Assembly (NCBI GenBank): GCA_016777325.1
Contig: JADHRQ010000004.1
Location: 1 to 64,000 of the forward strand
Direction: 5' to 3'
DNA: 64,000 nucleotides
Source: Flavobacteriales bacterium
Lineage (GTDB): Bacteria > Bacteroidota > Bacteroidia > Flavobacteriales > Flavobacteriaceae
In this document: one piece after another, positions 1 to 64,000 of the stretch
Numbering within the stretch: the first letter of the stretch is position 1
Layout: each line of letters opens with the position of its first letter
Made by a program: the position numbers and the translations under genes
The notes under the pieces: generated by a model
What the model saw: only the letters and a program-made list of their open reading frames with translations
The model's database searches: none
What the model was told of the DNA's origin: nothing

Positions 1-59
1 ACAACAGTACCAGTAAAAACTTGGAACTAATATTAATTTAATATTTTATTGAAAAAATT

Positions 60-84
60 AAACCCTCCATTGGAGGGTTTTTTT
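60..84 (+). terminator. Intrinsic terminator ahead of glpK
   Basis: A 9-bp stem (60-68 pairing with 72-80) with a three-base loop is followed by an unbroken T run to 84. It lies 24 bases before the glpK start, so it most likely ends transcription of a + strand gene that begins left of the window. The A-rich stretch at 51-59 means the hairpin could also work for leftward transcription. No clear glp promoter is visible between it and glpK. Confidence 0.85.
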
Positions 85-107
85 ATTAAATTGCATTAAA
101 GAAAATC

Positions 108-1595
108 ATGGATAAATATATTCTAGCTATTGATGCAGGTACTACTAGTTCAAGAGCAGTACTGTTTGATAAAAATGCAGAACCTATTGAAATTGCTCAA
201 TATGAGTTTAATCAAATTTTTCCTAAAGAAGGCTGGATAGAGCATGATGCATTAGAAATATGGAATACTCAGTTAAAAGCAGTTAAAGATGTAATAAATA
301 ATTCTAAAATTGATACAAATCAAATCGATTCAATCGGTATTACAAATCAAAGAGAGACTACAGTAATCTGGAATAAAAAAACTGGTATACCTGTTTTTAA
401 TGCAATTGTATGGCAAGATAGAAGAACGGCAGATTTTTGTGATCAACTAAAAAAATTAAATAAGACTAAATTAATTCAGAATAAGACAGGACTTGTAATT
501 GATGCGTATTTTTCAGGAACTAAGATTAAGTGGATATTAGATAATGATGCCTCAATTAGGAGCCAAGCTAATAATGGTGAACTTCTATTTGGAACAATTG
601 ATACATGGTTAATTTGGAATTTAACTAATGGAAGATCCCATATAACAGACCCTTCTAATGCTAGCCGAACACTTTTATATAATATTAAAGAAGATGATTG
701 GGATGATGAACTACTTTCACTTTTTGATATTCCTAAAAATATTTTACCAAAGGTTGTTGATTCATCATCAACTTCTGCCCATGTAGACGATAAATTTTTT
801 GGAGTAAAAATTCCAATATCTGGAATTGCTGGGGATCAACAAGCTGCTTTATTTGGTCAATTATGCACAGATCAAGGAGATATTAAAAATACATATGGAA
901 CAGGTTGTTTTTGTATGATGAATACTGGAAATACATTTGTTAAATCAAAAAATAAAATGCTCTCCACAATTGCATGGCGAATAGATGGAGAGGTTACATA
1001 TGCCCTTGAAGGAAGTGTTTTTGTTGCAGGTGCTCTGATTCAATGGTTAAGAGATAAATTAGGTATTATTAAGAATGCATCAGATGTTGAAAATCTTGCA
1101 AAATCAGTAGATAATAATGGGGGTATTACTTTTATTCCTGCATTGTCTGGACTTGCAGCTCCATACTGGGATCCGTATGCACAGGGTACAATTTATGGAA
1201 TAACAAGAGGAACAGAAAATGGACATATAGCTAGGGCTGCATTGGAATCAATTGCTCTAAGGACAAGAGATATAATCATTGAAATGGAGAAAGATGCTGG
1301 AATTAAGTTTTCTAATTTGAAAGTTGACGGTGGAGCAAGCAATAATAATCTTTTAATGCAAATTCAATCAAATCTTTTGAATACTAACGTTATAAGACCT
1401 AAAACTACAGAAACAACTGCTCTTGGTATTGCTTTTCTAGCTGGACTTGCAACAGGTTTTTGGAAAGATATTCCTAGTTTAAAAAACCTTTGGATTAAGG
1501 ATAGATCTTTTCAGCCTAACAAAGAAATTGATACAGATAAAATAGTAGAGCTTTGGATTAAAAGAATTAATAATCTTCTTAAGATAAATGAATAG
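108..1595 (+). CDS. glpK: Glycerol kinase
   Basis: Phosphorylates glycerol with ATP in the cytoplasm to give sn-glycerol 3-phosphate, trapping glycerol that enters through the facilitator encoded two genes downstream. It is a full-length FGGY-family kinase (495 aa, family about 500). Residues 9-21 carry the N-terminal phosphate-binding loop (DAGTTSSRAVLFD), 79-85 the TNQRETT signature, and 407-413 the DGGASNN part of the second FGGY signature, with the PYWDPYAQG segment between them. The ATG at 108 places the conserved N-terminal strand exactly at the start. Its last codons overlap glpD by 8 bases, so the two are translated from one message. No glp-specific regulator is seen nearby. Confidence 0.97.
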   Translation: MDKYILAIDAGTTSSRAVLFDKNAEPIEIAQYEFNQIFPKEGWIEHDALEIWNTQLKAVKDVINNSKIDTNQIDSIGITNQRETTVIWNKKTGIPVFNAIVWQDRRTADFCDQLKKLNKTKLIQNKTGLVIDAYFSGTKIKWILDNDASIRSQANNGELLFGTIDTWLIWNLTNGRSHITDPSNASRTLLYNIKEDDWDDELLSLFDIPKNILPKVVDSSSTSAHVDDKFFGVKIPISGIAGDQQAALFGQLCTDQGDIKNTYGTGCFCMMNTGNTFVKSKNKMLSTIAWRIDGEVTYALEGSVFVAGALIQWLRDKLGIIKNASDVENLAKSVDNNGGITFIPALSGLAAPYWDPYAQGTIYGITRGTENGHIARAALESIALRTRDIIIEMEKDAGIKFSNLKVDGGASNNNLLMQIQSNLLNTNVIRPKTTETTALGIAFLAGLATGFWKDIPSLKNLWIKDRSFQPNKEIDTDKIVELWIKRINNLLKINE

Positions 1596-3135
1596 GGCAG
1601 ATTCAATTTCTAAATTAAGTAAAGTTAATCAATGGGATGTTGTAATAATAGGAGGTGGTGCTTCAGGTCTTGGCATCGCTGTTGATGCTTCAAGAAGAGG
1701 ATATAAAACATTACTTCTAGAAAAATATGATTTTGGTAAAGGTACATCTTCCAGAAGCACAAAGCTGATTCATGGTGGGGTTAGATATCTGCAAAATGGT
1801 GATATAACATTAGTAATAGAGTCACTTAAAGAAAGAGGAATTTTAAAAAGAAATGCTCCTCATTTAGTCAAAGATTTGAGTTTTGTAATCCCAACATATG
1901 ATTGGTGGGCTAGTCCATTTTATGGAATTGGAATGAAAATTTATGATATGATGGCAGGTAAGCTAGGTTTGGGTAAATCAATAATTATTTCAAAAGAGGA
2001 AACGGAAAAATTAATCCCTAATGTTAACAAAAAAGGATTAAGGGGGGGTGTTATATATCATGATGGACAATTTGATGATTCAAGAATGGCAATTACACTT
2101 GCGTTGTCAGCTAATACAAAAAAAACAGCCTTAATAAATTATTGCAATGTAGATGGATTAATTAAAAAAGACAATGAAATAACTGGGCTTAATTTCACTG
2201 ATTCAATAAACTCAAAAAATTATCAAATTAATAGTAAGGTAATAATAAACGCTACTGGAGTTTTTGCAGAGGAAATAATCAGAATGGATCAGCCTAAAAT
2301 TGATAAAATGATTCAACCAAGTCAAGGTGTTCATATAGTTCTTGATCGAAAGTTTTTAAAAAGTAAACATGCAATTTTAATTCCTCAAACCTCTGATGGC
2401 AGAGTCTTATTTGCTGTTCCTTGGAAAGATTATGTGGTTGTTGGAACAACAGACACACATGTTAAAAATGCAAGTGAAGAACCTACTCCTTTAAAGGAAG
2501 AAATTGATTTTATCTTAAAAAATGCAAGTAAGTACATGACAATTAAACCAAAGAGAGAAGACATTACAAGTGTTTTTGCTGGGCTAAGACCCTTGGCTGC
2601 AACATCTAATAAAAAATCTACCAAAGAAGTTTCAAGAAGTCATAAGATTGATATTTCTCCCTCTGGTTTAATAAGTGTTCTAGGTGGAAAATGGACAACT
2701 TATAGGAAAATTGCTGAGGATGCATTAAATACTGCAATATCTATAAAGAAACTTAAGAATAGAAAGTGTAAGACTGAACGAAAAAAGCTTTATGGTTTCA
2801 AAAAAAATGTAGATTGGTCAGACCCAATGCATGTATATGGTTCAATGAAGAAAAAAGTAAAATCTCTAGGAACTGAGAATGATAATAAATCATTGTCAAA
2901 TAAATTCTATATTTCAAATAATATTATAGAATGGTCTATAATCCATGAAATGGCTCTGACTGTTGAAGATATTTTGGCACGAAGAACAAGATGTATTTTT
3001 TTAGACTCAAAAGAATCAAAGAGAATTGCACCAATTGTTGCTCAAAAAATGGCTGATGTTTTAGGAGAAGATGATAAATGGATAGATGCTGAATTAAAAA
3101 AATTTAATAAATTAATTAAAAACTATATAGTATGA
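1588..3135 (+). CDS. glpD: Glycerol-3-phosphate dehydrogenase, FAD-dependent (aerobic)
   Basis: Oxidises sn-glycerol 3-phosphate to dihydroxyacetone phosphate and passes electrons through FAD to the quinone pool at the inner membrane face. The FAD-binding dinucleotide fold is at the N terminus (VVIIGGGASGLG, residues 18-29), followed by the family block around residues 45-67 (LLEKYDFGKGTSSRSTKLIHGGVRYL region, key residues SRSTKLIHGG). Mid-protein motifs VPWKDYVVVGTTDT and the GGKWTTYR block near the C-terminal part are typical of GlpD. At 515 aa it is of normal length, including the C-terminal cap domain. It overlaps glpK by 8 bases and glpF by 4 (ATGA), so it is the middle gene of the glycerol operon. 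Confidence 0.96.
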   Translation: MNRADSISKLSKVNQWDVVIIGGGASGLGIAVDASRRGYKTLLLEKYDFGKGTSSRSTKLIHGGVRYLQNGDITLVIESLKERGILKRNAPHLVKDLSFVIPTYDWWASPFYGIGMKIYDMMAGKLGLGKSIIISKEETEKLIPNVNKKGLRGGVIYHDGQFDDSRMAITLALSANTKKTALINYCNVDGLIKKDNEITGLNFTDSINSKNYQINSKVIINATGVFAEEIIRMDQPKIDKMIQPSQGVHIVLDRKFLKSKHAILIPQTSDGRVLFAVPWKDYVVVGTTDTHVKNASEEPTPLKEEIDFILKNASKYMTIKPKREDITSVFAGLRPLAATSNKKSTKEVSRSHKIDISPSGLISVLGGKWTTYRKIAEDALNTAISIKKLKNRKCKTERKKLYGFKKNVDWSDPMHVYGSMKKKVKSLGTENDNKSLSNKFYISNNIIEWSIIHEMALTVEDILARRTRCIFLDSKESKRIAPIVAQKMADVLGEDDKWIDAELKKFNKLIKNYIV

Positions 3136-3869
3136 TAAGTCCATATATTGCAGAATTCGTAGGCACAACAATTCTTTTACTTCTAGGCTCAGGAATTGTT
3201 GCTAATGTTAGCCTAAGTAAAACTAAAGGGTCTAAAGAAACACCTTTAATAACTATTACAACTGCATGGGGTTTTGCAGTATTTGTAGCTGCCTATATAA
3301 CAGGTCAGTTTAGTGGTGCACATTTAAATCCTGCTGTTACAATTGGATTAGTGGTAGCTGGAAAATTCTCATCTGATTTAATGATTGGGTATATAATTGC
3401 ACAAGTTCTAGGAGCAATGTTAGGTAGTTGGCTAACGTATATTTTTTATATAGACCATTTCAGATCAACGACTGATGAAAGTGCTGTAATGGGATCATTT
3501 TGTACCTCACCTGCAATTAGGAATTATAAGAATAATTTCTTTAGTGAGTTTCTTGCAACATTTATATTAATTTTTGGTATCCTATACATTGTAAAACCTA
3601 ATATTTTAATTGAGGGAATGGATGTTAATTTTGGAATAGGGTCATTAGATGCACTTCCAGTGGGAATTTTAGTTTGGGTAATAGGACTTAGTCTAGGAGG
3701 AACAACAGGATATGCAATAAATCCAGCTAGGGATCTTGGACCAAGAATTGTTTATCAATTAATTCCTAGAAAAAATAAACTTTCAGATTGGGCATATAGT
3801 TGGATTCCAATTTTTGGCCCATCACTTGGAGCTGTTGCTGCAGGTCTGTTATTTTTATATTTTAACTAA
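3132..3869 (+). CDS. glpF: Glycerol uptake facilitator (MIP/aquaporin family)
   Basis: A channel for passive entry of glycerol across the inner membrane. The protein (245 aa) shows the six-helix, two half-helix plan of the major intrinsic protein family, with the two NPA boxes at residues 66-68 (in SGAHLNPAVT) and 197-199 (in GYAINPARDLGPR). The Asp directly after the second NPAR is the glycerol-facilitator hallmark rather than that of a water-specific aquaporin. It starts in an ATGA overlap with glpD and is followed without any gap by the short-chain dehydrogenase gene, so all four genes probably share one transcript. Confidence 0.95.
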   Translation: MISPYIAEFVGTTILLLLGSGIVANVSLSKTKGSKETPLITITTAWGFAVFVAAYITGQFSGAHLNPAVTIGLVVAGKFSSDLMIGYIIAQVLGAMLGSWLTYIFYIDHFRSTTDESAVMGSFCTSPAIRNYKNNFFSEFLATFILIFGILYIVKPNILIEGMDVNFGIGSLDALPVGILVWVIGLSLGGTTGYAINPARDLGPRIVYQLIPRKNKLSDWAYSWIPIFGPSLGAVAAGLLFLYFN

Positions 3870-4628
3870 ATGGAAAAAACTAAAAAAATTGCACTAATTA
3901 CTGGAGCTACTTCAGGTATAGGAGAGTCAACATCTTATGAGTTAGCTAATCAATTTTCACTGATACTATGTGGAAGAAATACTGATAAACTTAAAGAGTT
4001 AGAAGCATCGCTTTCGTTAAAGACTAAAGTTAAAACTTTACAATTCGATGTAAGAAACCAAGAGGATGTTTATGAAAAAATTTCTAGTTTAAGTAATGAT
4101 TGGAAAAATATAGATGTATTGATTAACAATGCAGGTAACGCTCATGGTTTGGATTTTATTCATGAAGGTAAAATTGAAGATTGGGATATGATGATTGATA
4201 CTAATGTTAAGGGATTACTATACGTGAGTAAACCAGTGTTGGATGTTATGACAAAAAATAATAAAGGACACATTATTAATATTGGATCGATTGCAGGTAA
4301 AGAACTATATCCTAAAGGTAATATCTATTGTGCCTCAAAATTTGCTGTTGATGCTATTTCTCAAGGTATGAGAATTGACTTAAATAAATTTAATATTAAG
4401 GTTTCACAAATTAATCCAGGGTTGGTAGAGACAAATTTTTCAATGGTTAGGTTTAAAGATGATGAAGATAAATCTAAGTCGGTTTACTCTGGAGTTAATC
4501 CATTAGTTGGAGATGATGTTGCTAAAGTAATATCCTATGTAATAAATTGCCCTGAAAATGTTAACATAAGTGATATTACAGTTCTTGCAAAATCACAAGC
4601 TTCTTCCACGGTGGTTAATAGAGGTTAG
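3870..4628 (+). CDS. Short-chain dehydrogenase/reductase (YdfG-like)
   Basis: An NAD(P)-dependent oxidoreductase of the classical SDR family (252 aa). The cofactor motif TGATSGIG is at residues 11-18, NNAG at 86-89, and the catalytic Ser140, Tyr153 and Lys157 (YCASK) are all present, followed by the NPGLVETNF segment. The best family resemblance is to YdfG, which acts on serine, allo-threonine and related 3-hydroxy acids, but the substrate cannot be read from the sequence. The start codon follows the glpF stop with zero spacing, which suggests translational coupling to the glycerol genes. A role in glycerol breakdown is possible but is only inferred from position. Confidence 0.9.
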   Translation: MEKTKKIALITGATSGIGESTSYELANQFSLILCGRNTDKLKELEASLSLKTKVKTLQFDVRNQEDVYEKISSLSNDWKNIDVLINNAGNAHGLDFIHEGKIEDWDMMIDTNVKGLLYVSKPVLDVMTKNNKGHIINIGSIAGKELYPKGNIYCASKFAVDAISQGMRIDLNKFNIKVSQINPGLVETNFSMVRFKDDEDKSKSVYSGVNPLVGDDVAKVISYVINCPENVNISDITVLAKSQASSTVVNRG

Positions 4629-5176
4629 CTATTGGATAATGACTTAAATGTTTCTATTACCTTCTTAGGTATAGGATGGTATCCATTATTATATTTCAAA
4701 GTTTTGCTTTTATTATCATCTTTGTAAAGATTAATGAAGTAATCAGAAACCTTATTAATTTCAATACAATCATCAATATCATATAAATCATCAGTGTGAA
4801 CTTGATCTAATCCTTTCATTAAAGTTTCTTTTGCTCTCTTTTTTATTAATATTTTTTTTTCACCAACCAGAAACTCACTCTCATGTAACTCTTCAAATTT
4901 ATTTTTATCATACCCTCCTAGATTTATAAAAAACAATTTGCTTTTTGAGATATTTTTTTTTGATGAAAGAGAAACCCTATATCCATCTACATGATATATC
5001 TCAACCCAAGAATCTATATGAAGTCTATCTGCATTTCCAAACCACTTATCAAGTAAATCCATATAAGTATCTTCAATTTTATTACCACAAGTGAAAACAA
5101 CATCATGAAGCTCAGTATTACATCCATCTGCTCTTCCTCCTAAATAAACTGCAAAAAGTTTAATATTTTCTTTCAT
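4625..5176 (-). CDS. DUF1543 domain-containing protein
   Basis: A 183-aa cytoplasmic protein without signal peptide or membrane segment. The N-terminal 70 residues match the DUF1543 pattern: LFAVYLGGRADGCNTELHD, then IEDTY, then LHIDSW and DGYRVSL. The second half looks like a less conserved repeat of the same fold (LFFINLGGYD, then ELHESEFLVG, then VHTDDLYDID), so the protein may be a tandem of two related halves. No biochemical function is known to me for this family. Its stop codon overlaps the stop of the convergent dehydrogenase gene, and it is divergent from the GDPD gene. Confidence 0.85.
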   Translation of the reverse strand: MKENIKLFAVYLGGRADGCNTELHDVVFTCGNKIEDTYMDLLDKWFGNADRLHIDSWVEIYHVDGYRVSLSSKKNISKSKLFFINLGGYDKNKFEELHESEFLVGEKKILIKKRAKETLMKGLDQVHTDDLYDIDDCIEINKVSDYFINLYKDDNKSKTLKYNNGYHPIPKKVIETFKSLSNS

Positions 5177-5248
5177 ATTTATTTTATTATAAAATTTAAA
5201 ATAAAGTATTTTAATATACCAGGCGTTTAGTTACCTTGTCAGAAATAT

Positions 5249-6007
5249 ATGAAAAAATTATTATCACCATTACTATTAATATTTCTTTTTTCAAACTGCA
5301 ATAACACACCAGACCTAATCGTTATTGGTCACCGAGGTGCTATGGGTCATGCACTTGAAAATACAATTGAATCAGTTGAAAAGGCTATTGATTTAAAAGT
5401 TGATGGAATTGAGATTGATGTATTTAAATCTAAATCGGGTGAGCTAATAGTTTATCATGATCCGTCATTAAGTAGGTTATCTAATTCAAATGCATTTATT
5501 GAGCAAATCTCTTTAGACTCTATTAAAAAAATAGAATTAATAGGAGGGTTATCTATTCCAACTCTAAATGAGGTAATAGATATAATTCCAGAAAAAATTT
5601 TTTTAAATATTGAGCTTAAAGGGGAGAACACAGCCTATGAAACTAATAAAATCATCATTAAATATTTAAGCGAATCTAATCTTACTTCTTCAAAATTTAT
5701 TATATCAAGCTTTAGATGGGATGAATTAAAAAAGTTTAGAAATATTAATAAAGATATTCCAATTGCAATTCTAGTAGACTCATTGTACAAAATTGATAAT
5801 GCAATTAAGTTAGCAAAGGAAATTAACGCTGTTGCTCTAAATCCAAATAATAAGTTTATCACAAAGAAAATAGTTAAAAAAATACAGTCTAACAATATTA
5901 AAGTTTACCCTTATACAATTAACACTCCTAAGAATATAAAGAGAATGAAATCAATTGGAGTTGATGCAATTATAACTGATTATCCAGAAAGAATTAATAA
6001 TAATTAA
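5249..6007 (+). CDS. Glycerophosphodiester phosphodiesterase, lipoprotein
   Basis: Hydrolyses glycerophosphodiesters from phospholipid head groups to sn-glycerol 3-phosphate and an alcohol. The mature part starts with the GDPD signature HRGAMGHALENTIESV, then the metal ligands in DGIEIDVFKSKSGELIVYHD, then FLNIELKG, and ends with the typical ITDYPERI. The N terminus is a lipoprotein signal with lipobox FSNC and modified Cys17, so the enzyme is likely periplasmic and lipid-anchored. This supplies substrate for the nearby GlpD, although the two are separated by a reverse-strand gene. At 252 aa it matches the bacterial GlpQ/UgpQ length. Confidence 0.94.
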   Translation: MKKLLSPLLLIFLFSNCNNTPDLIVIGHRGAMGHALENTIESVEKAIDLKVDGIEIDVFKSKSGELIVYHDPSLSRLSNSNAFIEQISLDSIKKIELIGGLSIPTLNEVIDIIPEKIFLNIELKGENTAYETNKIIIKYLSESNLTSSKFIISSFRWDELKKFRNINKDIPIAILVDSLYKIDNAIKLAKEINAVALNPNNKFITKKIVKKIQSNNIKVYPYTINTPKNIKRMKSIGVDAIITDYPERINNN

Positions 6008-6032
6008 ACCTAATGAACATAACAATTTAACT

Positions 6033-6335
6033 ATGAAAAAAATATATCTGATACTGTGTATACTAGGTATCGCACTTCCTTATTATAATTTATTTAATTT
6101 TTTAAAAATTAACAATTGGTCAATGGATGGATTTTTTAGTCTTCTATATGAAAACTATGCTGTGTCTATGCTTTCTATGGATTTAACTGTAGCTGCTTCT
6201 TCTTTTTTAATTTTTTTAATCTATAGTTATAGAAAATCCCCAACAAAAATTATTAGATATTTATTACCTATGTTTCTTGTTGGATTTTCACTAGCACTGC
6301 CTCTTTACCTTTATGATAATCATAAATCTAATTAG
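6033..6335 (+). CDS. Small membrane protein, DUF2834-like
   Basis: A 100-aa protein with three predicted membrane segments (about residues 4-22, 43-65 and 76-95). The pattern MKKIYLILCILGIALPYYNL at the start, a middle FFSLLYEN, and a C-terminal VGFSLALPLYLYD matches the DUF2834 family as I remember it. Its function is unknown. It overlaps the convergent small membrane protein gene by 8 bases. The gene lies 25 bases after the GDPD gene and may be co-transcribed with it. Confidence 0.75.
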   Translation: MKKIYLILCILGIALPYYNLFNFLKINNWSMDGFFSLLYENYAVSMLSMDLTVAASSFLIFLIYSYRKSPTKIIRYLLPMFLVGFSLALPLYLYDNHKSN

Positions 6336-6516
6336 ATATTTCTTTTGACTTTATCATAATACAAACTCCAGCATTTATTAAAATAAGAGATAAAGTTCCA
6401 ATCAAGAAAAAATCTAATTCCTGATATCTTCTTATTAAAGCTTCTCCAAAGACGCATAATCCTGAGCTAAAAATTAAAATTCCTAAAGTTCCTAGAATAG
6501 TATACTTATTAATCAT
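6328..6516 (-). CDS. Small two-helix membrane protein, function unknown
   Basis: A 62-aa protein with two hydrophobic stretches (about residues 6-25 and 35-54) separated by the polar segment GEALIRRYQELDFF. It has a good ATG start and its composition is that of a genuine membrane protein rather than a reverse-frame shadow. No other gene covers this interval except for 8 bases at its 3' end. I recognise no named family. The short loop and the GxxxFGEA pattern after helix one are the only notable features. Confidence 0.6.
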   Translation of the reverse strand: MINKYTILGTLGILIFSSGLCVFGEALIRRYQELDFFLIGTLSLILINAGVCIMIKSKEISN

Positions 6517-6557
6517 CTTTTATTACATTTAAATCTAAATTAATTAAATTCAATTTT

Positions 6558-7814
6558 ATGACATCTGAAGTATGGTTTTTAATAATTATATCACTAGTAA
6601 TTTTTAATTATTTATTCTCAAATATTTTAGATTATTTAAATCATAAAAACTGGAAAGATGAAATACCTCTTGAGTTAAAAGATTTTTATGATAAAAAGAA
6701 ATATAAAAAAGCAAAACTATACGCTATAAGTAAAAATAAAATAGGATTACTATCTAGCACCACAAGCTTTCTCTTTATTGTTTCACTTTTAGTATTTAAT
6801 GGGTATGGATATATTGATAAATATGTCAATTCATTTAGTCTCAACTTGTTTTTACCTTTTGAAATTAATATTAGTTTTATACAGTCAGGATTTTTTTTTC
6901 TAATTCTATTTACTTTAAATTCAATAATATCAATCCCTTTTTCATATTATAACACATTTGTAATTGAAGAAAATTTTGGTTTCAATAAGACTACAAAATC
7001 TACATTCTTTTTTGATATAATTAAATCATCTATACTTTCGATTTTAATTGGAGGGGCTCTTCTATTTTTAGCCTTGTATCTATATAATAATTTAAATGAT
7101 GGTTTCTGGTTATATCTTTGGATTGGACTTTCTTTATTAATTGTTTTTATTAACATGTTTTATGCAGATTTAATTGTACCAATATTTAATAAACTTACAC
7201 CACTAGAAAACGGAGAGTTAAGAAAAAAAATTGAAACTTATTCTAAAGAGGTTGGATATCTTTTAAAGAATATTTATGTGATTGACGGTTCAAAGAGATC
7301 AACTAAGGCAAATGCATTTTTTAGTGGACTTGGACCAAGAAAAACTATAGCACTTTATGATACTTTGATTGAAAAACATACTGAAAATGAATTAGTTGCA
7401 GTTTTAGCACATGAAGTAGGTCATTATAAGAAAAAACATGTTTTCTCAGGTCTTTTAATGTCAATTATCCAAATTGGTATAATGACTTTTTTCTTTGAAT
7501 TATGTTTAAAACTTCCAGAAATTTCTCTAGCACTGGGAGGATCAGATATTAGTTTTCATCTAGGTTTAATCGGATTCAGTATAATTTTTTCACCTATTTC
7601 AATGATGTCAGGTATCTTGATGAATTATATAAGTAGAAAAAATGAGTTTGAAGCAGATTCCTATGCAAAGGAAACATTTAATGGAGAAGACTTGTCACTA
7701 GCATTAAAAAAATTATCTGTAGATAGTCTATCGAATATCTATCCACATCCTTTATATGTATTCTTTCACTACTCTCATCCTCCATTAATTCAAAGGTTAA
7801 GAGCTCTAAATTAA
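6558..7814 (+). CDS. M48 family metalloprotease, Ste24/CAAX protease type
   Basis: A zinc endopeptidase embedded in the inner membrane (418 aa). The zinc motif HEVGH is at residues 285-289 and the third ligand lies in NEFEADSYA (362-370), both as in Ste24. Hydrophobic segments occur at about 5-22, 68-86, 106-130, 157-177, 184-206, 296-318 and 334-357, matching the Ste24 barrel layout. The C-terminal HPLYVFFHYSHPPLIQRL block is typical of the family. Bacteria lack the prenylated substrates of the eukaryotic enzyme, so this one likely takes part in membrane protein quality control; that role is inferred. It is followed 4 bases later by the asparaginase gene. Confidence 0.94.
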   Translation: MTSEVWFLIIISLVIFNYLFSNILDYLNHKNWKDEIPLELKDFYDKKKYKKAKLYAISKNKIGLLSSTTSFLFIVSLLVFNGYGYIDKYVNSFSLNLFLPFEINISFIQSGFFFLILFTLNSIISIPFSYYNTFVIEENFGFNKTTKSTFFFDIIKSSILSILIGGALLFLALYLYNNLNDGFWLYLWIGLSLLIVFINMFYADLIVPIFNKLTPLENGELRKKIETYSKEVGYLLKNIYVIDGSKRSTKANAFFSGLGPRKTIALYDTLIEKHTENELVAVLAHEVGHYKKKHVFSGLLMSIIQIGIMTFFFELCLKLPEISLALGGSDISFHLGLIGFSIIFSPISMMSGILMNYISRKNEFEADSYAKETFNGEDLSLALKKLSVDSLSNIYPHPLYVFFHYSHPPLIQRLRALN

Positions 7815-7818
7815 TTAT

Positions 7819-8775
7819 ATGAAAAGACGAAATTTTATTTTTGATATATTTAGTGTTGGTTTAATGTCTTCGATAAGTTCGAAACTTAAAGCAAATAATT
7901 TTAATTTTTCTCCTATGGTAAGATCTATATCAACTTGGAAAACAACAGAGGCAAACTTTAAAGCTGGTTCATTGTTAGATAAAGGTGTTGATTCCTTGGA
8001 GGCTGCTGTTACAGGTGTAGCAATAGAAGAAGAAAATCCAAAAAACACTACAGTTGGATTTGGTGGAGCACCAGATAGAACAGGGAAAGTTACATTAGAT
8101 GCTTGTGTAATGAATCATCTAGGAGACTGCGGTTCAGTAGTTGCTGTTGAAAATATTGTAAATGTTGCTAAGTTGGCTAAAGATGTAATGGAGAAAACAC
8201 CTCATGTTATGTTAGCTGGAAAAGGAGCTGAAGAATTTGCTCTTTCTGAAGGATATAAAAAAATTAACCTATTAACTGAGTCATCAAAAAAAGAATGGGA
8301 GAAGTGGCTTGAAAATGAAGAATATAAACCTTTAATCAATATTGAAAACCATGATACTATTGGTATGCTTTGTCTTGATAAGAATAATAATATTTCAGGG
8401 GCATGTACTACAAGTGGGCTTGCATATAAGATGAAAGGTAGAGTAGGAGATTCTCCAATAATTGGCTCAGGATTATTTATAGATAACAAAATTGGTGGCG
8501 CTGTAGCTACTGGATTAGGCGAAGAAGTTTTAAAAACAGTAGGATCATTTTTAGTTGTTGAATTAATGAGACAAGGTAATTCTCCACAAGATGCTTGTGA
8601 AATTGCTATTAAAAGAATTGTTTCTTCAAATTCTCAAAAAAACAAATTTCAGGTAGCATATATTGCTATGAATAAGAATGGAGAGGTAGGTTCATATAGT
8701 ATAGAACCTGGTTTTACATACATGGATTATGTAAATGGAGAAAATAAAGAGGTCATTACAGAATCTGTTTTTTGA
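7819..8775 (+). CDS. N4-(beta-N-acetylglucosaminyl)-L-asparaginase
   Basis: An Ntn-hydrolase that cleaves the amide link between N-acetylglucosamine and asparagine in glycopeptides. The precursor (318 aa) has the autocleavage site in NHDTIGM, with Thr180 as the new N-terminal nucleophile of the beta chain, and the substrate block RVGDSPIIGSGLFID followed by GGAVATGLGEE. The N terminus begins MKRRNFIF, which resembles a twin-arginine export signal, so activity in the periplasm is likely. The family includes the well-studied flavobacterial glycosylasparaginase. It sits 4 bases after the Ste24-type protease gene and is convergent, with no gap, to the coiled-coil protein gene. Confidence 0.93.
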   Translation: MKRRNFIFDIFSVGLMSSISSKLKANNFNFSPMVRSISTWKTTEANFKAGSLLDKGVDSLEAAVTGVAIEEENPKNTTVGFGGAPDRTGKVTLDACVMNHLGDCGSVVAVENIVNVAKLAKDVMEKTPHVMLAGKGAEEFALSEGYKKINLLTESSKKEWEKWLENEEYKPLINIENHDTIGMLCLDKNNNISGACTTSGLAYKMKGRVGDSPIIGSGLFIDNKIGGAVATGLGEEVLKTVGSFLVVELMRQGNSPQDACEIAIKRIVSSNSQKNKFQVAYIAMNKNGEVGSYSIEPGFTYMDYVNGENKEVITESVF

Positions 8776-9549
8776 TTAAGAAAAAATAGATTTCATTTTA
8801 TCCATTTCTTCCTCAGCTAATTGAGGATCAACTAAAATTCTTCCGCTATACTCATCAGTAATTATTTTTTGTCTTGATGCAATTTCCATTTGCACTTGTG
8901 GAGGAATAGTAAAATATGAACCACCAGAAGCATTTCTTTCAATAGGAACAATTGCAAGACCATTTCTAACATTAGATCTAATCCTTTTATAGGCAGCTAT
9001 CAATGTATCCTCGATCTTTTTTTCAAACTCTTTAGACTTATTTAAAAGAGTTTTTTCTTCTTTTTCAGTTTCCTTAAGAATTTCTCCTAGTTCAGAATTT
9101 TTAGCTTTAAGATGTGATTTTCTATCTTTAATTTTATCCTTTAATTCCTCTAGTACAATTGTTTTGTTCTCGATAATCTCTTTATACTGAGCTATTTTTT
9201 TTTCAGAAAGTTTAATTTCTAGTTCTTGAAATTCTTGTTCTTTAACAATTGCATTATATTCTCTATTGTTTCTAACCTTTTTTAAATCACCTTCATACTT
9301 CTTATGATTTTCTTTAGAGGTAGAAATTGAATTTTCCTCAAATTTTATACCATCCACACTCTCTTTTATTTCATTTTCAAAGCTTTCTAATCTACTGTTT
9401 AAACCCTCTATTTCGTTTTCAAGATCTTCAACTTCAAGAGGTAGCTCACCTCTAATACTTCTAATTTGATCGATTCTTGAATCAATTAACTGAAGATCAA
9501 ATAGAGCTCGAAGCTTTTCTTCAACTGATATTTCAACTTTTTTTGCCAT
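8776..9549 (-). CDS. Coiled-coil protein of the C4 zinc-ribbon (DUF164/CdsZ-type) family, cysteines lost
   Basis: A 257-aa cytoplasmic protein with a long antiparallel coiled coil (about residues 10-190, strongly Glu/Lys-rich) and a small C-terminal globular part. Alignment from memory puts the C-terminal block RNASGGSYFTIPPQ...ITDEYSGRILVDP on the zinc-ribbon block of the family. There the usual form is CGGCF...IPPQ...CxxCGRILVD. All four expected Cys positions are replaced here (Ser, Ser, Asp, Ser), so zinc cannot be bound in the usual way. The fold signature IPPQ and GRILVDP are kept. The gene follows nif3 by one base and is probably in its operon. The exact function is unknown. Confidence 0.85.
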   Translation of the reverse strand: MAKKVEISVEEKLRALFDLQLIDSRIDQIRSIRGELPLEVEDLENEIEGLNSRLESFENEIKESVDGIKFEENSISTSKENHKKYEGDLKKVRNNREYNAIVKEQEFQELEIKLSEKKIAQYKEIIENKTIVLEELKDKIKDRKSHLKAKNSELGEILKETEKEEKTLLNKSKEFEKKIEDTLIAAYKRIRSNVRNGLAIVPIERNASGGSYFTIPPQVQMEIASRQKIITDEYSGRILVDPQLAEEEMDKMKSIFS

Positions 9550-9550
9550 T

Positions 9551-10345
9551 TTAATAATAGTTTACAGGGTTAATATTTTCCTTGGATAAAAGGATGGTAA
9601 AATTAGGTAAATTTTTTATAAGAAAATCCTTAATTATTAATTTTATATGGTTTTCACTCTCATAATGACCTATATCTATCAATAGAGTCTCATTATCAGC
9701 TTCAAAAAAATTATGATATTTTAAATCTGAGGTTATAAATGCATCTACATTGCAATCTAAAGAATCCTTAATAGCAAAACTTCCTGAACCAGCAATAACT
9801 GAAACTTTAGATACTTTTCTATTAAGTTTAACTGAGTGTCTTAGATATTTTAAATTTAATTTGTCTTTAAGTAAATTGAAGAAGTCGTCTTCTTCTAAAG
9901 GTTTCTCAAGCTTTCCTTTAATACCCATCCCTAATTTAAGATTACTATCATGATTTTTTTTTGGTATTAGTACAGATGTATTTTTTAAACCTATTTTTTT
10001 AGATAAAAAATAACTAATGCCTTTTGCATGGTTGTCTAAAGATGTATGAATAGCATAAACTGAAATATTGTTTTTGACTGCTTTAATTACAGATTTTTGA
10101 ACATAACCAGAGTCTGAAGTAACTTTTTTTAAATCATTAAAAATTATAGGATGGTAGCTTATAATTAAATTACAATTATTATCTATTGCTTCATCTATAA
10201 CATTTGAAGTTGTATCAAGAGTCACCAAAATATTTTTTACTAAAGAATCAGGGTTACCTATAATTAATCCAACATTATCAAAATCTTCTGCAATTGATAT
10301 TGGCATCCATTTATCTAGAATTTCTGTAATTTCACTAACTTTCAT
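9551..10345 (-). CDS. Nif3-like dinuclear metal center protein
   Basis: A member of the Nif3/YbgI/YqfO family, which forms toroidal hexamers with a two-metal centre in each subunit. Some members are linked to GTP cyclohydrolase-like or metal-related roles, but no general function is agreed. The hallmarks are present: EDFDNVGLIIGN near residues 20-31, the metal site region ISYHPIIF, IHTSLDN, and the C-terminal IGHYESE supplying His and Glu ligands. The first His of the usual HHP is Tyr here. At 264 aa this is the short form, without the PII-like insert seen in members of about 370 aa. It is divergent from lpxK and co-directional with the coiled-coil gene. Confidence 0.9.
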   Translation of the reverse strand: MKVSEITEILDKWMPISIAEDFDNVGLIIGNPDSLVKNILVTLDTTSNVIDEAIDNNCNLIISYHPIIFNDLKKVTSDSGYVQKSVIKAVKNNISVYAIHTSLDNHAKGISYFLSKKIGLKNTSVLIPKKNHDSNLKLGMGIKGKLEKPLEEDDFFNLLKDKLNLKYLRHSVKLNRKVSKVSVIAGSGSFAIKDSLDCNVDAFITSDLKYHNFFEADNETLLIDIGHYESENHIKLIIKDFLIKNLPNFTILLSKENINPVNYY

Positions 10346-10363
10346 ATAAGTATAGATTCATAG

Positions 10364-10371
10364 CAAATATA
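10364..10371 (-). promoter_or_regulatory. Candidate -7 element for nif3 operon
   Basis: Read on the minus strand these bases are TATATTTG, an exact match to the Bacteroidota -7 consensus TAnnTTTG, placed 19 bases before the nif3 start. No TTG at the -33 distance is seen, so support is partial. On the + strand a one-mismatch -7 (TATCTTTC, 10376-10383) ends five bases before the lpxK GTG. Confidence 0.4.
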
Positions 10372-10388
10372 ATATTATCTTTCCTCTG

Positions 10389-11414
10389 GTGAAAAAATTG
10401 AATTTTTTATTATACCCTTTATCACTTTTATATTGGCTTTACACCTCTTTCCGAAATTTTCTTTTTGATCTTGGTGTAATTGACTCAATTGTATATAAAA
10501 TACCAACTATAGGGATTGGAAATCTTTCTACAGGTGGAACGGGGAAGTCTATTGTAGTTGACTATATTATTGAAAAACAGAAATCTAAAAATAAAATTAC
10601 AACCTTGAGTAGAGGGTATAATCGAAATACTAAAGGCTTTATTCAGGCATCTAAAAAATCATCTGCTTATGATATAGGAGATGAACCTTTTCAATTTTTT
10701 TCTAAGCATCCAGAAATTAATGTAGTTGTTTGTGAAGATCGAAGAAAAGGAATGAATATCATATTAAAAAATTTACCTAATACTGATCTTTGTATTTGGG
10801 ATGATGTGTTTCAACATAGATTTGTAAAACCTGGTTTAATGATTCTAACTACAACTTTTCAATATCCTTTCTATAAAGATGAGATTCTTCCAATTGGAAA
10901 TTTAAGAGAAGGTAAAAGCTCTGCAAAAAGAGCAGACATAATTGTTGTTACAAAATGTCCTGATAATTTATCTCAAAAGGATAAACAGTTATTTTTAACA
11001 TCACTAAATCCTTTAGAAAAGCAAAAAGTATTCTTTAGCTCTTTGACATATTTGCGAAAAATTAAATCTGATTCTGAAGAAATTGATATAGATATTCTAA
11101 AAGATGACAGTTTTATATTGGTTACAGGAATAGCTGACTCTTCATATCTTGTAAATTTTCTAAAACTTAAAGGCTTAGATTTCAAACATCTTAAATATTC
11201 AGATCATTACAATTTTAACAAGTCTTCAATAGATAAAATATCTGAATTATCATCAAATAAAAAAATTCTTACTACTGAAAAGGATTTTGGTAGACTTAAT
11301 CCAAAAATCAAAAATCGAGATTTATTTTACATTGAGGTTGGACTCAAGTTTCCAAAAGAAATAAATGATTTGGATTTTAATAATTATATAGAGGAATATA
11401 TAAATAAAGATTAA
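10389..11414 (+). CDS. lpxK: Tetraacyldisaccharide 4'-kinase (lipid A synthesis)
   Basis: Transfers the gamma phosphate of ATP to the 4' position of the lipid A disaccharide at the cytoplasmic face of the inner membrane. The N terminus has a membrane-associating hydrophobic segment (residues 4-30), followed by the P-loop [11 protein letters not shown] at about 43-53 and the family block [20 protein letters not shown] (catalytic region) and [20 protein letters not shown] follow. The length of 341 aa is normal for Bacteroidota. It starts with GTG at 10389; no ATG is available in frame before the conserved region. Its stop overlaps that of the convergent lipA gene. Confidence 0.95.
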
Positions 11415-12328
11415 TGAATATGTTTATGAGCTTTATATGAAGATCTTACTAAAGGTCCACTTTCTACATGTCTAAAGCCCATTTCTTTTCCGATAACTTC
11501 ATATTCTTTAAAATCTTCAGGCGTTATAAAATCCTTGACAGTTAAATGTTTTTTTGTTGGTTGAAGATATTGACCTAATGTTACAATATCCACTCCAACA
11601 TTACGAAGATCTTTCATTGTTTCTATTATCTCTTCTTTTGTTTCGCCAAGACCAAGCATTAGACCAGATTTAGTTCTATTAATGCCATTTTCCTTCAAAT
11701 ATTTTAAAACCTCTAAACTTCTGTCATATTTAGCTTGAATTCTAACTTCTCGTGTAAGCCTTCTTACAGTTTCAAGATTATGAGAAACTACTTCAGGGGC
11801 AACTTCTATAATTCTGTCTATATTTTCTGTTTCACCCTTAAAATCTGGAATTAAAGTTTCAATTGTAGTTTTAGGATTTAAATCTCTAACAGCATTAACT
11901 GTCTCTGCCCAAATAATAGAACCTCCATCCTTAAGATCATCTCTGTCAACTGAAGTTATAACAGCATGTTTAACTCCCATAATATTTATCGACCTAGCAA
12001 CTTTGAATGGCTCTAGAGTGTCAGCTGGCAAAGGACTACCAGTTTGAACATTACAAAAACCACATGATCTAGTACAAATATTTCCAAGTATCATAAACGT
12101 TGCAGTTCCTTCAGTCCAGCATTCCCCCATATTAGGACAATTTCCAGAAACACAAATTGTATGAAGATTATTTTTCTCTACAGTAGATCTAAGTTGAGTG
12201 TATTTTTTTCCAATAGGAAGTTTCACTCTTATCCAATCAGGCTTTTTAGTTCTAACTTTAGAATTAGCCTCTTTTTTGGGAAGATTTAATTTAACCCATC
12301 CCTGATTAACTGTTTTAATTTCAGCCAT
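11411..12328 (-). CDS. lipA: Lipoyl synthase
   Basis: A radical SAM enzyme that inserts two sulfurs into the octanoyl group on lipoyl domains, needed for pyruvate and 2-oxoglutarate dehydrogenases and the glycine cleavage system. Counting from the ATG at 12328, the auxiliary cluster ligands are Cys59, Cys64 and Cys70 ([12 protein letters not shown]). The radical SAM triad is Cys85, Cys89 and Cys92 (CTRSCGFC). The conserved RSSYKA near the C terminus is present. An upstream TTG (12337) could add three residues, but the ATG is preferred because a good promoter ends almost on it. The pdhB gene lies 13 kb away in the same window. Confidence 0.97.
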
Positions 12329-12334
12329 ATTTGA

Positions 12335-12364
12335 CAAAGATACAAACTAAATAAACCTAGTCAA
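12335..12364 (-). promoter_or_regulatory. lipA promoter, near-leaderless
   Basis: On the minus strand a TTG (12364-12362), 19 bases, and TATCTTTG (12342-12335) reproduce the Bacteroidota sigma-A consensus exactly. The expected transcription start lies at about 12329-12331, one to three bases before the lipA ATG. The message would therefore be leaderless or nearly so. The element overlaps the end of the upstream transporter gene, so lipA probably has its own transcript. Confidence 0.65.
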
Positions 12365-13561
12365 AATATACCCAAGCGCAAAAAGACTAAGAAATAAAAT
12401 ACCAATTACACTAAGAATTCTAAGTGGTTTGGAAGGTTTGTGTGATTCAGGCATATTTTTACTAATTATCAATTTATAATTTAAAATTGCATAAAAAGGT
12501 GCTGTAATAAAAGATAATATAGTTGCTAATTCAACTAATGCTCCCATTTCCGATAGCAAAAAATAAAATATTAACATTGTACCAACTGCTAAAGCAGATA
12601 TCCACTGAAAATAATAACTCGTATTATTATTCTTTGTTAATAATTGTGTAGCTCTAGACATTGTTCTTGGAGACGCATCTAGACATGTAATTGTTGTGCT
12701 AAGCATAGTGGTAAATGCACAGATTGAAATGATTAAATAAAAACTATCACCCAAATTAGATGTATACAATTCAATCAGTTGATTCGCAAAAACACTTCCA
12801 CTATTTGAAAAACTTATTCCTGAGTTGAACATTACTAGTGCACCTAAACTAACAAAACAAATGCCTAAAATAACAGTTGCAAAATACCCTACATTAAAGT
12901 CAAATAAACTTTCTTTTGGAGTTATTTTTTGATTTTTCTTTTTTTCAAGAGTCCAAATAGAATGCCAAATGGAAATATCTAATGGAGCAGGCATCCACCC
13001 CATAAATGCAACTAAAAACACTAAACCACTACCTGTAGGAAATATTTGCTTAAGGCTGTAAGCTTCTTCAGAATTTATTGATGCAACTCCAGTTGAAAAT
13101 AATGTGCTAACAGCTAAAATTAATATTATGATTTTTATCATCTTATCTAAAATCTGATATTTACCCAATAATAATATTAGGTAGCAAATAAGGGTAATTA
13201 TAAGACTCCAAATAACCATATTATCTGTTAATCCAAAAAGACTGGAAGCCAGACCAGCAGTGACTATAGTTACCGCTGTTTGAATTGTAAACATTGTTGC
13301 TAAGTTTAAGATGAAATAAGTAATCAAAAATACTTTGCCAACCTTATAATATCCATCAAGTAGACTCTCTCCTGTTGCCATAGCATATCTAGGTCCATAT
13401 TGAAAAAAAGGATATTTAAAAATATTAACAAGTATTAAAGCCCATATTAATCCCCACCCAAAATCAGCCCCTGCTCGAGTTGATTGAACAAGGTGAGAAA
13501 CTCCAATTGCAGCTGCAGCAAAAAGTAAACCTGGTCCAAGTTTAGAAATTTTTTTGATCAT
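12347..13561 (-). CDS. Nramp-like transporter lacking the canonical metal-site motifs
   Basis: An integral membrane protein (404 aa, about 11 hydrophobic helices) of the Nramp/APC superfamily. The start GPGLLFAAAAIGVSHLVQS corresponds to Nramp TM1, and GWMPAPLDISIW (188-199) to TM6. Classical Nramp metal transporters have DPGN in TM1 and MPH in TM6, whose Asp, Asn and Met coordinate Mn2+ or Fe2+. Here neither motif is present: TM1 reads IGVSHL and TM6 MPAPLD. Substrate is therefore open; it could be another cation or a small solute. It overlaps the small Cys-rich protein gene upstream by 4 bases (ATGA), and the two are likely co-expressed. Confidence 0.8.
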   Translation of the reverse strand: MIKKISKLGPGLLFAAAAIGVSHLVQSTRAGADFGWGLIWALILVNIFKYPFFQYGPRYAMATGESLLDGYYKVGKVFLITYFILNLATMFTIQTAVTIVTAGLASSLFGLTDNMVIWSLIITLICYLILLLGKYQILDKMIKIIILILAVSTLFSTGVASINSEEAYSLKQIFPTGSGLVFLVAFMGWMPAPLDISIWHSIWTLEKKKNQKITPKESLFDFNVGYFATVILGICFVSLGALVMFNSGISFSNSGSVFANQLIELYTSNLGDSFYLIISICAFTTMLSTTITCLDASPRTMSRATQLLTKNNNTSYYFQWISALAVGTMLIFYFLLSEMGALVELATILSFITAPFYAILNYKLIISKNMPESHKPSKPLRILSVIGILFLSLFALGYILTRFI

Positions 13562-13755
13562 TTTATATCATTAGCGCACTCTGAACTAGTAGGAATTTTT
13601 CCGCAAATACCACATGGTTCATCAGACTTATTTAAGAAGGGGCTTTGACTTGCACAAGTTCCGGAGAATTCTCCATTTTTTTTTAAAATCAATTTAATTG
13701 CAATACCTGAAAATGCAATACCAATCAATAAGACTGAGATTAGAAATATCTCCAT
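13558..13755 (-). CDS. Small Cys-rich membrane protein, NqrM-like
   Basis: A 65-aa protein with one N-terminal membrane helix (residues 3-24), a short basic turn (KLILKKNGEF), and a cysteine-rich tail with Cys34, Cys48, Cys51 and Cys60 in the pattern TCAS...CGICG...C. This plan is close to that of NqrM (DUF539), a small protein needed to mature Na+-NQR, which also has one helix and four Cys. The window encodes a complete Na+-NQR, but the alignment to NqrM is loose and the identification is inference. The start overlaps nothing; the 3' end overlaps the Nramp-like gene by 4 bases. Confidence 0.7.
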   Translation of the reverse strand: MEIFLISVLLIGIAFSGIAIKLILKKNGEFSGTCASQSPFLNKSDEPCGICGKIPTSSECANDIK

Positions 13756-13759
13756 TGGA

Positions 13760-13767
13760 CAAAGCTA
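13760..13767 (-). promoter_or_regulatory. Candidate -7 element for the small Cys-rich protein gene
   Basis: The minus strand reads TAGCTTTG, an exact TAnnTTTG match, with its last base five positions before the ATG at 13755. The transcript would be nearly leaderless, as proposed for lipA. No TTG at the -33 distance is visible, so this rests on one element only. Confidence 0.4.
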
Positions 13768-13789
13768 TAAAAAAATCGTAATTTTAGTT

Positions 13790-14266
13790 GTGCTTAACTT
13801 AATTAAGAATTTCAATATTAAGTTTTATTCGAAGTGGTTACTCTTTGTAATTACTTTAGTTTCGTGTGACTCTAATTTTCTTAAAGTACCAGAGTCTGAA
13901 ATTAAAGCTGCATCTAAATGGTCAAGCAACGATCAACCTCCATCATTTCCTGAATGTGAAGATTTAAAAATTGAGGATCAATTAACCTGTTTTAGAGATA
14001 AAATTGAAACTGAAATGAGCAATTTTCTTGACAATAAAGTTTTTCCACTCGATTCTACAGAATATAAGCTTACATTAAAAATTGATATAACAGGAAGCTT
14101 TAGTTTAGATAATCTTTCACCTCAAAATATATTAGATAATAAATCATTTTTAATAATTCAAGAGGCAGTAGAGCAATTGCCAAATGCTTTACCTGCTATC
14201 AAAACAAACATTGGTGAATTCGTTGAAGTGAAAATTAGTATACCATTTAAACTTAATTATGATTAA
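13790..14266 (+). CDS. Lipoprotein with TonB C-terminal-like domain
   Basis: A 158-aa secreted lipoprotein. A basic N terminus and hydrophobic stretch (15-25) lead to the lipobox LVSC, with Cys26 as the lipidated residue. The mature part has the block PPSFPECEDLKIEDQLTC followed by FRDKIETEMSNF and ends in VEVKISIPFKLN. This order of a Pro-rich entry, two Cys, an amphipathic helix and a final beta strand resembles the TonB C-terminal domains of Bacteroidota. There is no TonB transmembrane helix or Pro-rich spacer. The start is GTG; no ATG lies in frame before the signal. It overlaps ruvC by 8 bases. Confidence 0.65.
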   Translation: MLNLIKNFNIKFYSKWLLFVITLVSCDSNFLKVPESEIKAASKWSSNDQPPSFPECEDLKIEDQLTCFRDKIETEMSNFLDNKVFPLDSTEYKLTLKIDITGSFSLDNLSPQNILDNKSFLIIQEAVEQLPNALPAIKTNIGEFVEVKISIPFKLNYD

Positions 14267-14825
14267 AAATATACCTGATAATTCAATAATAATGGGAATT
14301 GACCCTGGAACAAATATAATGGGATTTGGAATAATTAAAATTACTGGAAAAAACATGGAACTTTTAGATTTAGTTGAATATAAACTTCCATCTAAAGATG
14401 ATCATAGTGTTAAGTTGTCTAAAATATTTAAAAAAACATCTGAACTTATTAAATCTTATAGTCCAGATTTAATTGCAATTGAAGCTCCTTTTTTTGGTAA
14501 AAATGTTCAATCAATGTTGAAGTTGGGAAGAGCTCAAGGTGTTTCAATTGCTGCAGCATTAAATTCTAATATTCCAATTACAGAATATTCACCAAAAAAA
14601 ATAAAAATGGCAATTACAGGAAATGGTAATTCTAGTAAAGAACAAGTTGCAAAAATGCTGAAGAGTATGCTTAAAATTAAAGAGCTTCCTAAAAACCTAG
14701 ATTCAACGGATGGATTAGCAGCAGCAGTTTGTCATTTTTTTAATTTTGATAATGATGTTAAGAAGAAAAAAAAATATTCTAATTGGTCAAGCTTTATAGA
14801 TAAAAATCCCGAGAAACTCTCTTAG
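14259..14825 (+). CDS. ruvC: Holliday junction resolvase RuvC
   Basis: Cuts four-way DNA junctions after branch migration by RuvAB, finishing homologous recombination. The four catalytic acids are in place: Asp15 (GIDPGT), Glu75 (AIEAPFFGKN), Asp148 and Asp151 (DSTDGLAAAVCH). The helix KLGRAQGVSIAAA and the EYSPKKIKMAITGNGNSSKEQV block are typical. The length of 188 aa is normal for Bacteroidota. It starts inside the 3' end of the upstream lipoprotein gene (8-base overlap), and its stop overlaps that of the convergent M20 peptidase gene. Confidence 0.96.
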   Translation: MIKNIPDNSIIMGIDPGTNIMGFGIIKITGKNMELLDLVEYKLPSKDDHSVKLSKIFKKTSELIKSYSPDLIAIEAPFFGKNVQSMLKLGRAQGVSIAAALNSNIPITEYSPKKIKMAITGNGNSSKEQVAKMLKSMLKIKELPKNLDSTDGLAAAVCHFFNFDNDVKKKKKYSNWSSFIDKNPEKLS

Positions 14826-16195
14826 TTACCAAAATGCTTATAAAAGTTTTGAATAGTTTCAATACCTATAAAGAAGTTCTTTACTCCATAGTTTTCATTA
14901 GGTGAATGAATAGCATCACTATCAAGTCCAAATCCCATTAAAACTGTTTTTATTCCGAGGATACTTTCAAACATCGGAACTATTGGAATACTTCCACCGT
15001 CTTTTTGTGGTATTGGGTCTATTCCAAAACTATCCTTATAGGCTTTTATAGCAGATTCATAGCCTTTAAAACCTTCAGGAGTTATATAAGGGTTTCCACC
15101 ATGATGAGTAATTACCTCAATTGAAACTGAATTAGGAGTAATACTCTTAATATGGTTTGTAAATAATTCACTTACCTTTTCCCAATTTTGATTTGGAACT
15201 AATCTCATAGAAATTTTTGCATTTGCTTCACTTGGTATTACAGTTTTAGATCCTTCTCCTGTATATCCACCCCAAATACCATTTACATCAAGAGTAGGTC
15301 GGATCGATAATCTTTCTAATGTTGAGTAACCTTTCTCTCCTTTTGTTTCTTTAAGACCAATAGAGTTTTTAAAATGATCATTATCAAATTTTGACATCTT
15401 TTCTATAGACTCTCTTTTGGATTTATCTATCTCTAAAACTTCATCGTAAAAACCAGGTATTTTTATTCTCCCTTCACTATCTATAAGTGAACTTATCATA
15501 TCTGATAAAATATTTATAGGATTAGCTAATGCTCCTCCATAAATCCCAGAGTGAAGATCTCTGTTGGGTCCAGTTATTTTAATTTCCATATATGATAAAC
15601 CCCTAAGTCCAACAGTAAAGGTGGGTTTATCAAGATTGCTTAATCCAGTATCTGAAATTAATATAACATCAGCATCAAGTTTAGTTTTATTTTCTATAAG
15701 GAATTCTTCAAGATTATCACTTCCAACCTCTTCTTCTCCTTCAATCATAAATTTTACATTACAATTCAGTTTATCTTTTTTTATAAGCTGTTCGAAAGCC
15801 TTAACATGCATAAATACTTGACCTTTGTCATCACAAGCTCCTCTTGCAAAAATAGCACCTTCTGGATGAACATCTGTATTTTTAATTACTGGTTCAAAAG
15901 GTGGATTAGTCCATAGTTCAATCGGATCAGGAGGTTGTACATCATAATGACCATAAACTAAAATTGTTGGAAATGATTCATCTACAAATTTCTCTCCATA
16001 AACTATAGGATGCCCATTAGTCTCATACACGTTTGATGAATCACATCCTGATTTTAAAAGTTCTTTTGAAAGCCATTCAGCAGTTTCAGTCATTGTATCT
16101 TTATATCTAGAATCAGCACTAATAGATGGAAGTTTTAGGAACTCAAATAGCTCATTTAAATATTTTTCTTTCTCATTTTCAGATAATGTACTCAT
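14822..16195 (-). CDS. M20 family dipeptidase
   Basis: A cytoplasmic di-zinc peptidase of the ArgE/DapE/CPG2/ACY1 superfamily (457 aa). The metal ligands appear in order: His in GHYDVQP, Asp in ARGACDDKGQ, the catalytic and metal Glu pair in EGEEEVGS, Asp in ISDTG, and the final His in DAIHSPNE. The dimerisation domain lies between about residues 200 and 320 and starts with GLRGLSYMEIKITGPNRDLHSG, a mark of the PepV/CNDP-like dipeptidase branch. It probably hydrolyses imported dipeptides. There is no signal peptide. It is divergent from tRNA-Leu. Confidence 0.93.
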   Translation of the reverse strand: MSTLSENEKEKYLNELFEFLKLPSISADSRYKDTMTETAEWLSKELLKSGCDSSNVYETNGHPIVYGEKFVDESFPTILVYGHYDVQPPDPIELWTNPPFEPVIKNTDVHPEGAIFARGACDDKGQVFMHVKAFEQLIKKDKLNCNVKFMIEGEEEVGSDNLEEFLIENKTKLDADVILISDTGLSNLDKPTFTVGLRGLSYMEIKITGPNRDLHSGIYGGALANPINILSDMISSLIDSEGRIKIPGFYDEVLEIDKSKRESIEKMSKFDNDHFKNSIGLKETKGEKGYSTLERLSIRPTLDVNGIWGGYTGEGSKTVIPSEANAKISMRLVPNQNWEKVSELFTNHIKSITPNSVSIEVITHHGGNPYITPEGFKGYESAIKAYKDSFGIDPIPQKDGGSIPIVPMFESILGIKTVLMGFGLDSDAIHSPNENYGVKNFFIGIETIQNFYKHFGN

Positions 16196-16197
16196 AG

Positions 16198-16229
16198 TTG
16201 ATTTATTTTTAAAAACTTATTTATATTTG
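16198..16229 (+). promoter_or_regulatory. tRNA-Leu promoter
   Basis: A TTG (16198-16200), 21 bases, and TATATTTG (16222-16229) match the Bacteroidota promoter consensus. The predicted start falls about five bases before the 5' end of the mature tRNA. Confidence 0.6.
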
Positions 16230-16239
16230 TTCACCTTTT

Positions 16240-16321
16240 GCGGGTGTGGTGAAATTGGTAGACACGCTAGACTTAGGATCTAGTGCCTAACAGCTTGGGG
16301 GTTCGAGTCCCTTCACCCGCA
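16240..16321 (+). tRNA. tRNA-Leu (anticodon UAG)
   Basis: The 7-bp acceptor stem GCGGGTG/CACCCGC closes the molecule, with A at 16321 as discriminator base. The D-loop has the conserved GGTAGACAC. The anticodon stem CTAGA/TCTAG encloses the loop CTTAGGA, giving anticodon TAG, and the T arm carries GGTTCGAGTCC. The extra bases between anticodon and T arms form the long variable arm of class II tRNAs such as tRNA-Leu. The 3' CCA is not encoded and must be added afterwards. Confidence 0.97.
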
Positions 16322-16347
16322 CTTTTTTCTTCAATCTTTCAACAAGC

Positions 16348-16376
16348 CAAACAATTTATTATAATATAATAGTTTG
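16348..16376 (+). terminator. AT-rich hairpin after tRNA-Leu, possible weak terminator
   Basis: CAAAC (16348-16352) pairs with GTTTG (16372-16376), and inside lies a perfect palindrome of two 7-base arms (16357-16363 and 16365-16371). A four-base bulge separates the two stems. It lies between the convergent tRNA-Leu and amidohydrolase genes and could end transcription from either side. The following T run is short, so the call is weak. Confidence 0.35.
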
Positions 16377-16383
16377 TTTATCA

Positions 16384-17994
16384 TTAATCAGTGATATTAA
16401 AACCAGGCCCTTTAATAAATCTGCCTGGATATTTTCCAGTATGGTTACTATCTGAAATGACTTGTACTCCATTAACAAAAACTTGCTCAACTCCAATTGC
16501 AAATTGAAGAGGTTCTTCAAAAGTTGCTTTATCATTGATTATTTGAGGATCAAAAATTACAACATCTGCAAAGTAACCAGGCCTTAAATAACCTCTCTTA
16601 CTTATACCAAGATTATCAGCTGGAAAACCAGAAAGTCTTCTAATAGCTTCCTCCATTGAAATTAATTTTTCATCCCTGACGTATTTACCAAGTACTCTAG
16701 CAAAGCTTCCAAAAGCTCGAGGGTGTGTTATAAAATCTTTTGAAATATCAGAATAAGATCCAGCATCAGAGTCAAAAGAAACCCATGGTAACATAATTTT
16801 TTTCCTAACATTTTCTTCAGACATACTAAAGTATATACACTGAATTCTACTACCATCTTCAATTATTAAATTTACTATAGCTTCTTCAGGAGATTCACCT
16901 CTTAATTCCGCTGCTTCCGCAATATTCATACCGCGATATTTATTTGACATAGATTGCTTATTGAATCCAACCATTAAAATATCTTCTGGTGGCTGTTCAG
17001 AAAGTTCCTTTCGTATATCTTTAAAAAGTCTTTCCCTTATCTCAGGCTTCTTCATACGATTAATCCAAGCTTGTGTTCCACCTTCTTGAACCCAAGTAGG
17101 TATAACACCTGTTAAACCTGTTGATGAAGCAGGATATGTGTACATGTCAGCAGTTATTTTTAAACCTTTATCTCTAGCTTTTTCAACTTTATCAATAACA
17201 GAGTCTAATAAATGCCAATTGGGTTTTCTAGATGATTTTAGATGATATATTTCAGCGGGAATATTAGCTCTTTCAGCAATTTCAAGTAATTCATCAACAG
17301 CCTCTAAAACTCTAAAGTCTTCATTTCTCATGTGAGAAATATACCTTCCACCGTAAGATGATGCAATCTTAGATAACTCAACAAGCTCATCGGTATCTGC
17401 ATAATCACCAGGAGCATAAATTAGTGAAGAACCAATTCCAATTGCACCTTGCATCATAGCAAGTTTAACAATATTTCTCATTGATTCCATCTCACTAGAA
17501 GATGCTTTTCTATTAGCATATCCAATTTCTTGAATCCTAACTGTTGCAGCTCCAAGGTATGATGCAATATTTGTTGAAACACCACTAGATTCCAATTTTT
17601 CCATTGCTTCTCCAAAAGAAACATAATTATTACTCCCTATTGAACCTCGAGGTCCAGGAGAAGTACCTTCACCAAATACTTCCAAAGTAACCCCTTGTTT
17701 CAAGTCACTTAATGATCTACCATCTTGCATCAAAGTATTATAGCCCCAACTGAGCATATTAATAAATCCTGGAGAGACTACTTTACCTGTAGCATCAATT
17801 GTTTGGTTAGCTATAAAATTCTTTTTTTTCCCTACATAAAAAATTGTATCATTTTTTATAGCAACATTCCCAATATATTCATTCATTCCACTTCCATCAT
17901 GAATAGAACCTCCAGATATTAAGACATCAACAGCAATTGGTTCACTATCACATGATGCAGTAAATAATAGAAATCCTAAAAGTATTTTTTTCAT
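16384..17994 (-). CDS. D-aminoacylase-like amidohydrolase, lipoprotein, HxH motif missing
   Basis: A 536-aa member of the amidohydrolase superfamily closest to N-acyl-D-amino-acid deacylases. The lipobox TASC (Cys15) makes it a periplasmic lipoprotein. Conserved parts are ISHMRNE, the EIYHLKSS segment, DMYTYPASSTGL, FDSDAGSYSD and the C-terminal RRLSGFPADNLGISKRGYL...ADVVIFDP. The usual first metal motif after PGFID (an HxH) is replaced by NMLSWG (79-84), and Glu109 stands where D-aminoacylases have their zinc-bridging Cys. The enzyme may use a single metal or another substrate. It overlaps the phosphatase gene by 4 bases. Confidence 0.85.
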   Translation of the reverse strand: MKKILLGFLLFTASCDSEPIAVDVLISGGSIHDGSGMNEYIGNVAIKNDTIFYVGKKKNFIANQTIDATGKVVSPGFINMLSWGYNTLMQDGRSLSDLKQGVTLEVFGEGTSPGPRGSIGSNNYVSFGEAMEKLESSGVSTNIASYLGAATVRIQEIGYANRKASSSEMESMRNIVKLAMMQGAIGIGSSLIYAPGDYADTDELVELSKIASSYGGRYISHMRNEDFRVLEAVDELLEIAERANIPAEIYHLKSSRKPNWHLLDSVIDKVEKARDKGLKITADMYTYPASSTGLTGVIPTWVQEGGTQAWINRMKKPEIRERLFKDIRKELSEQPPEDILMVGFNKQSMSNKYRGMNIAEAAELRGESPEEAIVNLIIEDGSRIQCIYFSMSEENVRKKIMLPWVSFDSDAGSYSDISKDFITHPRAFGSFARVLGKYVRDEKLISMEEAIRRLSGFPADNLGISKRGYLRPGYFADVVIFDPQIINDKATFEEPLQFAIGVEQVFVNGVQVISDSNHTGKYPGRFIKGPGFNITD

Positions 17995-19043
17995 TTTTTT
18001 ATGATTGCTTCTAATTTATCAAAAATTTCAGTATTATCATAAACTCCTTTGAAAAGTGATGAGTAAGGACCTAAACTAAAAATTGGAACCATTGTAGCTG
18101 TATGATCCTCTGAAATATATTTAATTTCTACTAATGACTCTTCACGATTACCATCAACAATAGCAACACCACCTGTTTCATGATCAGCTGTTATTACTAC
18201 CAGAGTGTTTTTATCTTTATCAGCAAAATTAAAAACTGTCTCGATAGTTCTGTCAAATTCTAACATTTCGCTAATCAGATGTTCAGAATCATTATCATGA
18301 CCACCCCAATCAATCTGTGAACCTTCAACTAGGAGAAAAAACGGTTTCCCGAAGCTCTTTAGCTTTTGAATAGTTATATGAGCTATATCTTCAAGCGATG
18401 GCTCTCTCCCTTCATTTTTTCCAATAGGTTCATCATAATAAGTTAAATATCCAATTTTGTTTGAATTGATATTTTTATAACTTTCTAAACTATTAGCGAA
18501 AAAATAATCATCCATTTCATTGATTAAATTTCTTCCATCAAGCCTATCATTAAAATATTTTTCACCCCCACCGACAAAAAAATTAATATTGCTTTTAGAG
18601 AGTTGACTTGCAATTTCATCATATTGATATCTACTTTTTACTTTTGAATAATATGATGCAGGCGTAGCGTGAACAATTGTAGATGTAGCAATAATAGCTG
18701 TCATATATCCTCTATCTCTGCAAATTTCAAGAATAGACTTTACTGAACTTAAACTTCCGTCCAAACCAACCGTCCTGTTATAAGTTTTAACACCTGAGGA
18801 CATTGCTGTTCCAGATGCAGCAGAGTCAGTAACTAAATTGTCCAATGAATGAGTTTTTAATAGACCTACATATTCAGTTCTTTCAAGTGAAGTATAATTG
18901 TTATTTGAGTACATCCCAGATGAGATAGCTGAAAGTCCCATTCCATCTCCGATCATCATTATAATATTTGGAGGTTTTGTGTCTTGTCCAAAAATATTTA
19001 CATATGAGCTTAAAATTAAAAATAGGATGAGTTTTTTTAACAT
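17991..19043 (-). CDS. Alkaline phosphatase, exported
   Basis: A periplasmic or secreted phosphomonoesterase of the PhoA type (350 aa, shorter than E. coli PhoA). A signal peptide (residues 1-19, ending NIFGQ) precedes the metal-binding IIMMIGDGMG with Asp33. The nucleophile is Ser74 in VTDSAASGTAMSSGVK. Later ligands are in VEGSQIDWGGHDND and VVITADHETGG, and the final His in EDHTATMVP. It likely releases phosphate from organic phosphorus in seawater. It sits 29 bases after waaA and overlaps the amidohydrolase gene by 4 bases. No Pho-type regulatory site was recognised. Confidence 0.94.
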   Translation of the reverse strand: MLKKLILFLILSSYVNIFGQDTKPPNIIMMIGDGMGLSAISSGMYSNNNYTSLERTEYVGLLKTHSLDNLVTDSAASGTAMSSGVKTYNRTVGLDGSLSSVKSILEICRDRGYMTAIIATSTIVHATPASYYSKVKSRYQYDEIASQLSKSNINFFVGGGEKYFNDRLDGRNLINEMDDYFFANSLESYKNINSNKIGYLTYYDEPIGKNEGREPSLEDIAHITIQKLKSFGKPFFLLVEGSQIDWGGHDNDSEHLISEMLEFDRTIETVFNFADKDKNTLVVITADHETGGVAIVDGNREESLVEIKYISEDHTATMVPIFSLGPYSSLFKGVYDNTEIFDKLEAIIKK

Positions 19044-19072
19044 TTTATAAATTTAATTCTATAAATTAACTA

Positions 19073-20302
19073 TTATAAATTTTTTGAAAGAGAATTTATA
19101 ATTTTTGAATTTTTTTTCACGCTTTTTAAGATGTAATTGAAATTTATTTTACCAGATTTATTTCTTAACGCAGAATCATCTAACATAGAAAACACTTTAG
19201 AAAACTCATCAGAATCTTTTACAGAATAAACTCCGCCAAGTTTTAACAATTCTTCTGCTTCAGTAAAACCTTTATAATTTTTACCAATAATTACAGGACA
19301 TGAAAAAACTGCAGCTTCCAATATATTGTGAAGACCATTGTTTGACATTCCTCCACCAATATATGAGACATATCCATATTTGTATATATGTTTTAAACTT
19401 CCGATAGAATCAATTATTAATATTTTTTTATTAAAATCACCTTTAGAATTTAAGCATGAAAATTTAACAGCATTATTTCCATATAAATTTTCTAATTTTT
19501 TTATGAAATTAGAAGTAATATCATGTGGAGCAATTATAGATTTAGTTTTATTTTCTAGAACAACTTTATTAATTATATTAATATCTTTTTCCCATACACT
19601 TCCAGCTATGAGGCATTTTTTATTATCAATGAATTTTTCAATTTTTTCAATGCTCTTATTCTCCTCAAGTGTCTTAATAACTGATGAAAATCTTGAATCT
19701 CCTGAGATGCTAATATTTTTTAAAGAGTAGTTTTCTAAAATATTTTTTGAATCAATATCTTGGACATAAAAGTAATTTATGTTTCTTAGCTTTTCCAAAA
19801 ACCATATACCGTAAAATTTGAAATAAAATTGAGATTTATAAAACTTTGATGATACAGAATAAATTAAAGAATTATTTTGTTTTAAGTAAAATAAATAATT
19901 AGACCAAATATCATTCTTTATAAAAACAGCAACTTTTGGATTTACAATTTTTATAAACTTTTTTGCATTCGCAGATAGATCAATTGGAAGGTAAACCATA
20001 GAATCAGCAAACATATAATCTTTTGAATTTTCTAATCCAGATGGGGAAAAAAATGTTATGATAATTTTAAGATCATCTATTTTTGATTTTAAAGACTCAA
20101 TTATGGGTTTTGCTATTTCAAATTCTCCCAGTGATGCAACATGAAACCAAATATTCTTATCTGAAGGATTTACTTCTTCTCTAAGTATTTTTAACGCATT
20201 TCTTCTTCCTTCAAAAAATAAATTTGTTTTAGATGAGAATATTCTTAAAGGTTGAGCTGACAAATAAGCCAGTATTATAAATATTTCATAAATATATTTC
20301 AC
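19073..20302 (-). CDS. waaA: 3-deoxy-D-manno-octulosonic acid transferase
   Basis: Adds Kdo to the lipid A precursor at the cytoplasmic face of the inner membrane, a GT30 glycosyltransferase. The N-terminal membrane-associated helix is followed by WFHVASLGEFEIAKPII, a family hallmark containing the catalytic Glu. Later come IITFFSPSGLENSKDY and, in the C-terminal Rossmann half, SYIGGGMSNNGLHNILEAA and PVIIGKNYKGFTEAEELLKLGG. The length of 409 aa is normal. It starts with GTG at 20302. A + strand gene starts 42 bases away, so both promoters share a very short divergent region. Confidence 0.95.
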   Translation of the reverse strand: MKYIYEIFIILAYLSAQPLRIFSSKTNLFFEGRRNALKILREEVNPSDKNIWFHVASLGEFEIAKPIIESLKSKIDDLKIIITFFSPSGLENSKDYMFADSMVYLPIDLSANAKKFIKIVNPKVAVFIKNDIWSNYLFYLKQNNSLIYSVSSKFYKSQFYFKFYGIWFLEKLRNINYFYVQDIDSKNILENYSLKNISISGDSRFSSVIKTLEENKSIEKIEKFIDNKKCLIAGSVWEKDINIINKVVLENKTKSIIAPHDITSNFIKKLENLYGNNAVKFSCLNSKGDFNKKILIIDSIGSLKHIYKYGYVSYIGGGMSNNGLHNILEAAVFSCPVIIGKNYKGFTEAEELLKLGGVYSVKDSDEFSKVFSMLDDSALRNKSGKINFNYILKSVKKNSKIINSLSKNL

Positions 20303-20315
20303 TAAATACTTTTTC

Positions 20316-20337
20316 CAAAAATACTTTTTTAATTTTG
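20316..20337. promoter_or_regulatory. Divergent -7 elements for waaA and the DegT aminotransferase
   Basis: Within 41 bases between two divergent starts there are exact TAnnTTTG matches on both strands: TATTTTTG on minus at 20323-20316 and TAATTTTG on plus at 20330-20337. The plus element ends six bases before the ATG at 20344. Neither has a TTG at the -33 distance, so each is supported by one element only. Confidence 0.4.
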
Positions 20338-20343
20338 TTTTAG

Positions 20344-21474
20344 ATGAAAAAAATAAATATGGTTGACCTAAATGGTCAATACCGAAAGATAAGATGGCAA
20401 GTAAATAGAGAGATAAAAAAAGTAATTAATTCGTCATCATTCATAAATGGACCAATTGTAAAAGATTTTCAAAATAATTTACAGGAATATTTAAATGTAA
20501 GACATGTTATACCATGTGCTAATGGAACAGATGCTCTTCAAATTGCTCTTATGGCTCTTAATTTAAAAAGAGGTGATGAGATTATCACTACAAACTTTTC
20601 TTTTGCCTCAACAATAGAGGTCATTCTTTTACTTGGTCTCAAACCAGTTGTTGTTGATATTGATCCAAAAACTTTTAATATAAATCCAAGTTTAATACAA
20701 GACAAAATTACTGAAAGAACAAAAGCTATAATTCCTGTCCATTTATTTGGGCAATCATGTAGAATGGAAGAAATATTGGAAATTGCTAATAAAAATAATC
20801 TTCAAGTAATTGAGGATAATGCTCAGGCATTAGGTTCTACTTATAAATTTTCAAATTCTCAAAAGCAAATGTCTGGAACAATTGGAGATATTGCAACAAC
20901 ATCTTTTTTTCCATCAAAAAACCTCGGATGCTATGGAGATGGTGGTGCTATATTTACAAATTCAGATAGTCTAGCATACAAAATGAGAGGTATTGTTAAT
21001 CACGGAATGTATGAAAGGTATTATCATGATGAAATTGGGGTAAACTCACGATTAGATTCAATTCAAGCAGCAATATTAAATGTCAAACTTAAATATTTAG
21101 ATAAGTATAATAAAAGAAGACAGGAAGCAGCAAGTCTGTATAATAATAGTTTTGATAGAATTGATGAAATTGAAGTGCCGTTTGTTGAATCAGATATTGA
21201 TTCTCATGTATATCACCAATACACATTAAAAATTCAAAATGGAAAGAGAGATGAATTGGCAGACCATTTACAAAAAAATAATGTTCCATTTGGAATCTAC
21301 TATCCTCTTGGTTTTCATGAGCAAAAAGCATACAAACAAGAATTTATTTCCGATAATGACTTTCCCGAAACGAATAAAGTAAAGGATCAGGTTATTTCTT
21401 TGCCAATGCATACTGAGCTAACAAAAAAGCAGATTAATTTTATAACAAATACAATTACTAGTTTTTTTGAATAA
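20344..21474 (+). CDS. DegT/DnrJ/EryC1/StrS family sugar aminotransferase
   Basis: A PLP enzyme that aminates a keto group on a nucleotide-linked sugar, making an amino sugar for surface glycans. The fold signatures are CANGTDALQIAL (58-69), IPVHLFGQSC (130-139), VIEDNAQALG (155-164) and SFFPSKNLGCYGDGG, with PLP-binding Lys192. The closest branch appears to be WbpE/FdtB-like. The length of 376 aa is complete. The neighbouring divergent waaA also serves lipopolysaccharide, which fits a role in O-antigen or exopolysaccharide amino sugar synthesis. The substrate cannot be determined, as no sugar dehydratase or oxidase lies nearby. Confidence 0.9.
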   Translation: MKKINMVDLNGQYRKIRWQVNREIKKVINSSSFINGPIVKDFQNNLQEYLNVRHVIPCANGTDALQIALMALNLKRGDEIITTNFSFASTIEVILLLGLKPVVVDIDPKTFNINPSLIQDKITERTKAIIPVHLFGQSCRMEEILEIANKNNLQVIEDNAQALGSTYKFSNSQKQMSGTIGDIATTSFFPSKNLGCYGDGGAIFTNSDSLAYKMRGIVNHGMYERYYHDEIGVNSRLDSIQAAILNVKLKYLDKYNKRRQEAASLYNNSFDRIDEIEVPFVESDIDSHVYHQYTLKIQNGKRDELADHLQKNNVPFGIYYPLGFHEQKAYKQEFISDNDFPETNKVKDQVISLPMHTELTKKQINFITNTITSFFE

Positions 21475-21509
21475 TTATTCATTTAAGTTACTTTAGTAAA
21501 AAACTATAC

Positions 21510-22781
21510 ATGAGAATAATACTTTTACTACTATCTGTATTGACTGTTTCAGCTCAGGACATATATATACATGCTGGAAAAATTTATGATACTAACTCCG
21601 GAAAACTAAGTTCAAAAAAAACTATTATAATTTCAGATAATAAAATCAAATCAATAGAAAATGGATATAAAGAAGCAAGTGACGTTGATATAAAGATATA
21701 CGACTTAAAATCTAAAGTTGTAATGCCTGGATTGATTGATTTTCACGTTCATATTGAGGGAGAGTCTGGAGGCCCTGAGAGGTATATTAGTAGATTTCAA
21801 GATAACAAAGCAGATGTTGCTTTTAAATCTTCAGTTATTGCAAAGAAGACTCTTATGGCAGGCTTTACAACAGTTCGAGATGTTGGTGGGTCTGGTGTAA
21901 ATATCTCACTTAGAAATGCTATTAATAGTGGAGTTGTTCCTGGCCCTAGAATTTTTACATCTGGAAAAACAATTGCTACTACTGGTGGTCATGGTGACAG
22001 AACAAACGGTCTTAGAGATGATTTTGTTGATGACCCAGGACCTGAGCAGGGAGTTGTAAATTCTATTGCAGATGCTAGAAAAGCTGTTAGATACAGATAT
22101 AAGAATGGAGCCGATTTAATTAAAATTACTGCAACAGGAGGAGTAATGAGTTTAGCTAAAAATGGACAAAACCCTCAATTTACTGAAGAAGTAATAAGAG
22201 AAATTGTTAAAACCGCAGATGACTATGGTATGCATGTTGCAGCTCATGCTCATGGAGACGAAGGTATGTTTAGAGCTGTAAATGCAGGTGTTACTACTAT
22301 TGAACATGGATCAATTATGGCAGATAGAACAATGAGACTTATGAAAGAAAAACAAACTTATTTAGTCCCAACTATAAGTGCTGGTGAACATGTTGCTAAA
22401 ATGGCCAGAATTCCAGGTTATTATCCGGAGATTATCATTCCAAAAGCTATTGAAGTTGGTGTTCAAAATAAAGCAACAACAAAAAAAGCTTTTCAAATGG
22501 GAGTACCTATTGCCTTTGGAACAGACGCAGGAGTTTATCCTCACGGAGATAATGCAGGGGAATTTTTGTACATGGATGAGATAGGAATACCAGCAGAATA
22601 CTCAATTAAATCTGCAACTATTACAAATGCAAAACTTTTAAATATGGAAAATATGCTTGGTCAGATAAAGAAAGGGTTTTATGCAGATATAATAGCTGTA
22701 CATAAAAGTCCTACTGATGATATATCTACTCTAAAAGATGTGATTTTTGTAATGAAAAATGGTAAGGTTTATAAAAATTAA
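21510..22781 (+). CDS. Exported amidohydrolase (metal-dependent, imidazolonepropionase-like)
   Basis: A 423-aa amidohydrolase with signal peptide (residues 1-16, ending TVSAQ), so it acts outside the cytoplasm. All metal ligands of the superfamily are present: HVH in DFHVHIEGE (His79, His81), the carbamylated Lys in LIKITATGGVMS, His in AAHAHGDEGM, His in IEHGS, and Asp in GTDAGVYPHGDN. This branch includes prolidase-like and Xaa-Arg dipeptidases that remove C-terminal residues from dipeptides, so peptide scavenging is plausible. Substrate specificity cannot be read directly. It is convergent with fabD; the stops overlap. Confidence 0.9.
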   Translation: MRIILLLLSVLTVSAQDIYIHAGKIYDTNSGKLSSKKTIIISDNKIKSIENGYKEASDVDIKIYDLKSKVVMPGLIDFHVHIEGESGGPERYISRFQDNKADVAFKSSVIAKKTLMAGFTTVRDVGGSGVNISLRNAINSGVVPGPRIFTSGKTIATTGGHGDRTNGLRDDFVDDPGPEQGVVNSIADARKAVRYRYKNGADLIKITATGGVMSLAKNGQNPQFTEEVIREIVKTADDYGMHVAAHAHGDEGMFRAVNAGVTTIEHGSIMADRTMRLMKEKQTYLVPTISAGEHVAKMARIPGYYPEIIIPKAIEVGVQNKATTKKAFQMGVPIAFGTDAGVYPHGDNAGEFLYMDEIGIPAEYSIKSATITNAKLLNMENMLGQIKKGFYADIIAVHKSPTDDISTLKDVIFVMKNGKVYKN

Positions 22782-23650
22782 ATCTTATCTACTAATACTT
22801 GATTATCAATTTTTTTTATTAAACCTTGAAGAATATTGCCAGGACCAACCTCATAGAATTCTTTAACACCATCATTTACCATTTTATTTACACTTTGAGT
22901 CCAGAGAACAGCGCCTGTTAATTGGCTTAGAAGGTTTGATTTTATTATAGATGGGTTAGTTACTGCACTTGCTGTAAAATTTTGATAAACAGGAAAGTTA
23001 GGAGTTTTAAACTCAGTTTTTTCAATACCCTTTTTTAACTCATCTGCTGCAGAGCTCATTAAGTCAGAATGAAAAGCACCGCTAACAGGAAGAACTAATG
23101 CTCTTCTTGCTCCTCTTACCTTAAGTAATTCACAAGCTTTATTAACTGCATTCACTTCTCCTGAAATAACTAATTGACCTGGACAGTTATAGTTTGCAGG
23201 GTTAACAACACCCTCAATTTCATTACATACAGATTCAACAATATTATCTTCTAAACCAAGTATAGCAGCCATAGTTCCATTGGTTTCTTGACATGCTTTT
23301 TGCATTGCGTTAGCTCTTATAGAAACTAACTTAAGTCCGTCTTCAAAGCTTATCGATTTGGATGCAACAAGAGCAGAAAATTCACCAAGTGAATGACCCG
23401 CACATACATCAGGTTTAAATTTATTAGATGTTAATGCTGATATTACAGAATGAATAAATATAGCAGGTTGAGTAACCTTCGTTTGTAATAAATCTTCACT
23501 AGAACCTTCAAACATTAACTCTGTTATGTTAAAATTTAAAATTTCATTTGCTTTTTTAAAAAGATCTCTAGACTCTGAGATCTCATTAAATATTTCTTTA
23601 CCCATACCAGGTTTTTGAGAACCTTGACCAGGAAAAATATATGCCTTCAT
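22778..23650 (-). CDS. fabD: Malonyl-CoA:ACP transacylase
   Basis: Transfers malonyl groups from CoA to acyl carrier protein to supply fatty acid elongation. The N terminus IFPGQGSQKPGMGKE is diagnostic. Ser87 in GHSLGE is the nucleophile and His194 in GAFHSDLM its catalytic partner. The length of 290 aa is normal. The gene is last in the run bfn-thyA-folA-fabD (2-base gap after folA), an arrangement seen in related bacteria, but no other fab gene is near. Confidence 0.96.
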   Translation of the reverse strand: MKAYIFPGQGSQKPGMGKEIFNEISESRDLFKKANEILNFNITELMFEGSSEDLLQTKVTQPAIFIHSVISALTSNKFKPDVCAGHSLGEFSALVASKSISFEDGLKLVSIRANAMQKACQETNGTMAAILGLEDNIVESVCNEIEGVVNPANYNCPGQLVISGEVNAVNKACELLKVRGARRALVLPVSGAFHSDLMSSAADELKKGIEKTEFKTPNFPVYQNFTASAVTNPSIIKSNLLSQLTGAVLWTQSVNKMVNDGVKEFYEVGPGNILQGLIKKIDNQVLVDKI

Positions 23651-23652
23651 AG

Positions 23653-24147
23653 TTATTTCTTTATAAAAGTTAAAAAGGAATATTTAATTTCTTCATTATC
23701 CTTAAATTCATATGTTTCTTCACCAACCAATTTAAATTTATCAAGAGGAATATCAGGAAAATATGCATCTCCTTGATAATCCTTATAAATTCTTGTTAAT
23801 TCAATCTTATCTACAATATTTATAGTTTGAGAGTATATTTCACCACCTCCAATTACAAATGGTTGAGAATCATTTTTGCAATGACTTATTGCATCTTCAA
23901 TACTTTTACAAACTATTACTCCATCATGATGATACTCAGCATTTCTAGTAACTATAATATTTGTTCTATTTGGAAGAGGATTAGGAAGTGATTCAAAGGT
24001 CTTTCGACCCATTATAACTGAGTGACCTTGAGTCAATGCCTTAAACCTTTTCAAGTCTCTTGGAATATTCCATACAAGCTTATTATCCAGTCCAATAATA
24101 TTATTACTTGATGCTGCAGCAATTATAGTAAGTTCATTTTTTATCAT
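23653..24147 (-). CDS. folA: Dihydrofolate reductase
   Basis: Reduces dihydrofolate with NADPH, regenerating tetrahydrofolate consumed by thymidylate synthase, encoded directly upstream. Recognisable parts are IIAAASSNNIIGLDNKLVWNIP (active-site Met20-loop region with the Trp), DLKRFKALTQGHSVIMGRKTFESLP, and FVIGGGEIYSQT. The length of 164 aa is standard. It lies 4 bases after thyA and 2 before fabD on the same strand. Confidence 0.96.
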   Translation of the reverse strand: MIKNELTIIAAASSNNIIGLDNKLVWNIPRDLKRFKALTQGHSVIMGRKTFESLPNPLPNRTNIIVTRNAEYHHDGVIVCKSIEDAISHCKNDSQPFVIGGGEIYSQTINIVDKIELTRIYKDYQGDAYFPDIPLDKFKLVGEETYEFKDNEEIKYSFLTFIKK

Positions 24148-24151
24148 TTTT

Positions 24152-24976
24152 CTAAACTGAAATTTTTCCTTTAATTGGTGGATGAGAATTATAATTCACT
24201 ATTTCTATATCATCAAACTTGAAGTCTTCAATATTTTTAATCGCTTTATTAAGTTTTAATATAGGAAGAGGCAAAGGTTCTCTTGATAGCTGCAGATTAA
24301 CTTGCTCAAGATGATTAAGATATATATGTGTATCTCCAAATGTATGAATGAAATCACCTACTTCATAACCACATACTTGAGCAATCATATGAGTTAAAAG
24401 AGAATAAGATGCAATATTAAATGGAACACCAAGAAATACATCTGCACTTCTTTGATACATCTGACAAGATAATTTATTATCTGCAACATAAAATTGAAAA
24501 AAGGCATGACAAGGAGGTAATGCGGCTTTACCATCTTTTACATTATCACTAAATGACTTTTTGCTGTCAGGAATTATATTTGGGTTCCAGGCAGTAACGA
24601 TCATTCTCCTGCTTGAAGGGTTAGTCTTAAGAGAGTTAATGACATCTTTGAGCTGGTCTATACCATCACTATTCCAATTTCTCCATTGGTGACCATAAAT
24701 AGGACCTAGATCACCATTACTATCTGCCCATTCATCCCAAATTGTTACTCCATTTTCTTTTAAGTACTTAATATTTGTTTCACCATTGATAAACCAAATT
24801 AGCTCATGAATTATTGATCTTAAGTGCAATTTTTTTGTTGTTACAAGAGGAAATCCGTTTTTTAGATTGAATCTCATTTGATGACCGAAAACACTTATAG
24901 TACCAGTACCTGTTCTATCTTTTTTTTCAACTCCATTATCATTTATATGTTTAAGTAAATCTAAATATTGCTTCAT
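24152..24976 (-). CDS. thyA: Thymidylate synthase
   Basis: Methylates dUMP to dTMP using methylenetetrahydrofolate. The catalytic Cys156 is in [12 protein letters not shown]. The folate and dUMP sites are shown by [41 protein letters not shown] and the C-terminal [10 protein letters not shown]. The length of 274 aa matches the short bacterial form. It overlaps the bfn gene by 4 bases (ATGA) and precedes folA by 4 bases, forming a functional pair. Confidence 0.97.
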
Positions 24977-25590
24977 TTTATACTTTTTCTAATATTTAAT
25001 TCATCTCTTAATTTTGCCGCCATTTCGTAATCTTCATTTTGAATACTTTTTTCAAGCAACTTCTTAATCTTGTTTGAAGATATCTTTTTTATATCCTTTG
25101 GGTCATTGATTGTCTTATTAGATGTATCAGTTTTAAAAAAGCTATCGTCAATAAGATTAATTTCTTCTGAATATTTTTCATTATCATCAAACCCAGCTTC
25201 ATCTAAGATGCCCTTTTCAACAAAAATTGGAGCATCAAATCTAAGAGATAACGCAATAGCATCTGAAGTCCTAGAATCAATTTTAATTATTTCATCATCT
25301 TTTTCACATACTAGGTTTGAGAAAAATACACCATCAACTAATTTATGAATCAAAATATGATTGATTTTTATATCAAACTTATCCGCAAATCCTTTAAATA
25401 ATTCATGAGTTAATGGTCTAGATGTCTTGATTTTTTTTTCAAGTGCTATAGCTATGGCCTGAGCTTCAAATCCTCCAATAACAATTGGTAATTTTTTATT
25501 TCCATTTATTTCATCAAGAATTAGAGCAAAGGCTCCAGAAGTATTATCGCTGTATGATATTCCTTGAATTTTTAATTCTATCAATTCCAT
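24973..25590 (-). CDS. Bifunctional nuclease (BFN/DUF151) family protein with UVR motif
   Basis: The N-terminal part (residues 1-130 from the ATG at 25590) is a BFN domain: [47 protein letters not shown] and [19 protein letters not shown]. The C-terminal 35 residues form a UvrB/UvrC interaction motif ([21 protein letters not shown]), with a low-complexity linker between. BFN proteins have reported nuclease activity in plants and are linked to stress and DNA repair; the bacterial role is unclear. A GTG at 25608 could add six residues, but family alignment favours the ATG. Confidence 0.88.
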
Positions 25591-25693
25591 ATAAAAATAT
25601 GATTGCACAAATTAATTAAATAAAATTTAAATCTCATTAGAGCAGAATAGGAAATATTTTTTTTATGATTAAATTCGCATAAAATTAATATCT

Positions 25694-26671
25694 ATGAAGA
25701 CAGTTCAGTTTAGACAAGCAATTTGTGAAGCAATGTCAGAAGAAATGAGAAGAGATGAAACTATATATCTAATGGGTGAAGAAGTTGCTGAATATAATGG
25801 TGCTTACAAAGCATCTAAAGGTATGTTAGATGAGTTTGGAGATCTTAGAGTTATTGATACTCCTATTTCTGAAGCAGGCTTTTCTGGGGTTGGAGTAGGT
25901 TCAACTATGGTTGGAGCCAGACCAATAATTGAATTCATGACTTTTAATTTTGCATTAGTTGGTATAGACCAAATAATTAATAATGCTGCAAAAATCAGAC
26001 AAATGTCTGGTGGTCAATTTCCATGTCCTATTGTTTTTAGAGGACCAACTGCATCTGCAGGTCAACTAGGCGCTACTCACTCTCAAGCATTTGAAAGCTG
26101 GTTTGCTAACTGTCCGGGCTTAAAAGTAATTGTTCCATCAAATCCTTATGATGCAAAAGGATTGCTTAAATCTGCAATTAGAGATGATGATCCTGTAATT
26201 TTCATGGAGTCAGAACAAATGTATGGTGATAAAGGAGAAATACCAGAAGGAGAATATACACTTCCTATTGGAGTTGCTGATATTAAAAGAAAAGGAAAAG
26301 ATGTAACAATTGTATCATTTGGAAAGATTATTAAAGAGGCTTACAAGGCTGCTGAAGTACTAGAAAAAGAAGGTGTTGAATCTGAAATAATTGATCTAAG
26401 AACTCTAAGACCAATAGATTATGCTACAGTAATTGAATCTGTAAAGAAGACCAATAGATTGGTTATTCTTGAAGAGGCTTGGCCATTTGGAAATATTTCC
26501 ACAGATATTTCTCATAAAATACAAAATGAGCTCTTTGATTATCTTGATGCACCAATTGAAAAAGTAAATAACGCGGATACTCCTGCACCTTATTCACCTG
26601 TTCTTTTAGAAGAGTGGCTTCCAAATAGTAATGAAGTAATTAAAGCAGTTAAAAAAGTGCTTTACCTTTAA
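25694..26671 (+). CDS. pdhB: Pyruvate dehydrogenase E1 component, beta subunit
   Basis: The beta half of the heterotetrameric E1, which decarboxylates pyruvate with thiamine diphosphate. The length of 325 aa and motifs [56 protein letters not shown], and the C-terminal EEWLPNS are typical. The alpha subunit and E2 are not in this window. An imperfect -7 (TAAATTCG, 25670-25677) lies 17 bases before the ATG. It is convergent with hppA, with stops overlapping. Confidence 0.96.
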
Positions 26672-28785
26672 AGTAAAGGAGCTATAACTAAAGCAACTAC
26701 AGCAATTAATTTAAGAAGGATGTTAAGTGATGGTCCAGATGTATCTTTAAATGGGTCTCCAACTGTATCACCAACAACTGCAGCTTTATGAGCTTCAGTT
26801 CCTTTTCTACCTTGTTCTTCAATCATTTTCTTAGCATTATCCCAGGCACCCCCTGCATTTGATTGAAAAATTGCCATTAAAACTCCACAAGAAGTTACTC
26901 CAGCTAGAAGACCTCCTAACATTTCAGCACCTCCGACAAAACCAATAATAACAGGAACAGTAATAGCCATTAATCCAGGTAAAACCATTTCTCTTAATGC
27001 AGCTTTTGTTGAAATTTCAACACATTTACTGTATTCTGCAACACCATCAGCATCATTAAAAATCTTTAAGTCTTCTTTTGTTGCTTTAGATAGATCTGAG
27101 TCATATTTTCTCATAACTTCTAGTGCTGCTTTTAGTTTTGGAAGATCTCTAAACTGTCTTCTAACTTCTTCAATCATACTCATTGCAGCTTTCCCTACTG
27201 CTTTCATTGAAAGTGCAGAAAAGACAAAAGGCAACATTGCTCCAAGAAGCAATCCAGCCATTACTATTGGTTTTGATATATCAATTGAAGTAATTTCAGC
27301 TGTCTGCATAAATGCTGCAAATAATGCAAGAGCAGTTAATGCTGCAGAAGCGATTGCAAAACCTTTTCCAATTGCAGCAGTTGTATTTCCTACTGCATCA
27401 AGCTTATCTGTTCTTTCTCTAACTATAGGGTCTAAATCAGCCATTTCAGCAATCCCACCAGCATTATCTGATATTGGTCCATAAGCATCTACCGCTAATT
27501 GAATACCAGTATTAGCAAGCATTCCTACTGCAGCAATAGCTATACCATACAAACCAGCAAAATGGTGTGAAACAAGAATTGCAGCACAAATAAAGATTAT
27601 TGGCAATGCTGTCGAAATCATACCAACTCCAAGTCCAGCAATTATAGTTGTAGCAGCACCAGTTTCAGATTGCTCTACGATTGAAAGAACAGGCTTTTTT
27701 CCAGTTGCAGTGTAATACTCTGTTACTTTACCAACTAATAAACCTGCAACTAATCCACTTATTGTTGCATAGAAAACTCCATTTGATGTAAATACAATTT
27801 CATTAAAGATCCAGGATTCAGGAAGTAAGTTTTGAATTAAAAAATAAGTAGTAACAACCATTAATCCAGCAGAAAGAAATTCACCTGTATTTAATGCTTT
27901 ATGAGGATCTCCTCCATCTTTAACCTTAACAAAGAAAGTTCCAATTATAGACATTATAATTCCGGAGGCAGCTATATAAAGTGGAAGTAATACAGCATTA
28001 ATTTCAATACCAGTGAATTCATTTAATCCAACATAGGCTGCGCCTAAAACCATTGCACCTATAATTGAACCAACAAATGATTCAAAAAGATCGGCACCCA
28101 TACCAGCTACATCTCCAACATTATCTCCAACATTATCTGCAATAGTAGCAGGATTTAGAGGATGATCTTCAGGAATACCTGCTTCCACTTTACCAACTAA
28201 ATCTGCACCAACATCAGCAGCTTTAGTATAAATTCCACCACCAACTCTTGCAAATAAAGCAATAGAAGATGCTCCTAATGAAAATCCTGATAACACTTGA
28301 ATTACAGTATTAATATCAGTAAACATTGGCTTGTAAATAATGAATAAAGACCCAACTCCAAGAACTCCAAGGCCTACAACACCCATACCCATTACGGAAC
28401 CACCAGAAAAAGCAATTTCAAGAGCTTTTCCAAGAGAATCTTGAGCAGCATTAGTTGTCCTAACATTTGCTTTAGTAGCAACTTGCATACCTATAAAACC
28501 TGCTAATCCAGAACATAGGGCTCCTACCACAAACGATACAGCAACTAACCAACTGCTTCCTTCATTAATTCCTTTAAAGGCTAATAATACAGCAGTAATT
28601 ATAACAAAAACTGATAAAATTTTATATTCAGCTTTAAGGAATGCCATTGCACCATCTGCAATATTTTTAGCAATTTTTGCCATTTTTGCATTACCAACTG
28701 CCTTCTTAGAAACTGACAAGTTTTTGATAAAAACAAAAATTAAAGCTATAATTCCAGCTGCGGGGATAAGATATATGTAGTCCAT
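26668..28785 (-). CDS. hppA: Membrane-bound K+-dependent ion-pumping pyrophosphatase
   Basis: Couples PPi hydrolysis to export of Na+ and/or H+ across the inner membrane. The 705-aa protein has about 16 hydrophobic segments and the family signature blocks [51 protein letters not shown] and [18 protein letters not shown]. In [11 protein letters not shown] the second Ala (Lys in K+-independent enzymes) marks the K+-dependent class. Whether Na+ or H+ is pumped depends on a few membrane residues I cannot assign safely. Together with Na+-NQR in the same window, a Na+ pump is a reasonable inference. Confidence 0.95.
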
Positions 28786-28800
28786 TTTTTAAATTTTTTT

Positions 28801-28833
28801 CAAATATAATACAATGATAAAAATGGAGGGCAA
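28801..28833 (-). promoter_or_regulatory. hppA promoter
   Basis: On the minus strand TTG (28833-28831), 22 bases, and TATATTTG (28808-28801) match the Bacteroidota consensus, with the -7 element 15 bases before the ATG at 28785. The spacing is at the upper end of the normal range. Confidence 0.5.
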
Positions 28834-28854
28834 AAAATATTGAGAAAGATGTAA

Positions 28855-29457
28855 CTAAAGTTCTTTTTTAATAAGTTCTAGGATTGTTTCATAATCAGCC
28901 TTATTCTCAACAAAATCTATATCATCAACGTTAATCTTTAATAATTTTCCACTGTTATAGGTAGTAATCCAAGCTTCATATCTTTCATTAAGTCTACTTA
29001 AATACTCAATACTAATTGTTTTTTCATAATCTCTTCCACGTTTGTGAATTTTGTTGACTAAATTAGGAATACTACTTTGAAGATACACTAAAAGATCTGG
29101 AGGTTTAACTAAATTTATCATAGTATTAAAAAGAGATAAATAATTATCATAATCTCTCTGAGTCATTAAACCCATAGCATTAAGATTGGGCGCAAAAATA
29201 AATGCATCTTCGTATATGGTTCTATCTTGAATCACATTTTCTTTTCCATTATCTATTGAAATTAACTGTTTAAACCTACTGTTTAAAAAATATATTTGAA
29301 GATTAAATGACCATCTTTCCATATGATTATAAAAATCATCTAAATATGGATTGGCAATTACATCTTCGTAATATGATTTATATTTTAAACTTTTGGAAAG
29401 TTGTTTTGTTAAACTAGTTTTTCCGGATCCAATATTTCCTGCTATTGCTATTCTCAT
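28855..29457 (-). CDS. Deoxynucleoside kinase
   Basis: Phosphorylates deoxynucleosides for salvage (dCK/dGK family, 200 aa from the ATG at 29457). The P-loop GNIGSGKTS is at residues 7-15. The family motifs are YYEDV, NPYLDDFY, RWSFNLQIYFLNSRF, the catalytic QDRTIYED and the lid KRGRDYE. A TTG at 29469 would add four residues but homologues begin at MxIAIAGNIG. Whether it prefers purine or pyrimidine deoxynucleosides is uncertain. It is divergent from the metK operon and co-directional with hppA. Confidence 0.9.
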   Translation of the reverse strand: MRIAIAGNIGSGKTSLTKQLSKSLKYKSYYEDVIANPYLDDFYNHMERWSFNLQIYFLNSRFKQLISIDNGKENVIQDRTIYEDAFIFAPNLNAMGLMTQRDYDNYLSLFNTMINLVKPPDLLVYLQSSIPNLVNKIHKRGRDYEKTISIEYLSRLNERYEAWITTYNSGKLLKINVDDIDFVENKADYETILELIKKEL

Positions 29458-29506
29458 AATTTTAGCCAAAATAGGAGGTTTTTTTTAAAGAAAAAAGAAG
29501 AATAAT

Positions 29507-29535
29507 TTGAAATAATATTTTTTTTAATACTTTTG
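29507..29535 (+). promoter_or_regulatory. Promoter of the met operon
   Basis: TTG (29507-29509), 18 bases, TACTTTTG (29528-29535) match the Bacteroidota consensus exactly. The expected transcription start at about 29541 falls right at the 5' edge of the SAM-II aptamer, so the whole leader is made of riboswitch plus about 45 bases. Confidence 0.75.
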
Positions 29536-29542
29536 TTGGAAA

Positions 29543-29596
29543 CAGAGGAAGGATTTGACTGATTGCAACCTCTTAAAAAAATTGCTAAAGCAGTAA
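29543..29596 (+). promoter_or_regulatory. SAM-II (metA/SAM-alpha) riboswitch
   Basis: An H-type pseudoknot aptamer for S-adenosylmethionine. Stem P1 is AGAGG (29544-29548) with CCTCT (29569-29573). The pseudoknot P2 is ACTG (29558-29561) with CAGT (29591-29594). The conserved core is present: GATTTGAC before the loop, ATTGCA, an A-rich joiner (29575-29580) and GCTAAA (29584-29589). Binding of SAM should lower expression of the SAM-making enzymes downstream. GATTGC in the core (29561-29566) is also complementary to GCAATC (29608-29613), which could form the SAM-free alternative. There is no Shine-Dalgarno to hide, so the output mechanism is open. Confidence 0.85.
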
Positions 29597-29643
29597 TTCT
29601 TTTACTCGCAATCTTTCATTTTTATTTCTCATAAATCTATTTT

Positions 29644-30897
29644 ATGTCGTATTTATTTACGTCCGAATCAGTTAGTGAAGGACACCCAGATAAAATTTCA
29701 GATCAGATTAGTGATGGAATACTAGATAATTTTTTAGCTTTTGATCCTAATAGTAAAGTCGCATGTGAAACTCTTGTTACTACAGGTCAAGTTATTTTAT
29801 CAGGAGAAGTAACAAGCAATACATATATTGATGTTCAAGATATAGCTAGAAATGTAATTAAGGATATAGGTTATAATAATGACCAATATAAATTTTCAGG
29901 TGAGTCTTGTGCTGTAATGTCTCTAATACATGAACAGTCAGAAGATATATTAAGGGGTGTTGAAAAAAATGAAAAAGAAGAACAAGGTGCTGGAGATCAA
30001 GGAATCATGTTTGGATATGCTTGTAATGAAACTGATGACGCCATACCTTTAACATTGGATATAGCTAATAGATTGTTGCTAGAACTTTCAAATCTTAGAA
30101 AATCAAAAATAATTCCATATTTAAGACCTGACTCCAAGTCTCAAGTAACAGTTGAATATGATGAAAATGATAATCCATTAAGAATTGACACAATAGTAAT
30201 TTCAACACAACATGATGAATTTGATCAAGATGATCAAAAAATGTTAGATAAAATTAAAAAAGATTTAATTAACATTTTAATTCCAATTGTAAAGAATAGT
30301 TATTCTTCTAAAATTCAAAAATTATTTAATAATGACATTAAATTTCATATTAATCCTACAGGTAAATTTGTTATAGGAGGACCTCATGGTGATACGGGAT
30401 TAACAGGTCGCAAAATAATTATAGACACTTATGGTGGAAGAGGAGCTCATGGTGGAGGTGCTTTTAGTGGAAAAGATCCAAGTAAAGTAGATAGAAGTGC
30501 TGCGTATGCCGCAAGACATATATCTAAGAACCTAGTAAAGGCTGGAGTTTCTGACGAAATATTAATTCAAGTTGGATACGCTATTGGAATTGCGGAACCA
30601 GTATCACTAAATGTAAATACTTGTGGTAAATCAAAATTAAGTATTTCAGATTCTCAATTATCAAATATAGTCAATGAAATTTTTGACTTAAAACCTCATT
30701 CGATTGAGTCAAGATTTAAATTAAGAGATCCAATTTATCTTGAAACTGCTTCATATGGTCATATGGGTAGAAAATCTGAAAAAAAAACCAAATCCTTTAA
30801 CTCAAAATATTCAGGAGTTAAGAAAATTGAGGTTGAGCTTTTTCCTTGGGAAAAGTTAGAATACGTTGAACAATTAATTAAAACACTTAAAAAATGA
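29644..30897 (+). CDS. metK: S-adenosylmethionine synthase
   Basis: Makes SAM from methionine and ATP. Motifs in order are ESVSEGHPDKISDQISDGILD, GEVTSNTYIDV, GAGDQGIMFGYA, the GGPHGDTGLTGRKIIIDTYGG block and GGGAFSGKDPSKVDRSAAY (flexible loop and phosphate binding). The length of 417 aa is normal for Bacteroidota. It is the first gene behind the SAM-II riboswitch, so its own product should repress it. It overlaps metY by 4 bases (ATGA). Confidence 0.97.
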   Translation: MSYLFTSESVSEGHPDKISDQISDGILDNFLAFDPNSKVACETLVTTGQVILSGEVTSNTYIDVQDIARNVIKDIGYNNDQYKFSGESCAVMSLIHEQSEDILRGVEKNEKEEQGAGDQGIMFGYACNETDDAIPLTLDIANRLLLELSNLRKSKIIPYLRPDSKSQVTVEYDENDNPLRIDTIVISTQHDEFDQDDQKMLDKIKKDLINILIPIVKNSYSSKIQKLFNNDIKFHINPTGKFVIGGPHGDTGLTGRKIIIDTYGGRGAHGGGAFSGKDPSKVDRSAAYAARHISKNLVKAGVSDEILIQVGYAIGIAEPVSLNVNTCGKSKLSISDSQLSNIVNEIFDLKPHSIESRFKLRDPIYLETASYGHMGRKSEKKTKSFNSKYSGVKKIEVELFPWEKLEYVEQLIKTLKK

Positions 30898-32165
30898 ATC
30901 ATAATGATCAAACCTTAGCATTACACGCTGGGCATAATACAACTAAAACTGAAGGGACTAGAGCAGTTCCCATTTATCAAACAACATCTTATGTTTTTGA
31001 TAATACAGACCATGCAGCTAACTTATTTTCATTGGCTGAACCTGGTTATATATACACAAGATTGAATAACCCAACTGCAGATATTCTTGAACAAAGATTA
31101 GCAGCCTTAGAAGGAGGTATAGCGGCAGTTGCAACTTCCTCAGGATCTGCTGCACTTGCAACGACACTATTAACTCTTTTAAAAACAGGAGATCATATAG
31201 TTGCCTCAAACAGTTTATATGGAGGAACTTATAATCTACTTAATGTCACCTTACCTAGGTATGGAATTACAACTACTTTTGTAGATCCGGATGACACTGA
31301 AAATTTTTCAAAAGCAATTAATGAAAATACCAGAGTAGTATATATAGAGAGTATAGGAAATCCTAAGTTGGATGTTTTAGATATAGAGTCTATTTCAAAA
31401 ATTGCAAAAGAATCTAAACTCCCACTTATTGTTGACAATACAGTCGCTACACCATATTTGTTAAAGCCTATTAATTATGGAGCAGATATAGTGATTCATT
31501 CTACTACAAAATATATTACTGGAAATGGAACATCAATCGGAGGAGTTATAATTGATGCTGGAAACTTTGACTGGAGCAGTGGACTATTTGAAGAATTTAC
31601 AACTCCATCTGCAGGATATCATGGATTAGTATATCATGAAGCACTTGGTCCAGCTGCATTCATAGCTAAAGTTAGAATAGAAGGATTGAGAGATCTGGGT
31701 AGTGCTCCAAGTCCATTTAATTGTTTTCAGACAATTCAAGGTCTTGAAACTTTATCAGTAAGAATAAAAAAACATTCTGAAAATGCACTTAAAATTGCTG
31801 AATGGCTTGAAAGTCAAGATGAAATTACTTGGGTTAATTATCCGGGTTTAAAGTCTTCAAAATATCATAATCTTTCAAAAAAATATTTAAAAAATGGACA
31901 GAGTGGAATTGTTACTTTTGGTTTAAAAGGTGGCTTTGAGTCTGCAAAAAAATTAACTGATAGTACAAAAATATTTTCATTACTGGCAAATTTTGGAGAT
32001 TCAAAATCTTTAATAATACACCCTTCCAGTACTACTCACCAACAATTAAATGAGGGTCAACAAGCTGAAACAGGAGTTACATCTGATTTAATTAGACTTA
32101 GTATTGGTCTTGAAGATCCTATTGATTTAATCAATGATCTAAAAGATTCTTTAAGATCATTATAA
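30894..32165 (+). CDS. metY: O-acetylhomoserine sulfhydrylase
   Basis: A PLP enzyme of the Cys/Met metabolism family that replaces the acetoxy group of O-acetylhomoserine with sulfide, giving homocysteine. The length of 423 aa and the long insertion near GLVYHEALGPAAFIAKVR mark it as a MetY rather than a shorter MetB/MetC. The substrate loop YTRLNNPT (54-61) and PLP Lys206 (IHSTTKYITGNG) are present, as is the C-terminal HPSSTTHQQL. It lies between metK and metX in the riboswitch operon, so all genes for direct sulfhydrylation are together except for homoserine supply. Confidence 0.95.
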   Translation: MNHNDQTLALHAGHNTTKTEGTRAVPIYQTTSYVFDNTDHAANLFSLAEPGYIYTRLNNPTADILEQRLAALEGGIAAVATSSGSAALATTLLTLLKTGDHIVASNSLYGGTYNLLNVTLPRYGITTTFVDPDDTENFSKAINENTRVVYIESIGNPKLDVLDIESISKIAKESKLPLIVDNTVATPYLLKPINYGADIVIHSTTKYITGNGTSIGGVIIDAGNFDWSSGLFEEFTTPSAGYHGLVYHEALGPAAFIAKVRIEGLRDLGSAPSPFNCFQTIQGLETLSVRIKKHSENALKIAEWLESQDEITWVNYPGLKSSKYHNLSKKYLKNGQSGIVTFGLKGGFESAKKLTDSTKIFSLLANFGDSKSLIIHPSSTTHQQLNEGQQAETGVTSDLIRLSIGLEDPIDLINDLKDSLRSL

Positions 32166-32167
32166 AA

Positions 32168-33130
32168 TTGGAAGAGGAGTTAAATCATATACTGCTAGAA
32201 GATTTTGAGACACTATCTGGATCAAAAATTAAAAAACTTCAGATAAGTTATCAGGTTTTTGGAAAAAAACTAGGGAGTGCGCCAGTAATTGTTGTTAATC
32301 ATGCTTTAACTGGCAACTCCCTTGTCTCAGGAATTAATGGATGGTGGAGTGATATTATTGGATTCGAAAAACCTATTGATACAACAAAGTATTCAGTTTT
32401 GTGTTTTAATATTCCAGGTAATGGTTTCAATGAAAACAATTTTGATTTTAACTTAGATCTCAATCTTGGTGACATAGCTTTAATGTTTATTAAAGCCATT
32501 GATAAACTCAAGATTGGTAAACTTCATGCCATCATTGGTGGCTCTATTGGTGGATGTTTGACATGGGAAATGATTGCGCTTAAAAATGATTTAGCATCAA
32601 TAATAATTCCGGTTGCTGCTGATTGGAAAGCTACAGATTGGTTAATTGCTAATACATTTCTTCAAGATAGAATTCTCAAGAACTCTAAAGATCCAGTAAG
32701 TGATGCCAGAATTCATGCAATGACTTTTTATAGAACTCCAAAATCTTTAAACACACGATTTAATAGAACAAAAAATTTAGATAAGAATATGTATAATGTT
32801 GAGTCATGGCTTAGTCATCATGGAGAAAAACTTCGTCAAAGATTCAGTCTTGAATCATATTTGTTCATGAATAAACTTTTGAGCTCTACTGATATTACTC
32901 GTGATGGTGAGAGCTTAATAAATAAAATTTCTAAAATAAAATCATCAATTCATGTAATATCTGTTGACTCAGATGTATTCTTTTTAACTGATGAGGATCA
33001 TGAAACTGTTTCGATAGCAAAAAAAAATAACATTGATATTAAAAACCATATTATAAAGTCTATTCATGGTCATGATGCTTTTTTAATAGAAACAAAACAA
33101 ATTTCAGATATCTTTACAAAAATATTTTAA
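32168..33130 (+). CDS. metX: Homoserine O-acetyltransferase
   Basis: Activates homoserine with acetyl-CoA for the MetY reaction. This alpha/beta hydrolase-fold enzyme has nucleophile Ser126 in GGSIGG, the oxyanion entry HALTGNS (45-51), Asp in SVDSDVFF and His in HGHDAFL. At 320 aa it is on the short side for MetX (about 350), with some loss in the lid. It starts with TTG at 32168, three bases after metY; no ATG is available before the conserved region. A serine O-acetyltransferase-like activity is known for some relatives and cannot be excluded. Confidence 0.93.
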   Translation: MEEELNHILLEDFETLSGSKIKKLQISYQVFGKKLGSAPVIVVNHALTGNSLVSGINGWWSDIIGFEKPIDTTKYSVLCFNIPGNGFNENNFDFNLDLNLGDIALMFIKAIDKLKIGKLHAIIGGSIGGCLTWEMIALKNDLASIIIPVAADWKATDWLIANTFLQDRILKNSKDPVSDARIHAMTFYRTPKSLNTRFNRTKNLDKNMYNVESWLSHHGEKLRQRFSLESYLFMNKLLSSTDITRDGESLINKISKIKSSIHVISVDSDVFFLTDEDHETVSIAKKNNIDIKNHIIKSIHGHDAFLIETKQISDIFTKIF

Positions 33131-33132
33131 AA

Positions 33133-33561
33133 ATGGTAGTACACTTAGATAGGGTTAATGATAAATATTTATTTGAATTAACTAACAAAAATGGACATCA
33201 AGTTTTTCTTGACAGAAAATATTCTCCTGATTATAATGTTAAAGGAGTAAGCCCAATGGAGTTATTATTAATGGGTGTTGCAGGATGTAGTAGTATTGAT
33301 ATTATTTCTATTTTAGAAAAACAAAAATTGAATCCTATATCATATAAAATGGAAGTTGAAGGAGAGAGAGAATCTACACCAGGAGAACCTTACAAAAAAA
33401 TTCATGTAAATCTGTATATTGAGGGAGATATTCCTGGTGAAAAAATAATACGTGCAGCTTCATTAAGTTTTGATAAGTATTGTTCTGTATCAAAGAATCT
33501 GGAAAAGTCAACATCTATTGAACATTCTATATACCTAAATGGGGCTATAATTAAAAAATAG
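33133..33561 (+). CDS. OsmC family protein
   Basis: A 142-aa OsmC/Ohr-fold protein with the two expected cysteines, Cys52 (GCSSIDI) and Cys117 (DKYCSVSK), which in characterised relatives reduce organic hydroperoxides. The sequence KGVSPMELLLMGVAGCSS is a family hallmark, closest to the YhfA/OsmC branch rather than Ohr. It lies two bases after metX, within the riboswitch-controlled operon, which suggests a link to sulfur metabolism or thiol protection. That link is inferred from position. Confidence 0.9.
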   Translation: MVVHLDRVNDKYLFELTNKNGHQVFLDRKYSPDYNVKGVSPMELLLMGVAGCSSIDIISILEKQKLNPISYKMEVEGERESTPGEPYKKIHVNLYIEGDIPGEKIIRAASLSFDKYCSVSKNLEKSTSIEHSIYLNGAIIKK

Positions 33562-33571
33562 ACTAAAAAAT

Positions 33572-33601
33572 TTGTTTTTACGTGTACCTATTATACTTTT
33601 G
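33572..33601 (+). promoter_or_regulatory. Promoter of the aromatic amino acid operon
   Basis: TTG (33572-33574), 19 bases, and TACTTTTG (33594-33601) match the Bacteroidota consensus exactly. The expected start at about 33606-33608 is within three bases of the leader peptide ATG, so the leader message would be almost leaderless. Confidence 0.8.
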
Positions 33602-33608
33602 TTCAATA

Positions 33609-33671
33609 ATGACAAAAAATTTTAATTTTTATTATAGCTATTATTTCTTTTCTAACCAAAAGACAGGGTAA
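33609..33671 (+). CDS. Phe/Tyr-rich leader peptide of the pheA operon
   Basis: A 20-codon open frame from ATG at 33609 to TAA at 33669-33671. Eight of its residues are aromatic and are concentrated at positions 5-14 in the order F, F, Y, Y, Y, Y, F, F (core FNFYYSYYFF). Both end products of the downstream pathway are thus sensed by codon. A promoter sits just upstream, and the final codons overlap the 5' arm of the antiterminator. This is the layout of a ribosome-mediated attenuator. The peptide itself is not expected to have another role. Confidence 0.85.
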   Translation: MTKNFNFYYSYYFFSNQKTG

Positions 33672-33709
33672 CTATTCTATTAAAAGAAATTATATATACT
33701 AGTCCTGTC
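33662..33709 (+). promoter_or_regulatory. Antiterminator of the pheA attenuator
   Basis: GACAGG (33662-33667) and ACTA (33671-33674), separated by a three-base bulge, pair with TAGTCCTGTC (33700-33709). This pairing uses all seven bases of the terminator's 5' arm (33701-33707), so the two structures exclude each other. The first arm spans the leader's last two codons and stop. A ribosome that finishes the leader therefore covers it, while one stalled at the Tyr/Phe codons leaves it free. Confidence 0.75.
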
Positions 33710-33728
33710 AAATCAGGACTTTTTTTTT
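33701..33728 (+). terminator. Attenuator terminator immediately before pheA
   Basis: A perfect 7-bp stem AGTCCTG/CAGGACT (33701-33707 with 33714-33720) with a six-base loop is followed by eight T. The T run ends two bases before the pheA ATG at 33731. Because this hairpin lies between the aromatic operon's own promoter and its first gene, it regulates rather than ends the met operon. Confidence 0.9.
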
Positions 33729-33730
33729 AT

Positions 33731-34543
33731 ATGAAAGTATCAATTCAAGGAATTAAAGGATCATTCCACCATATGGTAGCAAATAATTATTTTGATTCGT
33801 TTGAATTAAATGAGTGCTCAACATTTGAGAGTCTTGTAAAATCTGTAGTAGATACAGAATCTGAATATGGGATAATGGCTATAGAAAATTCAATTGCAGG
33901 CTCTATTCTTCCAAATTATGCTCTTATTGATGAATATAATCTGTCGATAATAGGAGAACACAGTATAAATATTGATCATAATTTAATGTGTCTCCCAAAT
34001 CAAAACATTAAGGAAATTAAAGAAGTTCACTCCCATCCAATGGCACTATTGCAATGTTCTAAGTTTTTTAGTAATTACCCTCATATTAAATTAATAGAAA
34101 GTGAAGATACAGCTCTATATGCTAAATATATAAGAGATAATGAAATTAGAAATGTAGCAGCAATTGCAAGTTTAGAAGCATCTAAAATATACACTTTACA
34201 AATCCTAGAAACATCTATTCAAACTATTAAAAACAATAAAACACGATTTGTAATTCTTGAGAAGATAAAAAAAAATAAACCTGACTTTGATAAGGCTGCT
34301 CTTAAATTTATTCTTGACCATAAAAGAGGAAGCTTAGCTACAGTACTGAATATGATGAGTGACTGTAATTTAAATCTTACTAAGATTCAGTCTTTACCTG
34401 TTATTCAAACTCCGGGTAAATATGCATTCTTTGTTGATGTCACTTTTAAATCAACTGAAAATTATAAAAAAGCAATAAAAATTATTGAATTAATGGCTCA
34501 AGAGTTTAAAATTTTAGGAGAGTATAAATATCAAAAATCATGA
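33731..34543 (+). CDS. pheA: Prephenate dehydratase
   Basis: Converts prephenate to phenylpyruvate, the precursor of phenylalanine. The catalytic domain (1-180) shows GIKGSFHHMVA, EYGIMAIENSIAGSI, HSHPMALLQCSKF and the catalytic NNKTRF (TRF at 171-173). A C-terminal ACT domain (about 190-270) would normally carry ESRP for phenylalanine binding; here the matching residues are QSLP (220-223). Feedback by Phe at this site may be weak or altered. The chorismate mutase is supplied by the fusion gene downstream. First gene of the operon behind the attenuator; overlaps tyrA by 4 bases. Confidence 0.95.
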   Translation: MKVSIQGIKGSFHHMVANNYFDSFELNECSTFESLVKSVVDTESEYGIMAIENSIAGSILPNYALIDEYNLSIIGEHSINIDHNLMCLPNQNIKEIKEVHSHPMALLQCSKFFSNYPHIKLIESEDTALYAKYIRDNEIRNVAAIASLEASKIYTLQILETSIQTIKNNKTRFVILEKIKKNKPDFDKAALKFILDHKRGSLATVLNMMSDCNLNLTKIQSLPVIQTPGKYAFFVDVTFKSTENYKKAIKIIELMAQEFKILGEYKYQKS

Positions 34544-35388
34544 AAATTGGTATAATAGGTTTAGGTTTAATAGGTGGATCAATTGCTTTGAAATTAAAAG
34601 AAGTAAATAATAACTTTATTATTTATGGTTTTGATCAGAATATTGATTCACTTGAATACTCTTTAAAAAATCAAATTATCGATAAGAGATTTAATCCTGA
34701 ATCATTAATAGATTTTGATTATATATTTCTTGCAATACCAGTTGAATCTATTAAAAAACAACTTAAAATTATTCTAGATAAAATATCAAAACAAACATTA
34801 GTTATTGATTTAGGATCAACGAAATATCAAATTTGTAATTCAGTTAAAACACACGATAAAAGAGCAAATTTTTTAGCTGCTCACCCAATAGCTGGGACAG
34901 AGTTCTCTGGCCCTGTTGCTGCTCATAAAGATTTGTTTACTAATAAAGTTATGATTCTATGTGAAACTGAAAACACAAATTCATCTCTACTTTTAAGTGC
35001 AATTGAAATTTTTCAAAAATTAGGAATGAAAATCAAGAGAATGGATTCTCTAGAACACGATAAACATATTGCTTATGTATCCCATTTGTCTCATATTTCA
35101 TCATTTATGCTGGGTAAAACAGTAATGGATAAAGAGGATGATCAACAGACAATTTATGATATGGCAGGAAGTGGGTTTGAATCAACTGTAAGGTTGGCAA
35201 AGAGTTCTCCTGAAATGTGGTCTTCAATTTTTATTGAAAACAAAAATAATATTATTGAATCTCTTGAGGAATACATATTAAATATTAATAATTTTAAAAA
35301 ATTAATAGAAAGTGGAGATCAAGAAAATCTTAATACTGAGATGAAAAAAATTAATGGTATAAGAGAAATTTTAAAAGGAATTAATTAG
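34540..35388 (+). CDS. tyrA: Prephenate dehydrogenase
   Basis: Oxidises and decarboxylates prephenate to 4-hydroxyphenylpyruvate with NAD(P), the tyrosine branch. The nucleotide-binding GLGLIGGS is at residues 7-14. HPIAGTEFSGP and HDKHIAYVSHLSHISSF are the substrate-site blocks typical of the family. The length of 282 aa indicates no fused chorismate mutase or ACT domain. The start forms an ATGA overlap with pheA, and it is followed after 6 bases by the DAHP synthase fusion. Confidence 0.95.
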   Translation: MKIGIIGLGLIGGSIALKLKEVNNNFIIYGFDQNIDSLEYSLKNQIIDKRFNPESLIDFDYIFLAIPVESIKKQLKIILDKISKQTLVIDLGSTKYQICNSVKTHDKRANFLAAHPIAGTEFSGPVAAHKDLFTNKVMILCETENTNSSLLLSAIEIFQKLGMKIKRMDSLEHDKHIAYVSHLSHISSFMLGKTVMDKEDDQQTIYDMAGSGFESTVRLAKSSPEMWSSIFIENKNNIIESLEEYILNINNFKKLIESGDQENLNTEMKKINGIREILKGIN

Positions 35389-35394
35389 AAAATT

Positions 35395-36477
35395 ATGGAA
35401 AATAAAAAAGAATATAGAAATTGGCTTGAACAGATGAACTTAGATCATCCACTTGTAATCGCAGGTCCGTGTAGTGCGGAAACTGAAGAACAAGTTTTAA
35501 AAATTGCCCATCAACTTAAAGATACCAATGTTTCGGCATATAGAGCAGGAATTTGGAAGCCACGAACAAGACCTGGTATGTTTGAAGGAGTTGGCGCAAT
35601 CGGATTAAATTGGTTAGAAAAAGTCAAAGAAGAAACAGGTTTATTAACTGCTATAGAAGTTGCAAATTCTGTCCATGTTGATTTAGCATTAAAACATAAT
35701 ATTGATATTTTATGGATTGGAGCAAGATCAACAGTAAGCCCATTTATTGTTCAAGAAATTGCAGATGCTTTAAAGGGAACAGACAAAACAGTTTTAATAA
35801 AAAACCCAGTTAATCCTGATTTAGCTCTTTGGATGGGAGGAGTTGAAAGAATATATTCAGCAGATATTAAAAATATTGGAGTTATTCATAGAGGCTTTTC
35901 TTCATATGATAAATCTAAATACAGAAATAATCCAGAATGGCAGATTGCTGTTGAATTTCAAAATAATTTCCCAGATATTCCTCTAATTTGTGACCCTTCT
36001 CATATAGCTGGTAAAAGAGACTTAATTTATGATTTAAGTCAAACCTCTCTGGATCTTAATTATGATGGTTTAATGATTGAATCTCATTGGGATCCTGATA
36101 ATGCATGGAGTGATGCTGCACAACAGGTTACCCCAAAACGTTTAATACAAATAATTAAAGATCTTGAAATAAGAGATAAGACTTTTCAAGGAGAAGATTA
36201 TCAAAATCAATTAAATAACTTAAGATCTCAAATTGATGTTGCAGATCAAAATTTATTGACAACTTTAGGAAAGAGAATGAAAGTTGCAAAGAATATAGGT
36301 AAATTAAAATCTGACAACAATGTAGCAATTCTCCAAAATAAAAGATGGAATGAAATTTTAGGAAAAATGATATTAGATGGAGAAGATCATGGCTTAAGTG
36401 AAGAATTTATTCTTAAATTTTTTAAAGCAATACATCAAGAATCAATTAATAATCAAAAAAAAATTTTAAATAAATAA
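35395..36477 (+). CDS. Bifunctional DAHP synthase / chorismate mutase
   Basis: A fusion of the first shikimate enzyme and chorismate mutase (360 aa). Residues 1 to about 265 are a type I-beta DAHP synthase: LVIAGPCSAETEEQ, YRAGIWKPRTRPGMFEG, ARSTVSPF, CDPSHIAGKR and MIESHWDPDNAWSDA. From about 270 a type II (AroQ) chorismate mutase follows, with the NNLRSQIDVADQNLLTTLGKR helix and further helices to 355. In Bacteroidota this fusion supplies prephenate directly for the PheA and TyrA encoded just upstream. It has no separate ACT domain. Confidence 0.95.
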   Translation: MENKKEYRNWLEQMNLDHPLVIAGPCSAETEEQVLKIAHQLKDTNVSAYRAGIWKPRTRPGMFEGVGAIGLNWLEKVKEETGLLTAIEVANSVHVDLALKHNIDILWIGARSTVSPFIVQEIADALKGTDKTVLIKNPVNPDLALWMGGVERIYSADIKNIGVIHRGFSSYDKSKYRNNPEWQIAVEFQNNFPDIPLICDPSHIAGKRDLIYDLSQTSLDLNYDGLMIESHWDPDNAWSDAAQQVTPKRLIQIIKDLEIRDKTFQGEDYQNQLNNLRSQIDVADQNLLTTLGKRMKVAKNIGKLKSDNNVAILQNKRWNEILGKMILDGEDHGLSEEFILKFFKAIHQESINNQKKILNK

Positions 36478-36484
36478 TCTAAAA

Positions 36485-37666
36485 ATGTTATCAGACAAAA
36501 TTAATTCATTACCAATTTCACAAACGGTAGCAATGACTGCTAAAGCTCATGATCTAAAAAACAAAGGTGTAGATGTAATAACTTTAAGTGCAGGAGAGCC
36601 TGACTTTAATATTCCGGATTACATTAAACAGGCAGCTATAGATGCTATAAATGAAAATTATCATAAATATTCTCCAGTTGATGGATTTTTAGATCTTAAA
36701 AAAGCAATTTGTAAAAAATTCAAAAGAGATAATAACCTTGATTATGACATTGATCAAATTGTAGTTTCTACTGGTGCAAAACAGTCAATAGCTAATGTTT
36801 GTATGTCTCTTATAAATAAAGGTGATGAAGTTGTTATTCCAACTCCTTATTGGGTTAGTTATAGTGCTATGGTTTCTCTTGCAGATGGAATTCCTGTATT
36901 TGTTCATCCTGCTGAAGATGCAAATTATAAAATAACTGCAGATCAACTTGAATCTGCAATTACAGATAAAACAAAAATGATAATGTTTAATTCACCAAAT
37001 AATCCAAGTGGTTCAGTTTTTAGTGAAGAAGAATATTTAGAATTTTCAAAAGTTTTACAAAAATATCCTGATATAATCGTTGTTTCAGATGAAATATATG
37101 AACACATAAATTATGACTCTAAAAGTGTAAGTTTTGCCAGTTTACCAGGAATGTATGAAAGAACAGTAACTGTAAATGGAATATCTAAAGCATTTGCGAT
37201 GACAGGTTGGAGAATAGGCTATCTAGCAGCTCCAAAAATTTTAGCTAAAGCATGCAATAAAATGCAAGGTCAAATTACAAGTGGAGCCAATTGTATAGCA
37301 CAAAGAGCAACTATAAAAGCATTAGAAGAATCTCCAGATAGAATTCAATATATGGTTGATGAATTTAAAATTAGAAGGGATTTAATAATTGACCTAGTTA
37401 ATCAGATTAATGGATTTGAAATCAAGTACCCACCTTCTGGGGCATTCTATATCTTTCCTGAAGTCTCAAATTTATTTGGAAAAACATTTAAAGGAGAAAT
37501 TGTAAGTAATGCTAATGATTTGTCAATGCTAATTCTTGAAAAAGCTCATGTAGCTACTGTCCCTGGAGACGCTTTTGGCTATCCAAACTGTATAAGAATA
37601 TCATATTCTGCATCTAAAGAACAAATAGTGGAAGCTATTAGAAGAATTAAAGATCTTTTATCTTGA
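36485..37666 (+). CDS. Aspartate/aromatic aminotransferase
   Basis: A class I PLP aminotransferase (393 aa, I-gamma subgroup). Marks include LSAGEPDFNIPDYI, the YSPVDG segment, STGAKQSIANV, SPNNPSG (170-176), and VNGISKAFAMTGWRIGY with PLP Lys235 and Arg243. In this operon it most likely makes phenylalanine and tyrosine from their keto acids, or aspartate; family members often do both. It overlaps rsmG by 4 bases. Confidence 0.93.
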   Translation: MLSDKINSLPISQTVAMTAKAHDLKNKGVDVITLSAGEPDFNIPDYIKQAAIDAINENYHKYSPVDGFLDLKKAICKKFKRDNNLDYDIDQIVVSTGAKQSIANVCMSLINKGDEVVIPTPYWVSYSAMVSLADGIPVFVHPAEDANYKITADQLESAITDKTKMIMFNSPNNPSGSVFSEEEYLEFSKVLQKYPDIIVVSDEIYEHINYDSKSVSFASLPGMYERTVTVNGISKAFAMTGWRIGYLAAPKILAKACNKMQGQITSGANCIAQRATIKALEESPDRIQYMVDEFKIRRDLIIDLVNQINGFEIKYPPSGAFYIFPEVSNLFGKTFKGEIVSNANDLSMLILEKAHVATVPGDAFGYPNCIRISYSASKEQIVEAIRRIKDLLS

Positions 37667-38286
37667 TTGACTTAAAGAAAAAATTTCCAAATTTATCTAA
37701 AGAGCAAATAGAAAAACTTAATAAGTTAATACCATTATATACTGATTGGAACAGTAAAGTAAATCTGATCTCAAGACGAGATATTGATAATCTATTTACT
37801 AACCATATCCTACATTCTTTAGCAATTGGAAAAATAATTAATTTTAAAGATAGATCAGATGTTCTTGATGTAGGAACAGGAGGAGGCTTTCCTGGTATTC
37901 CACTTTCTATACTTTTCCCAAATGTTAATTTTACTTTATTAGATAGCATCGGGAAAAAAATCAAAGTTGTAGATGCAATTTCTTATAATTTATCACTTAA
38001 GAATATTAGAACAGTTAATGATAGAGTAGAAAATCATTTTGATAAATACGATTTTGTACTTTCAAGGGCTGTTTCAAGAATGAATAAATTTTATTCAATG
38101 GTTGGTAAAAACATTAACTTAAAATCTTTGAATAAATTACCAAATGGTATTATTTCTTTAAAAGGTGGAGATCTTGAAAATGAATTAAAAGAATTTAACA
38201 ATAAAAAGGTTTATGAAATCTCAGAATTTTTTCATGAAGACTTTTTTGAAACTAAAAAAATTGTTTTTATACCTTACTCAAATTAG
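37663..38286 (+). CDS. rsmG: 16S rRNA (guanine-527-N7) methyltransferase
   Basis: Methylates G527 of 16S rRNA using SAM; loss of the enzyme gives low-level streptomycin resistance in other bacteria. The SAM-binding motif DVGTGGGFPGIPLSI is clear, preceded by NLISRRDIDNLFTNHILHSL, which is typical of the family, and followed by SRAVSRMNKF. The length of 207 aa is standard. It starts with TTG at 37663, overlapping the aminotransferase stop, so it belongs to the same transcript although unrelated in function. Confidence 0.94.
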   Translation: MIDLKKKFPNLSKEQIEKLNKLIPLYTDWNSKVNLISRRDIDNLFTNHILHSLAIGKIINFKDRSDVLDVGTGGGFPGIPLSILFPNVNFTLLDSIGKKIKVVDAISYNLSLKNIRTVNDRVENHFDKYDFVLSRAVSRMNKFYSMVGKNINLKSLNKLPNGIISLKGGDLENELKEFNNKKVYEISEFFHEDFFETKKIVFIPYSN

Positions 38287-38297
38287 ATTTAAAATTT

Positions 38298-39017
38298 ATG
38301 AATTTTTTTAAACAAACTTTCGTTATCATTTTATTAGTACTAATAAGTGGTTGTAATTCTAAATCTAAAAATCATGAAGAAAAACCAAAACCTGATCAAC
38401 AATTAAAACTGTCCGTAAAAAAAGAAATAGATCAGTTTGATGAAAAAGAGAATGATAAATTTTTATTGACAGATAATAATGTAATCAATTTTTTATTTGA
38501 TTATGAAAAAAATAATAAGGAAAACCTCGTTAGAATCTTCACACAATTTGGCAATATTGACATTCAGTTATTTGATAATACTCCATATCATAGATCTAAT
38601 TTTATTTACTTAACTAAAAAAAAATATTTTGATGGCACTCAATTTTATAGAGTTATTAATGACTTTGTAATACAGGCTGGGAATAGTGATAACATAAAGA
38701 TTTCCGAAAAGAGAAGGGAGATAGGAAAGTACCTTCTGCCAAATGATTTTGATAAAGGACATACTCATCAAAGAGGTATGGTAAGCATGCCAAGTAGCTC
38801 TGTAGATAATCCATATAAAATGGCATCACCATTTGAATTTTTTATAGTTCAAAAAAAAGATGGAGCTCATCATTTAGATGGAAGTTATACTATCTTTGGA
38901 AAAGTAGTAGATGGTATGAAAACTGTAGATCAAATTGCAAATCTGCCAACTGATGACAGAGATTGGCCATTCAATAATGTTTATATAAACAGAGTTGAAA
39001 TTATTAATAACAATTAA
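38298..39017 (+). CDS. Cyclophilin-type peptidyl-prolyl isomerase, lipoprotein
   Basis: A periplasmic folding helper (239 aa). The signal ends with lipobox ISGC, giving lipidated Cys19 or so, followed by a charged linker of about 50 residues. The cyclophilin domain runs from about residue 78: RIFTQFGNIDIQLFDNTPYHRSNFIYL, then FDGTQFYRVINDFVIQAG, RGMVSMPSSS, and DGSYTIFGKVVDGM. The conserved Arg in FYRV is present. It lies 11 bases after rsmG and is convergent with the P5C dehydrogenase gene. Confidence 0.92.
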   Translation: MNFFKQTFVIILLVLISGCNSKSKNHEEKPKPDQQLKLSVKKEIDQFDEKENDKFLLTDNNVINFLFDYEKNNKENLVRIFTQFGNIDIQLFDNTPYHRSNFIYLTKKKYFDGTQFYRVINDFVIQAGNSDNIKISEKRREIGKYLLPNDFDKGHTHQRGMVSMPSSSVDNPYKMASPFEFFIVQKKDGAHHLDGSYTIFGKVVDGMKTVDQIANLPTDDRDWPFNNVYINRVEIINNN

Positions 39018-39021
39018 TTAT

Positions 39022-40647
39022 CTAGCCCATAAATGGGTATTTAAAATCTTTAGCAGGAAGAAAAGTTTCTTTAATTAATCTAGGAGATGCCCATCTTAAG
39101 AGATTAAGGTAAGAACCTGCTTTATCATTTGTCCCAGACCCTCTTGCACCACCAAATGGTTGTTGACCTACAACCGCTCCAGTACACTTATCATTAATAT
39201 AAAAATTACCTGCACAATTTTGAAGTTTATCTACAGCATCGCTAAGTATATATCTGTCTTCGCAGAAAACTGCTCCAGTTAATGCATACTCAGAAGTTTC
39301 ATCAACAGTTTTAAGAGTTTCTTCCCATTGATCATCTTCATATTCATAAATTGTTACTACTGGTCCAAATAACTCAGTTTCCATTGAATAATAGTTTGGG
39401 TTAGATGTCTTAATAACTGTAGGTTCTATAAAATACCCCTGAGATTTGTCATATCCACCACCAATTGAAATTTCGGCATCCTTATCAACCTTAGCTTTTT
39501 CAATTACACTTACTAATTTATCAAATGAATTTTCATGAATAACAGCTGTCATAAAATTTTTAAAATCCTCAGGACTTCCCATTTTTATTTTACTAATACC
39601 AGATTTTAATTTTTCGAAAAACTCTTTAGATATTGATTTAGGAATATAAACTCTTGATGCAGCAGAACATTTTTGTCCTTGAAATTCAAATGCTCCTCTT
39701 ATAACTGCAGTAGATAATTCTTCAGTATCTGCAGAGTTATGAGCTACAATAAAATCTTTACCTCCTGTTTCACCAACAATTCTGGGATATGAATTATAAT
39801 TCTCAATATTATTTCCAATTTTTTTCCATAAACCTTTAAAAACTGATGTAGATCCAGTAAAATGAATTCCTGCAAAATCTTTTGAATCTAAAACTGTATT
39901 AGTAATCATTTCAGGATCTCCGTAAACTGCATTTATAACTCCATCTGGAAGTCCAGCTTCTCTAAACACATCAATAACAATTTTAGCAGAAAAAATCTGG
40001 TGATCACTAGGTTTCCATACTACAGTATTTCCCATCATCGCAGCACTGCCTGGAAGATTACCAGAGATTGCGGTAAAATTAAATGGAGTTATTGCATAAA
40101 CAAAACCCTCTAGAGGTCTATATCCAAGTCTATTCCAAACCCCTGGATCTGATTTTGGTTGTTGACTATATATGTGTTGCATGCTGTGAACATTAAACTT
40201 TAAAAAATCAACCAATTCACATGCTGCATCAATTTCAGCTTGAAAAATTGTTTTAGATTGAGCTAGCATTGTAGCAGCATTAATTCTATCTCTGTAAGGA
40301 CCAGCTACAAGCTCTGCAGCTTTTAAAAAAATGGCTGCTCTTTCTTCCCACTTCATATTTGCCCATTTATCTTTTGCATCCAAAGCAGATTTTATTGCTA
40401 ATTCAACATGTTTTTTTTCAGCTAAATAATATTTACCAAGAATATGTTTATGATCATGAGGAGAAGACATATTTGAGGTTTGAGAACTCTCAATAAACTT
40501 ACCACCAATCCACATTTTTACTTCAGTTTTAGAATCTTTAAGTTTTTTATAAGTAGCTAGAACTGATTCTTTTTCTGGACTACCCGGCATATATTCTTTT
40601 ATAGGTTCGTTTACTGGATTTGGAACATTAGCAATTGAGTTATTCAT
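39022..40647 (-). CDS. pruA: L-glutamate gamma-semialdehyde (P5C) dehydrogenase
   Basis: Oxidises glutamate semialdehyde from proline to glutamate with NAD+. This aldehyde dehydrogenase family protein (541 aa) has VGETGGKDFIVAH (active-site Glu region), the catalytic Cys in EFQGQKCSAASRVY, and the C-terminal KCTGAVVGQQPFGGARGSGTNDKAG. The closest branch is the eukaryote-like ALDH4A1 form common in Bacteroidota, not the PutA fusion. Proline dehydrogenase is not in the window. Its promoter region is shared with the divergent nqr operon. Confidence 0.94.
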   Translation of the reverse strand: MNNSIANVPNPVNEPIKEYMPGSPEKESVLATYKKLKDSKTEVKMWIGGKFIESSQTSNMSSPHDHKHILGKYYLAEKKHVELAIKSALDAKDKWANMKWEERAAIFLKAAELVAGPYRDRINAATMLAQSKTIFQAEIDAACELVDFLKFNVHSMQHIYSQQPKSDPGVWNRLGYRPLEGFVYAITPFNFTAISGNLPGSAAMMGNTVVWKPSDHQIFSAKIVIDVFREAGLPDGVINAVYGDPEMITNTVLDSKDFAGIHFTGSTSVFKGLWKKIGNNIENYNSYPRIVGETGGKDFIVAHNSADTEELSTAVIRGAFEFQGQKCSAASRVYIPKSISKEFFEKLKSGISKIKMGSPEDFKNFMTAVIHENSFDKLVSVIEKAKVDKDAEISIGGGYDKSQGYFIEPTVIKTSNPNYYSMETELFGPVVTIYEYEDDQWEETLKTVDETSEYALTGAVFCEDRYILSDAVDKLQNCAGNFYINDKCTGAVVGQQPFGGARGSGTNDKAGSYLNLLRWASPRLIKETFLPAKDFKYPFMG

Positions 40648-40664
40648 AACATAAATTTAGTTAT

Positions 40665-40736
40665 CAAATTTAATTTAAATTGATAATAATTTTAATAAAA
40701 ATACTTTTTTTTCTTAAAGTGTTTATAGTAAATTTG
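40665..40736. promoter_or_regulatory. Divergent pruA / nqr promoter region
   Basis: The minus strand reads TAAATTTG at 40672-40665 (for pruA, 18 bases before its ATG), and the plus strand reads TAAATTTG at 40729-40736 (for nqrA, 23 bases before its ATG). Both match the -7 consensus; neither has a clean TTG at -33. Bases 40663-40684 hold ATCAA and TTGAT arms around a 12-base AT core, a possible operator for an unknown regulator. Confidence 0.45.
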
Positions 40737-40759
40737 CAGTCACAAATTACTGATATTTC

Positions 40760-42109
40760 ATGTCTACAGACATAAGCATTAAAAACGGTGCTAATTTAAA
40801 TCTAAAAGGGCTAGCTTCAAAAGAACTTGAAGTTGCAAAAAAAAGCTTAACCTACGCTTTAAACCCTGACGACTTCTTTTCTCTAGTTCCACGTATGTTA
40901 GTAAAAGAAGGTGATAAAGTTTCTAAAGGTCAGCCAATTTTCCATGATAAAAATGATGAAACAATTTTGATTGTTTCTCCAGTTAGTGGAAAAGTTAAAG
41001 AAATTAGAAGAGGTGCAAAGAGAAAAATATTATATGTGATAATTAAGGCTGAAGGTGATGATGTAATAAAATTTGATATTCCAGAACTACAAAAAATCAC
41101 AAAAGAACAAATAATTAAACTTCTTAGTGATTCAGGATCATTAGCTTACATAAAACAAAGACCGTACAATATAATTGCAAAGCCTAGTAGATTGCCCAAA
41201 TCAATTTTTGTATCAACTCATTCTACAGCTCCATATGATGTTGACTATGATTTTTTATTGAGTAATAGATTAGATGATTTACAAACAGGTATCGATATTA
41301 TGAGTGCTATAATTGATAAACCAATCAATTTTTCAGTTACACATAAAAAAGATAGTAGTTTTAAAAATCTAAATAATGTGAAAATCTTTAATATCAAGGG
41401 TGCTCATCCTTCAGGAAATGAAAGTTTCCAAATAAATAAAATTGACCCTCTTAATTTTGGAGAAACTATTTGGGTAATTAAACCAGAAGATTTATCAAAT
41501 ATTGGAGCTTTTTTTAGTTCTGGTATTTTTTCTTCATCTAGAACTGTTGCCATATCGGGTGACTCATTAAAATCACCAAAATATTATAGCACTTGTATTG
41601 GAGCTTCAATTTCATCATTAATTAATAGTGATGAGATAAATGATATAAAGAATTATAGATTTATAAATGGTGATCCTTTGAGTGGATCAAAAGTTGAATA
41701 TTCTGAATTCTTAGGATTTTACAATAACTCTTTGAGTGTAATTGAAGAAGGAAATAATTATAGAATGCTTGGATGGCTTCCATTTATGTATAACTCTATT
41801 CCTAGTTTTTCAAAAACCTCACTTTCATGGTTATTAGGAGGTGCAAAAAAAGTTAATACAAATCTTAATGGTGAAGAGAGAGCTATTGTTGTAACAGGGG
41901 AAATGGAAAAATATTTCCCAATGGATATATTTCCAATGCAATTGATAAAAGCATGTATGAGAGGTGATATTGAGAAAATGGAATCTTTGGGTATTTATGA
42001 AGTTGTTCCAGAAGATTTTGGATTAGTTGATTTTTCTTGTACATCAAAAATTGAAACTCAAGAAATAATTAAAAGTGGAATAGAAATAATGTTAAAAGAA
42101 GTAGGATAA
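40760..42109 (+). CDS. nqrA: Na+-translocating NADH:quinone reductase subunit A
   Basis: Peripheral cytoplasmic subunit of Na+-NQR, the sodium-pumping entry point of the respiratory chain. The 449-aa protein has the typical barrel-sandwich-like N terminus (KEGDKVSKGQPIFHDK then VSPVSGKVKEIRRGAKRKI) and the later TCIGASISSL and YFPMDIFPMQLIKACMRGD blocks. It opens a six-gene operon nqrABCDEF with apbE, all overlapping or nearly so. It overlaps nqrB by one base. Confidence 0.96.
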   Translation: MSTDISIKNGANLNLKGLASKELEVAKKSLTYALNPDDFFSLVPRMLVKEGDKVSKGQPIFHDKNDETILIVSPVSGKVKEIRRGAKRKILYVIIKAEGDDVIKFDIPELQKITKEQIIKLLSDSGSLAYIKQRPYNIIAKPSRLPKSIFVSTHSTAPYDVDYDFLLSNRLDDLQTGIDIMSAIIDKPINFSVTHKKDSSFKNLNNVKIFNIKGAHPSGNESFQINKIDPLNFGETIWVIKPEDLSNIGAFFSSGIFSSSRTVAISGDSLKSPKYYSTCIGASISSLINSDEINDIKNYRFINGDPLSGSKVEYSEFLGFYNNSLSVIEEGNNYRMLGWLPFMYNSIPSFSKTSLSWLLGGAKKVNTNLNGEERAIVVTGEMEKYFPMDIFPMQLIKACMRGDIEKMESLGIYEVVPEDFGLVDFSCTSKIETQEIIKSGIEIMLKEVG

Positions 42110-43266
42110 TGAAATTTATAAGAAAACAGGTAGATGTATTAAAAAAACCATTCCTTAAAGGAGGGAAGCTAGAAATGCTGTATCCCGCTTTTAATGCATT
42201 TGAAACCATGCTGTTTGTTCCTGATCATACCACTTCAAAAGGATCTCACATTCGTGATGGAGTTGATTTAAAAAGAACAATGATAACAGTTATAATTGCT
42301 CTTTTACCAGCATTATCATACGGAATTTATAATACAGGTTATCAATATTTTATTCAAACTGGTTTAGAATTTACATTTTTAGATGCAGTTCTTCATGGAG
42401 CATATAAAATTTTTCCAATGATTGCAGTTTCATATGCAGTTGGTTTAGCAATTGAGTTTGCATTTGCAGTGTATAGAAATCATCCAGTTAACGAAGGATA
42501 CCTAGTAACAGGTCTTCTTATTCCAATGATAATGCCAATAGATATGCCATTATGGATGTTGGCAATCTCTGTTGTTTTTGCTGTATTAATAGCCAAAGAA
42601 GCTTTTGGTGGTACGGGAATGAATATTCTTAATCCTGCACTAACTGCTAGAGCTTTTGCTTTTTTTGCTTATCCTACGTTTATGTCTGGTGATAAAGTAT
42701 GGGTTTCAGAAGCAACTAATATAGATGCAATATCCGGTGAAACTATTCTTGGAGCTCTTGCAGCTAATGGAGATGTTACATATTCATCTTTTAATATGTT
42801 CATGGGAGCAATTCCTGGATCTGTTGCAGAAACTTCAGTGTTCTTTGTTCTAATAGGTGCCTTAATATTAATCTTAACTGGAGTAGGTAGCTGGAGGATA
42901 ATTATAAGTGGAATTCTTGGAGCCTCATTAGTGGGAATTTTATTTAATTTATGGGGTGCTAATTCTTTGATGAGTTTTGATTGGTATAATCATCTTTTAG
43001 TGGGTGGTTTTGCGTTTGGAATTGTCTTTATGGCCACCGATCCTGTCTCAGCTGCACAAACAACAAAAGGTAAATGGATATATGGATTTTTGGTTGGGGT
43101 TTTCTGTATTCTAATTAGAGTATTTAATCCTGCTTATCCAGAGGGAGTAATGTTGGCAATATTATTAATGAATGTCTTCGCTCCATTAATTGACCATTAT
43201 GTTGTTGAGTCAAATATTTCTAAAAGAAGAAAAAGATGGGAAGCTATTAAATTAAAAACTGCATAA
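42109..43266 (+). CDS. nqrB: Na+-NQR subunit B
   Basis: Membrane subunit carrying the main sodium pathway, riboflavin and a covalently bound FMN. The 385-aa protein has about ten hydrophobic segments, ending in a cytoplasmic basic tail. GGTGMNILNPALTARAFAFFAYP, GAIPGSVAETSVFF (the usual region of the FMN-bearing Thr) and FMATDPVSAAQTTKGKWIYG are conserved Nqr/Rnf features. It overlaps nqrA and nqrC by one base each. Confidence 0.96.
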   Translation: MKFIRKQVDVLKKPFLKGGKLEMLYPAFNAFETMLFVPDHTTSKGSHIRDGVDLKRTMITVIIALLPALSYGIYNTGYQYFIQTGLEFTFLDAVLHGAYKIFPMIAVSYAVGLAIEFAFAVYRNHPVNEGYLVTGLLIPMIMPIDMPLWMLAISVVFAVLIAKEAFGGTGMNILNPALTARAFAFFAYPTFMSGDKVWVSEATNIDAISGETILGALAANGDVTYSSFNMFMGAIPGSVAETSVFFVLIGALILILTGVGSWRIIISGILGASLVGILFNLWGANSLMSFDWYNHLLVGGFAFGIVFMATDPVSAAQTTKGKWIYGFLVGVFCILIRVFNPAYPEGVMLAILLMNVFAPLIDHYVVESNISKRRKRWEAIKLKTA

Positions 43267-43982
43267 TGAATAGAGACTCAAATAAACATACTTATATTTT
43301 TTCAGTGATAATGGTATTATTGGTTGCTTTTGTGTTATCATTTACATCTGAGTCATTAAAAGAACTTCAGAATGCAAATGTTAAGAAAGAGAAAATGCAA
43401 AATATTCTTTCTTCAGTAGGAGTCAATGTGAGTAGAGATGAATCAGAATTATTATACAAAGACTATATATCCAATGAACTTTCACTTAAATCTGATGGTT
43501 CAATTGATGATGATGTTGAGGCTTTTGATATAAATTTAGCTTTAGAGGTAAAAAAAGATTCAGATATTCAGAGGTATCCACTTTACATTGCTAATGTTAA
43601 AAACGAAAAATTTTATGTTATTCCTCTTAGAGGTGCTGGATTATGGGCAGAAATATGGGGTTATATCGCACTTAAAGATGATATCAATACTATTAAAGGT
43701 GTATCCTTTGATCATAAGTCAGAGACTGCTGGATTAGGAGCTGAAATAACAGAGGATTGGTTTATCAATAGTTTTACTGATGAAAAAATCAAAGATTCAG
43801 AAGGAAATTTTGTTGGTGTTTACTTGACAAAATCAAATAATGATCCTGGAAATAAAGATAAGATGGATAATGAGGTAGACGCTATTTCTGGTGCTACAAT
43901 TACAGGTGATGGTGTATCAGATATGATAATAGAGAGAATACAAAATTATATTCCATATTTTAAAAAAATTAGTAGTGAGTAA
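43266..43982 (+). CDS. nqrC: Na+-NQR subunit C
   Basis: A single-helix (residues 9-27) periplasmic subunit with covalent FMN. The ApbE recognition motif DAISGAT is at residues 205-211, making Thr211 the predicted FMN site. LRGAGLWAEIWGYIAL and ETAGLGAEI are also typical. The length of 238 aa is normal. The flavin is attached by the transferase encoded at the end of the operon. It overlaps nqrD by 8 bases. Confidence 0.96.
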   Translation: MNRDSNKHTYIFSVIMVLLVAFVLSFTSESLKELQNANVKKEKMQNILSSVGVNVSRDESELLYKDYISNELSLKSDGSIDDDVEAFDINLALEVKKDSDIQRYPLYIANVKNEKFYVIPLRGAGLWAEIWGYIALKDDINTIKGVSFDHKSETAGLGAEITEDWFINSFTDEKIKDSEGNFVGVYLTKSNNDPGNKDKMDNEVDAISGATITGDGVSDMIIERIQNYIPYFKKISSE

Positions 43983-44622
43983 AGATAAAGAACCATTATT
44001 TTCAAAAAAGAATAGGGCGCTATTAACAGATCCTCTAGACGATGATAATCCAATTACGGTTCAAGTTTTGGGAATTTGTTCTGCACTAGCAATTACAGTG
44101 AAACTAGAACCTGCAGTTGTAATGACAATTTCAGTAATTTTTGTAATGGCAGCAGGAAATGTTATTGTTTCTATTTTAAGAAATGTTATACCAACAAGAA
44201 TTAGAATTATTGTTCAATTACTAGTTGTAGCAACTCTTGTTGCACTTGTTGACCAATTTTTAAAAGCTTACGCCTACGATGTAAGTAAACAACTAGCAAT
44301 ATTTATTGGTCTAATTATTACTAATTGTATTATAATGGGAAGATTTGAAGCGTTTGCTTTGGGTAATGGTGTTTGGAAATCTTTTCTTGATGGAGTTGGA
44401 AATGCAGCTGGATATGGTTGGATTTTAATTGTTGTTGCTTTTATAAGGGAATTGTTTGGCTCTGGTGAGTTATGGGGAATTCCTGTTATACCTCAGTTCA
44501 TTTATGACCTAGGGTATCAAGATAATGGCCTAATGTTACTTTCACCAATGGCACTAATTGTTGTTGGTCTTTATATTTGGATTCAAAGATTCTACAACAG
44601 AAAACTAATTGAAAAAGATTAA
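43975..44622 (+). CDS. nqrD: Na+-NQR subunit D
   Basis: A six-helix membrane subunit (215 aa) that, with NqrE, binds an iron centre inside the membrane. Recognisable blocks are NPITVQVLGICSALAITVKLEPA with its Cys, LIITNCIIMGRFEAFALGNG with the second Cys, and AFIRELFGSGELWG. It starts with GTG inside the nqrC end and is followed directly by nqrE without a gap. The iron ligand cysteines of NqrD/E are thought to need NqrM for maturation. Confidence 0.95.
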   Translation: MSKDKEPLFSKKNRALLTDPLDDDNPITVQVLGICSALAITVKLEPAVVMTISVIFVMAAGNVIVSILRNVIPTRIRIIVQLLVVATLVALVDQFLKAYAYDVSKQLAIFIGLIITNCIIMGRFEAFALGNGVWKSFLDGVGNAAGYGWILIVVAFIRELFGSGELWGIPVIPQFIYDLGYQDNGLMLLSPMALIVVGLYIWIQRFYNRKLIEKD

Positions 44623-45240
44623 ATGGAAGATTTAGCTAACTTATTCATAAAAAGTATTTTCATAGAGAATATGGTTTTTGCATATTTTTTAGGAATGTGT
44701 TCTTACCTTGCTGTTTCAAAAACTGTAAAGACTGCGGTTGGTCTTGGTTATGCTGTAATCTTTGTCTTAACTATTACAGTCCCAATAAATTATTTGATCA
44801 ACTCTTATTTGCTTGCTCCCGGTGCACTTACATGGATTGGACCTCAATTTGCTGATGTAGATTTATCATTTTTAACTTTTATAATGTTCATTGCGGTAAT
44901 TGCTTCAATGGTTCAGCTAGTTGAAATGATCGTGGAAAAGGTTTCACCCAGTTTATATGGTTCACTTGGAATATTTTTGCCTCTTATAGCTGTTAATTGT
45001 GCTATTTTAGGGGGGTCTTTATTTATGCAACAAAAAGATTTCATCAATACTCTTGAATCAGTAGTTTATGGTTTTGGATCAGGGATTGGATGGTTTCTTG
45101 CTATAGTAGCTATTGCAGCCATCAGAGAAAAAATAACTTATTCAAATATTCCAGATCCTTTAAAAGGTCTTGGAATAACTTTTATCATTACTGGTTTAAT
45201 GGCTTTGGGATTTATGAGTTTTATGGGAATTAAATTATAA
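44623..45240 (+). CDS. nqrE: Na+-NQR subunit E
   Basis: The inverted partner of NqrD, with six hydrophobic helices in 205 aa. [22 protein letters not shown] contains the first iron-ligand Cys, and [15 protein letters not shown] the second. [20 protein letters not shown] is also typical. The ATG follows the nqrD stop directly, and nqrF begins 3 bases after its end. Confidence 0.95.
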
Positions 45241-45243
45241 GAA

Positions 45244-46539
45244 ATGGATATTAATGTAATAATTGCAAGTACACTTGGACTTTTTGTTATAACACTATTG
45301 TTAGTTACAATGCTATTGTTTGCAAAAGCAAAACTTTTGCCCTCTGGTCCAGTGAAATTAATAATTAATGGGGAAAAAGATGTAGAAGTAAATTCAGGTG
45401 ATACACTATTAACAACCCTTGGGAATAATAAAATATTTTTACCCTCTGCTTGTGGTGGTGGTGGAACATGTGTTCAATGTAGATGTCAAGTTGTTGAAGG
45501 TGGTGGAGAAATTTTACCAACAGAAGAACCTCATTTTACAAGAAAAGAAATTTCTGAAGGGTGGAGATTAGGTTGTCAAGTGAAGGTAAAACAGGACATG
45601 AAAATTCAGGTCCCAGAAGAGGTTTTTGGTATAAAAAAATGGGAAGCAAAAGTAAAGAGTAATTATAATGTAGCATCATTTATAAAAGAATTTGTAATTG
45701 AAATTCCAGAAGAAATGGATTATAAAGCAGGTGGTTACATTCAAATTGAGATTCCGGAATGTGATATCAATTATAATGAAATGGATATAACATCTCATCC
45801 TAAAGAGCATCCTGATGACCCTCAGAAATTCAAATTAGAATGGGATAAGTTTAATCTTTGGCCATTAAACATGAAAAATAATGAAACTGTTGAGAGAGCA
45901 TATTCAATGGCATCATACCCAGCGGAAGGAAAGGAAGTTATGCTAAATGTTAGAATAGCAACACCACCATGGGATGGTAAAAAAAATGACTGGATGACAG
46001 TTAATCCAGGTATTGCTTCTTCATATATTTTTTCAAAAAAACCTGGGGATACCGTCACAATTTCTGGTCCATATGGTGAATTTTTTATAAACGATTCTGA
46101 TGCTGAAATGTTATATGTTGGAGGTGGTGCAGGAATGGCCCCTATGAGATCACATTTATATGAGTTGTTCAGAACTATTAAAACTGGCAGAAAAGTCACT
46201 TTTTGGTATGGTGGAAGATCAAAAAGAGAATTATTCTATGTTGATCATTTTAGAGCTCTAGAAAAAGACTATCCAAACTTCAAGTTTTATATCGCCTTAT
46301 CAGAACCTTTAGAAGAAGACAATTGGAAAGTAAAAAGTTCTCTTCATGATGAAGGTGATGGTTTTACAGGATTTATTCATCAAGTTGTAATTGATAATTA
46401 TCTATCAAAACACGATTCTCCTGAGGATATAGAAGTTTATTTCTGTGGTCCTCCATTAATGAATATAGCTGTTGCAAAAATGGCTGAAGATTTTGGTGTA
46501 CCACCTGAGAACGTCAGGTTTGATGACTTTGGAGGCTAA
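45244..46539 (+). CDS. nqrF: Na+-NQR subunit F (NADH-oxidising)
   Basis: Accepts electrons from NADH and passes them through FAD and a 2Fe-2S cluster. The 431-aa protein has an N-terminal membrane helix (residues 5-26), a plant-type ferredoxin domain with cluster Cys in [14 protein letters not shown] and LGCQV, the FAD motif RAYSMASYP, and the NADH motif [13 protein letters not shown]. The C terminus [15 protein letters not shown]...FDDFGG is complete. It ends one base into apbE. Confidence 0.97.
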
Positions 46540-47540
46540 TGTTTTCTTTTAACAAAATAGCTTTATATTTTTTGTTACTCTTTATTTTTAGTTGTAATAA
46601 TGATATAAATAACTTCAAGAGAATTCAAGGAAATGCTCTTGGAACTTCATATAGCATAATCGTTGATACTGACATTAAAGAGCATTTAATTAAGGAAAAA
46701 ATTGATTCTATCTTTGAGGTTATAAATAATTCTATGTCTACTTATATGGATTCTTCAACAATTTCAAAAGTTAATTTATCTGATCAACCTGTTGTTGTAG
46801 ACCACCATTTCATAAAAGTATTTAATAAGTCAAAAGAAATTTGGTCTTTAACAGAAGGTTTTTTTGATCCTACAGCTGGTTCTTTTGTTAATTTATATGG
46901 ACTAGGCCCAAATACTATTTATGAGAAGGTAGATGAATTTAAAATTGATAGTGTTAAAAAAATTGTAGGATTTGATAAAGTTTCTCTAACTAATGAAAAT
47001 GAAGTTATCAAGAATAATAAAAATATTTTTATTGATTTCAATGCAATAGCTAAAGGCTATTCTGTTGATTTAATAAAGGATTTATTTGAAGAAAACTTAC
47101 TTGAAAATTTTCTTATTGAAGTAGGAGGCGAGTTAACTTCTAGTGGATATGCTGAGAATAATAGAAGATGGAAAGTTGCAATTCAAAATCCCATTGACAT
47201 AAATAGTTTTCATAGTGAGATTTTTTTAACTGATAAGTCGTTAGCAACTTCTGGTAACTACAGAAAGTTTAGAATTGACCCAATAACTGGCGAAAGATAT
47301 GCCCATATAATTAACCCATTAACTGGTGCAGCTTTATCTAATAATATTCTAAGTGCTTCAGTTATTTCAGATAACTGCATTGAAGCTGATGCTTGGGCAA
47401 CTTCTTTAATGGTAATGAATCCAAAATATGCTTTAGATATTATCAATAAAATGGATGGTATAGAAATATTATTATTGACTTCAAAAAATAATGAAATTTT
47501 TGAAATCAAATCTAATAGTTGGGACTTAGTTACTCAATGA
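46539..47540 (+). CDS. apbE: FAD:protein FMN transferase, lipoprotein
   Basis: Attaches FMN from FAD to a Thr in NqrB and NqrC on the periplasmic side. The N terminus is a lipoprotein signal with lipobox IFSC. The ApbE domain shows GNALGTSYSI, NNSMSTYMDSSTISKVN, FFDPTAGSFVNLYGLG, DFNAIAKGYSVDLI, LIEVGGELTSSG and the C-terminal HIINPLTG and EADAWATSLMVM. At 333 aa it is complete. It overlaps nqrF by one base, linking it directly to its substrates, and overlaps the convergent methyltransferase gene by 15 bases. Confidence 0.95.
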   Translation: MFSFNKIALYFLLLFIFSCNNDINNFKRIQGNALGTSYSIIVDTDIKEHLIKEKIDSIFEVINNSMSTYMDSSTISKVNLSDQPVVVDHHFIKVFNKSKEIWSLTEGFFDPTAGSFVNLYGLGPNTIYEKVDEFKIDSVKKIVGFDKVSLTNENEVIKNNKNIFIDFNAIAKGYSVDLIKDLFEENLLENFLIEVGGELTSSGYAENNRRWKVAIQNPIDINSFHSEIFLTDKSLATSGNYRKFRIDPITGERYAHIINPLTGAALSNNILSASVISDNCIEADAWATSLMVMNPKYALDIINKMDGIEILLLTSKNNEIFEIKSNSWDLVTQ

Positions 47541-48290
47541 TTTTTTTGCGATTGGAATTAAATCATTTTTCATTAGACCATACTTAAAAATAAGATCTTC
47601 ATCTAAATTGTCCGTGTAATTTATCATGTTAACCTCAAATCCAACTTCTTCAACTCGATCTTTAAAATCAATTCCATATTCTCTTACATGGTCATATTGA
47701 CCAAAATATTTTTCTCTATCTAATTGAGATGCTATATTAGGATCCTCAAATGTTTTTTTTCTATTTATATTAATCGGAACTTGAAGTATAGCTATTCCAT
47801 TGCTATTTAAAACTCTATAAATTTCTTTTAATGCCTTTACATCATCTTCTATATGTTCAAGAACATGATTGCATATCACAAGGTCAAAAGAGTTATCTAT
47901 AAATTTCATTGATTTTAGATCGCCCTTTATATCTGCTATTGGTGAATCAATATCAAATGTTAAATAATCCCAATGATTAAACTTCTTAAATTTTTTATAA
48001 AATATTTGTTCTGGTGCAACATGGAGTACTTTTAAATTTGATTTTAAAATATTTGTTTCATTATTAAGATAAAGCCATAAAAGTCTATGCCTCTCTAAAG
48101 AAAGAGTTCCTGGGCATAAAGCATTTTTTCTAATATATTTATATCCATAGGATAAAAATTTAGAATAACTACTTTTATCTATTGGATCAATAAATTTATT
48201 TCCTTTAAACAATATTCTTAGTAAAGGTGTTAAGTATAAACTATATCTAATTAATAATTTTCTAGGCAGAAATTTCAATATGTATTTCAT
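47526..48290 (-). CDS. Class I SAM-dependent methyltransferase
   Basis: A 254-aa Rossmann-fold methyltransferase. The SAM site appears as LKVLHVAPEQI, DYLTFDIDS, KGDLKSMKFIDNSFDLVICNHVLEHIEDD and then LKEIYRVLNSNGIAILQVP. This is the UbiE/type 11 group, but the substrate is not indicated. The N terminus FLPRKLLIRYSLYLTPLLR is basic and may bind membrane or nucleic acid. It is last in the operon gpmI - thioredoxin-like - map - methyltransferase and overlaps map by one base. Confidence 0.85.
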   Translation of the reverse strand: MKYILKFLPRKLLIRYSLYLTPLLRILFKGNKFIDPIDKSSYSKFLSYGYKYIRKNALCPGTLSLERHRLLWLYLNNETNILKSNLKVLHVAPEQIFYKKFKKFNHWDYLTFDIDSPIADIKGDLKSMKFIDNSFDLVICNHVLEHIEDDVKALKEIYRVLNSNGIAILQVPININRKKTFEDPNIASQLDREKYFGQYDHVREYGIDFKDRVEEVGFEVNMINYTDNLDEDLIFKYGLMKNDLIPIAKKSLSN

Positions 48291-49099
48291 TAATCAAAGA
48301 AGTTTTTAAATCTATTTTCTTCATCAGATTTTATTCCTAAAGCTTCATATATAAAATCAAAAGTTGAAAGAATTTCAGGCTTTCCATCAATTAATGCAAT
48401 ATTATGTTCAAAGTGGGCGCTAGGAAGACCATCCAGAGTAACAATTGTCCATCCATCTTCATCAAGATTAATTTTTTGTGTTCCTAGGTTTATCATTGGT
48501 TCAATAGCTAGAACTAAGCCATTTTTAATAACCTTTCCTACACTTTTTTTACCATAATTTGGAACTTCTGGTTCTTCATGTAAATTTTTACCTAATCCAT
48601 GTCCAACAAGTTCTCTTACTATTCCATAGCCATGTAATTTAATATAGTTTTGAATAGCATTTCCTATGTCACCAATTCTATTATTTTCTATCATAGCATC
48701 CATTCCTACATAAAGAGAATTTTTTGTTGCATCTAGTAGCTTATCGATTTCTTTACTTACCTGACCAACTTTAAATGTGTAGGCATGATCTCCATAATAT
48801 CCTTCATTTATTACTCCACAATCAATAGAAATTATATCTCCTTCAATCAAAGGTTTATTACATGGTATACCATGTACAACTTGATTATTAACACTTACAC
48901 ACAATGTATTAGGAAAACCATTATAACCTTTAAATCCTGGTATTGCATTATTGTCTAAAATAAATTCTTCAGCAATTTTATCAAGAAATAAGGAGGTTAT
49001 ACCAGGTTTAATCTCTTTAGCCATAAGGCCAAGCGTTTTAGAGACTAGTTGTGCACTTTCTCGAATTTTTCTTATTTCGTCTATTTCTTTTAATATCAT
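48290..49099 (-). CDS. map: Methionine aminopeptidase, type I
   Basis: Removes the initiator methionine from new proteins. The five metal ligands are in the normal order: two Asp (SIDCGVINEGYYGD), His (GHGLGKNLHEEPEVPNYG), Glu (AIEPMINLG) and the final Glu/His region (SAHFEHNIAL). The length of 269 aa is standard for type I without an extra domain. It overlaps the upstream thioredoxin-like gene by 4 bases and the methyltransferase gene by one. Confidence 0.96.
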   Translation of the reverse strand: MILKEIDEIRKIRESAQLVSKTLGLMAKEIKPGITSLFLDKIAEEFILDNNAIPGFKGYNGFPNTLCVSVNNQVVHGIPCNKPLIEGDIISIDCGVINEGYYGDHAYTFKVGQVSKEIDKLLDATKNSLYVGMDAMIENNRIGDIGNAIQNYIKLHGYGIVRELVGHGLGKNLHEEPEVPNYGKKSVGKVIKNGLVLAIEPMINLGTQKINLDEDGWTIVTLDGLPSAHFEHNIALIDGKPEILSTFDFIYEALGIKSDEENRFKNFFD

Positions 49100-49599
49100 T
49101 CTGAATAGTAAACATGTTTATAATCTTCATTATTAATTATATTGAAAATATCTTTTTCTAAATTCTCAAATGGAAATTCAACTATTCTATTTTTTTCACC
49201 AGATTCATTCAAAAAAATAAAAGTAGGTGTATTAGTTATATTCTTTCCATTCTCATAACCACTAGATGATTTTTTTTCAGAATTCAATAGAACTATTTTT
49301 AAATTATCCTCAGAAAAATTTAGTTCGTTCAAAATTTTTATAAATCTGGGTACTTCTCTTTCACTATCATGACACCTAGTGTTCATATAGATTTCTATTT
49401 GATATTCATTAATATTAGAAAAATCATTATTAAGAGTGTTGATATCTAAATCATAAGAATCATAATTATTTTCGAACCATTGCGTGTTATTTGAATTAAA
49501 TAGGTAATCAACTGAAACAACACCTTCATTTGTTGAGTATTTCTCATTTGAAGTACAACCTAAAAATAATAATGTTATAATTAATATAAATTTTTTCAT
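49096..49599 (-). CDS. Thioredoxin-fold lipoprotein with CxxS active site
   Basis: A 167-aa protein with a lipoprotein signal (LFLGC, Cys15), so it sits in the periplasm or outer membrane. From about residue 65 it has a thioredoxin-like fold: EIYMNTRCHDSEREVPRFIKIL and later NTPTFIFLNESG with a cis-Pro at 125. The active site is Cys76-His-Asp-Ser79, so it has only one thiol where thioredoxins have CxxC. It may act as an isomerase or mixed-disulfide handler rather than a full reductase. It lies between gpmI and map with 4-base overlaps on both sides. Confidence 0.75.
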   Translation of the reverse strand: MKKFILIITLLFLGCTSNEKYSTNEGVVSVDYLFNSNNTQWFENNYDSYDLDINTLNNDFSNINEYQIEIYMNTRCHDSEREVPRFIKILNELNFSEDNLKIVLLNSEKKSSSGYENGKNITNTPTFIFLNESGEKNRIVEFPFENLEKDIFNIINNEDYKHVYYSE

Positions 49600-51113
49600 A
49601 ATAAAAGAGTTTTACCTTTCATTTCATTTGGCTTTTTAATATCTAAAATATCTAAAATAGTTGGAGCTATATCAGCTAAAATCCCATTTTCTATTTGGTT
49701 AGAATTTGAGTTTACAATTATTATTGGAACTGGGTTTACTGTATGTGAAGTATTTTTAGAACCATCATCATTTTTCATTTTTTCACAATTACCATGATCT
49801 GCTATAATTATAGAAGTATAATCAAACTCATTGGCTGTATTAACTATTTTGCCAAGGTAATTATCTACTGATTCACATGCTTTTATGGTAGCTTTAAAAT
49901 CTCCTGTATGTCCAACCATATCAGGATTAGCAAAATTTAAGCATATGAACCCAAATTTATCTCTTTTAATTTCATTAATTACATTTTCGGATACATCTCC
50001 AGCACTCATTTCTGGCTTTATGTCGTATGTTGCAACTTTGGGAGAAGGGCATAGGATTCTTTCTTCTTTTTTAAAAGGTTCTTCATGTCCGCCATTAAAA
50101 AAGAATGTTACGTGAGGATATTTTTCTGTTTCTGCAATTCTTAGTTGAGAAATATTGTTATTTGATATTACTTCACCAAGAGTGTTTTTTAGTTTTTTGT
50201 TTTTAAAAATGGGTGATGCTACTTTAAAATTCTCACCATAGTTTGTTAGAGTATAAAAATTATTAATCAAAGATTTCATTCCTAATTTAGAATTGTCTTC
50301 CTCACACAAAACAGTAGTTAATTGCCTTCCTCTATCTGATCTATAATTAAAAAAAATGACGGTATCATTTTCTTTGAATTGATGAACTGGATTTCCATTT
50401 TTATCAGTTTTAATTATGGGTTCTATAAACTCATCAGTTATATTTTTTTTATAAGATTCCTTAATTTCATTTGTTAAGCTTGAAGTTTTTTTACCATTTC
50501 CATTACAGATTAAATCATAAGCTTTATAAATTCGTTCCCATCTATTATCTCTGTCCATTGAAAAATATCGACCAATTACAGTTGAAATTTTTCCACCATT
50601 GTCTTTACAAAAATTCTCTAATGTTTCAATATAATTAATTCCAGATTTTGGATCAACATCCCTTCCATCTGTAAATGCATGAATGAATATTTTGTCTTTT
50701 ACGTCTGAAAGAGAAACTATAATCTCTTTAAGGTGATTTATATGCGAGTGAACTCCACCATCTGAAACAAGCCCAATTAAATGAATATTTGATGAATTTT
50801 TTTTTGAATATGAAATTATATCTTGAAATTCCTTTTTTGTATGAAACTTTCCTTCTTCAATAGATTCATTAATCTTTAAAAGATCTTGTAAAACTATTCT
50901 TCCAGAACCTATATTCATATGACCAACTTCACTATTACCCATCTGTCCTATTGGTAGTCCTACTTTTTTTCCATGAGTGATTAAATAGTTACTAGGATTG
51001 TTTTTTAATAGATCATTAAAGTTAGGTGTCTTGGCTTTATCAGGAGCAGAGACATCTTTATTCTTGGCAATACCCCATCCATCAAGAATTAACAGTAAAA
51101 CTTTCTTCTTCAA
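49596..51113 (-). CDS. gpmI: 2,3-bisphosphoglycerate-independent phosphoglycerate mutase
   Basis: Interconverts 3- and 2-phosphoglycerate in glycolysis with a Ser-phosphate intermediate and two Mn2+. The 505-aa protein starts with LLLILDGWG, has catalytic Ser61 in GQMGNSEVGHMNIG, and keeps FTDGRDVDPKSG, VIGRYFSMDRDNRWER, NFANPDMVGHTGD and ADHGNCE. A TTG at 51113 serves as start; the conserved region begins within five residues, so no later start is possible. It heads a four-gene operon. Confidence 0.96.
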   Translation of the reverse strand: MKKKVLLLILDGWGIAKNKDVSAPDKAKTPNFNDLLKNNPSNYLITHGKKVGLPIGQMGNSEVGHMNIGSGRIVLQDLLKINESIEEGKFHTKKEFQDIISYSKKNSSNIHLIGLVSDGGVHSHINHLKEIIVSLSDVKDKIFIHAFTDGRDVDPKSGINYIETLENFCKDNGGKISTVIGRYFSMDRDNRWERIYKAYDLICNGNGKKTSSLTNEIKESYKKNITDEFIEPIIKTDKNGNPVHQFKENDTVIFFNYRSDRGRQLTTVLCEEDNSKLGMKSLINNFYTLTNYGENFKVASPIFKNKKLKNTLGEVISNNNISQLRIAETEKYPHVTFFFNGGHEEPFKKEERILCPSPKVATYDIKPEMSAGDVSENVINEIKRDKFGFICLNFANPDMVGHTGDFKATIKACESVDNYLGKIVNTANEFDYTSIIIADHGNCEKMKNDDGSKNTSHTVNPVPIIIVNSNSNQIENGILADIAPTILDILDIKKPNEMKGKTLLL

Positions 51114-51190
51114 TTTTTTAATTTAAAGATACAAATATCATCAAGTAGATTTGTTAATATGATTAGGAAAAAATATATTGTTAATTAATT

Positions 51191-52138
51191 ATGATTCAAG
51201 GAACTGTATATAAATCTACTGGAAGCTGGTATCTGGTAAAAAGTCAAGATAATTTTTTTGAGTGTAGGATAAAAGGGAAGATTAGACTTAAAGATATTTC
51301 TACAACAAATCCAATAGCTGTTGGTGATTTTGTAATTTTTGATCTAGAAAATGATGGAAAAGGGATTATTTCTGACATTCTACCAAGAATAAATTATATT
51401 ATTAGAAAATCAGTTAATTTATCTAAACAACGCCATATTATAGCTTCTAATATTGATATATCAGTTTTAGTTGTTACACTTAATAATCCTAGCACTTCTT
51501 TTAACTTCATTGATAGATTTCTTGTAAGTTGTAAAGCTTATGATATTCCAGTAATAATTGCTTTTAACAAAATTGATTCATATTCAGATGCTGATAGTGT
51601 TCAATTAGAGAAAATGATTAAAACTTATAAGAAAATTGGATATGATTGTCAATTAATTTCTGCTAAATATGGAAATGGAGTAGATAAACTTATAGGCTTA
51701 ATGAAAAGCAAGACGTGTATTATTTCTGGACATAGTGGAGTTGGAAAATCTACACTAATAAACTCTATTTCTCCAAAATTAAGACTTAAAACAAAAGAGA
51801 TATCCTCATCACATAATCAAGGAAAACATACAACAACTTATGCTGAAATGTTTGACTTAGATTCAAATATTAGAGTAATTGATACACCTGGAATTAGAGG
51901 CTTTGGATTAGTAGATATTTCAAAGTATGAGTTAGGTGATTTTTTCCCAGAATTTCTAATTGCCAAACAAAAATGTAAGTTTAATAATTGCCTTCATCTT
52001 GATGAACCAGGCTGTAATGTTAAAAAGAAAATTGGAGATGGTGATATATTTGAAAGCAGATATCTTACTTATTTAGACATGTTGAAAGATCAAAATATTT
52101 ATAGAAAACCAGATGAAAGTAGTAATACAGAGAGTTAA
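51191..52138 (+). CDS. rsgA: Ribosome small subunit GTPase RsgA
   Basis: A late assembly factor of the 30S subunit. It is circularly permuted: an N-terminal OB fold (1-70), then the G4 motif FNKID at 125-129, then the P-loop GHSGVGKS at 180-187. DTPGIRGFG follows. The C-terminal zinc finger has Cys and His in KCKFNNCLHLDEPGC. The 315-aa length is normal. It overlaps dtd by 26 bases and is divergent from gpmI. Confidence 0.95.
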   Translation: MIQGTVYKSTGSWYLVKSQDNFFECRIKGKIRLKDISTTNPIAVGDFVIFDLENDGKGIISDILPRINYIIRKSVNLSKQRHIIASNIDISVLVVTLNNPSTSFNFIDRFLVSCKAYDIPVIIAFNKIDSYSDADSVQLEKMIKTYKKIGYDCQLISAKYGNGVDKLIGLMKSKTCIISGHSGVGKSTLINSISPKLRLKTKEISSSHNQGKHTTTYAEMFDLDSNIRVIDTPGIRGFGLVDISKYELGDFFPEFLIAKQKCKFNNCLHLDEPGCNVKKKIGDGDIFESRYLTYLDMLKDQNIYRKPDESSNTES

Positions 52139-52565
52139 AAGTTCTAGTGTTCAAATTAATCAAAAAATTAAAAGTGAAATTGAGAGGGGACTTTTAGTTT
52201 TTATTGGTATTTGTCATGATGACACAAAAAGTGATGCTGAGTGGTTAGTAAATAAAATACTTAATCTTAGAATATTTAATGATAAACAAGGAGTTATGAA
52301 TGAATCTTTAATTGATGTTAATGGTGAAATTTTAATTATATCTCAATTCACATTAATGGCATTAACAAAAAAAGGGAATAGGCCATCTTATATCAGATCA
52401 GCTCCTCATAAAATTGCAATACCATTGTATGAATATTTTGTTGAGATGTTTAAAGTGAAGATTTATGATAAAGTTAAAACAGGAGTTTTTGCTGCTGATA
52501 TGGAAGTTAAATTAGTAAACGATGGTCCAGTCACAATTTTAATGGATACAAAAAATAGAGAATAA
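52113..52565 (+). CDS. dtd: D-aminoacyl-tRNA deacylase
   Basis: Hydrolyses D-amino acids from wrongly charged tRNA. The 150-aa protein starts MKVVIQRVKSSSV and carries the two hallmark motifs, SQFTLMALTKKGNRPSY (variant of SQFTL) and NDGPVT near the C terminus (the Gly-cisPro site). It begins 26 bases before the end of rsgA in another frame, an unusually long overlap for this region, with the first residues fitting the family well. Confidence 0.95.
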   Translation: MKVVIQRVKSSSVQINQKIKSEIERGLLVFIGICHDDTKSDAEWLVNKILNLRIFNDKQGVMNESLIDVNGEILIISQFTLMALTKKGNRPSYIRSAPHKIAIPLYEYFVEMFKVKIYDKVKTGVFAADMEVKLVNDGPVTILMDTKNRE

Positions 52566-52566
52566 A

Positions 52567-53574
52567 CTAAAGAATTAAAACTTCTTCCTCAAGTTCTATA
52601 TCAAAGTTACCAATAACTGTTTCTTTAATTTCTTTAGCAAAATCAAGTATATCTTTACCTTTTGCATTTCCATGATTAATTATCACTAGAGGTTGATTTG
52701 AGTATACACCTACATTTTTAACTTTTTTATTTTTAAAGTCAGATTGATCTATAAGCCATGCAGCAGAAATCTTATAATTGTTATTATCAATTTTAAAGAA
52801 AGGAATATCTGGAAACTTATTTATAAGAGATTCATGTCTTGAAATATTTATAATAGGGTTTTTAAAAAAACTTCCACAATTACCAAAAATTTTTGGATCA
52901 GGAAGCTTCGATTTTCTGATTTGTATTACTTGATCTGAAATATTTTTTATTGTTAGTTCTGTATCTAAAAGATTTTCTTTTAGCTCTTTATAGTCTACAT
53001 TAAAATTATGTTTTGACTTTGTTAAATTAAGTTTAACTGAAGTAATTATTGTTTTATTTTTAAGCGTGGATTTAAAAATTGAACTTCTGTAATTAAATTC
53101 ACAATCTGATTTTGTAAACTCGAATTCATTTAACGTGTCTAACATAATTCCTTTACAACTATAAAAAACATCCTTTAATTCGACACCATAAGCTCCAATA
53201 TTCTGAATTGGAGCTGCACCAACATTCCCAGGAATTAATGATAAGTTTTCTACTCCCCCAAAATTATTTTCTACTGCCCATACTACAAAATCATTCCAGC
53301 TTTCACCAGAAGAAATTTCAACCAAAATATTGTTTTCATCTTCATCAATTAATTTTATTCCTTTATTCTTTAAACTAATTATTATTCCTTCATATGATTT
53401 TGTAAAAAGTATATTACTTCCACCACCTAAAACAAGCATTTTATCTTTTTGATTTTCTTTTGTTAAAAAAGTGAAAAGATCACTTACTCTATCAATTTCA
53501 ACCAAAACCTTAGCCTTTTCATCTACATTAAATGTATTGAATTTTTTTAATGAACCATTTCTGAATACTTCCAT
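52567..53574 (-). CDS. murB: UDP-N-acetylenolpyruvoylglucosamine reductase
   Basis: Completes UDP-MurNAc synthesis with NADPH for peptidoglycan. FAD-binding motifs are MLVLGGGSNILF and LIPGNVGAAPIQNIGAYG. The catalytic Ser is in NCGSFFKNPI, and a Glu lies near the C terminus. The 335-aa length and the ELEEEVLIL end are standard for Bacteroidota (type I). It lies 3 bases after the aminotransferase gene. Confidence 0.96.
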   Translation of the reverse strand: MEVFRNGSLKKFNTFNVDEKAKVLVEIDRVSDLFTFLTKENQKDKMLVLGGGSNILFTKSYEGIIISLKNKGIKLIDEDENNILVEISSGESWNDFVVWAVENNFGGVENLSLIPGNVGAAPIQNIGAYGVELKDVFYSCKGIMLDTLNEFEFTKSDCEFNYRSSIFKSTLKNKTIITSVKLNLTKSKHNFNVDYKELKENLLDTELTIKNISDQVIQIRKSKLPDPKIFGNCGSFFKNPIINISRHESLINKFPDIPFFKIDNNNYKISAAWLIDQSDFKNKKVKNVGVYSNQPLVIINHGNAKGKDILDFAKEIKETVIGNFDIELEEEVLIL

Positions 53575-53577
53575 GAA

Positions 53578-54768
53578 TTAGCTAGTATATTCCTTAAGAC
53601 CCAAGTTAATTATATTAATTGCACGTTTAAGCTTATCAGAATTAAGAACAAATGCTATTCTGATTTCATCATGACCATTATTTTCAGAACTATAAAAGCC
53701 TGAGGCTGGAGAGACCATTACACTTTCATTATTTACTGAAAAATCAGTAAGTAAAAATTTAGCAAACTCTTCAGCATCTCTAACAGGTAATTTAATAATT
53801 GAGTAAAATGCCCCCATTGGATCTGAATATTGAATGTCCTGCAATTTGGATAGTTCAGTAATTAAAACTTTTCTTCTTTTAGAATATTCTGTAATTACAT
53901 TTTTAATATAATTTTTATCTGATTTTAATGCTTCATTTGCTGCAATAAGAGCTAATGTTGGAGGGGAAAGCCTGGTTAGAGCAAACTTTAGACATGTTTC
54001 AATAAATTCAGAATTTTTAGATACAATAAAACCTATTCTTGCTCCACATAGACTATATCTTTTTGAGGTTGAGTCAATTAATATTGCATGATCATAAAAT
54101 CTTTCATCTTCAAGAATTGAGTAGTGTTTTAAATTAGTATAAATGAATTCACGATACACTTCATCAACAACAATAAATAAGTCATATTTTTTTGCAAGCT
54201 TTGCAATGTTAATTATTTCCTCTTTTAAATAAACATACCCAGTAGGATTACATGGGTTACAAATAATTATTGCTTTAGTTTTTTTGTTTATTTTATCTTC
54301 AAATGATTCAATTGAAGGCAGAGAAAAATTATCTTCAATTTTAGAAGTAATTGGTATAACTTTTACATCTGAAGCTTGAGCAAATCCATTATAGTTAGCA
54401 TAGAAAGGTTCAGGAATTATAACCTCATCTCCAGGATCACATATAGAATTCATTGTAAATGATAAAGCTTCACTTGCTCCAACTGTTGTTATTATATCAT
54501 CTGGTTTGACATAAATGTTATGATTAGAGTAATAACTGCAGAGATTATTTCTAAACTCATAAGAACCTTGGGAATGTTCATATTTTAATAAATCTAAGTC
54601 AATATTTCGAATTGCATCAAGAGATTCAACAGGAGATTTAATATCTGGTTGACCAATATTTAAATGAAGTATATCAATACCCTTTTTTTTGGCTTGATCT
54701 GCAAATGGCACTAGCTTTCTAATTGGAGAAGGGGGGATATTATTTCCCTTTTTTGAAATTGTTGGCAT
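53578..54768 (-). CDS. Pyridoxal-phosphate aminotransferase, class I/II
   Basis: A 396-aa PLP aminotransferase of the aspartate type. Recognisable parts are LHLNIGQPDIKSP, YEHSQGSYEFRN, ICNPCNPTGYVYLKEE and LIDSTSKRYSLCGARIGF, where the Lys of TSK binds PLP. Unlike the aro-operon enzyme it has a Cys in the PNNPTG position (NPCNPTG). Its amino donor is likely glutamate or aspartate, but the physiological substrate is not evident. It shares an operon with murB. Confidence 0.9.
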   Translation of the reverse strand: MPTISKKGNNIPPSPIRKLVPFADQAKKKGIDILHLNIGQPDIKSPVESLDAIRNIDLDLLKYEHSQGSYEFRNNLCSYYSNHNIYVKPDDIITTVGASEALSFTMNSICDPGDEVIIPEPFYANYNGFAQASDVKVIPITSKIEDNFSLPSIESFEDKINKKTKAIIICNPCNPTGYVYLKEEIINIAKLAKKYDLFIVVDEVYREFIYTNLKHYSILEDERFYDHAILIDSTSKRYSLCGARIGFIVSKNSEFIETCLKFALTRLSPPTLALIAANEALKSDKNYIKNVITEYSKRRKVLITELSKLQDIQYSDPMGAFYSIIKLPVRDAEEFAKFLLTDFSVNNESVMVSPASGFYSSENNGHDEIRIAFVLNSDKLKRAINIINLGLKEYTS

Positions 54769-54783
54769 TTATTTATCTTAATA

Positions 54784-54815
54784 TTGCAAATATACTTCAA
54801 GGTATGTTATTTTTG
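54784..54815 (+). promoter_or_regulatory. valS promoter
   Basis: TTG (54784-54786), 21 bases, and TATTTTTG (54808-54815) match the Bacteroidota consensus, with about 20 bases of leader before the ATG at 54842. On the minus strand TATATTTG at 54794-54787 overlaps it and could serve the aminotransferase-murB operon. Confidence 0.55.
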
Positions 54816-54841
54816 TTTTAGATTAAAATATTTATGAAGTG

Positions 54842-57469
54842 ATGCAGGTACCCCCAAAATATAACCATATAGACACAGAAAAAAAATGGTACTCATTTTG
54901 GATGGAAAATAATCTTTTCAAATCATTGCCAAATGAAAAGGAACCATTTACAATTGTTATTCCTCCTCCTAATGTTACTGGACTTCTACATATGGGACAT
55001 ATGCTAAACAACACTCTACAAGATATATTAGTTAGGAGAGCTAGAATGTTAGGAAAAAATGCTTGTTGGGTTCCTGGAACTGATCATGCATCAATTGCTA
55101 CTGAAGCAAAAGTGGTTGAAAATCTTAAACAGAAAGGAATAAATAAGTCTGACATTTCAAGAGATGAATTTTTAAAGCATGCATGGGATTGGACAGAGAA
55201 ATATGGAGGAGGTATTCTAGAACAATTAAAGAAATTAGGATGTTCTTGTGACTGGGATAGAACTAAATTTACCCTTGATGATGATATGTATGAGTCTGTA
55301 ATAGAGGCTTTTGAAAAACTTCATGATAAAGATTTGATATATAGAGGGTTTAGAATGATAAATTGGGATCCTGAGGCTAAGACTACAGTATCAGATGAAG
55401 AAGTAAATTATATTGAAGAAGATTCAAGTTTATTTTATTTAAAATATTTGATTGAAAACTCTAATAATGAGCTAGAAATTGCTACAACTAGACCAGAAAC
55501 TATTTTTGGAGATACTGCTTTGTGTGTAAATCCCAAAGATGAAAGATATAAACAGTTTATAGGTAAATATGCAATTGTTCCAATATGTGGTAGAAAAATT
55601 CCAATTATAGCCGATTCATATGTAGATTTAGAGTTTGGTACTGGCTGTTTAAAGGTTACACCCGCCCATGACATTAATGATTATAATTTAGGTATCAAAC
55701 ATAATCTAGATTCAATTGATATTTTTAATGAAAATGCTACCCTAAATATTAATGGTCTTCATTATGAAGGTAAAGACAGATTTGTTGTTAGAAAAGAAAT
55801 TGAAGTTGAATTAAAATCTAATAATCTTTTAGTTAGAAAAGAAAATTATATTCATAATGTTGGAAGATCAGAAAGAACAAATTCTGTTGTTGAACCTAGA
55901 CTATCTAAGCAGTGGTTTCTTAAAATGGATGATATTACAAAACCTGCTATTGAAAATGTTCTTGAAAATGAAAATGTTAAATTCTTTCCAAGTAAATTCA
56001 AATCTACTTACAAATACTGGCTTGAAAATATTAAAGATTGGAATATTTCACGACAGTTATCATGGGGTCACCAAATCCCGGTATTTTATTATGGCCATGA
56101 TGGTGACTATATAGTTGCAAAGAACAAAACTGAAGCATTAACGAAACTAAATGCAAAATCGAAAATTCTTTATACGGAGGATGACTTAAATCAAGATAAT
56201 GATGTTCTTGATACTTGGTTTTCTTCTTGGTTATGGCCAATTTCAGTGTTTGATGGAATTAGAAATCCTGATAATAAAGAAATCAATTATTATTATCCTA
56301 CACAAGATTTAGTTACAGGTCCTGATATAATATTTTTTTGGGTAGCAAGAATGATAATATCTGGTTATGAATTTAGAGACGAAAAGCCTTTTTCAAATGT
56401 TTATTTTACAGGAATAGTTAGGGATAAGCTTAGAAGAAAAATGTCAAAACAGCTTGGTAATTCTCCTGATGCCATTAAGCTTATAGAAGAATATGGAGCT
56501 GACTCTGTAAGAGTAGGATTAATGTTAAGTTCAGCTGCTGGAAATGATTTATTATTTGATGAATCTTTATGCCAGCAAGGTAAAAATTTTACTAATAAAT
56601 TATGGAATGCTTCAAGACTTGTAAATGGCTGGGAAATTGATGTAAATAAATCACAACCTAAAGTAAATCAATTAGGATTAGAATGGTATAATGATAAGTT
56701 TAATTATACACTTGAATTAATTAATAAAAATTTTGATAACTACAGAATTTCAGATGTTCTAATGTCTTCTTACAAATTAATTTGGGATGATTTTTGTTCT
56801 TGGTTGTTAGAGATAATAAAACCAGATTATGGTGAAAAAATTGATTTAAAATCCAAAAACGAACTAATTATATTATTTGAAAAAAATTTAAAAGTTCTCC
56901 ACCCGTTTATGCCTTTTTTAACAGAAGAAATTTTTCATAATCTACCAGATGTTAATGTCACAAGTCCTTTGACCACCAGTAGTTGGCCTAAATTAGAAAA
57001 CTATAATCAAAATACTGTAGATAATTTTGAAATAACAAAAGAGATAATTTCTCAAATTAGAAATTACAGAAAGGAAAAAAATATCTCTTTTAAAACATCA
57101 TTAGATCTATATTACCTGCCTAATAAAAGCTCTCTAAAAAATATAGAAATAATTCAAAAAATTGCTACAATTAATAATCTTGAAGAATCCATGAAAAATA
57201 ATTTTGCAATGGTTAATTCTTTTTTAATTAAGAATTTTGAATTCTTCATACCTCTTGAAGAAGGATTTGATAAAGATGCAGAAATTGAAAAGTTAAAAAA
57301 GGAACTTGATTATAACGAGCGTTTTTTGAAATCTGTACAGAATAAATTGAAGAATAAAGATTTTGTTAATAATGCTCCTGATAATATTGTCGATACAGAA
57401 AAACAAAAGATTATTGATACAGATTTAAAAATTAAATCTTTAATGAAGTCAATAAATGATTTAAGTTAG
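54842..57469 (+). CDS. valS: Valyl-tRNA synthetase
   Basis: Charges tRNA-Val with valine and edits threonine in its CP1 domain. The 875-aa class I enzyme has HMGH (of LLHMGHML) near residue 50 and KMSKQLGNSPD in the second half, plus the editing motifs TTRPETIFGDTA and GTGCLKVTPAHD. A C-terminal coiled coil (about 815-875) binds tRNA. A GTG three bases upstream (54839) gives one extra Met; the ATG is preferred. It is convergent with psd, stops adjacent. Confidence 0.97.
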   Translation: MQVPPKYNHIDTEKKWYSFWMENNLFKSLPNEKEPFTIVIPPPNVTGLLHMGHMLNNTLQDILVRRARMLGKNACWVPGTDHASIATEAKVVENLKQKGINKSDISRDEFLKHAWDWTEKYGGGILEQLKKLGCSCDWDRTKFTLDDDMYESVIEAFEKLHDKDLIYRGFRMINWDPEAKTTVSDEEVNYIEEDSSLFYLKYLIENSNNELEIATTRPETIFGDTALCVNPKDERYKQFIGKYAIVPICGRKIPIIADSYVDLEFGTGCLKVTPAHDINDYNLGIKHNLDSIDIFNENATLNINGLHYEGKDRFVVRKEIEVELKSNNLLVRKENYIHNVGRSERTNSVVEPRLSKQWFLKMDDITKPAIENVLENENVKFFPSKFKSTYKYWLENIKDWNISRQLSWGHQIPVFYYGHDGDYIVAKNKTEALTKLNAKSKILYTEDDLNQDNDVLDTWFSSWLWPISVFDGIRNPDNKEINYYYPTQDLVTGPDIIFFWVARMIISGYEFRDEKPFSNVYFTGIVRDKLRRKMSKQLGNSPDAIKLIEEYGADSVRVGLMLSSAAGNDLLFDESLCQQGKNFTNKLWNASRLVNGWEIDVNKSQPKVNQLGLEWYNDKFNYTLELINKNFDNYRISDVLMSSYKLIWDDFCSWLLEIIKPDYGEKIDLKSKNELIILFEKNLKVLHPFMPFLTEEIFHNLPDVNVTSPLTTSSWPKLENYNQNTVDNFEITKEIISQIRNYRKEKNISFKTSLDLYYLPNKSSLKNIEIIQKIATINNLEESMKNNFAMVNSFLIKNFEFFIPLEEGFDKDAEIEKLKKELDYNERFLKSVQNKLKNKDFVNNAPDNIVDTEKQKIIDTDLKIKSLMKSINDLS

Positions 57470-58114
57470 TTAAGCTATTATTGTAATTCCCCCTATAACT
57501 CTATCTCCAACTTTCACTTTTACGTCTGTTTCTAGTGGAAGAAAAACATCTACTCTAGACCCAAACTTAATGAATCCTGAATCTTCACCTTGTTCTGCAT
57601 AACTATTTTCTTTAGCATAGTTCACAATTCTTCTAGCAATAGCGCCAGCTATCTGTCTATATAATATTTCACCAAATTTTTTATTTTTTATTACTACAGA
57701 TGTTCTTTCATTTTTTTCTGATGATTTTGGATGCCATGCTACTAAATAATCACCATGATGATATTTACTGTAAATAATATCTCCAGAAACTGGATATCTG
57801 TTAACATGAATATCTAATGGTGATAAGAAAATAGAAATTTGTATTCTTTCACTTTTTAGGAATTCATTCTCAAAAATATTATTAATTGCAACTATCTTTC
57901 CATCTGCAGGACTTAATACTCTTTCATAATCTATTTTTATATTTCTTTTAGGGTTTCTGAAAAAATATAGGATAATTAAAAATTGAGATAGAACTAAAAT
58001 TTGAAGAATATTTTTTACCATTTCAATCTTAGCAAGAATTTCTATTGAAATTACTAGTGAAGTGCTAATTAAAAAGCTCAAAATAATTATTTTAAATCCT
58101 TCTTTATGAAACAT
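57470..58114 (-). CDS. psd: Phosphatidylserine decarboxylase
   Basis: Makes phosphatidylethanolamine from phosphatidylserine. The 214-aa short proenzyme has N-terminal hydrophobic segments (8-30 and 36-52), then VLSPADGKIVAI, FLSPLDIHVNRYPVSG and HPKSSEKNERTSVVIKN. The self-cleavage site is Gly185-Ser186 in KFGSRVDVFLP, which forms the pyruvoyl group on the new alpha chain. It is last in the operon with cdsA and overlaps it by one base. The enzyme that makes phosphatidylserine is not in this window. Confidence 0.95.
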   Translation of the reverse strand: MFHKEGFKIIILSFLISTSLVISIEILAKIEMVKNILQILVLSQFLIILYFFRNPKRNIKIDYERVLSPADGKIVAINNIFENEFLKSERIQISIFLSPLDIHVNRYPVSGDIIYSKYHHGDYLVAWHPKSSEKNERTSVVIKNKKFGEILYRQIAGAIARRIVNYAKENSYAEQGEDSGFIKFGSRVDVFLPLETDVKVKVGDRVIGGITIIA

Positions 58115-58764
58115 TATATCAAAGTTATTATAATAGCTATATATGAAACACCCATCGCGCTATCGAGTCTGTCAAAAATCCCACCATGACCTGGCAATAT
58201 AGCACCACTATCTTTAACCCCAGCTTTTCTTTTAATTTTAGATTGATAAATATCTCCAAATAATCCAAAAACAGGAACAAATAATCCAAGAAAAATTGTT
58301 TTCCAAAATGGATAGACTTCTTGAATGTAATTATATGAAATGAAACTAAAAATTAATGAGCATAATAACCCCCCTATAAACCCTTCCCATGTTTTATTGG
58401 GAGAAGCTTTAATTTTCATTTTTCTTTTACCAAAATAAGATCCAAAAAAATAAGACATAGTATCACTTATCCATATTAAAATAAATATTAATAAAATTGG
58501 AAATGGATTATAAAATTCATCAAAACAAAAAGGAATTAAAATTAATAAAGTCATTGATTGAATTACAAATAGTTGTGGAAACGGAATATTATAATTAAAA
58601 TTATTTGATTTGATTTTTTTCCATAATTGATGAGATTCATAAATAGCAAAAGATGTTAGAATAATGAAGACTACGATAAAGCTTTCCGAACTGTAAATTA
58701 TTGAGCCAGTAACAATTAAAATATAAAAAATACCAGTGATTAATCTAGGAAGAAAATTAAACAT
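58114..58764 (-). CDS. cdsA: Phosphatidate cytidylyltransferase
   Basis: Makes CDP-diacylglycerol from phosphatidate and CTP, the precursor of phospholipids including those Psd acts on. The signature KIKRKAGVKDSGAILPGHGGIFDRLDS in the C-terminal part is complete (key residues KDSG, PGHGG, DRLDS). About six hydrophobic helices are seen in 216 aa, shorter than the proteobacterial form. The ATG at 58764 is chosen over a GTG three bases upstream. It overlaps the LUD gene by 8 bases and psd by one. Confidence 0.94.
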   Translation of the reverse strand: MFNFLPRLITGIFYILIVTGSIIYSSESFIVVFIILTSFAIYESHQLWKKIKSNNFNYNIPFPQLFVIQSMTLLILIPFCFDEFYNPFPILLIFILIWISDTMSYFFGSYFGKRKMKIKASPNKTWEGFIGGLLCSLIFSFISYNYIQEVYPFWKTIFLGLFVPVFGLFGDIYQSKIKRKAGVKDSGAILPGHGGIFDRLDSAMGVSYIAIIITLI

Positions 58765-59338
58765 CACTTAATATTAGATAAATATCTTTGGCACTATTAC
58801 CATAAGTTAAAAAATTATCCTCATTAAGCTTGTTCATAACATTAATCGTTGTAATGTTTGACGGAAAATTTGTTTTGTATTTCTTTTTTAATTCTGTCAT
58901 CCCTTCACTAATATCAGTCACGAATTGATTAGATTTAGCTAGAACAATAACTACAGGAGGAAGATCTTCAATTTTATTACTTTTAATCTGCTTATTACAG
59001 ATTAATATTCTGCCTGTATTAGATAGTAAAAATTCACATTCAGTAACAAGTGCTTTTACATTATCCTTATCAATCTTCCTAATAAGTCTAATATTTAAAT
59101 TTTTTGAAATGTTTGAATCTAAAGAACATACATTATAATCATTCCACTCATTTTCCTCTATAATCTTTTGAAAAATTTCATTTGTAGAGTTTTTTTCATC
59201 AATAAATATGAATCTTCCCCCAAAACTGGTAAAGTTCTTTGCAAAAATTAAATCATTTGTATCATCTTTAGAAATAGGATACTCAATTTCATCTAGATCT
59301 TCATTTTTTTTTTTTCTAAAAAAGTTCCAAAACCCCAA
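58757..59338 (-). CDS. LUD domain-containing protein (LutC-like)
   Basis: A 193-aa cytoplasmic protein with a LUD domain as in LutC/YkgG of lactate utilisation: EFLLSNTGRILI and the PPVVIVLAKSNQFVTDISEGM segment fit the family. The iron-sulfur partners LutA and LutB are not present nearby, so lactate oxidation is not established. Its place between ftsH and cdsA is, to my knowledge, common in Flavobacteriia. It starts with TTG at 59338, five bases after the end of ftsH. Confidence 0.85.
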   Translation of the reverse strand: MGFWNFFRKKKNEDLDEIEYPISKDDTNDLIFAKNFTSFGGRFIFIDEKNSTNEIFQKIIEENEWNDYNVCSLDSNISKNLNIRLIRKIDKDNVKALVTECEFLLSNTGRILICNKQIKSNKIEDLPPVVIVLAKSNQFVTDISEGMTELKKKYKTNFPSNITTINVMNKLNEDNFLTYGNSAKDIYLILSDV

Positions 59339-59343
59339 AATAT

Positions 59344-61296
59344 TTAGTCTTTATTATTGTCTTTAACTTCTTTGGCTAATTCATCATCTTTGATAAATGG
59401 TCTTTCTCCAAGAATATTTACTAGGTCTTCTTTGAAAATGACTTCCTTCTCAAGCAATCTAGATGCTAATGACGATAGTTTATTTTTATTCTTTTTAAGA
59501 ATTGAACATGCTCTTTTATATTGTTTTTCAATAATTAAAGAAATTTCTTCATCAATTTTTCTTGCTGTTTCTTCTGAATAGGGTTTTGTAAAATTATAGT
59601 CACCTTGTCCGCTTGAGTCATAATAAGTAATATTTCCAATTTTATCATTTAGACCATAAACAGAGACTATTGCTCTGGCCTGTTTTGTAACTTTTTCTAG
59701 ATCACTTAATGCACCTGTAGATATTTTATTGAACATAATTTTTTCTGCAGCACGTCCACCTAACGTTGCACACATTTCATCAAGCATCTGTTCTGTTCTT
59801 ACTATCATTCTTTCTTCAGGAAGATACCAAGCTGCACCAAGAGATTGTCCTCTTGGAACAATAGTAACTTTAACAAGAGGAGCTGCATGTTCAAGAAGCC
59901 AACTAACTAATGCATGACCAGCTTCATGAAATGCAATTGTATTTTTTTCTTCCTTAGTAATTATTTTATTTTTTTTCTCAAGCCCACCTACAATTCTATC
60001 TACGGCATCAAGAAAGTCTTGTTTGCCAACAGATTTTTTATTATTTCTTGCTGCTATTAGAGCTGCTTCATTACAAACATTTGCAATATCAGCCCCAGAA
60101 AAGCCTGGAGTTTGTTTTGCTAAAAACTCTAAATCAAGACCTCTAGTCTTTTTTAATGGTTTTAAATGAACTTTAAAAATTTCTCTTCTTTCATTCAAAT
60201 CTGGTAAGTCAACAAATATTTGTCTGTCAAATCTACCTGCTCTCATCAATGCTTTATCTAAAACATCTGCCCTGTTAGTTGCAGCAACTACAATAACATT
60301 GGTATTTGTTCCAAACCCATCCATTTCAGTAAGAAGTTGGTTTAAAGTGTTCTCTCTTTCATCATTTGAGCCAGTCATGTTACCTCTACCTCTAGCCCGA
60401 CCAATAGCATCAATTTCATCAATAAAAATTATTGCCGGAGATTTATCTTTAGCTTGTTTGAATAAATCTCTAACTCTTGAAGCTCCAACACCAACAAACA
60501 TTTCAACGAAATCAGAACCGGAAAGAGAAAAGAAAGGGACTTTAGCTTCTCCTGCAACTGCTTTTGCTAATAATGTTTTTCCAGTTCCGGGTGCACCAAC
60601 TAGTAGTGCTCCTTTTGGAATTTTACCTCCAAGAATGGTGTATTTTTTAGGGTATTTGAGGAAATCCACAATCTCTTGCACTTCTTCTTTGGCACCTTCT
60701 AAACCAGCAACATCTTTAAATGTAATTTTTACATCTGTATTTTGGTCAAATAGCTTAGCTTTAGATTTACCTATATTGAAAATTTGACCACCAGCACCCC
60801 CACTACCACCAGACATTCTTCTCATCAAAAATATCCAGATACCAATTATTATAATTATGGGAAGAAACCCAAGTAAAACATCCAACCATCGATTTTCCAT
60901 AGTTGTAAATTCGATAGAGAAATTTAAATTTTCAGAATCTTTAATTTCTTGAAGTTTTCTTTCAAATAATTCAGGTGTTCCAATTTCAAATTGATAATGA
61001 GGACCTGCTAGATTATCCTGTCCTAGAAAGTTTTTTGCTTTTGCACTTTTGTGAATATCTTTATCCAAAGCGTTTTCATTCAAAGTAACCCTTGCATATC
61101 TTTGATTTATTATAGCCACCTTACTTATATCGCCATTTTTAAGATAGCTTTCAAAAGATGAAATATCTGTAGGTTGAGTATTTTGAAGTCCAGAATCTCC
61201 ACCCAGTAATCCAATACTTAGAATGAAAAAAACTATTGAAGCATAGAACCAATAGATATTGATTTTTGATTTATTATTTTTTTTCTTATTCTCCAT
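59344..61296 (-). CDS. ftsH: ATP-dependent zinc metalloprotease FtsH
   Basis: A membrane-anchored AAA+ protease that degrades misfolded membrane proteins and short-lived regulators. Two transmembrane helices (about 13-32 and 138-158) enclose a periplasmic domain. The AAA domain has Walker A GAPGTGKT (234-241), Walker B IIFIDEIDAIG and the SRH region. The zinc site is HEAGH at 457-461. The 650-aa length is normal. It lies 3 bases after rsfS and starts the run that continues to psd. Confidence 0.97.
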   Translation of the reverse strand: MENKKKNNKSKINIYWFYASIVFFILSIGLLGGDSGLQNTQPTDISSFESYLKNGDISKVAIINQRYARVTLNENALDKDIHKSAKAKNFLGQDNLAGPHYQFEIGTPELFERKLQEIKDSENLNFSIEFTTMENRWLDVLLGFLPIIIIIGIWIFLMRRMSGGSGGAGGQIFNIGKSKAKLFDQNTDVKITFKDVAGLEGAKEEVQEIVDFLKYPKKYTILGGKIPKGALLVGAPGTGKTLLAKAVAGEAKVPFFSLSGSDFVEMFVGVGASRVRDLFKQAKDKSPAIIFIDEIDAIGRARGRGNMTGSNDERENTLNQLLTEMDGFGTNTNVIVVAATNRADVLDKALMRAGRFDRQIFVDLPDLNERREIFKVHLKPLKKTRGLDLEFLAKQTPGFSGADIANVCNEAALIAARNNKKSVGKQDFLDAVDRIVGGLEKKNKIITKEEKNTIAFHEAGHALVSWLLEHAAPLVKVTIVPRGQSLGAAWYLPEERMIVRTEQMLDEMCATLGGRAAEKIMFNKISTGALSDLEKVTKQARAIVSVYGLNDKIGNITYYDSSGQGDYNFTKPYSEETARKIDEEISLIIEKQYKRACSILKKNKNKLSSLASRLLEKEVIFKEDLVNILGERPFIKDDELAKEVKDNNKD

Positions 61297-61299
61297 TAA

Positions 61300-61671
61300 T
61301 TAAGCTTTTGATTCAACATTTGTAATTTTTGCATCCCCCCAAAGGTTTTCTAGATCATAATATTCTCTAATTTCTCTTTGAAAAATATGCACAACCACAT
61401 CAACATAATCAATTAAAACCCATTCTTGGTTTTCAACTCCCTCAATGCTAAATGGTTTCTCTTTTAGTTTCTTGCTTACATGTCTTTTTACAGAATTTGA
61501 TATAGCTGCAACATGAGTATTTGATGTTCCTGTGCAAACAATAAAAAAACCACATACTGTATTGCTTATTTTTGATAGGTCCATTATATTTACATCAACA
61601 CCCTTAACATCTTCAATACTGAATAAAATCTCATCGATTAACTTAGTTTCTTTCAATTTGGATTTAACCAT
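61300..61671 (-). CDS. rsfS: Ribosomal silencing factor RsfS
   Basis: Binds uL14 of the large ribosomal subunit and prevents 70S assembly when nutrients are low. The 123-aa protein has the Iojap-family pattern: DLSKISNTVCGFFIVCTGTSNTHVAAIS, EGVENQEWVLIDYVDVVVHIF and YYDLENLWGDA. It is the first gene of the ftsH run; a TAAATTTG on the minus strand (61695-61688) is a candidate -7 element. It is divergent from birA. Confidence 0.95.
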   Translation of the reverse strand: MVKSKLKETKLIDEILFSIEDVKGVDVNIMDLSKISNTVCGFFIVCTGTSNTHVAAISNSVKRHVSKKLKEKPFSIEGVENQEWVLIDYVDVVVHIFQREIREYYDLENLWGDAKITNVESKA

Positions 61672-61687
61672 TAAGTTTTTCTTTTTT

Positions 61688-61695
61688 CAAATTTA
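61688..61695 (-). promoter_or_regulatory. Candidate -7 element for the rsfS-ftsH operon
   Basis: The minus strand reads TAAATTTG, an exact TAnnTTTG match, 17 bases before the rsfS ATG. The -33 TTG is not seen at the right distance. It is the only exact match in the 38-base gap between rsfS and birA. Confidence 0.4.
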
Positions 61696-61709
61696 TTACT
61701 TTTAATAAC

Positions 61710-62438
61710 ATGTCTACTATTAAGATAATCAAAGTTAATGCCACTAGGTCAACAAATGACAAAGTAAAGATGTTAATTAAATCAAAAAAAATAAATAGTG
61801 GATGTTTAATCTCTGCAAAATATCAGTACGGAGGGAGAGGACAACTATCTAATAGATGGAATTCTAGCTATGGTAAAAATCTCATTTGTTCACTATACTA
61901 TAACTTCCCAAAGATTCCATCTAATTCACCTTTTACTATTAATTACGCTGTTTCATTAGCAGTTCTAAAAACAGTTAGAAAATTTACATCCAATAATGTG
62001 TTAATTAAATGGCCCAACGACATTTTGTCAGGAGATAAAAAAATCTCTGGAATATTAATTGAAAATTCAATTAAATCAAATGAAATTTATTCAACAATAA
62101 TTGGAACTGGAATAAATATCAATCAAATGATTTTTAGAAATTTACCAAATGCAACTTCTATTAAGTATTCAGCTAAGAAAGATATTTCAGTAGACGTTGT
62201 TTTAAAAGAATTAGTAAAGAATTATATATTTTATTTACCACAAATTTATAATGTAAAAGAACTCTCAAAGGAGTACCATAAAAATTTATATGGACTTGAA
62301 AGATGTACTTTTTTTATTTATGGAAAAACTCTAATAGGTAAGATAATTAAGGTGCAAGAAAACGGTAAAATTCAAGTTAAAATCGATTCATTAGGAATTG
62401 GTGAATATAATTCAGGAGAAATTAAAATTATTATATAA
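61710..62438 (+). CDS. birA: Biotin-[acetyl-CoA-carboxylase] ligase
   Basis: Attaches biotin to the biotin carboxyl carrier protein of acetyl-CoA carboxylase. The 242-aa protein contains only the ligase and a small C-terminal domain, without the DNA-binding domain of E. coli BirA. Motifs are RSTNDKVK, YGGRGQLSNRWNSSYGKNLICSLYY, IKWPNDILSGDKKISGILIEN and GTGININQ. It is therefore unlikely to act as a repressor. It is convergent with pyrE, one base apart. Confidence 0.94.
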   Translation: MSTIKIIKVNATRSTNDKVKMLIKSKKINSGCLISAKYQYGGRGQLSNRWNSSYGKNLICSLYYNFPKIPSNSPFTINYAVSLAVLKTVRKFTSNNVLIKWPNDILSGDKKISGILIENSIKSNEIYSTIIGTGININQMIFRNLPNATSIKYSAKKDISVDVVLKELVKNYIFYLPQIYNVKELSKEYHKNLYGLERCTFFIYGKTLIGKIIKVQENGKIQVKIDSLGIGEYNSGEIKIII

Positions 62439-62439
62439 A

Positions 62440-63078
62440 CTAGCTCCAAGTTTTTGGATCTTCTCTCCATTTTTTTAATCTACTGATCTCATTAATGTTA
62501 AGTGTTCCTTCAGATTGAATTAAGTTTACTAATGAGTTGTAATCTGATAATGAATTAATCAAAATATTTTCGTCTTCAAATTTCTTATTTGCAAAATGAA
62601 AATTATAAGAAAAAATAGATAACATTCCCAAAACATTATAGCCTTCGGATTTTAATGCATTTATAGCATTTAAACTACTTTTACCTGTACTTATAAGATC
62701 TTCGATAACTACTACATTGGATTCTTTTTTAATATTTCCTTCAATCTGGTTTTTTAGACCGTGTCCCTTTGGTTCAGGTCTAACATATGCATATGGTACA
62801 TTTATTCTTTCTGCAATCATAGCACCAATAGCAATAGCTCCAGTTGCAACTCCTGCAATAGATATATCTTTACCATATTTATTTTCAACAATCTCAGTCA
62901 TTTTATCTGCTACAAATTTTCTTACATCTGGAAATGAGAGAATTAATCTGTTATCACAGTAAATTGGAGATTTAATTCCACTAGTCCAAGTAAAAGGTTT
63001 TTTGGTATTTAATTTAATTGCATTAATTTGTATGAGATAATTAACAGTTTGCTCAGCAACTTTTTTGTCTAATACCAT
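62440..63078 (-). CDS. pyrE: Orotate phosphoribosyltransferase
   Basis: Makes OMP from orotate and PRPP in pyrimidine synthesis. The PRPP-binding motif VVVIEDLISTGKSSLNAI is intact, and the N-terminal part has NAIKLNTKKPFTWTSGIKSPIYCDNRLILSFP. The ATG at 63078 is preferred over a GTG two codons earlier (63084), by comparison with homologues. The start lies only eight bases from the start of the divergent NUDIX gene. Confidence 0.95.
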   Translation of the reverse strand: MVLDKKVAEQTVNYLIQINAIKLNTKKPFTWTSGIKSPIYCDNRLILSFPDVRKFVADKMTEIVENKYGKDISIAGVATGAIAIGAMIAERINVPYAYVRPEPKGHGLKNQIEGNIKKESNVVVIEDLISTGKSSLNAINALKSEGYNVLGMLSIFSYNFHFANKKFEDENILINSLSDYNSLVNLIQSEGTLNINEISRLKKWREDPKTWS

Positions 63079-63083
63079 AGTCA

Positions 63084-63091
63084 CAAATGTA
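63084..63091 (-). promoter_or_regulatory. Candidate pyrE -7 element inside the NUDIX start
   Basis: The minus strand reads TACATTTG (63091-63084), an exact -7 match. It overlaps the NUDIX ATG at 63087 and ends five bases before the pyrE ATG. A TTG on the minus strand at 63110-63108 gives a 16-base spacing, slightly short. If used, the pyrE transcript is nearly leaderless. Confidence 0.4.
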
Positions 63092-63707
63092 TAAAGTTTT
63101 TTTCAACCAAAAGCCTTTAATTCTTACAAACAAAATTCAAGAATTTTCAGATACTGAACCTTTTATTTTTATTAAATATTCAAGTGCAAGTAAAATTTTA
63201 AAAGCCTTAAAGTCAACAAAAAGCAGTAAAGTTTATTTATATCATAAAAATATTGATACACTCTGGAAAACATTTTTAAAACAGTTTCCAGTCATCGAAG
63301 CTGCAGGTGGTTTAGTTGAAAGAGTAGATAATAAGTTTTTATTTATTTTTCGGAATAATCAATGGGATCTACCAAAAGGGGGTGTTGAAAAAAATGAATT
63401 AATAATTGAAGCAGCCAAAAGAGAAGTTACGGAAGAAACTGGGGTAGGAGATTTAATTGTTCAAAATCAACTTTCTGAGACTTATCATATCTTTAAAAAA
63501 GGCAAAAGATATAGGCTCAAGAAAACCTATTGGTTTAAGATGTCAACTAATTATATGGGACAACTTCAGCCTCAAATTGAAGAAGGAATTTCAAAAACGG
63601 AATGGATTTCAAAAGTTGGAATTGATAACTTTTTAAATGATGCTTTTGAAAATATTAGAACAATTGTTTTTGAGGTTCTAAATAGAAATTCCCTTGGGGA
63701 TGAATAA
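63087..63707 (+). CDS. NUDIX hydrolase
   Basis: Hydrolyses a nucleoside diphosphate linked to another moiety. The 206-aa protein has an N-terminal extension of about 70 residues before the Nudix domain. The domain begins EAAGGLVERVDNKFLFIFRNNQWDLPKGG, and the Nudix box GX5EX7REUXEEXGU matches perfectly, from GGVEKNE through REVTEETGV. The specific substrate cannot be told. The 3' end overlaps coaD by 30 bases, convergent. Confidence 0.93.
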   Translation: MYKVFFNQKPLILTNKIQEFSDTEPFIFIKYSSASKILKALKSTKSSKVYLYHKNIDTLWKTFLKQFPVIEAAGGLVERVDNKFLFIFRNNQWDLPKGGVEKNELIIEAAKREVTEETGVGDLIVQNQLSETYHIFKKGKRYRLKKTYWFKMSTNYMGQLQPQIEEGISKTEWISKVGIDNFLNDAFENIRTIVFEVLNRNSLGDE

Positions 63708-64000
63708 CTTATAATCACCTTTGTTTTTTATTAGATCTCTTACTATACTACTACTTATAAATGAATTTTTTGAATCAGTTAGAAAAAAAATAGTTTCAAT
63801 TCCTGTCATTTCCCTATTAGTAAGAGCAATGCTTTTTTCAAATTCAAAATCTGCAGGGTTTCTTAAACCTCTTATAATAAATTGAGCATTATTTTCTTTA
63901 CAAAAATCTACTGTTAGTCCACTGTAACATTTAACATCTATCTTTTTAATGTTATCAAAAGTAGATGATACAAATTCAAATCTTTTTTCGGTTGAAAACA
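63678..64000 (-). CDS. coaD: Pantetheine-phosphate adenylyltransferase, partial (runs off window)
   Basis: The C-terminal 106 codons of CoaD, which makes dephospho-CoA from phosphopantetheine and ATP. The translation reads GLTVDFCKENNAQFIIRGLR, then NPADFEFEKSIALTNREM and ETIFFLTDSKNSFISSSIVRDLI, ending in GDYKLFIPKGISI. The SFISSS motif and RGLRNPADFEFE block are diagnostic. The stop lies inside the NUDIX gene, a 30-base tail-to-tail overlap. The N-terminal part with the nucleotide-binding HxGH lies beyond the right edge. Confidence 0.9.
   Translation of the reverse strand, partial: FSTEKRFEFVSSTFDNIKKIDVKCYSGLTVDFCKENNAQFIIRGLRNPADFEFEKSIALTNREMTGIETIFFLTDSKNSFISSSIVRDLIKNKGDYKLFIPKGISI

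Follow-up and report, generated by a model that had tools for sequence, protein, structure and literature searches.

The operon for phenylalanine and tyrosine synthesis in this flavobacterial genome is very probably controlled by ribosome-mediated transcription attenuation, in which a leader senses how far both tRNA-Phe and tRNA-Tyr are charged. The operon encodes, in order, prephenate dehydratase (pheA), prephenate dehydrogenase (tyrA), a DAHP synthase fused to chorismate mutase, and an aminotransferase; we take these four genes to make Phe and Tyr and to feed their common pathway. Upstream of pheA lie a frame of product codons, a terminator and an antiterminator that excludes the terminator and covaries with it, at a spacing that suits stalling and stopping ribosomes when a general ribosome footprint is assumed. 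The initial annotation had proposed that the leader reads both pathway products through the ribosome, and the leaders of relatives, the covariation, the spacing and the Phe and Tyr genes downstream all argue for this reading.

Components of the pheA leader

All features claimed from the sequence are present in the window (the whole 64,000-nucleotide stretch of DNA analysed). The positions of the promoter, the 20-codon frame, the terminator and the antiterminator sharing the terminator's 5' arm are correct to the base (Table 1). The attenuator occupies the gap that separates an OsmC-like gene, which ends at 33561, from pheA, which starts at 33731. Its promoter consists of TTG (33572-33574), 19 further nucleotides, and TACTTTTG (33594-33601). 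Eight of the ten codons from positions 5 to 14 of the leader are aromatic, with Phe at 5, 7, 13 and 14 and Tyr at 8, 9, 11 and 12.

Table 1. Positions of the attenuator parts and adjoining features in the window.
Feature	Position	Strand	Basis
SAM-II riboswitch (long-loop type, RF01726) before metK	29539-29598		Rfam match
Bacteroidota-type promoter, TTG-N19-TACTTTTG	33572-33601	+	Pattern match
Leader peptide frame, MTKNFNFYYSYYFFSNQKTG	33609-33671	+	ATG 33609 to TAA 33671, 20 codons
Possible arm 1 / pause hairpin	33646-33663	+	Folding; moderate support
Arm 2, 5' arm of the antiterminator, which overlaps the stop codon of the leader	33662-33674	+	Folding, complementarity
Arm 3, antiterminator 3' arm, common to the terminator 5' arm	33700-33709	+	Folding, covariation
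Intrinsic terminator (7-bp stem, 6-nt loop, eight-T tract)	33701-33728	+	Sequence, folding
pheA, prephenate dehydratase	33731-34543	+	PF00800
tyrA, prephenate dehydrogenase	34540-35388	+	PF02153, PF20463
DAHP synthase fused to chorismate mutase	35395-36477	+	PF00793, PF01817
Class I/II aminotransferase	36485-37666	+	PF00155

The terminator stem pairs 33701-33707 with 33714-33720 around the loop TCAAAT and is followed by eight T (33721-33728), which end two bases before the pheA ATG. In the antiterminator, 33662-33667 and 33671-33674 pair with 33700-33709, giving 10 bp with a 3-nt bulge. The possible pause hairpin would pair the Phe-codon stretch 33646-33651 with 33658-33663, and it both abuts and enters the antiterminator arm. 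Comparison of folding energies, as the initial annotation had suggested, gives -10.0 kcal/mol for the antiterminator region (a small inner hairpin included) and -9.9 kcal/mol for the terminator stem, so the two rival structures are about equally stable. When the whole leader is folded unconstrained, the terminator forms together with a hairpin within the leader.

These parts suggest how the operon could respond to its products. With Phe and Tyr plentiful, a ribosome translating the leader would reach the stop codon at 33669 and mask arm 2; arm 3 would then pair with arm 4, and transcription would end at the U-tract before pheA. Should either charged tRNA be scarce, the ribosome would stall at a Phe or Tyr codon with its front edge just short of arm 2. 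Arm 2 would then be free to capture arm 3, the terminator would be blocked, and the operon would be transcribed.

The genes 5' of the attenuator are metK and those for a Cys/Met-type PLP enzyme, a hydrolase and the OsmC-like protein. They are preceded by a SAM-II riboswitch, which bears out the earlier remark that the preceding operon is under riboswitch control. This riboswitch and a tRNA (16240-16321) are the only Rfam matches at gathering threshold in the whole window, and no amino-acid operon leader family reaches its gathering score there. Trp_leader (RF00513) scores only 13.8 bits against the pheA leader (threshold 41, E 3.8). A riboswitch or T-box at the pheA leader was rejected, as Rfam has no match at this position. 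The search for a second copy of the leader in the same genome gave a 39-base match (L002) without visible leader or terminator. A strict DNA pattern of the leader matched once each in 14 of 199 family genomes, and some of these sites were compared with pheA, by coordinates; the pattern is too narrow to support a wider conclusion.

Occurrence in relatives and by chance

Relatives carry the same arrangement. Including the source genome, pheA was found in 86 of the 119 genomes searched, and 85 upstream regions were counted after one partial pheA match was left out; the partial matches G111 and G236 stand outside the counts, and G176 was treated as spurious. An aromatic-codon leader followed by a terminator precedes pheA in 73 of the 85 regions, again with the source genome included (arms set by hand in four of the 73). 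One further locus, L026, was falsely scored as leaderless; repeats separate its terminator from pheA, and its leader and terminator lie at -658, bringing the total with both to 74 of 85. By eye, the repeat units of L026 are about 110-120 nt each and fill several hundred nucleotides. Within the window's genus, all 23 pheA loci have both elements. The aromatic frame and both hairpins are thus kept among relatives, with compensatory change, as the initial annotation had expected of a working attenuator.

The remaining 11 of the 85 regions have no leader (L053, L054, L076, L069, L072, L073 and L083-L087). Five of these, L083-L087, come from a single family, and their pheA reaches only 28-32% identity. 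Three others (L069, L072, L073) come from genomes of about 600 kb in which pheA has neither leader nor terminator; the organisms are perhaps insect endosymbionts, a guess from genome size, and may have lost feedback on Phe supply. In L069 an aromatic-rich GTG frame ends 4 nt before pheA, and as a terminator is absent this locus was scored as having no leader.

The arrangement also extends across the class. A class-wide sample of 54 upstream regions contained 40 leaders, 38 of them with an automatically detected terminator (the automatic search gave none for the other two), and 14 regions without a leader. In two of the leaderless class loci (L109, L111), pheA directly follows a long frame that we read as aroA. 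Another of the 14, L147, has a promoter-like box and a terminator before pheA and no leader frame; it is perhaps a decayed attenuator. All 19 named loci inspected have a leader, although 12 or more of them had been counted before. The nearest are from MAGs of marine Flavobacteriales or Cryomorphaceae (MED-G121 and MED-G11, for instance); the leader is also visible in Tenacibaculum sp. MAR_2009_124 and Mariniflexile fucanivorans.

It might be argued that the hairpin merely terminates the upstream met/OsmC genes, and that the aromatic frame arose as a by-product of a high A+T content. The region is indeed A+T-rich, TTT and TAT codons are common, and the upstream genes end at 33561. Moreover, a frame with at least five aromatic residues in ten is frequent by itself, arising in 122 of 695 shuffled upstream regions, which makes this a loose criterion. 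The combination behaves differently: no shuffle satisfied the leader and terminator criteria jointly, either among these 695 regions or among 2,000 dinucleotide shuffles of 33562-33731, and chance origin of the pair was rejected. Those 2,000 local shuffles produced a frame with at least eight F/Y in ten codons once and a terminator as stable twice. A promoter also intervenes between the upstream gene and the leader, the arms co-vary, and recurrence of leader and terminator before pheA in many genera speaks against the by-product explanation, to which we assign virtually no probability.

Stricter measures of the leader agree with these shuffles. At least seven aromatic residues in ten occur in 102 of 111 real leaders, compared with three of the 695 shuffled upstream regions. 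On both strands of the window, the leader is the sole ATG frame of 9-40 codons with at least eight F/Y/W in ten. Aromatic codons make up 38% of the leader frame versus 13% and 17% of the other frames, an excess that in part reflects the choice of the frame by this very property.

Another possibility is that control is mainly translational, with the terminator hairpin hiding the pheA initiation region and the antiterminator exposing it. The window itself lends this some appeal, since only two bases separate the end of the U-tract from the ATG and the hairpin therefore overlaps the ribosome site. Among the 73 upstream regions, however, pheA lies anywhere between 5 and 93 nt from the terminator stem, and in L026 several hundred nucleotides of repeats intervene, yet the U-tract persists, as expected of a transcription terminator. 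We consider translational control very unlikely as the main mode and favor transcription attenuation; translation may contribute secondarily in the window's genus.

The initial annotation had described the message as almost leaderless. A pattern search found a TAnnTTTG-like box before the leader in all 23 genus members and in 41 of 50 other leader-bearing relatives. The gap from box to leader ATG is 6-9 nt in every one of the 23, so that a very short or zero 5' UTR is likely in this genus, consistent with that description. Among the 41 others the corresponding gap spans 6-24 nt, with most values at 15-19, and a few of the small values may reflect mis-called boxes. No Shine-Dalgarno sequence was seen before the window's leader. 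Trp leaders of the genus begin 4-5 nt after the box in 16 of 17 cases, the seventeenth being a pattern artefact (L178, from another family, and L180 were left out of the 17). Two other promoter matches in the window have a long frame within 120 nt, and one of them has a 6-nt gap, so the leader is not alone in its near-leaderless start.

Covariation, spacing and leader codons

The competing hairpins are supported by their coordinated change between genera. The core of the terminator stem differs by genus (GTCCTG, GTCTCG, GTCCCG, GCCTCG, CCCGGA and others), and arm 2, which lies within or just past the leader frame, tracks these changes. The duplex of arms 2 and 3 averages -12.9 kcal/mol with its own partner versus -9.2 kcal/mol with the partner of a swapped taxon; the own partner is better in 46 of 47 representatives, and none of 10,000 permutations scored as high. 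For arms 3 and 4 the values are -13.3 and -8.9 kcal/mol, with the own partner better in 45 of 46 and again no permutation of 10,000 as high, although these figures are partly built in because the arms were picked as the best hairpin. Both permutation tests ignore the relatedness of taxa. Across 75 representatives, one sequence per genus out of the 111 loci, positions 1-7 of the terminator stem show two to six pair types each, and all six types occur at positions 4-6.

Complementarity of arm 2 exceeds that of shuffled sequence (p<=0.05) in 101 of the 111 loci. Of the ten loci in which it does not, three (L005, L014, L016) come from the window's genus and have a weak duplex between arms 2 and 3 (p 0.15-0.18). 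The pause hairpin of arms 1 and 2, which joins the Phe codons to an A-rich stretch ahead of arm 2, is common, with moderate support: its mean energy is -8.6 kcal/mol against -5.7 kcal/mol in shuffles, with p<=0.05 in 27 of the 75 one-per-genus representatives.

The position of arm 2 is also constrained. Measured from the first base of the last aromatic codon in the cluster, its core begins at 9-19 nt in 105 of 111 loci (median 15, SD 2.8 nt), while only 28% of shuffled arms fall within this range (median 23, SD 12.8). The footprint of a ribosome was taken as -18 to +12. On this assumption, a ribosome at the stop codon overlaps the arm 2 core in 106 of 111 loci (95%), compared with 75% of shuffled arms, and encloses it wholly in only 88 (79%), compared with 60%. 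The tight distance from the control codons to arm 2 is a stronger result than the overlap with a ribosome at the stop codon. Both measures fit the earlier proposal that a ribosome completing the leader masks the first antiterminator arm and a stalled one leaves it free.

The composition of the leader peptides points to the codons themselves as the conserved element. Twenty distinct peptides occur in the window's genus, and since they retain 3-5 Phe and 3-7 Tyr while their other residues vary, codon type and not peptide sequence is conserved. F and Y exchange among relatives, so the check on codons versus peptide that the initial annotation had proposed comes out in its favor. Residues past the aromatic run, where arm 2 is located, change freely. 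Among 46 genus representatives, Phe is present in all, Tyr in 45 and Trp in 28; Trp is absent from the leaders of all 23 loci in the window's genus.

These peptides also bear on a sensor of another kind, in which the nascent leader would stall on binding free Phe or Tyr inside the tunnel of the ribosome. Such an arrest peptide would likewise need a translated leader and a switchable terminator, both of which agree with the parts described above. Arrest peptides require specific residues, however, whereas these leaders vary widely in length and sequence, swap F and Y freely, and include Trp in 28 of the 46 representatives. Because of this variability we regard an arrest peptide as extremely unlikely, and prefer a leader read through charged tRNA.

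Other leaders and known systems

Comparable frames precede other amino-acid operons in these bacteria. A frame with two or three clustered Trp codons lies before trpE in 21 of 23 loci scanned; no trp leader was found in L171 and L180, and the L180 match sits elsewhere than the scan assumed. L179 contains undetermined bases, and L192-L198, being partial or weak matches, were omitted from the trp/his scan. In the loci of the window's genus among L172-L190, the Trp codons of the trp leader stand next to each other in twos or threes. All seven hisG loci (L162-L168) are preceded by a frame with 4-6 clustered His codons. The hisG gene itself was seen in only one of 25 window-genus genomes searched, many of them incomplete. 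Terminators after the trp and his leaders were judged by eye only, and none of the ten trp/his loci compared matches any Rfam family at threshold.

Three of 139 loci scanned contain tandem attenuators before pheA, in which each aromatic leader has its own terminator: three copies in L082/L088 (1621-2050 of L088), two in L146 and two in L155. Two leader-terminator units are visible by eye in L149. Tentatively, and with almost as much expectation that it holds as that it does not, we propose that one ancestral aromatic attenuator regulates pheA across Bacteroidia, reading Phe, Tyr and, in many lineages, Trp; that in some genomes in-line duplication, up to three times, multiplies this control; and that in the streamlined marine genus of the window the phe/tyr and trp leaders are translated from almost leaderless messages. 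If this is true, attenuation in the window's genus runs without a Shine-Dalgarno sequence or a real 5' UTR. The distribution suggests that Bacteroidia as a class rely permanently on ribosome-mediated attenuation of the textbook type. For studies of how attenuation works in these bacteria, the pheA leaders supply a large set of natural variants: their arms covary, some occur in tandem, and they are missing from some very small genomes.

The pheA attenuator is very well supported and widespread, and its kind is already known. In pheL-pheA and trpL-trpE of E. coli, a leader of control codons precedes mutually exclusive antiterminator and terminator hairpins, and the stop codon lies beside the antiterminator arm; the pheA leader described here shares all of these features. 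It differs from the E. coli systems in that Phe and Tyr (often also Trp) appear to be read together before a pheA-tyrA-DAHP synthase operon, in the lack of a visible Shine-Dalgarno sequence, and in a 5' UTR that is probably very short in the window's genus. Kinship in sequence with the E. coli attenuators was compared through Rfam only. Initiation without Shine-Dalgarno sequences and coupling of RNA polymerase to the ribosome are less studied in Bacteroidia than in Proteobacteria. The abstract of a 2004 comparison of attenuation systems by Vitreschak and others reportedly mentions Bacteroidetes/Chlorobi, which would lower novelty further.

The initial annotation had stressed that such attenuation is best known from Proteobacteria, and this claim of rarity elsewhere has to be weakened. 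Work on Flavobacterium psychrophilum in 2021 pointed strongly to attenuation by leader peptides ahead of amino-acid operons and described a structured 5' element before pheA, common to other Flavobacteriaceae and without Rfam hits (PMC9723704). That element matches ours in gene, family and the absence of an Rfam family; in its relevant passages, the article names it only as a conserved structured element, and leader, arms, codons, geometry and class-wide extent are absent from them (PMC9723704). For Bacteroides thetaiotaomicron, of the same phylum, short frames in long 5' UTRs were likened in 2020 to leader peptides of attenuators, the example in the passage concerned being a hypothetical gene and not an amino-acid operon (PMC7366714). 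A list of 2010 (Table 1 of PMC2864571) includes the Bacteroid-trp motif (RF01692) and, next to it, the Leu/phe leader (RF01743); both names suggest amino-acid operon leaders, the former in Bacteroidetes. Neither exceeds its gathering score in the window, in 19 pheA loci or in ten trp/his loci.

We found no earlier report, in open-licence literature, of the class-wide extent, the three-arm covariation or the tandem copies. These three features and the likely near-leaderless leader of the window's genus are what appears to be new, judged from sequence comparison. The tandem arrangement has a parallel in mgtCBR of Salmonella, where tandem leader-peptide attenuators answer two different signals (PMC3641672). 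Both systems place more than one leader-peptide attenuator in a single transcript leader, and every tandem copy before pheA has clustered aromatic codons.
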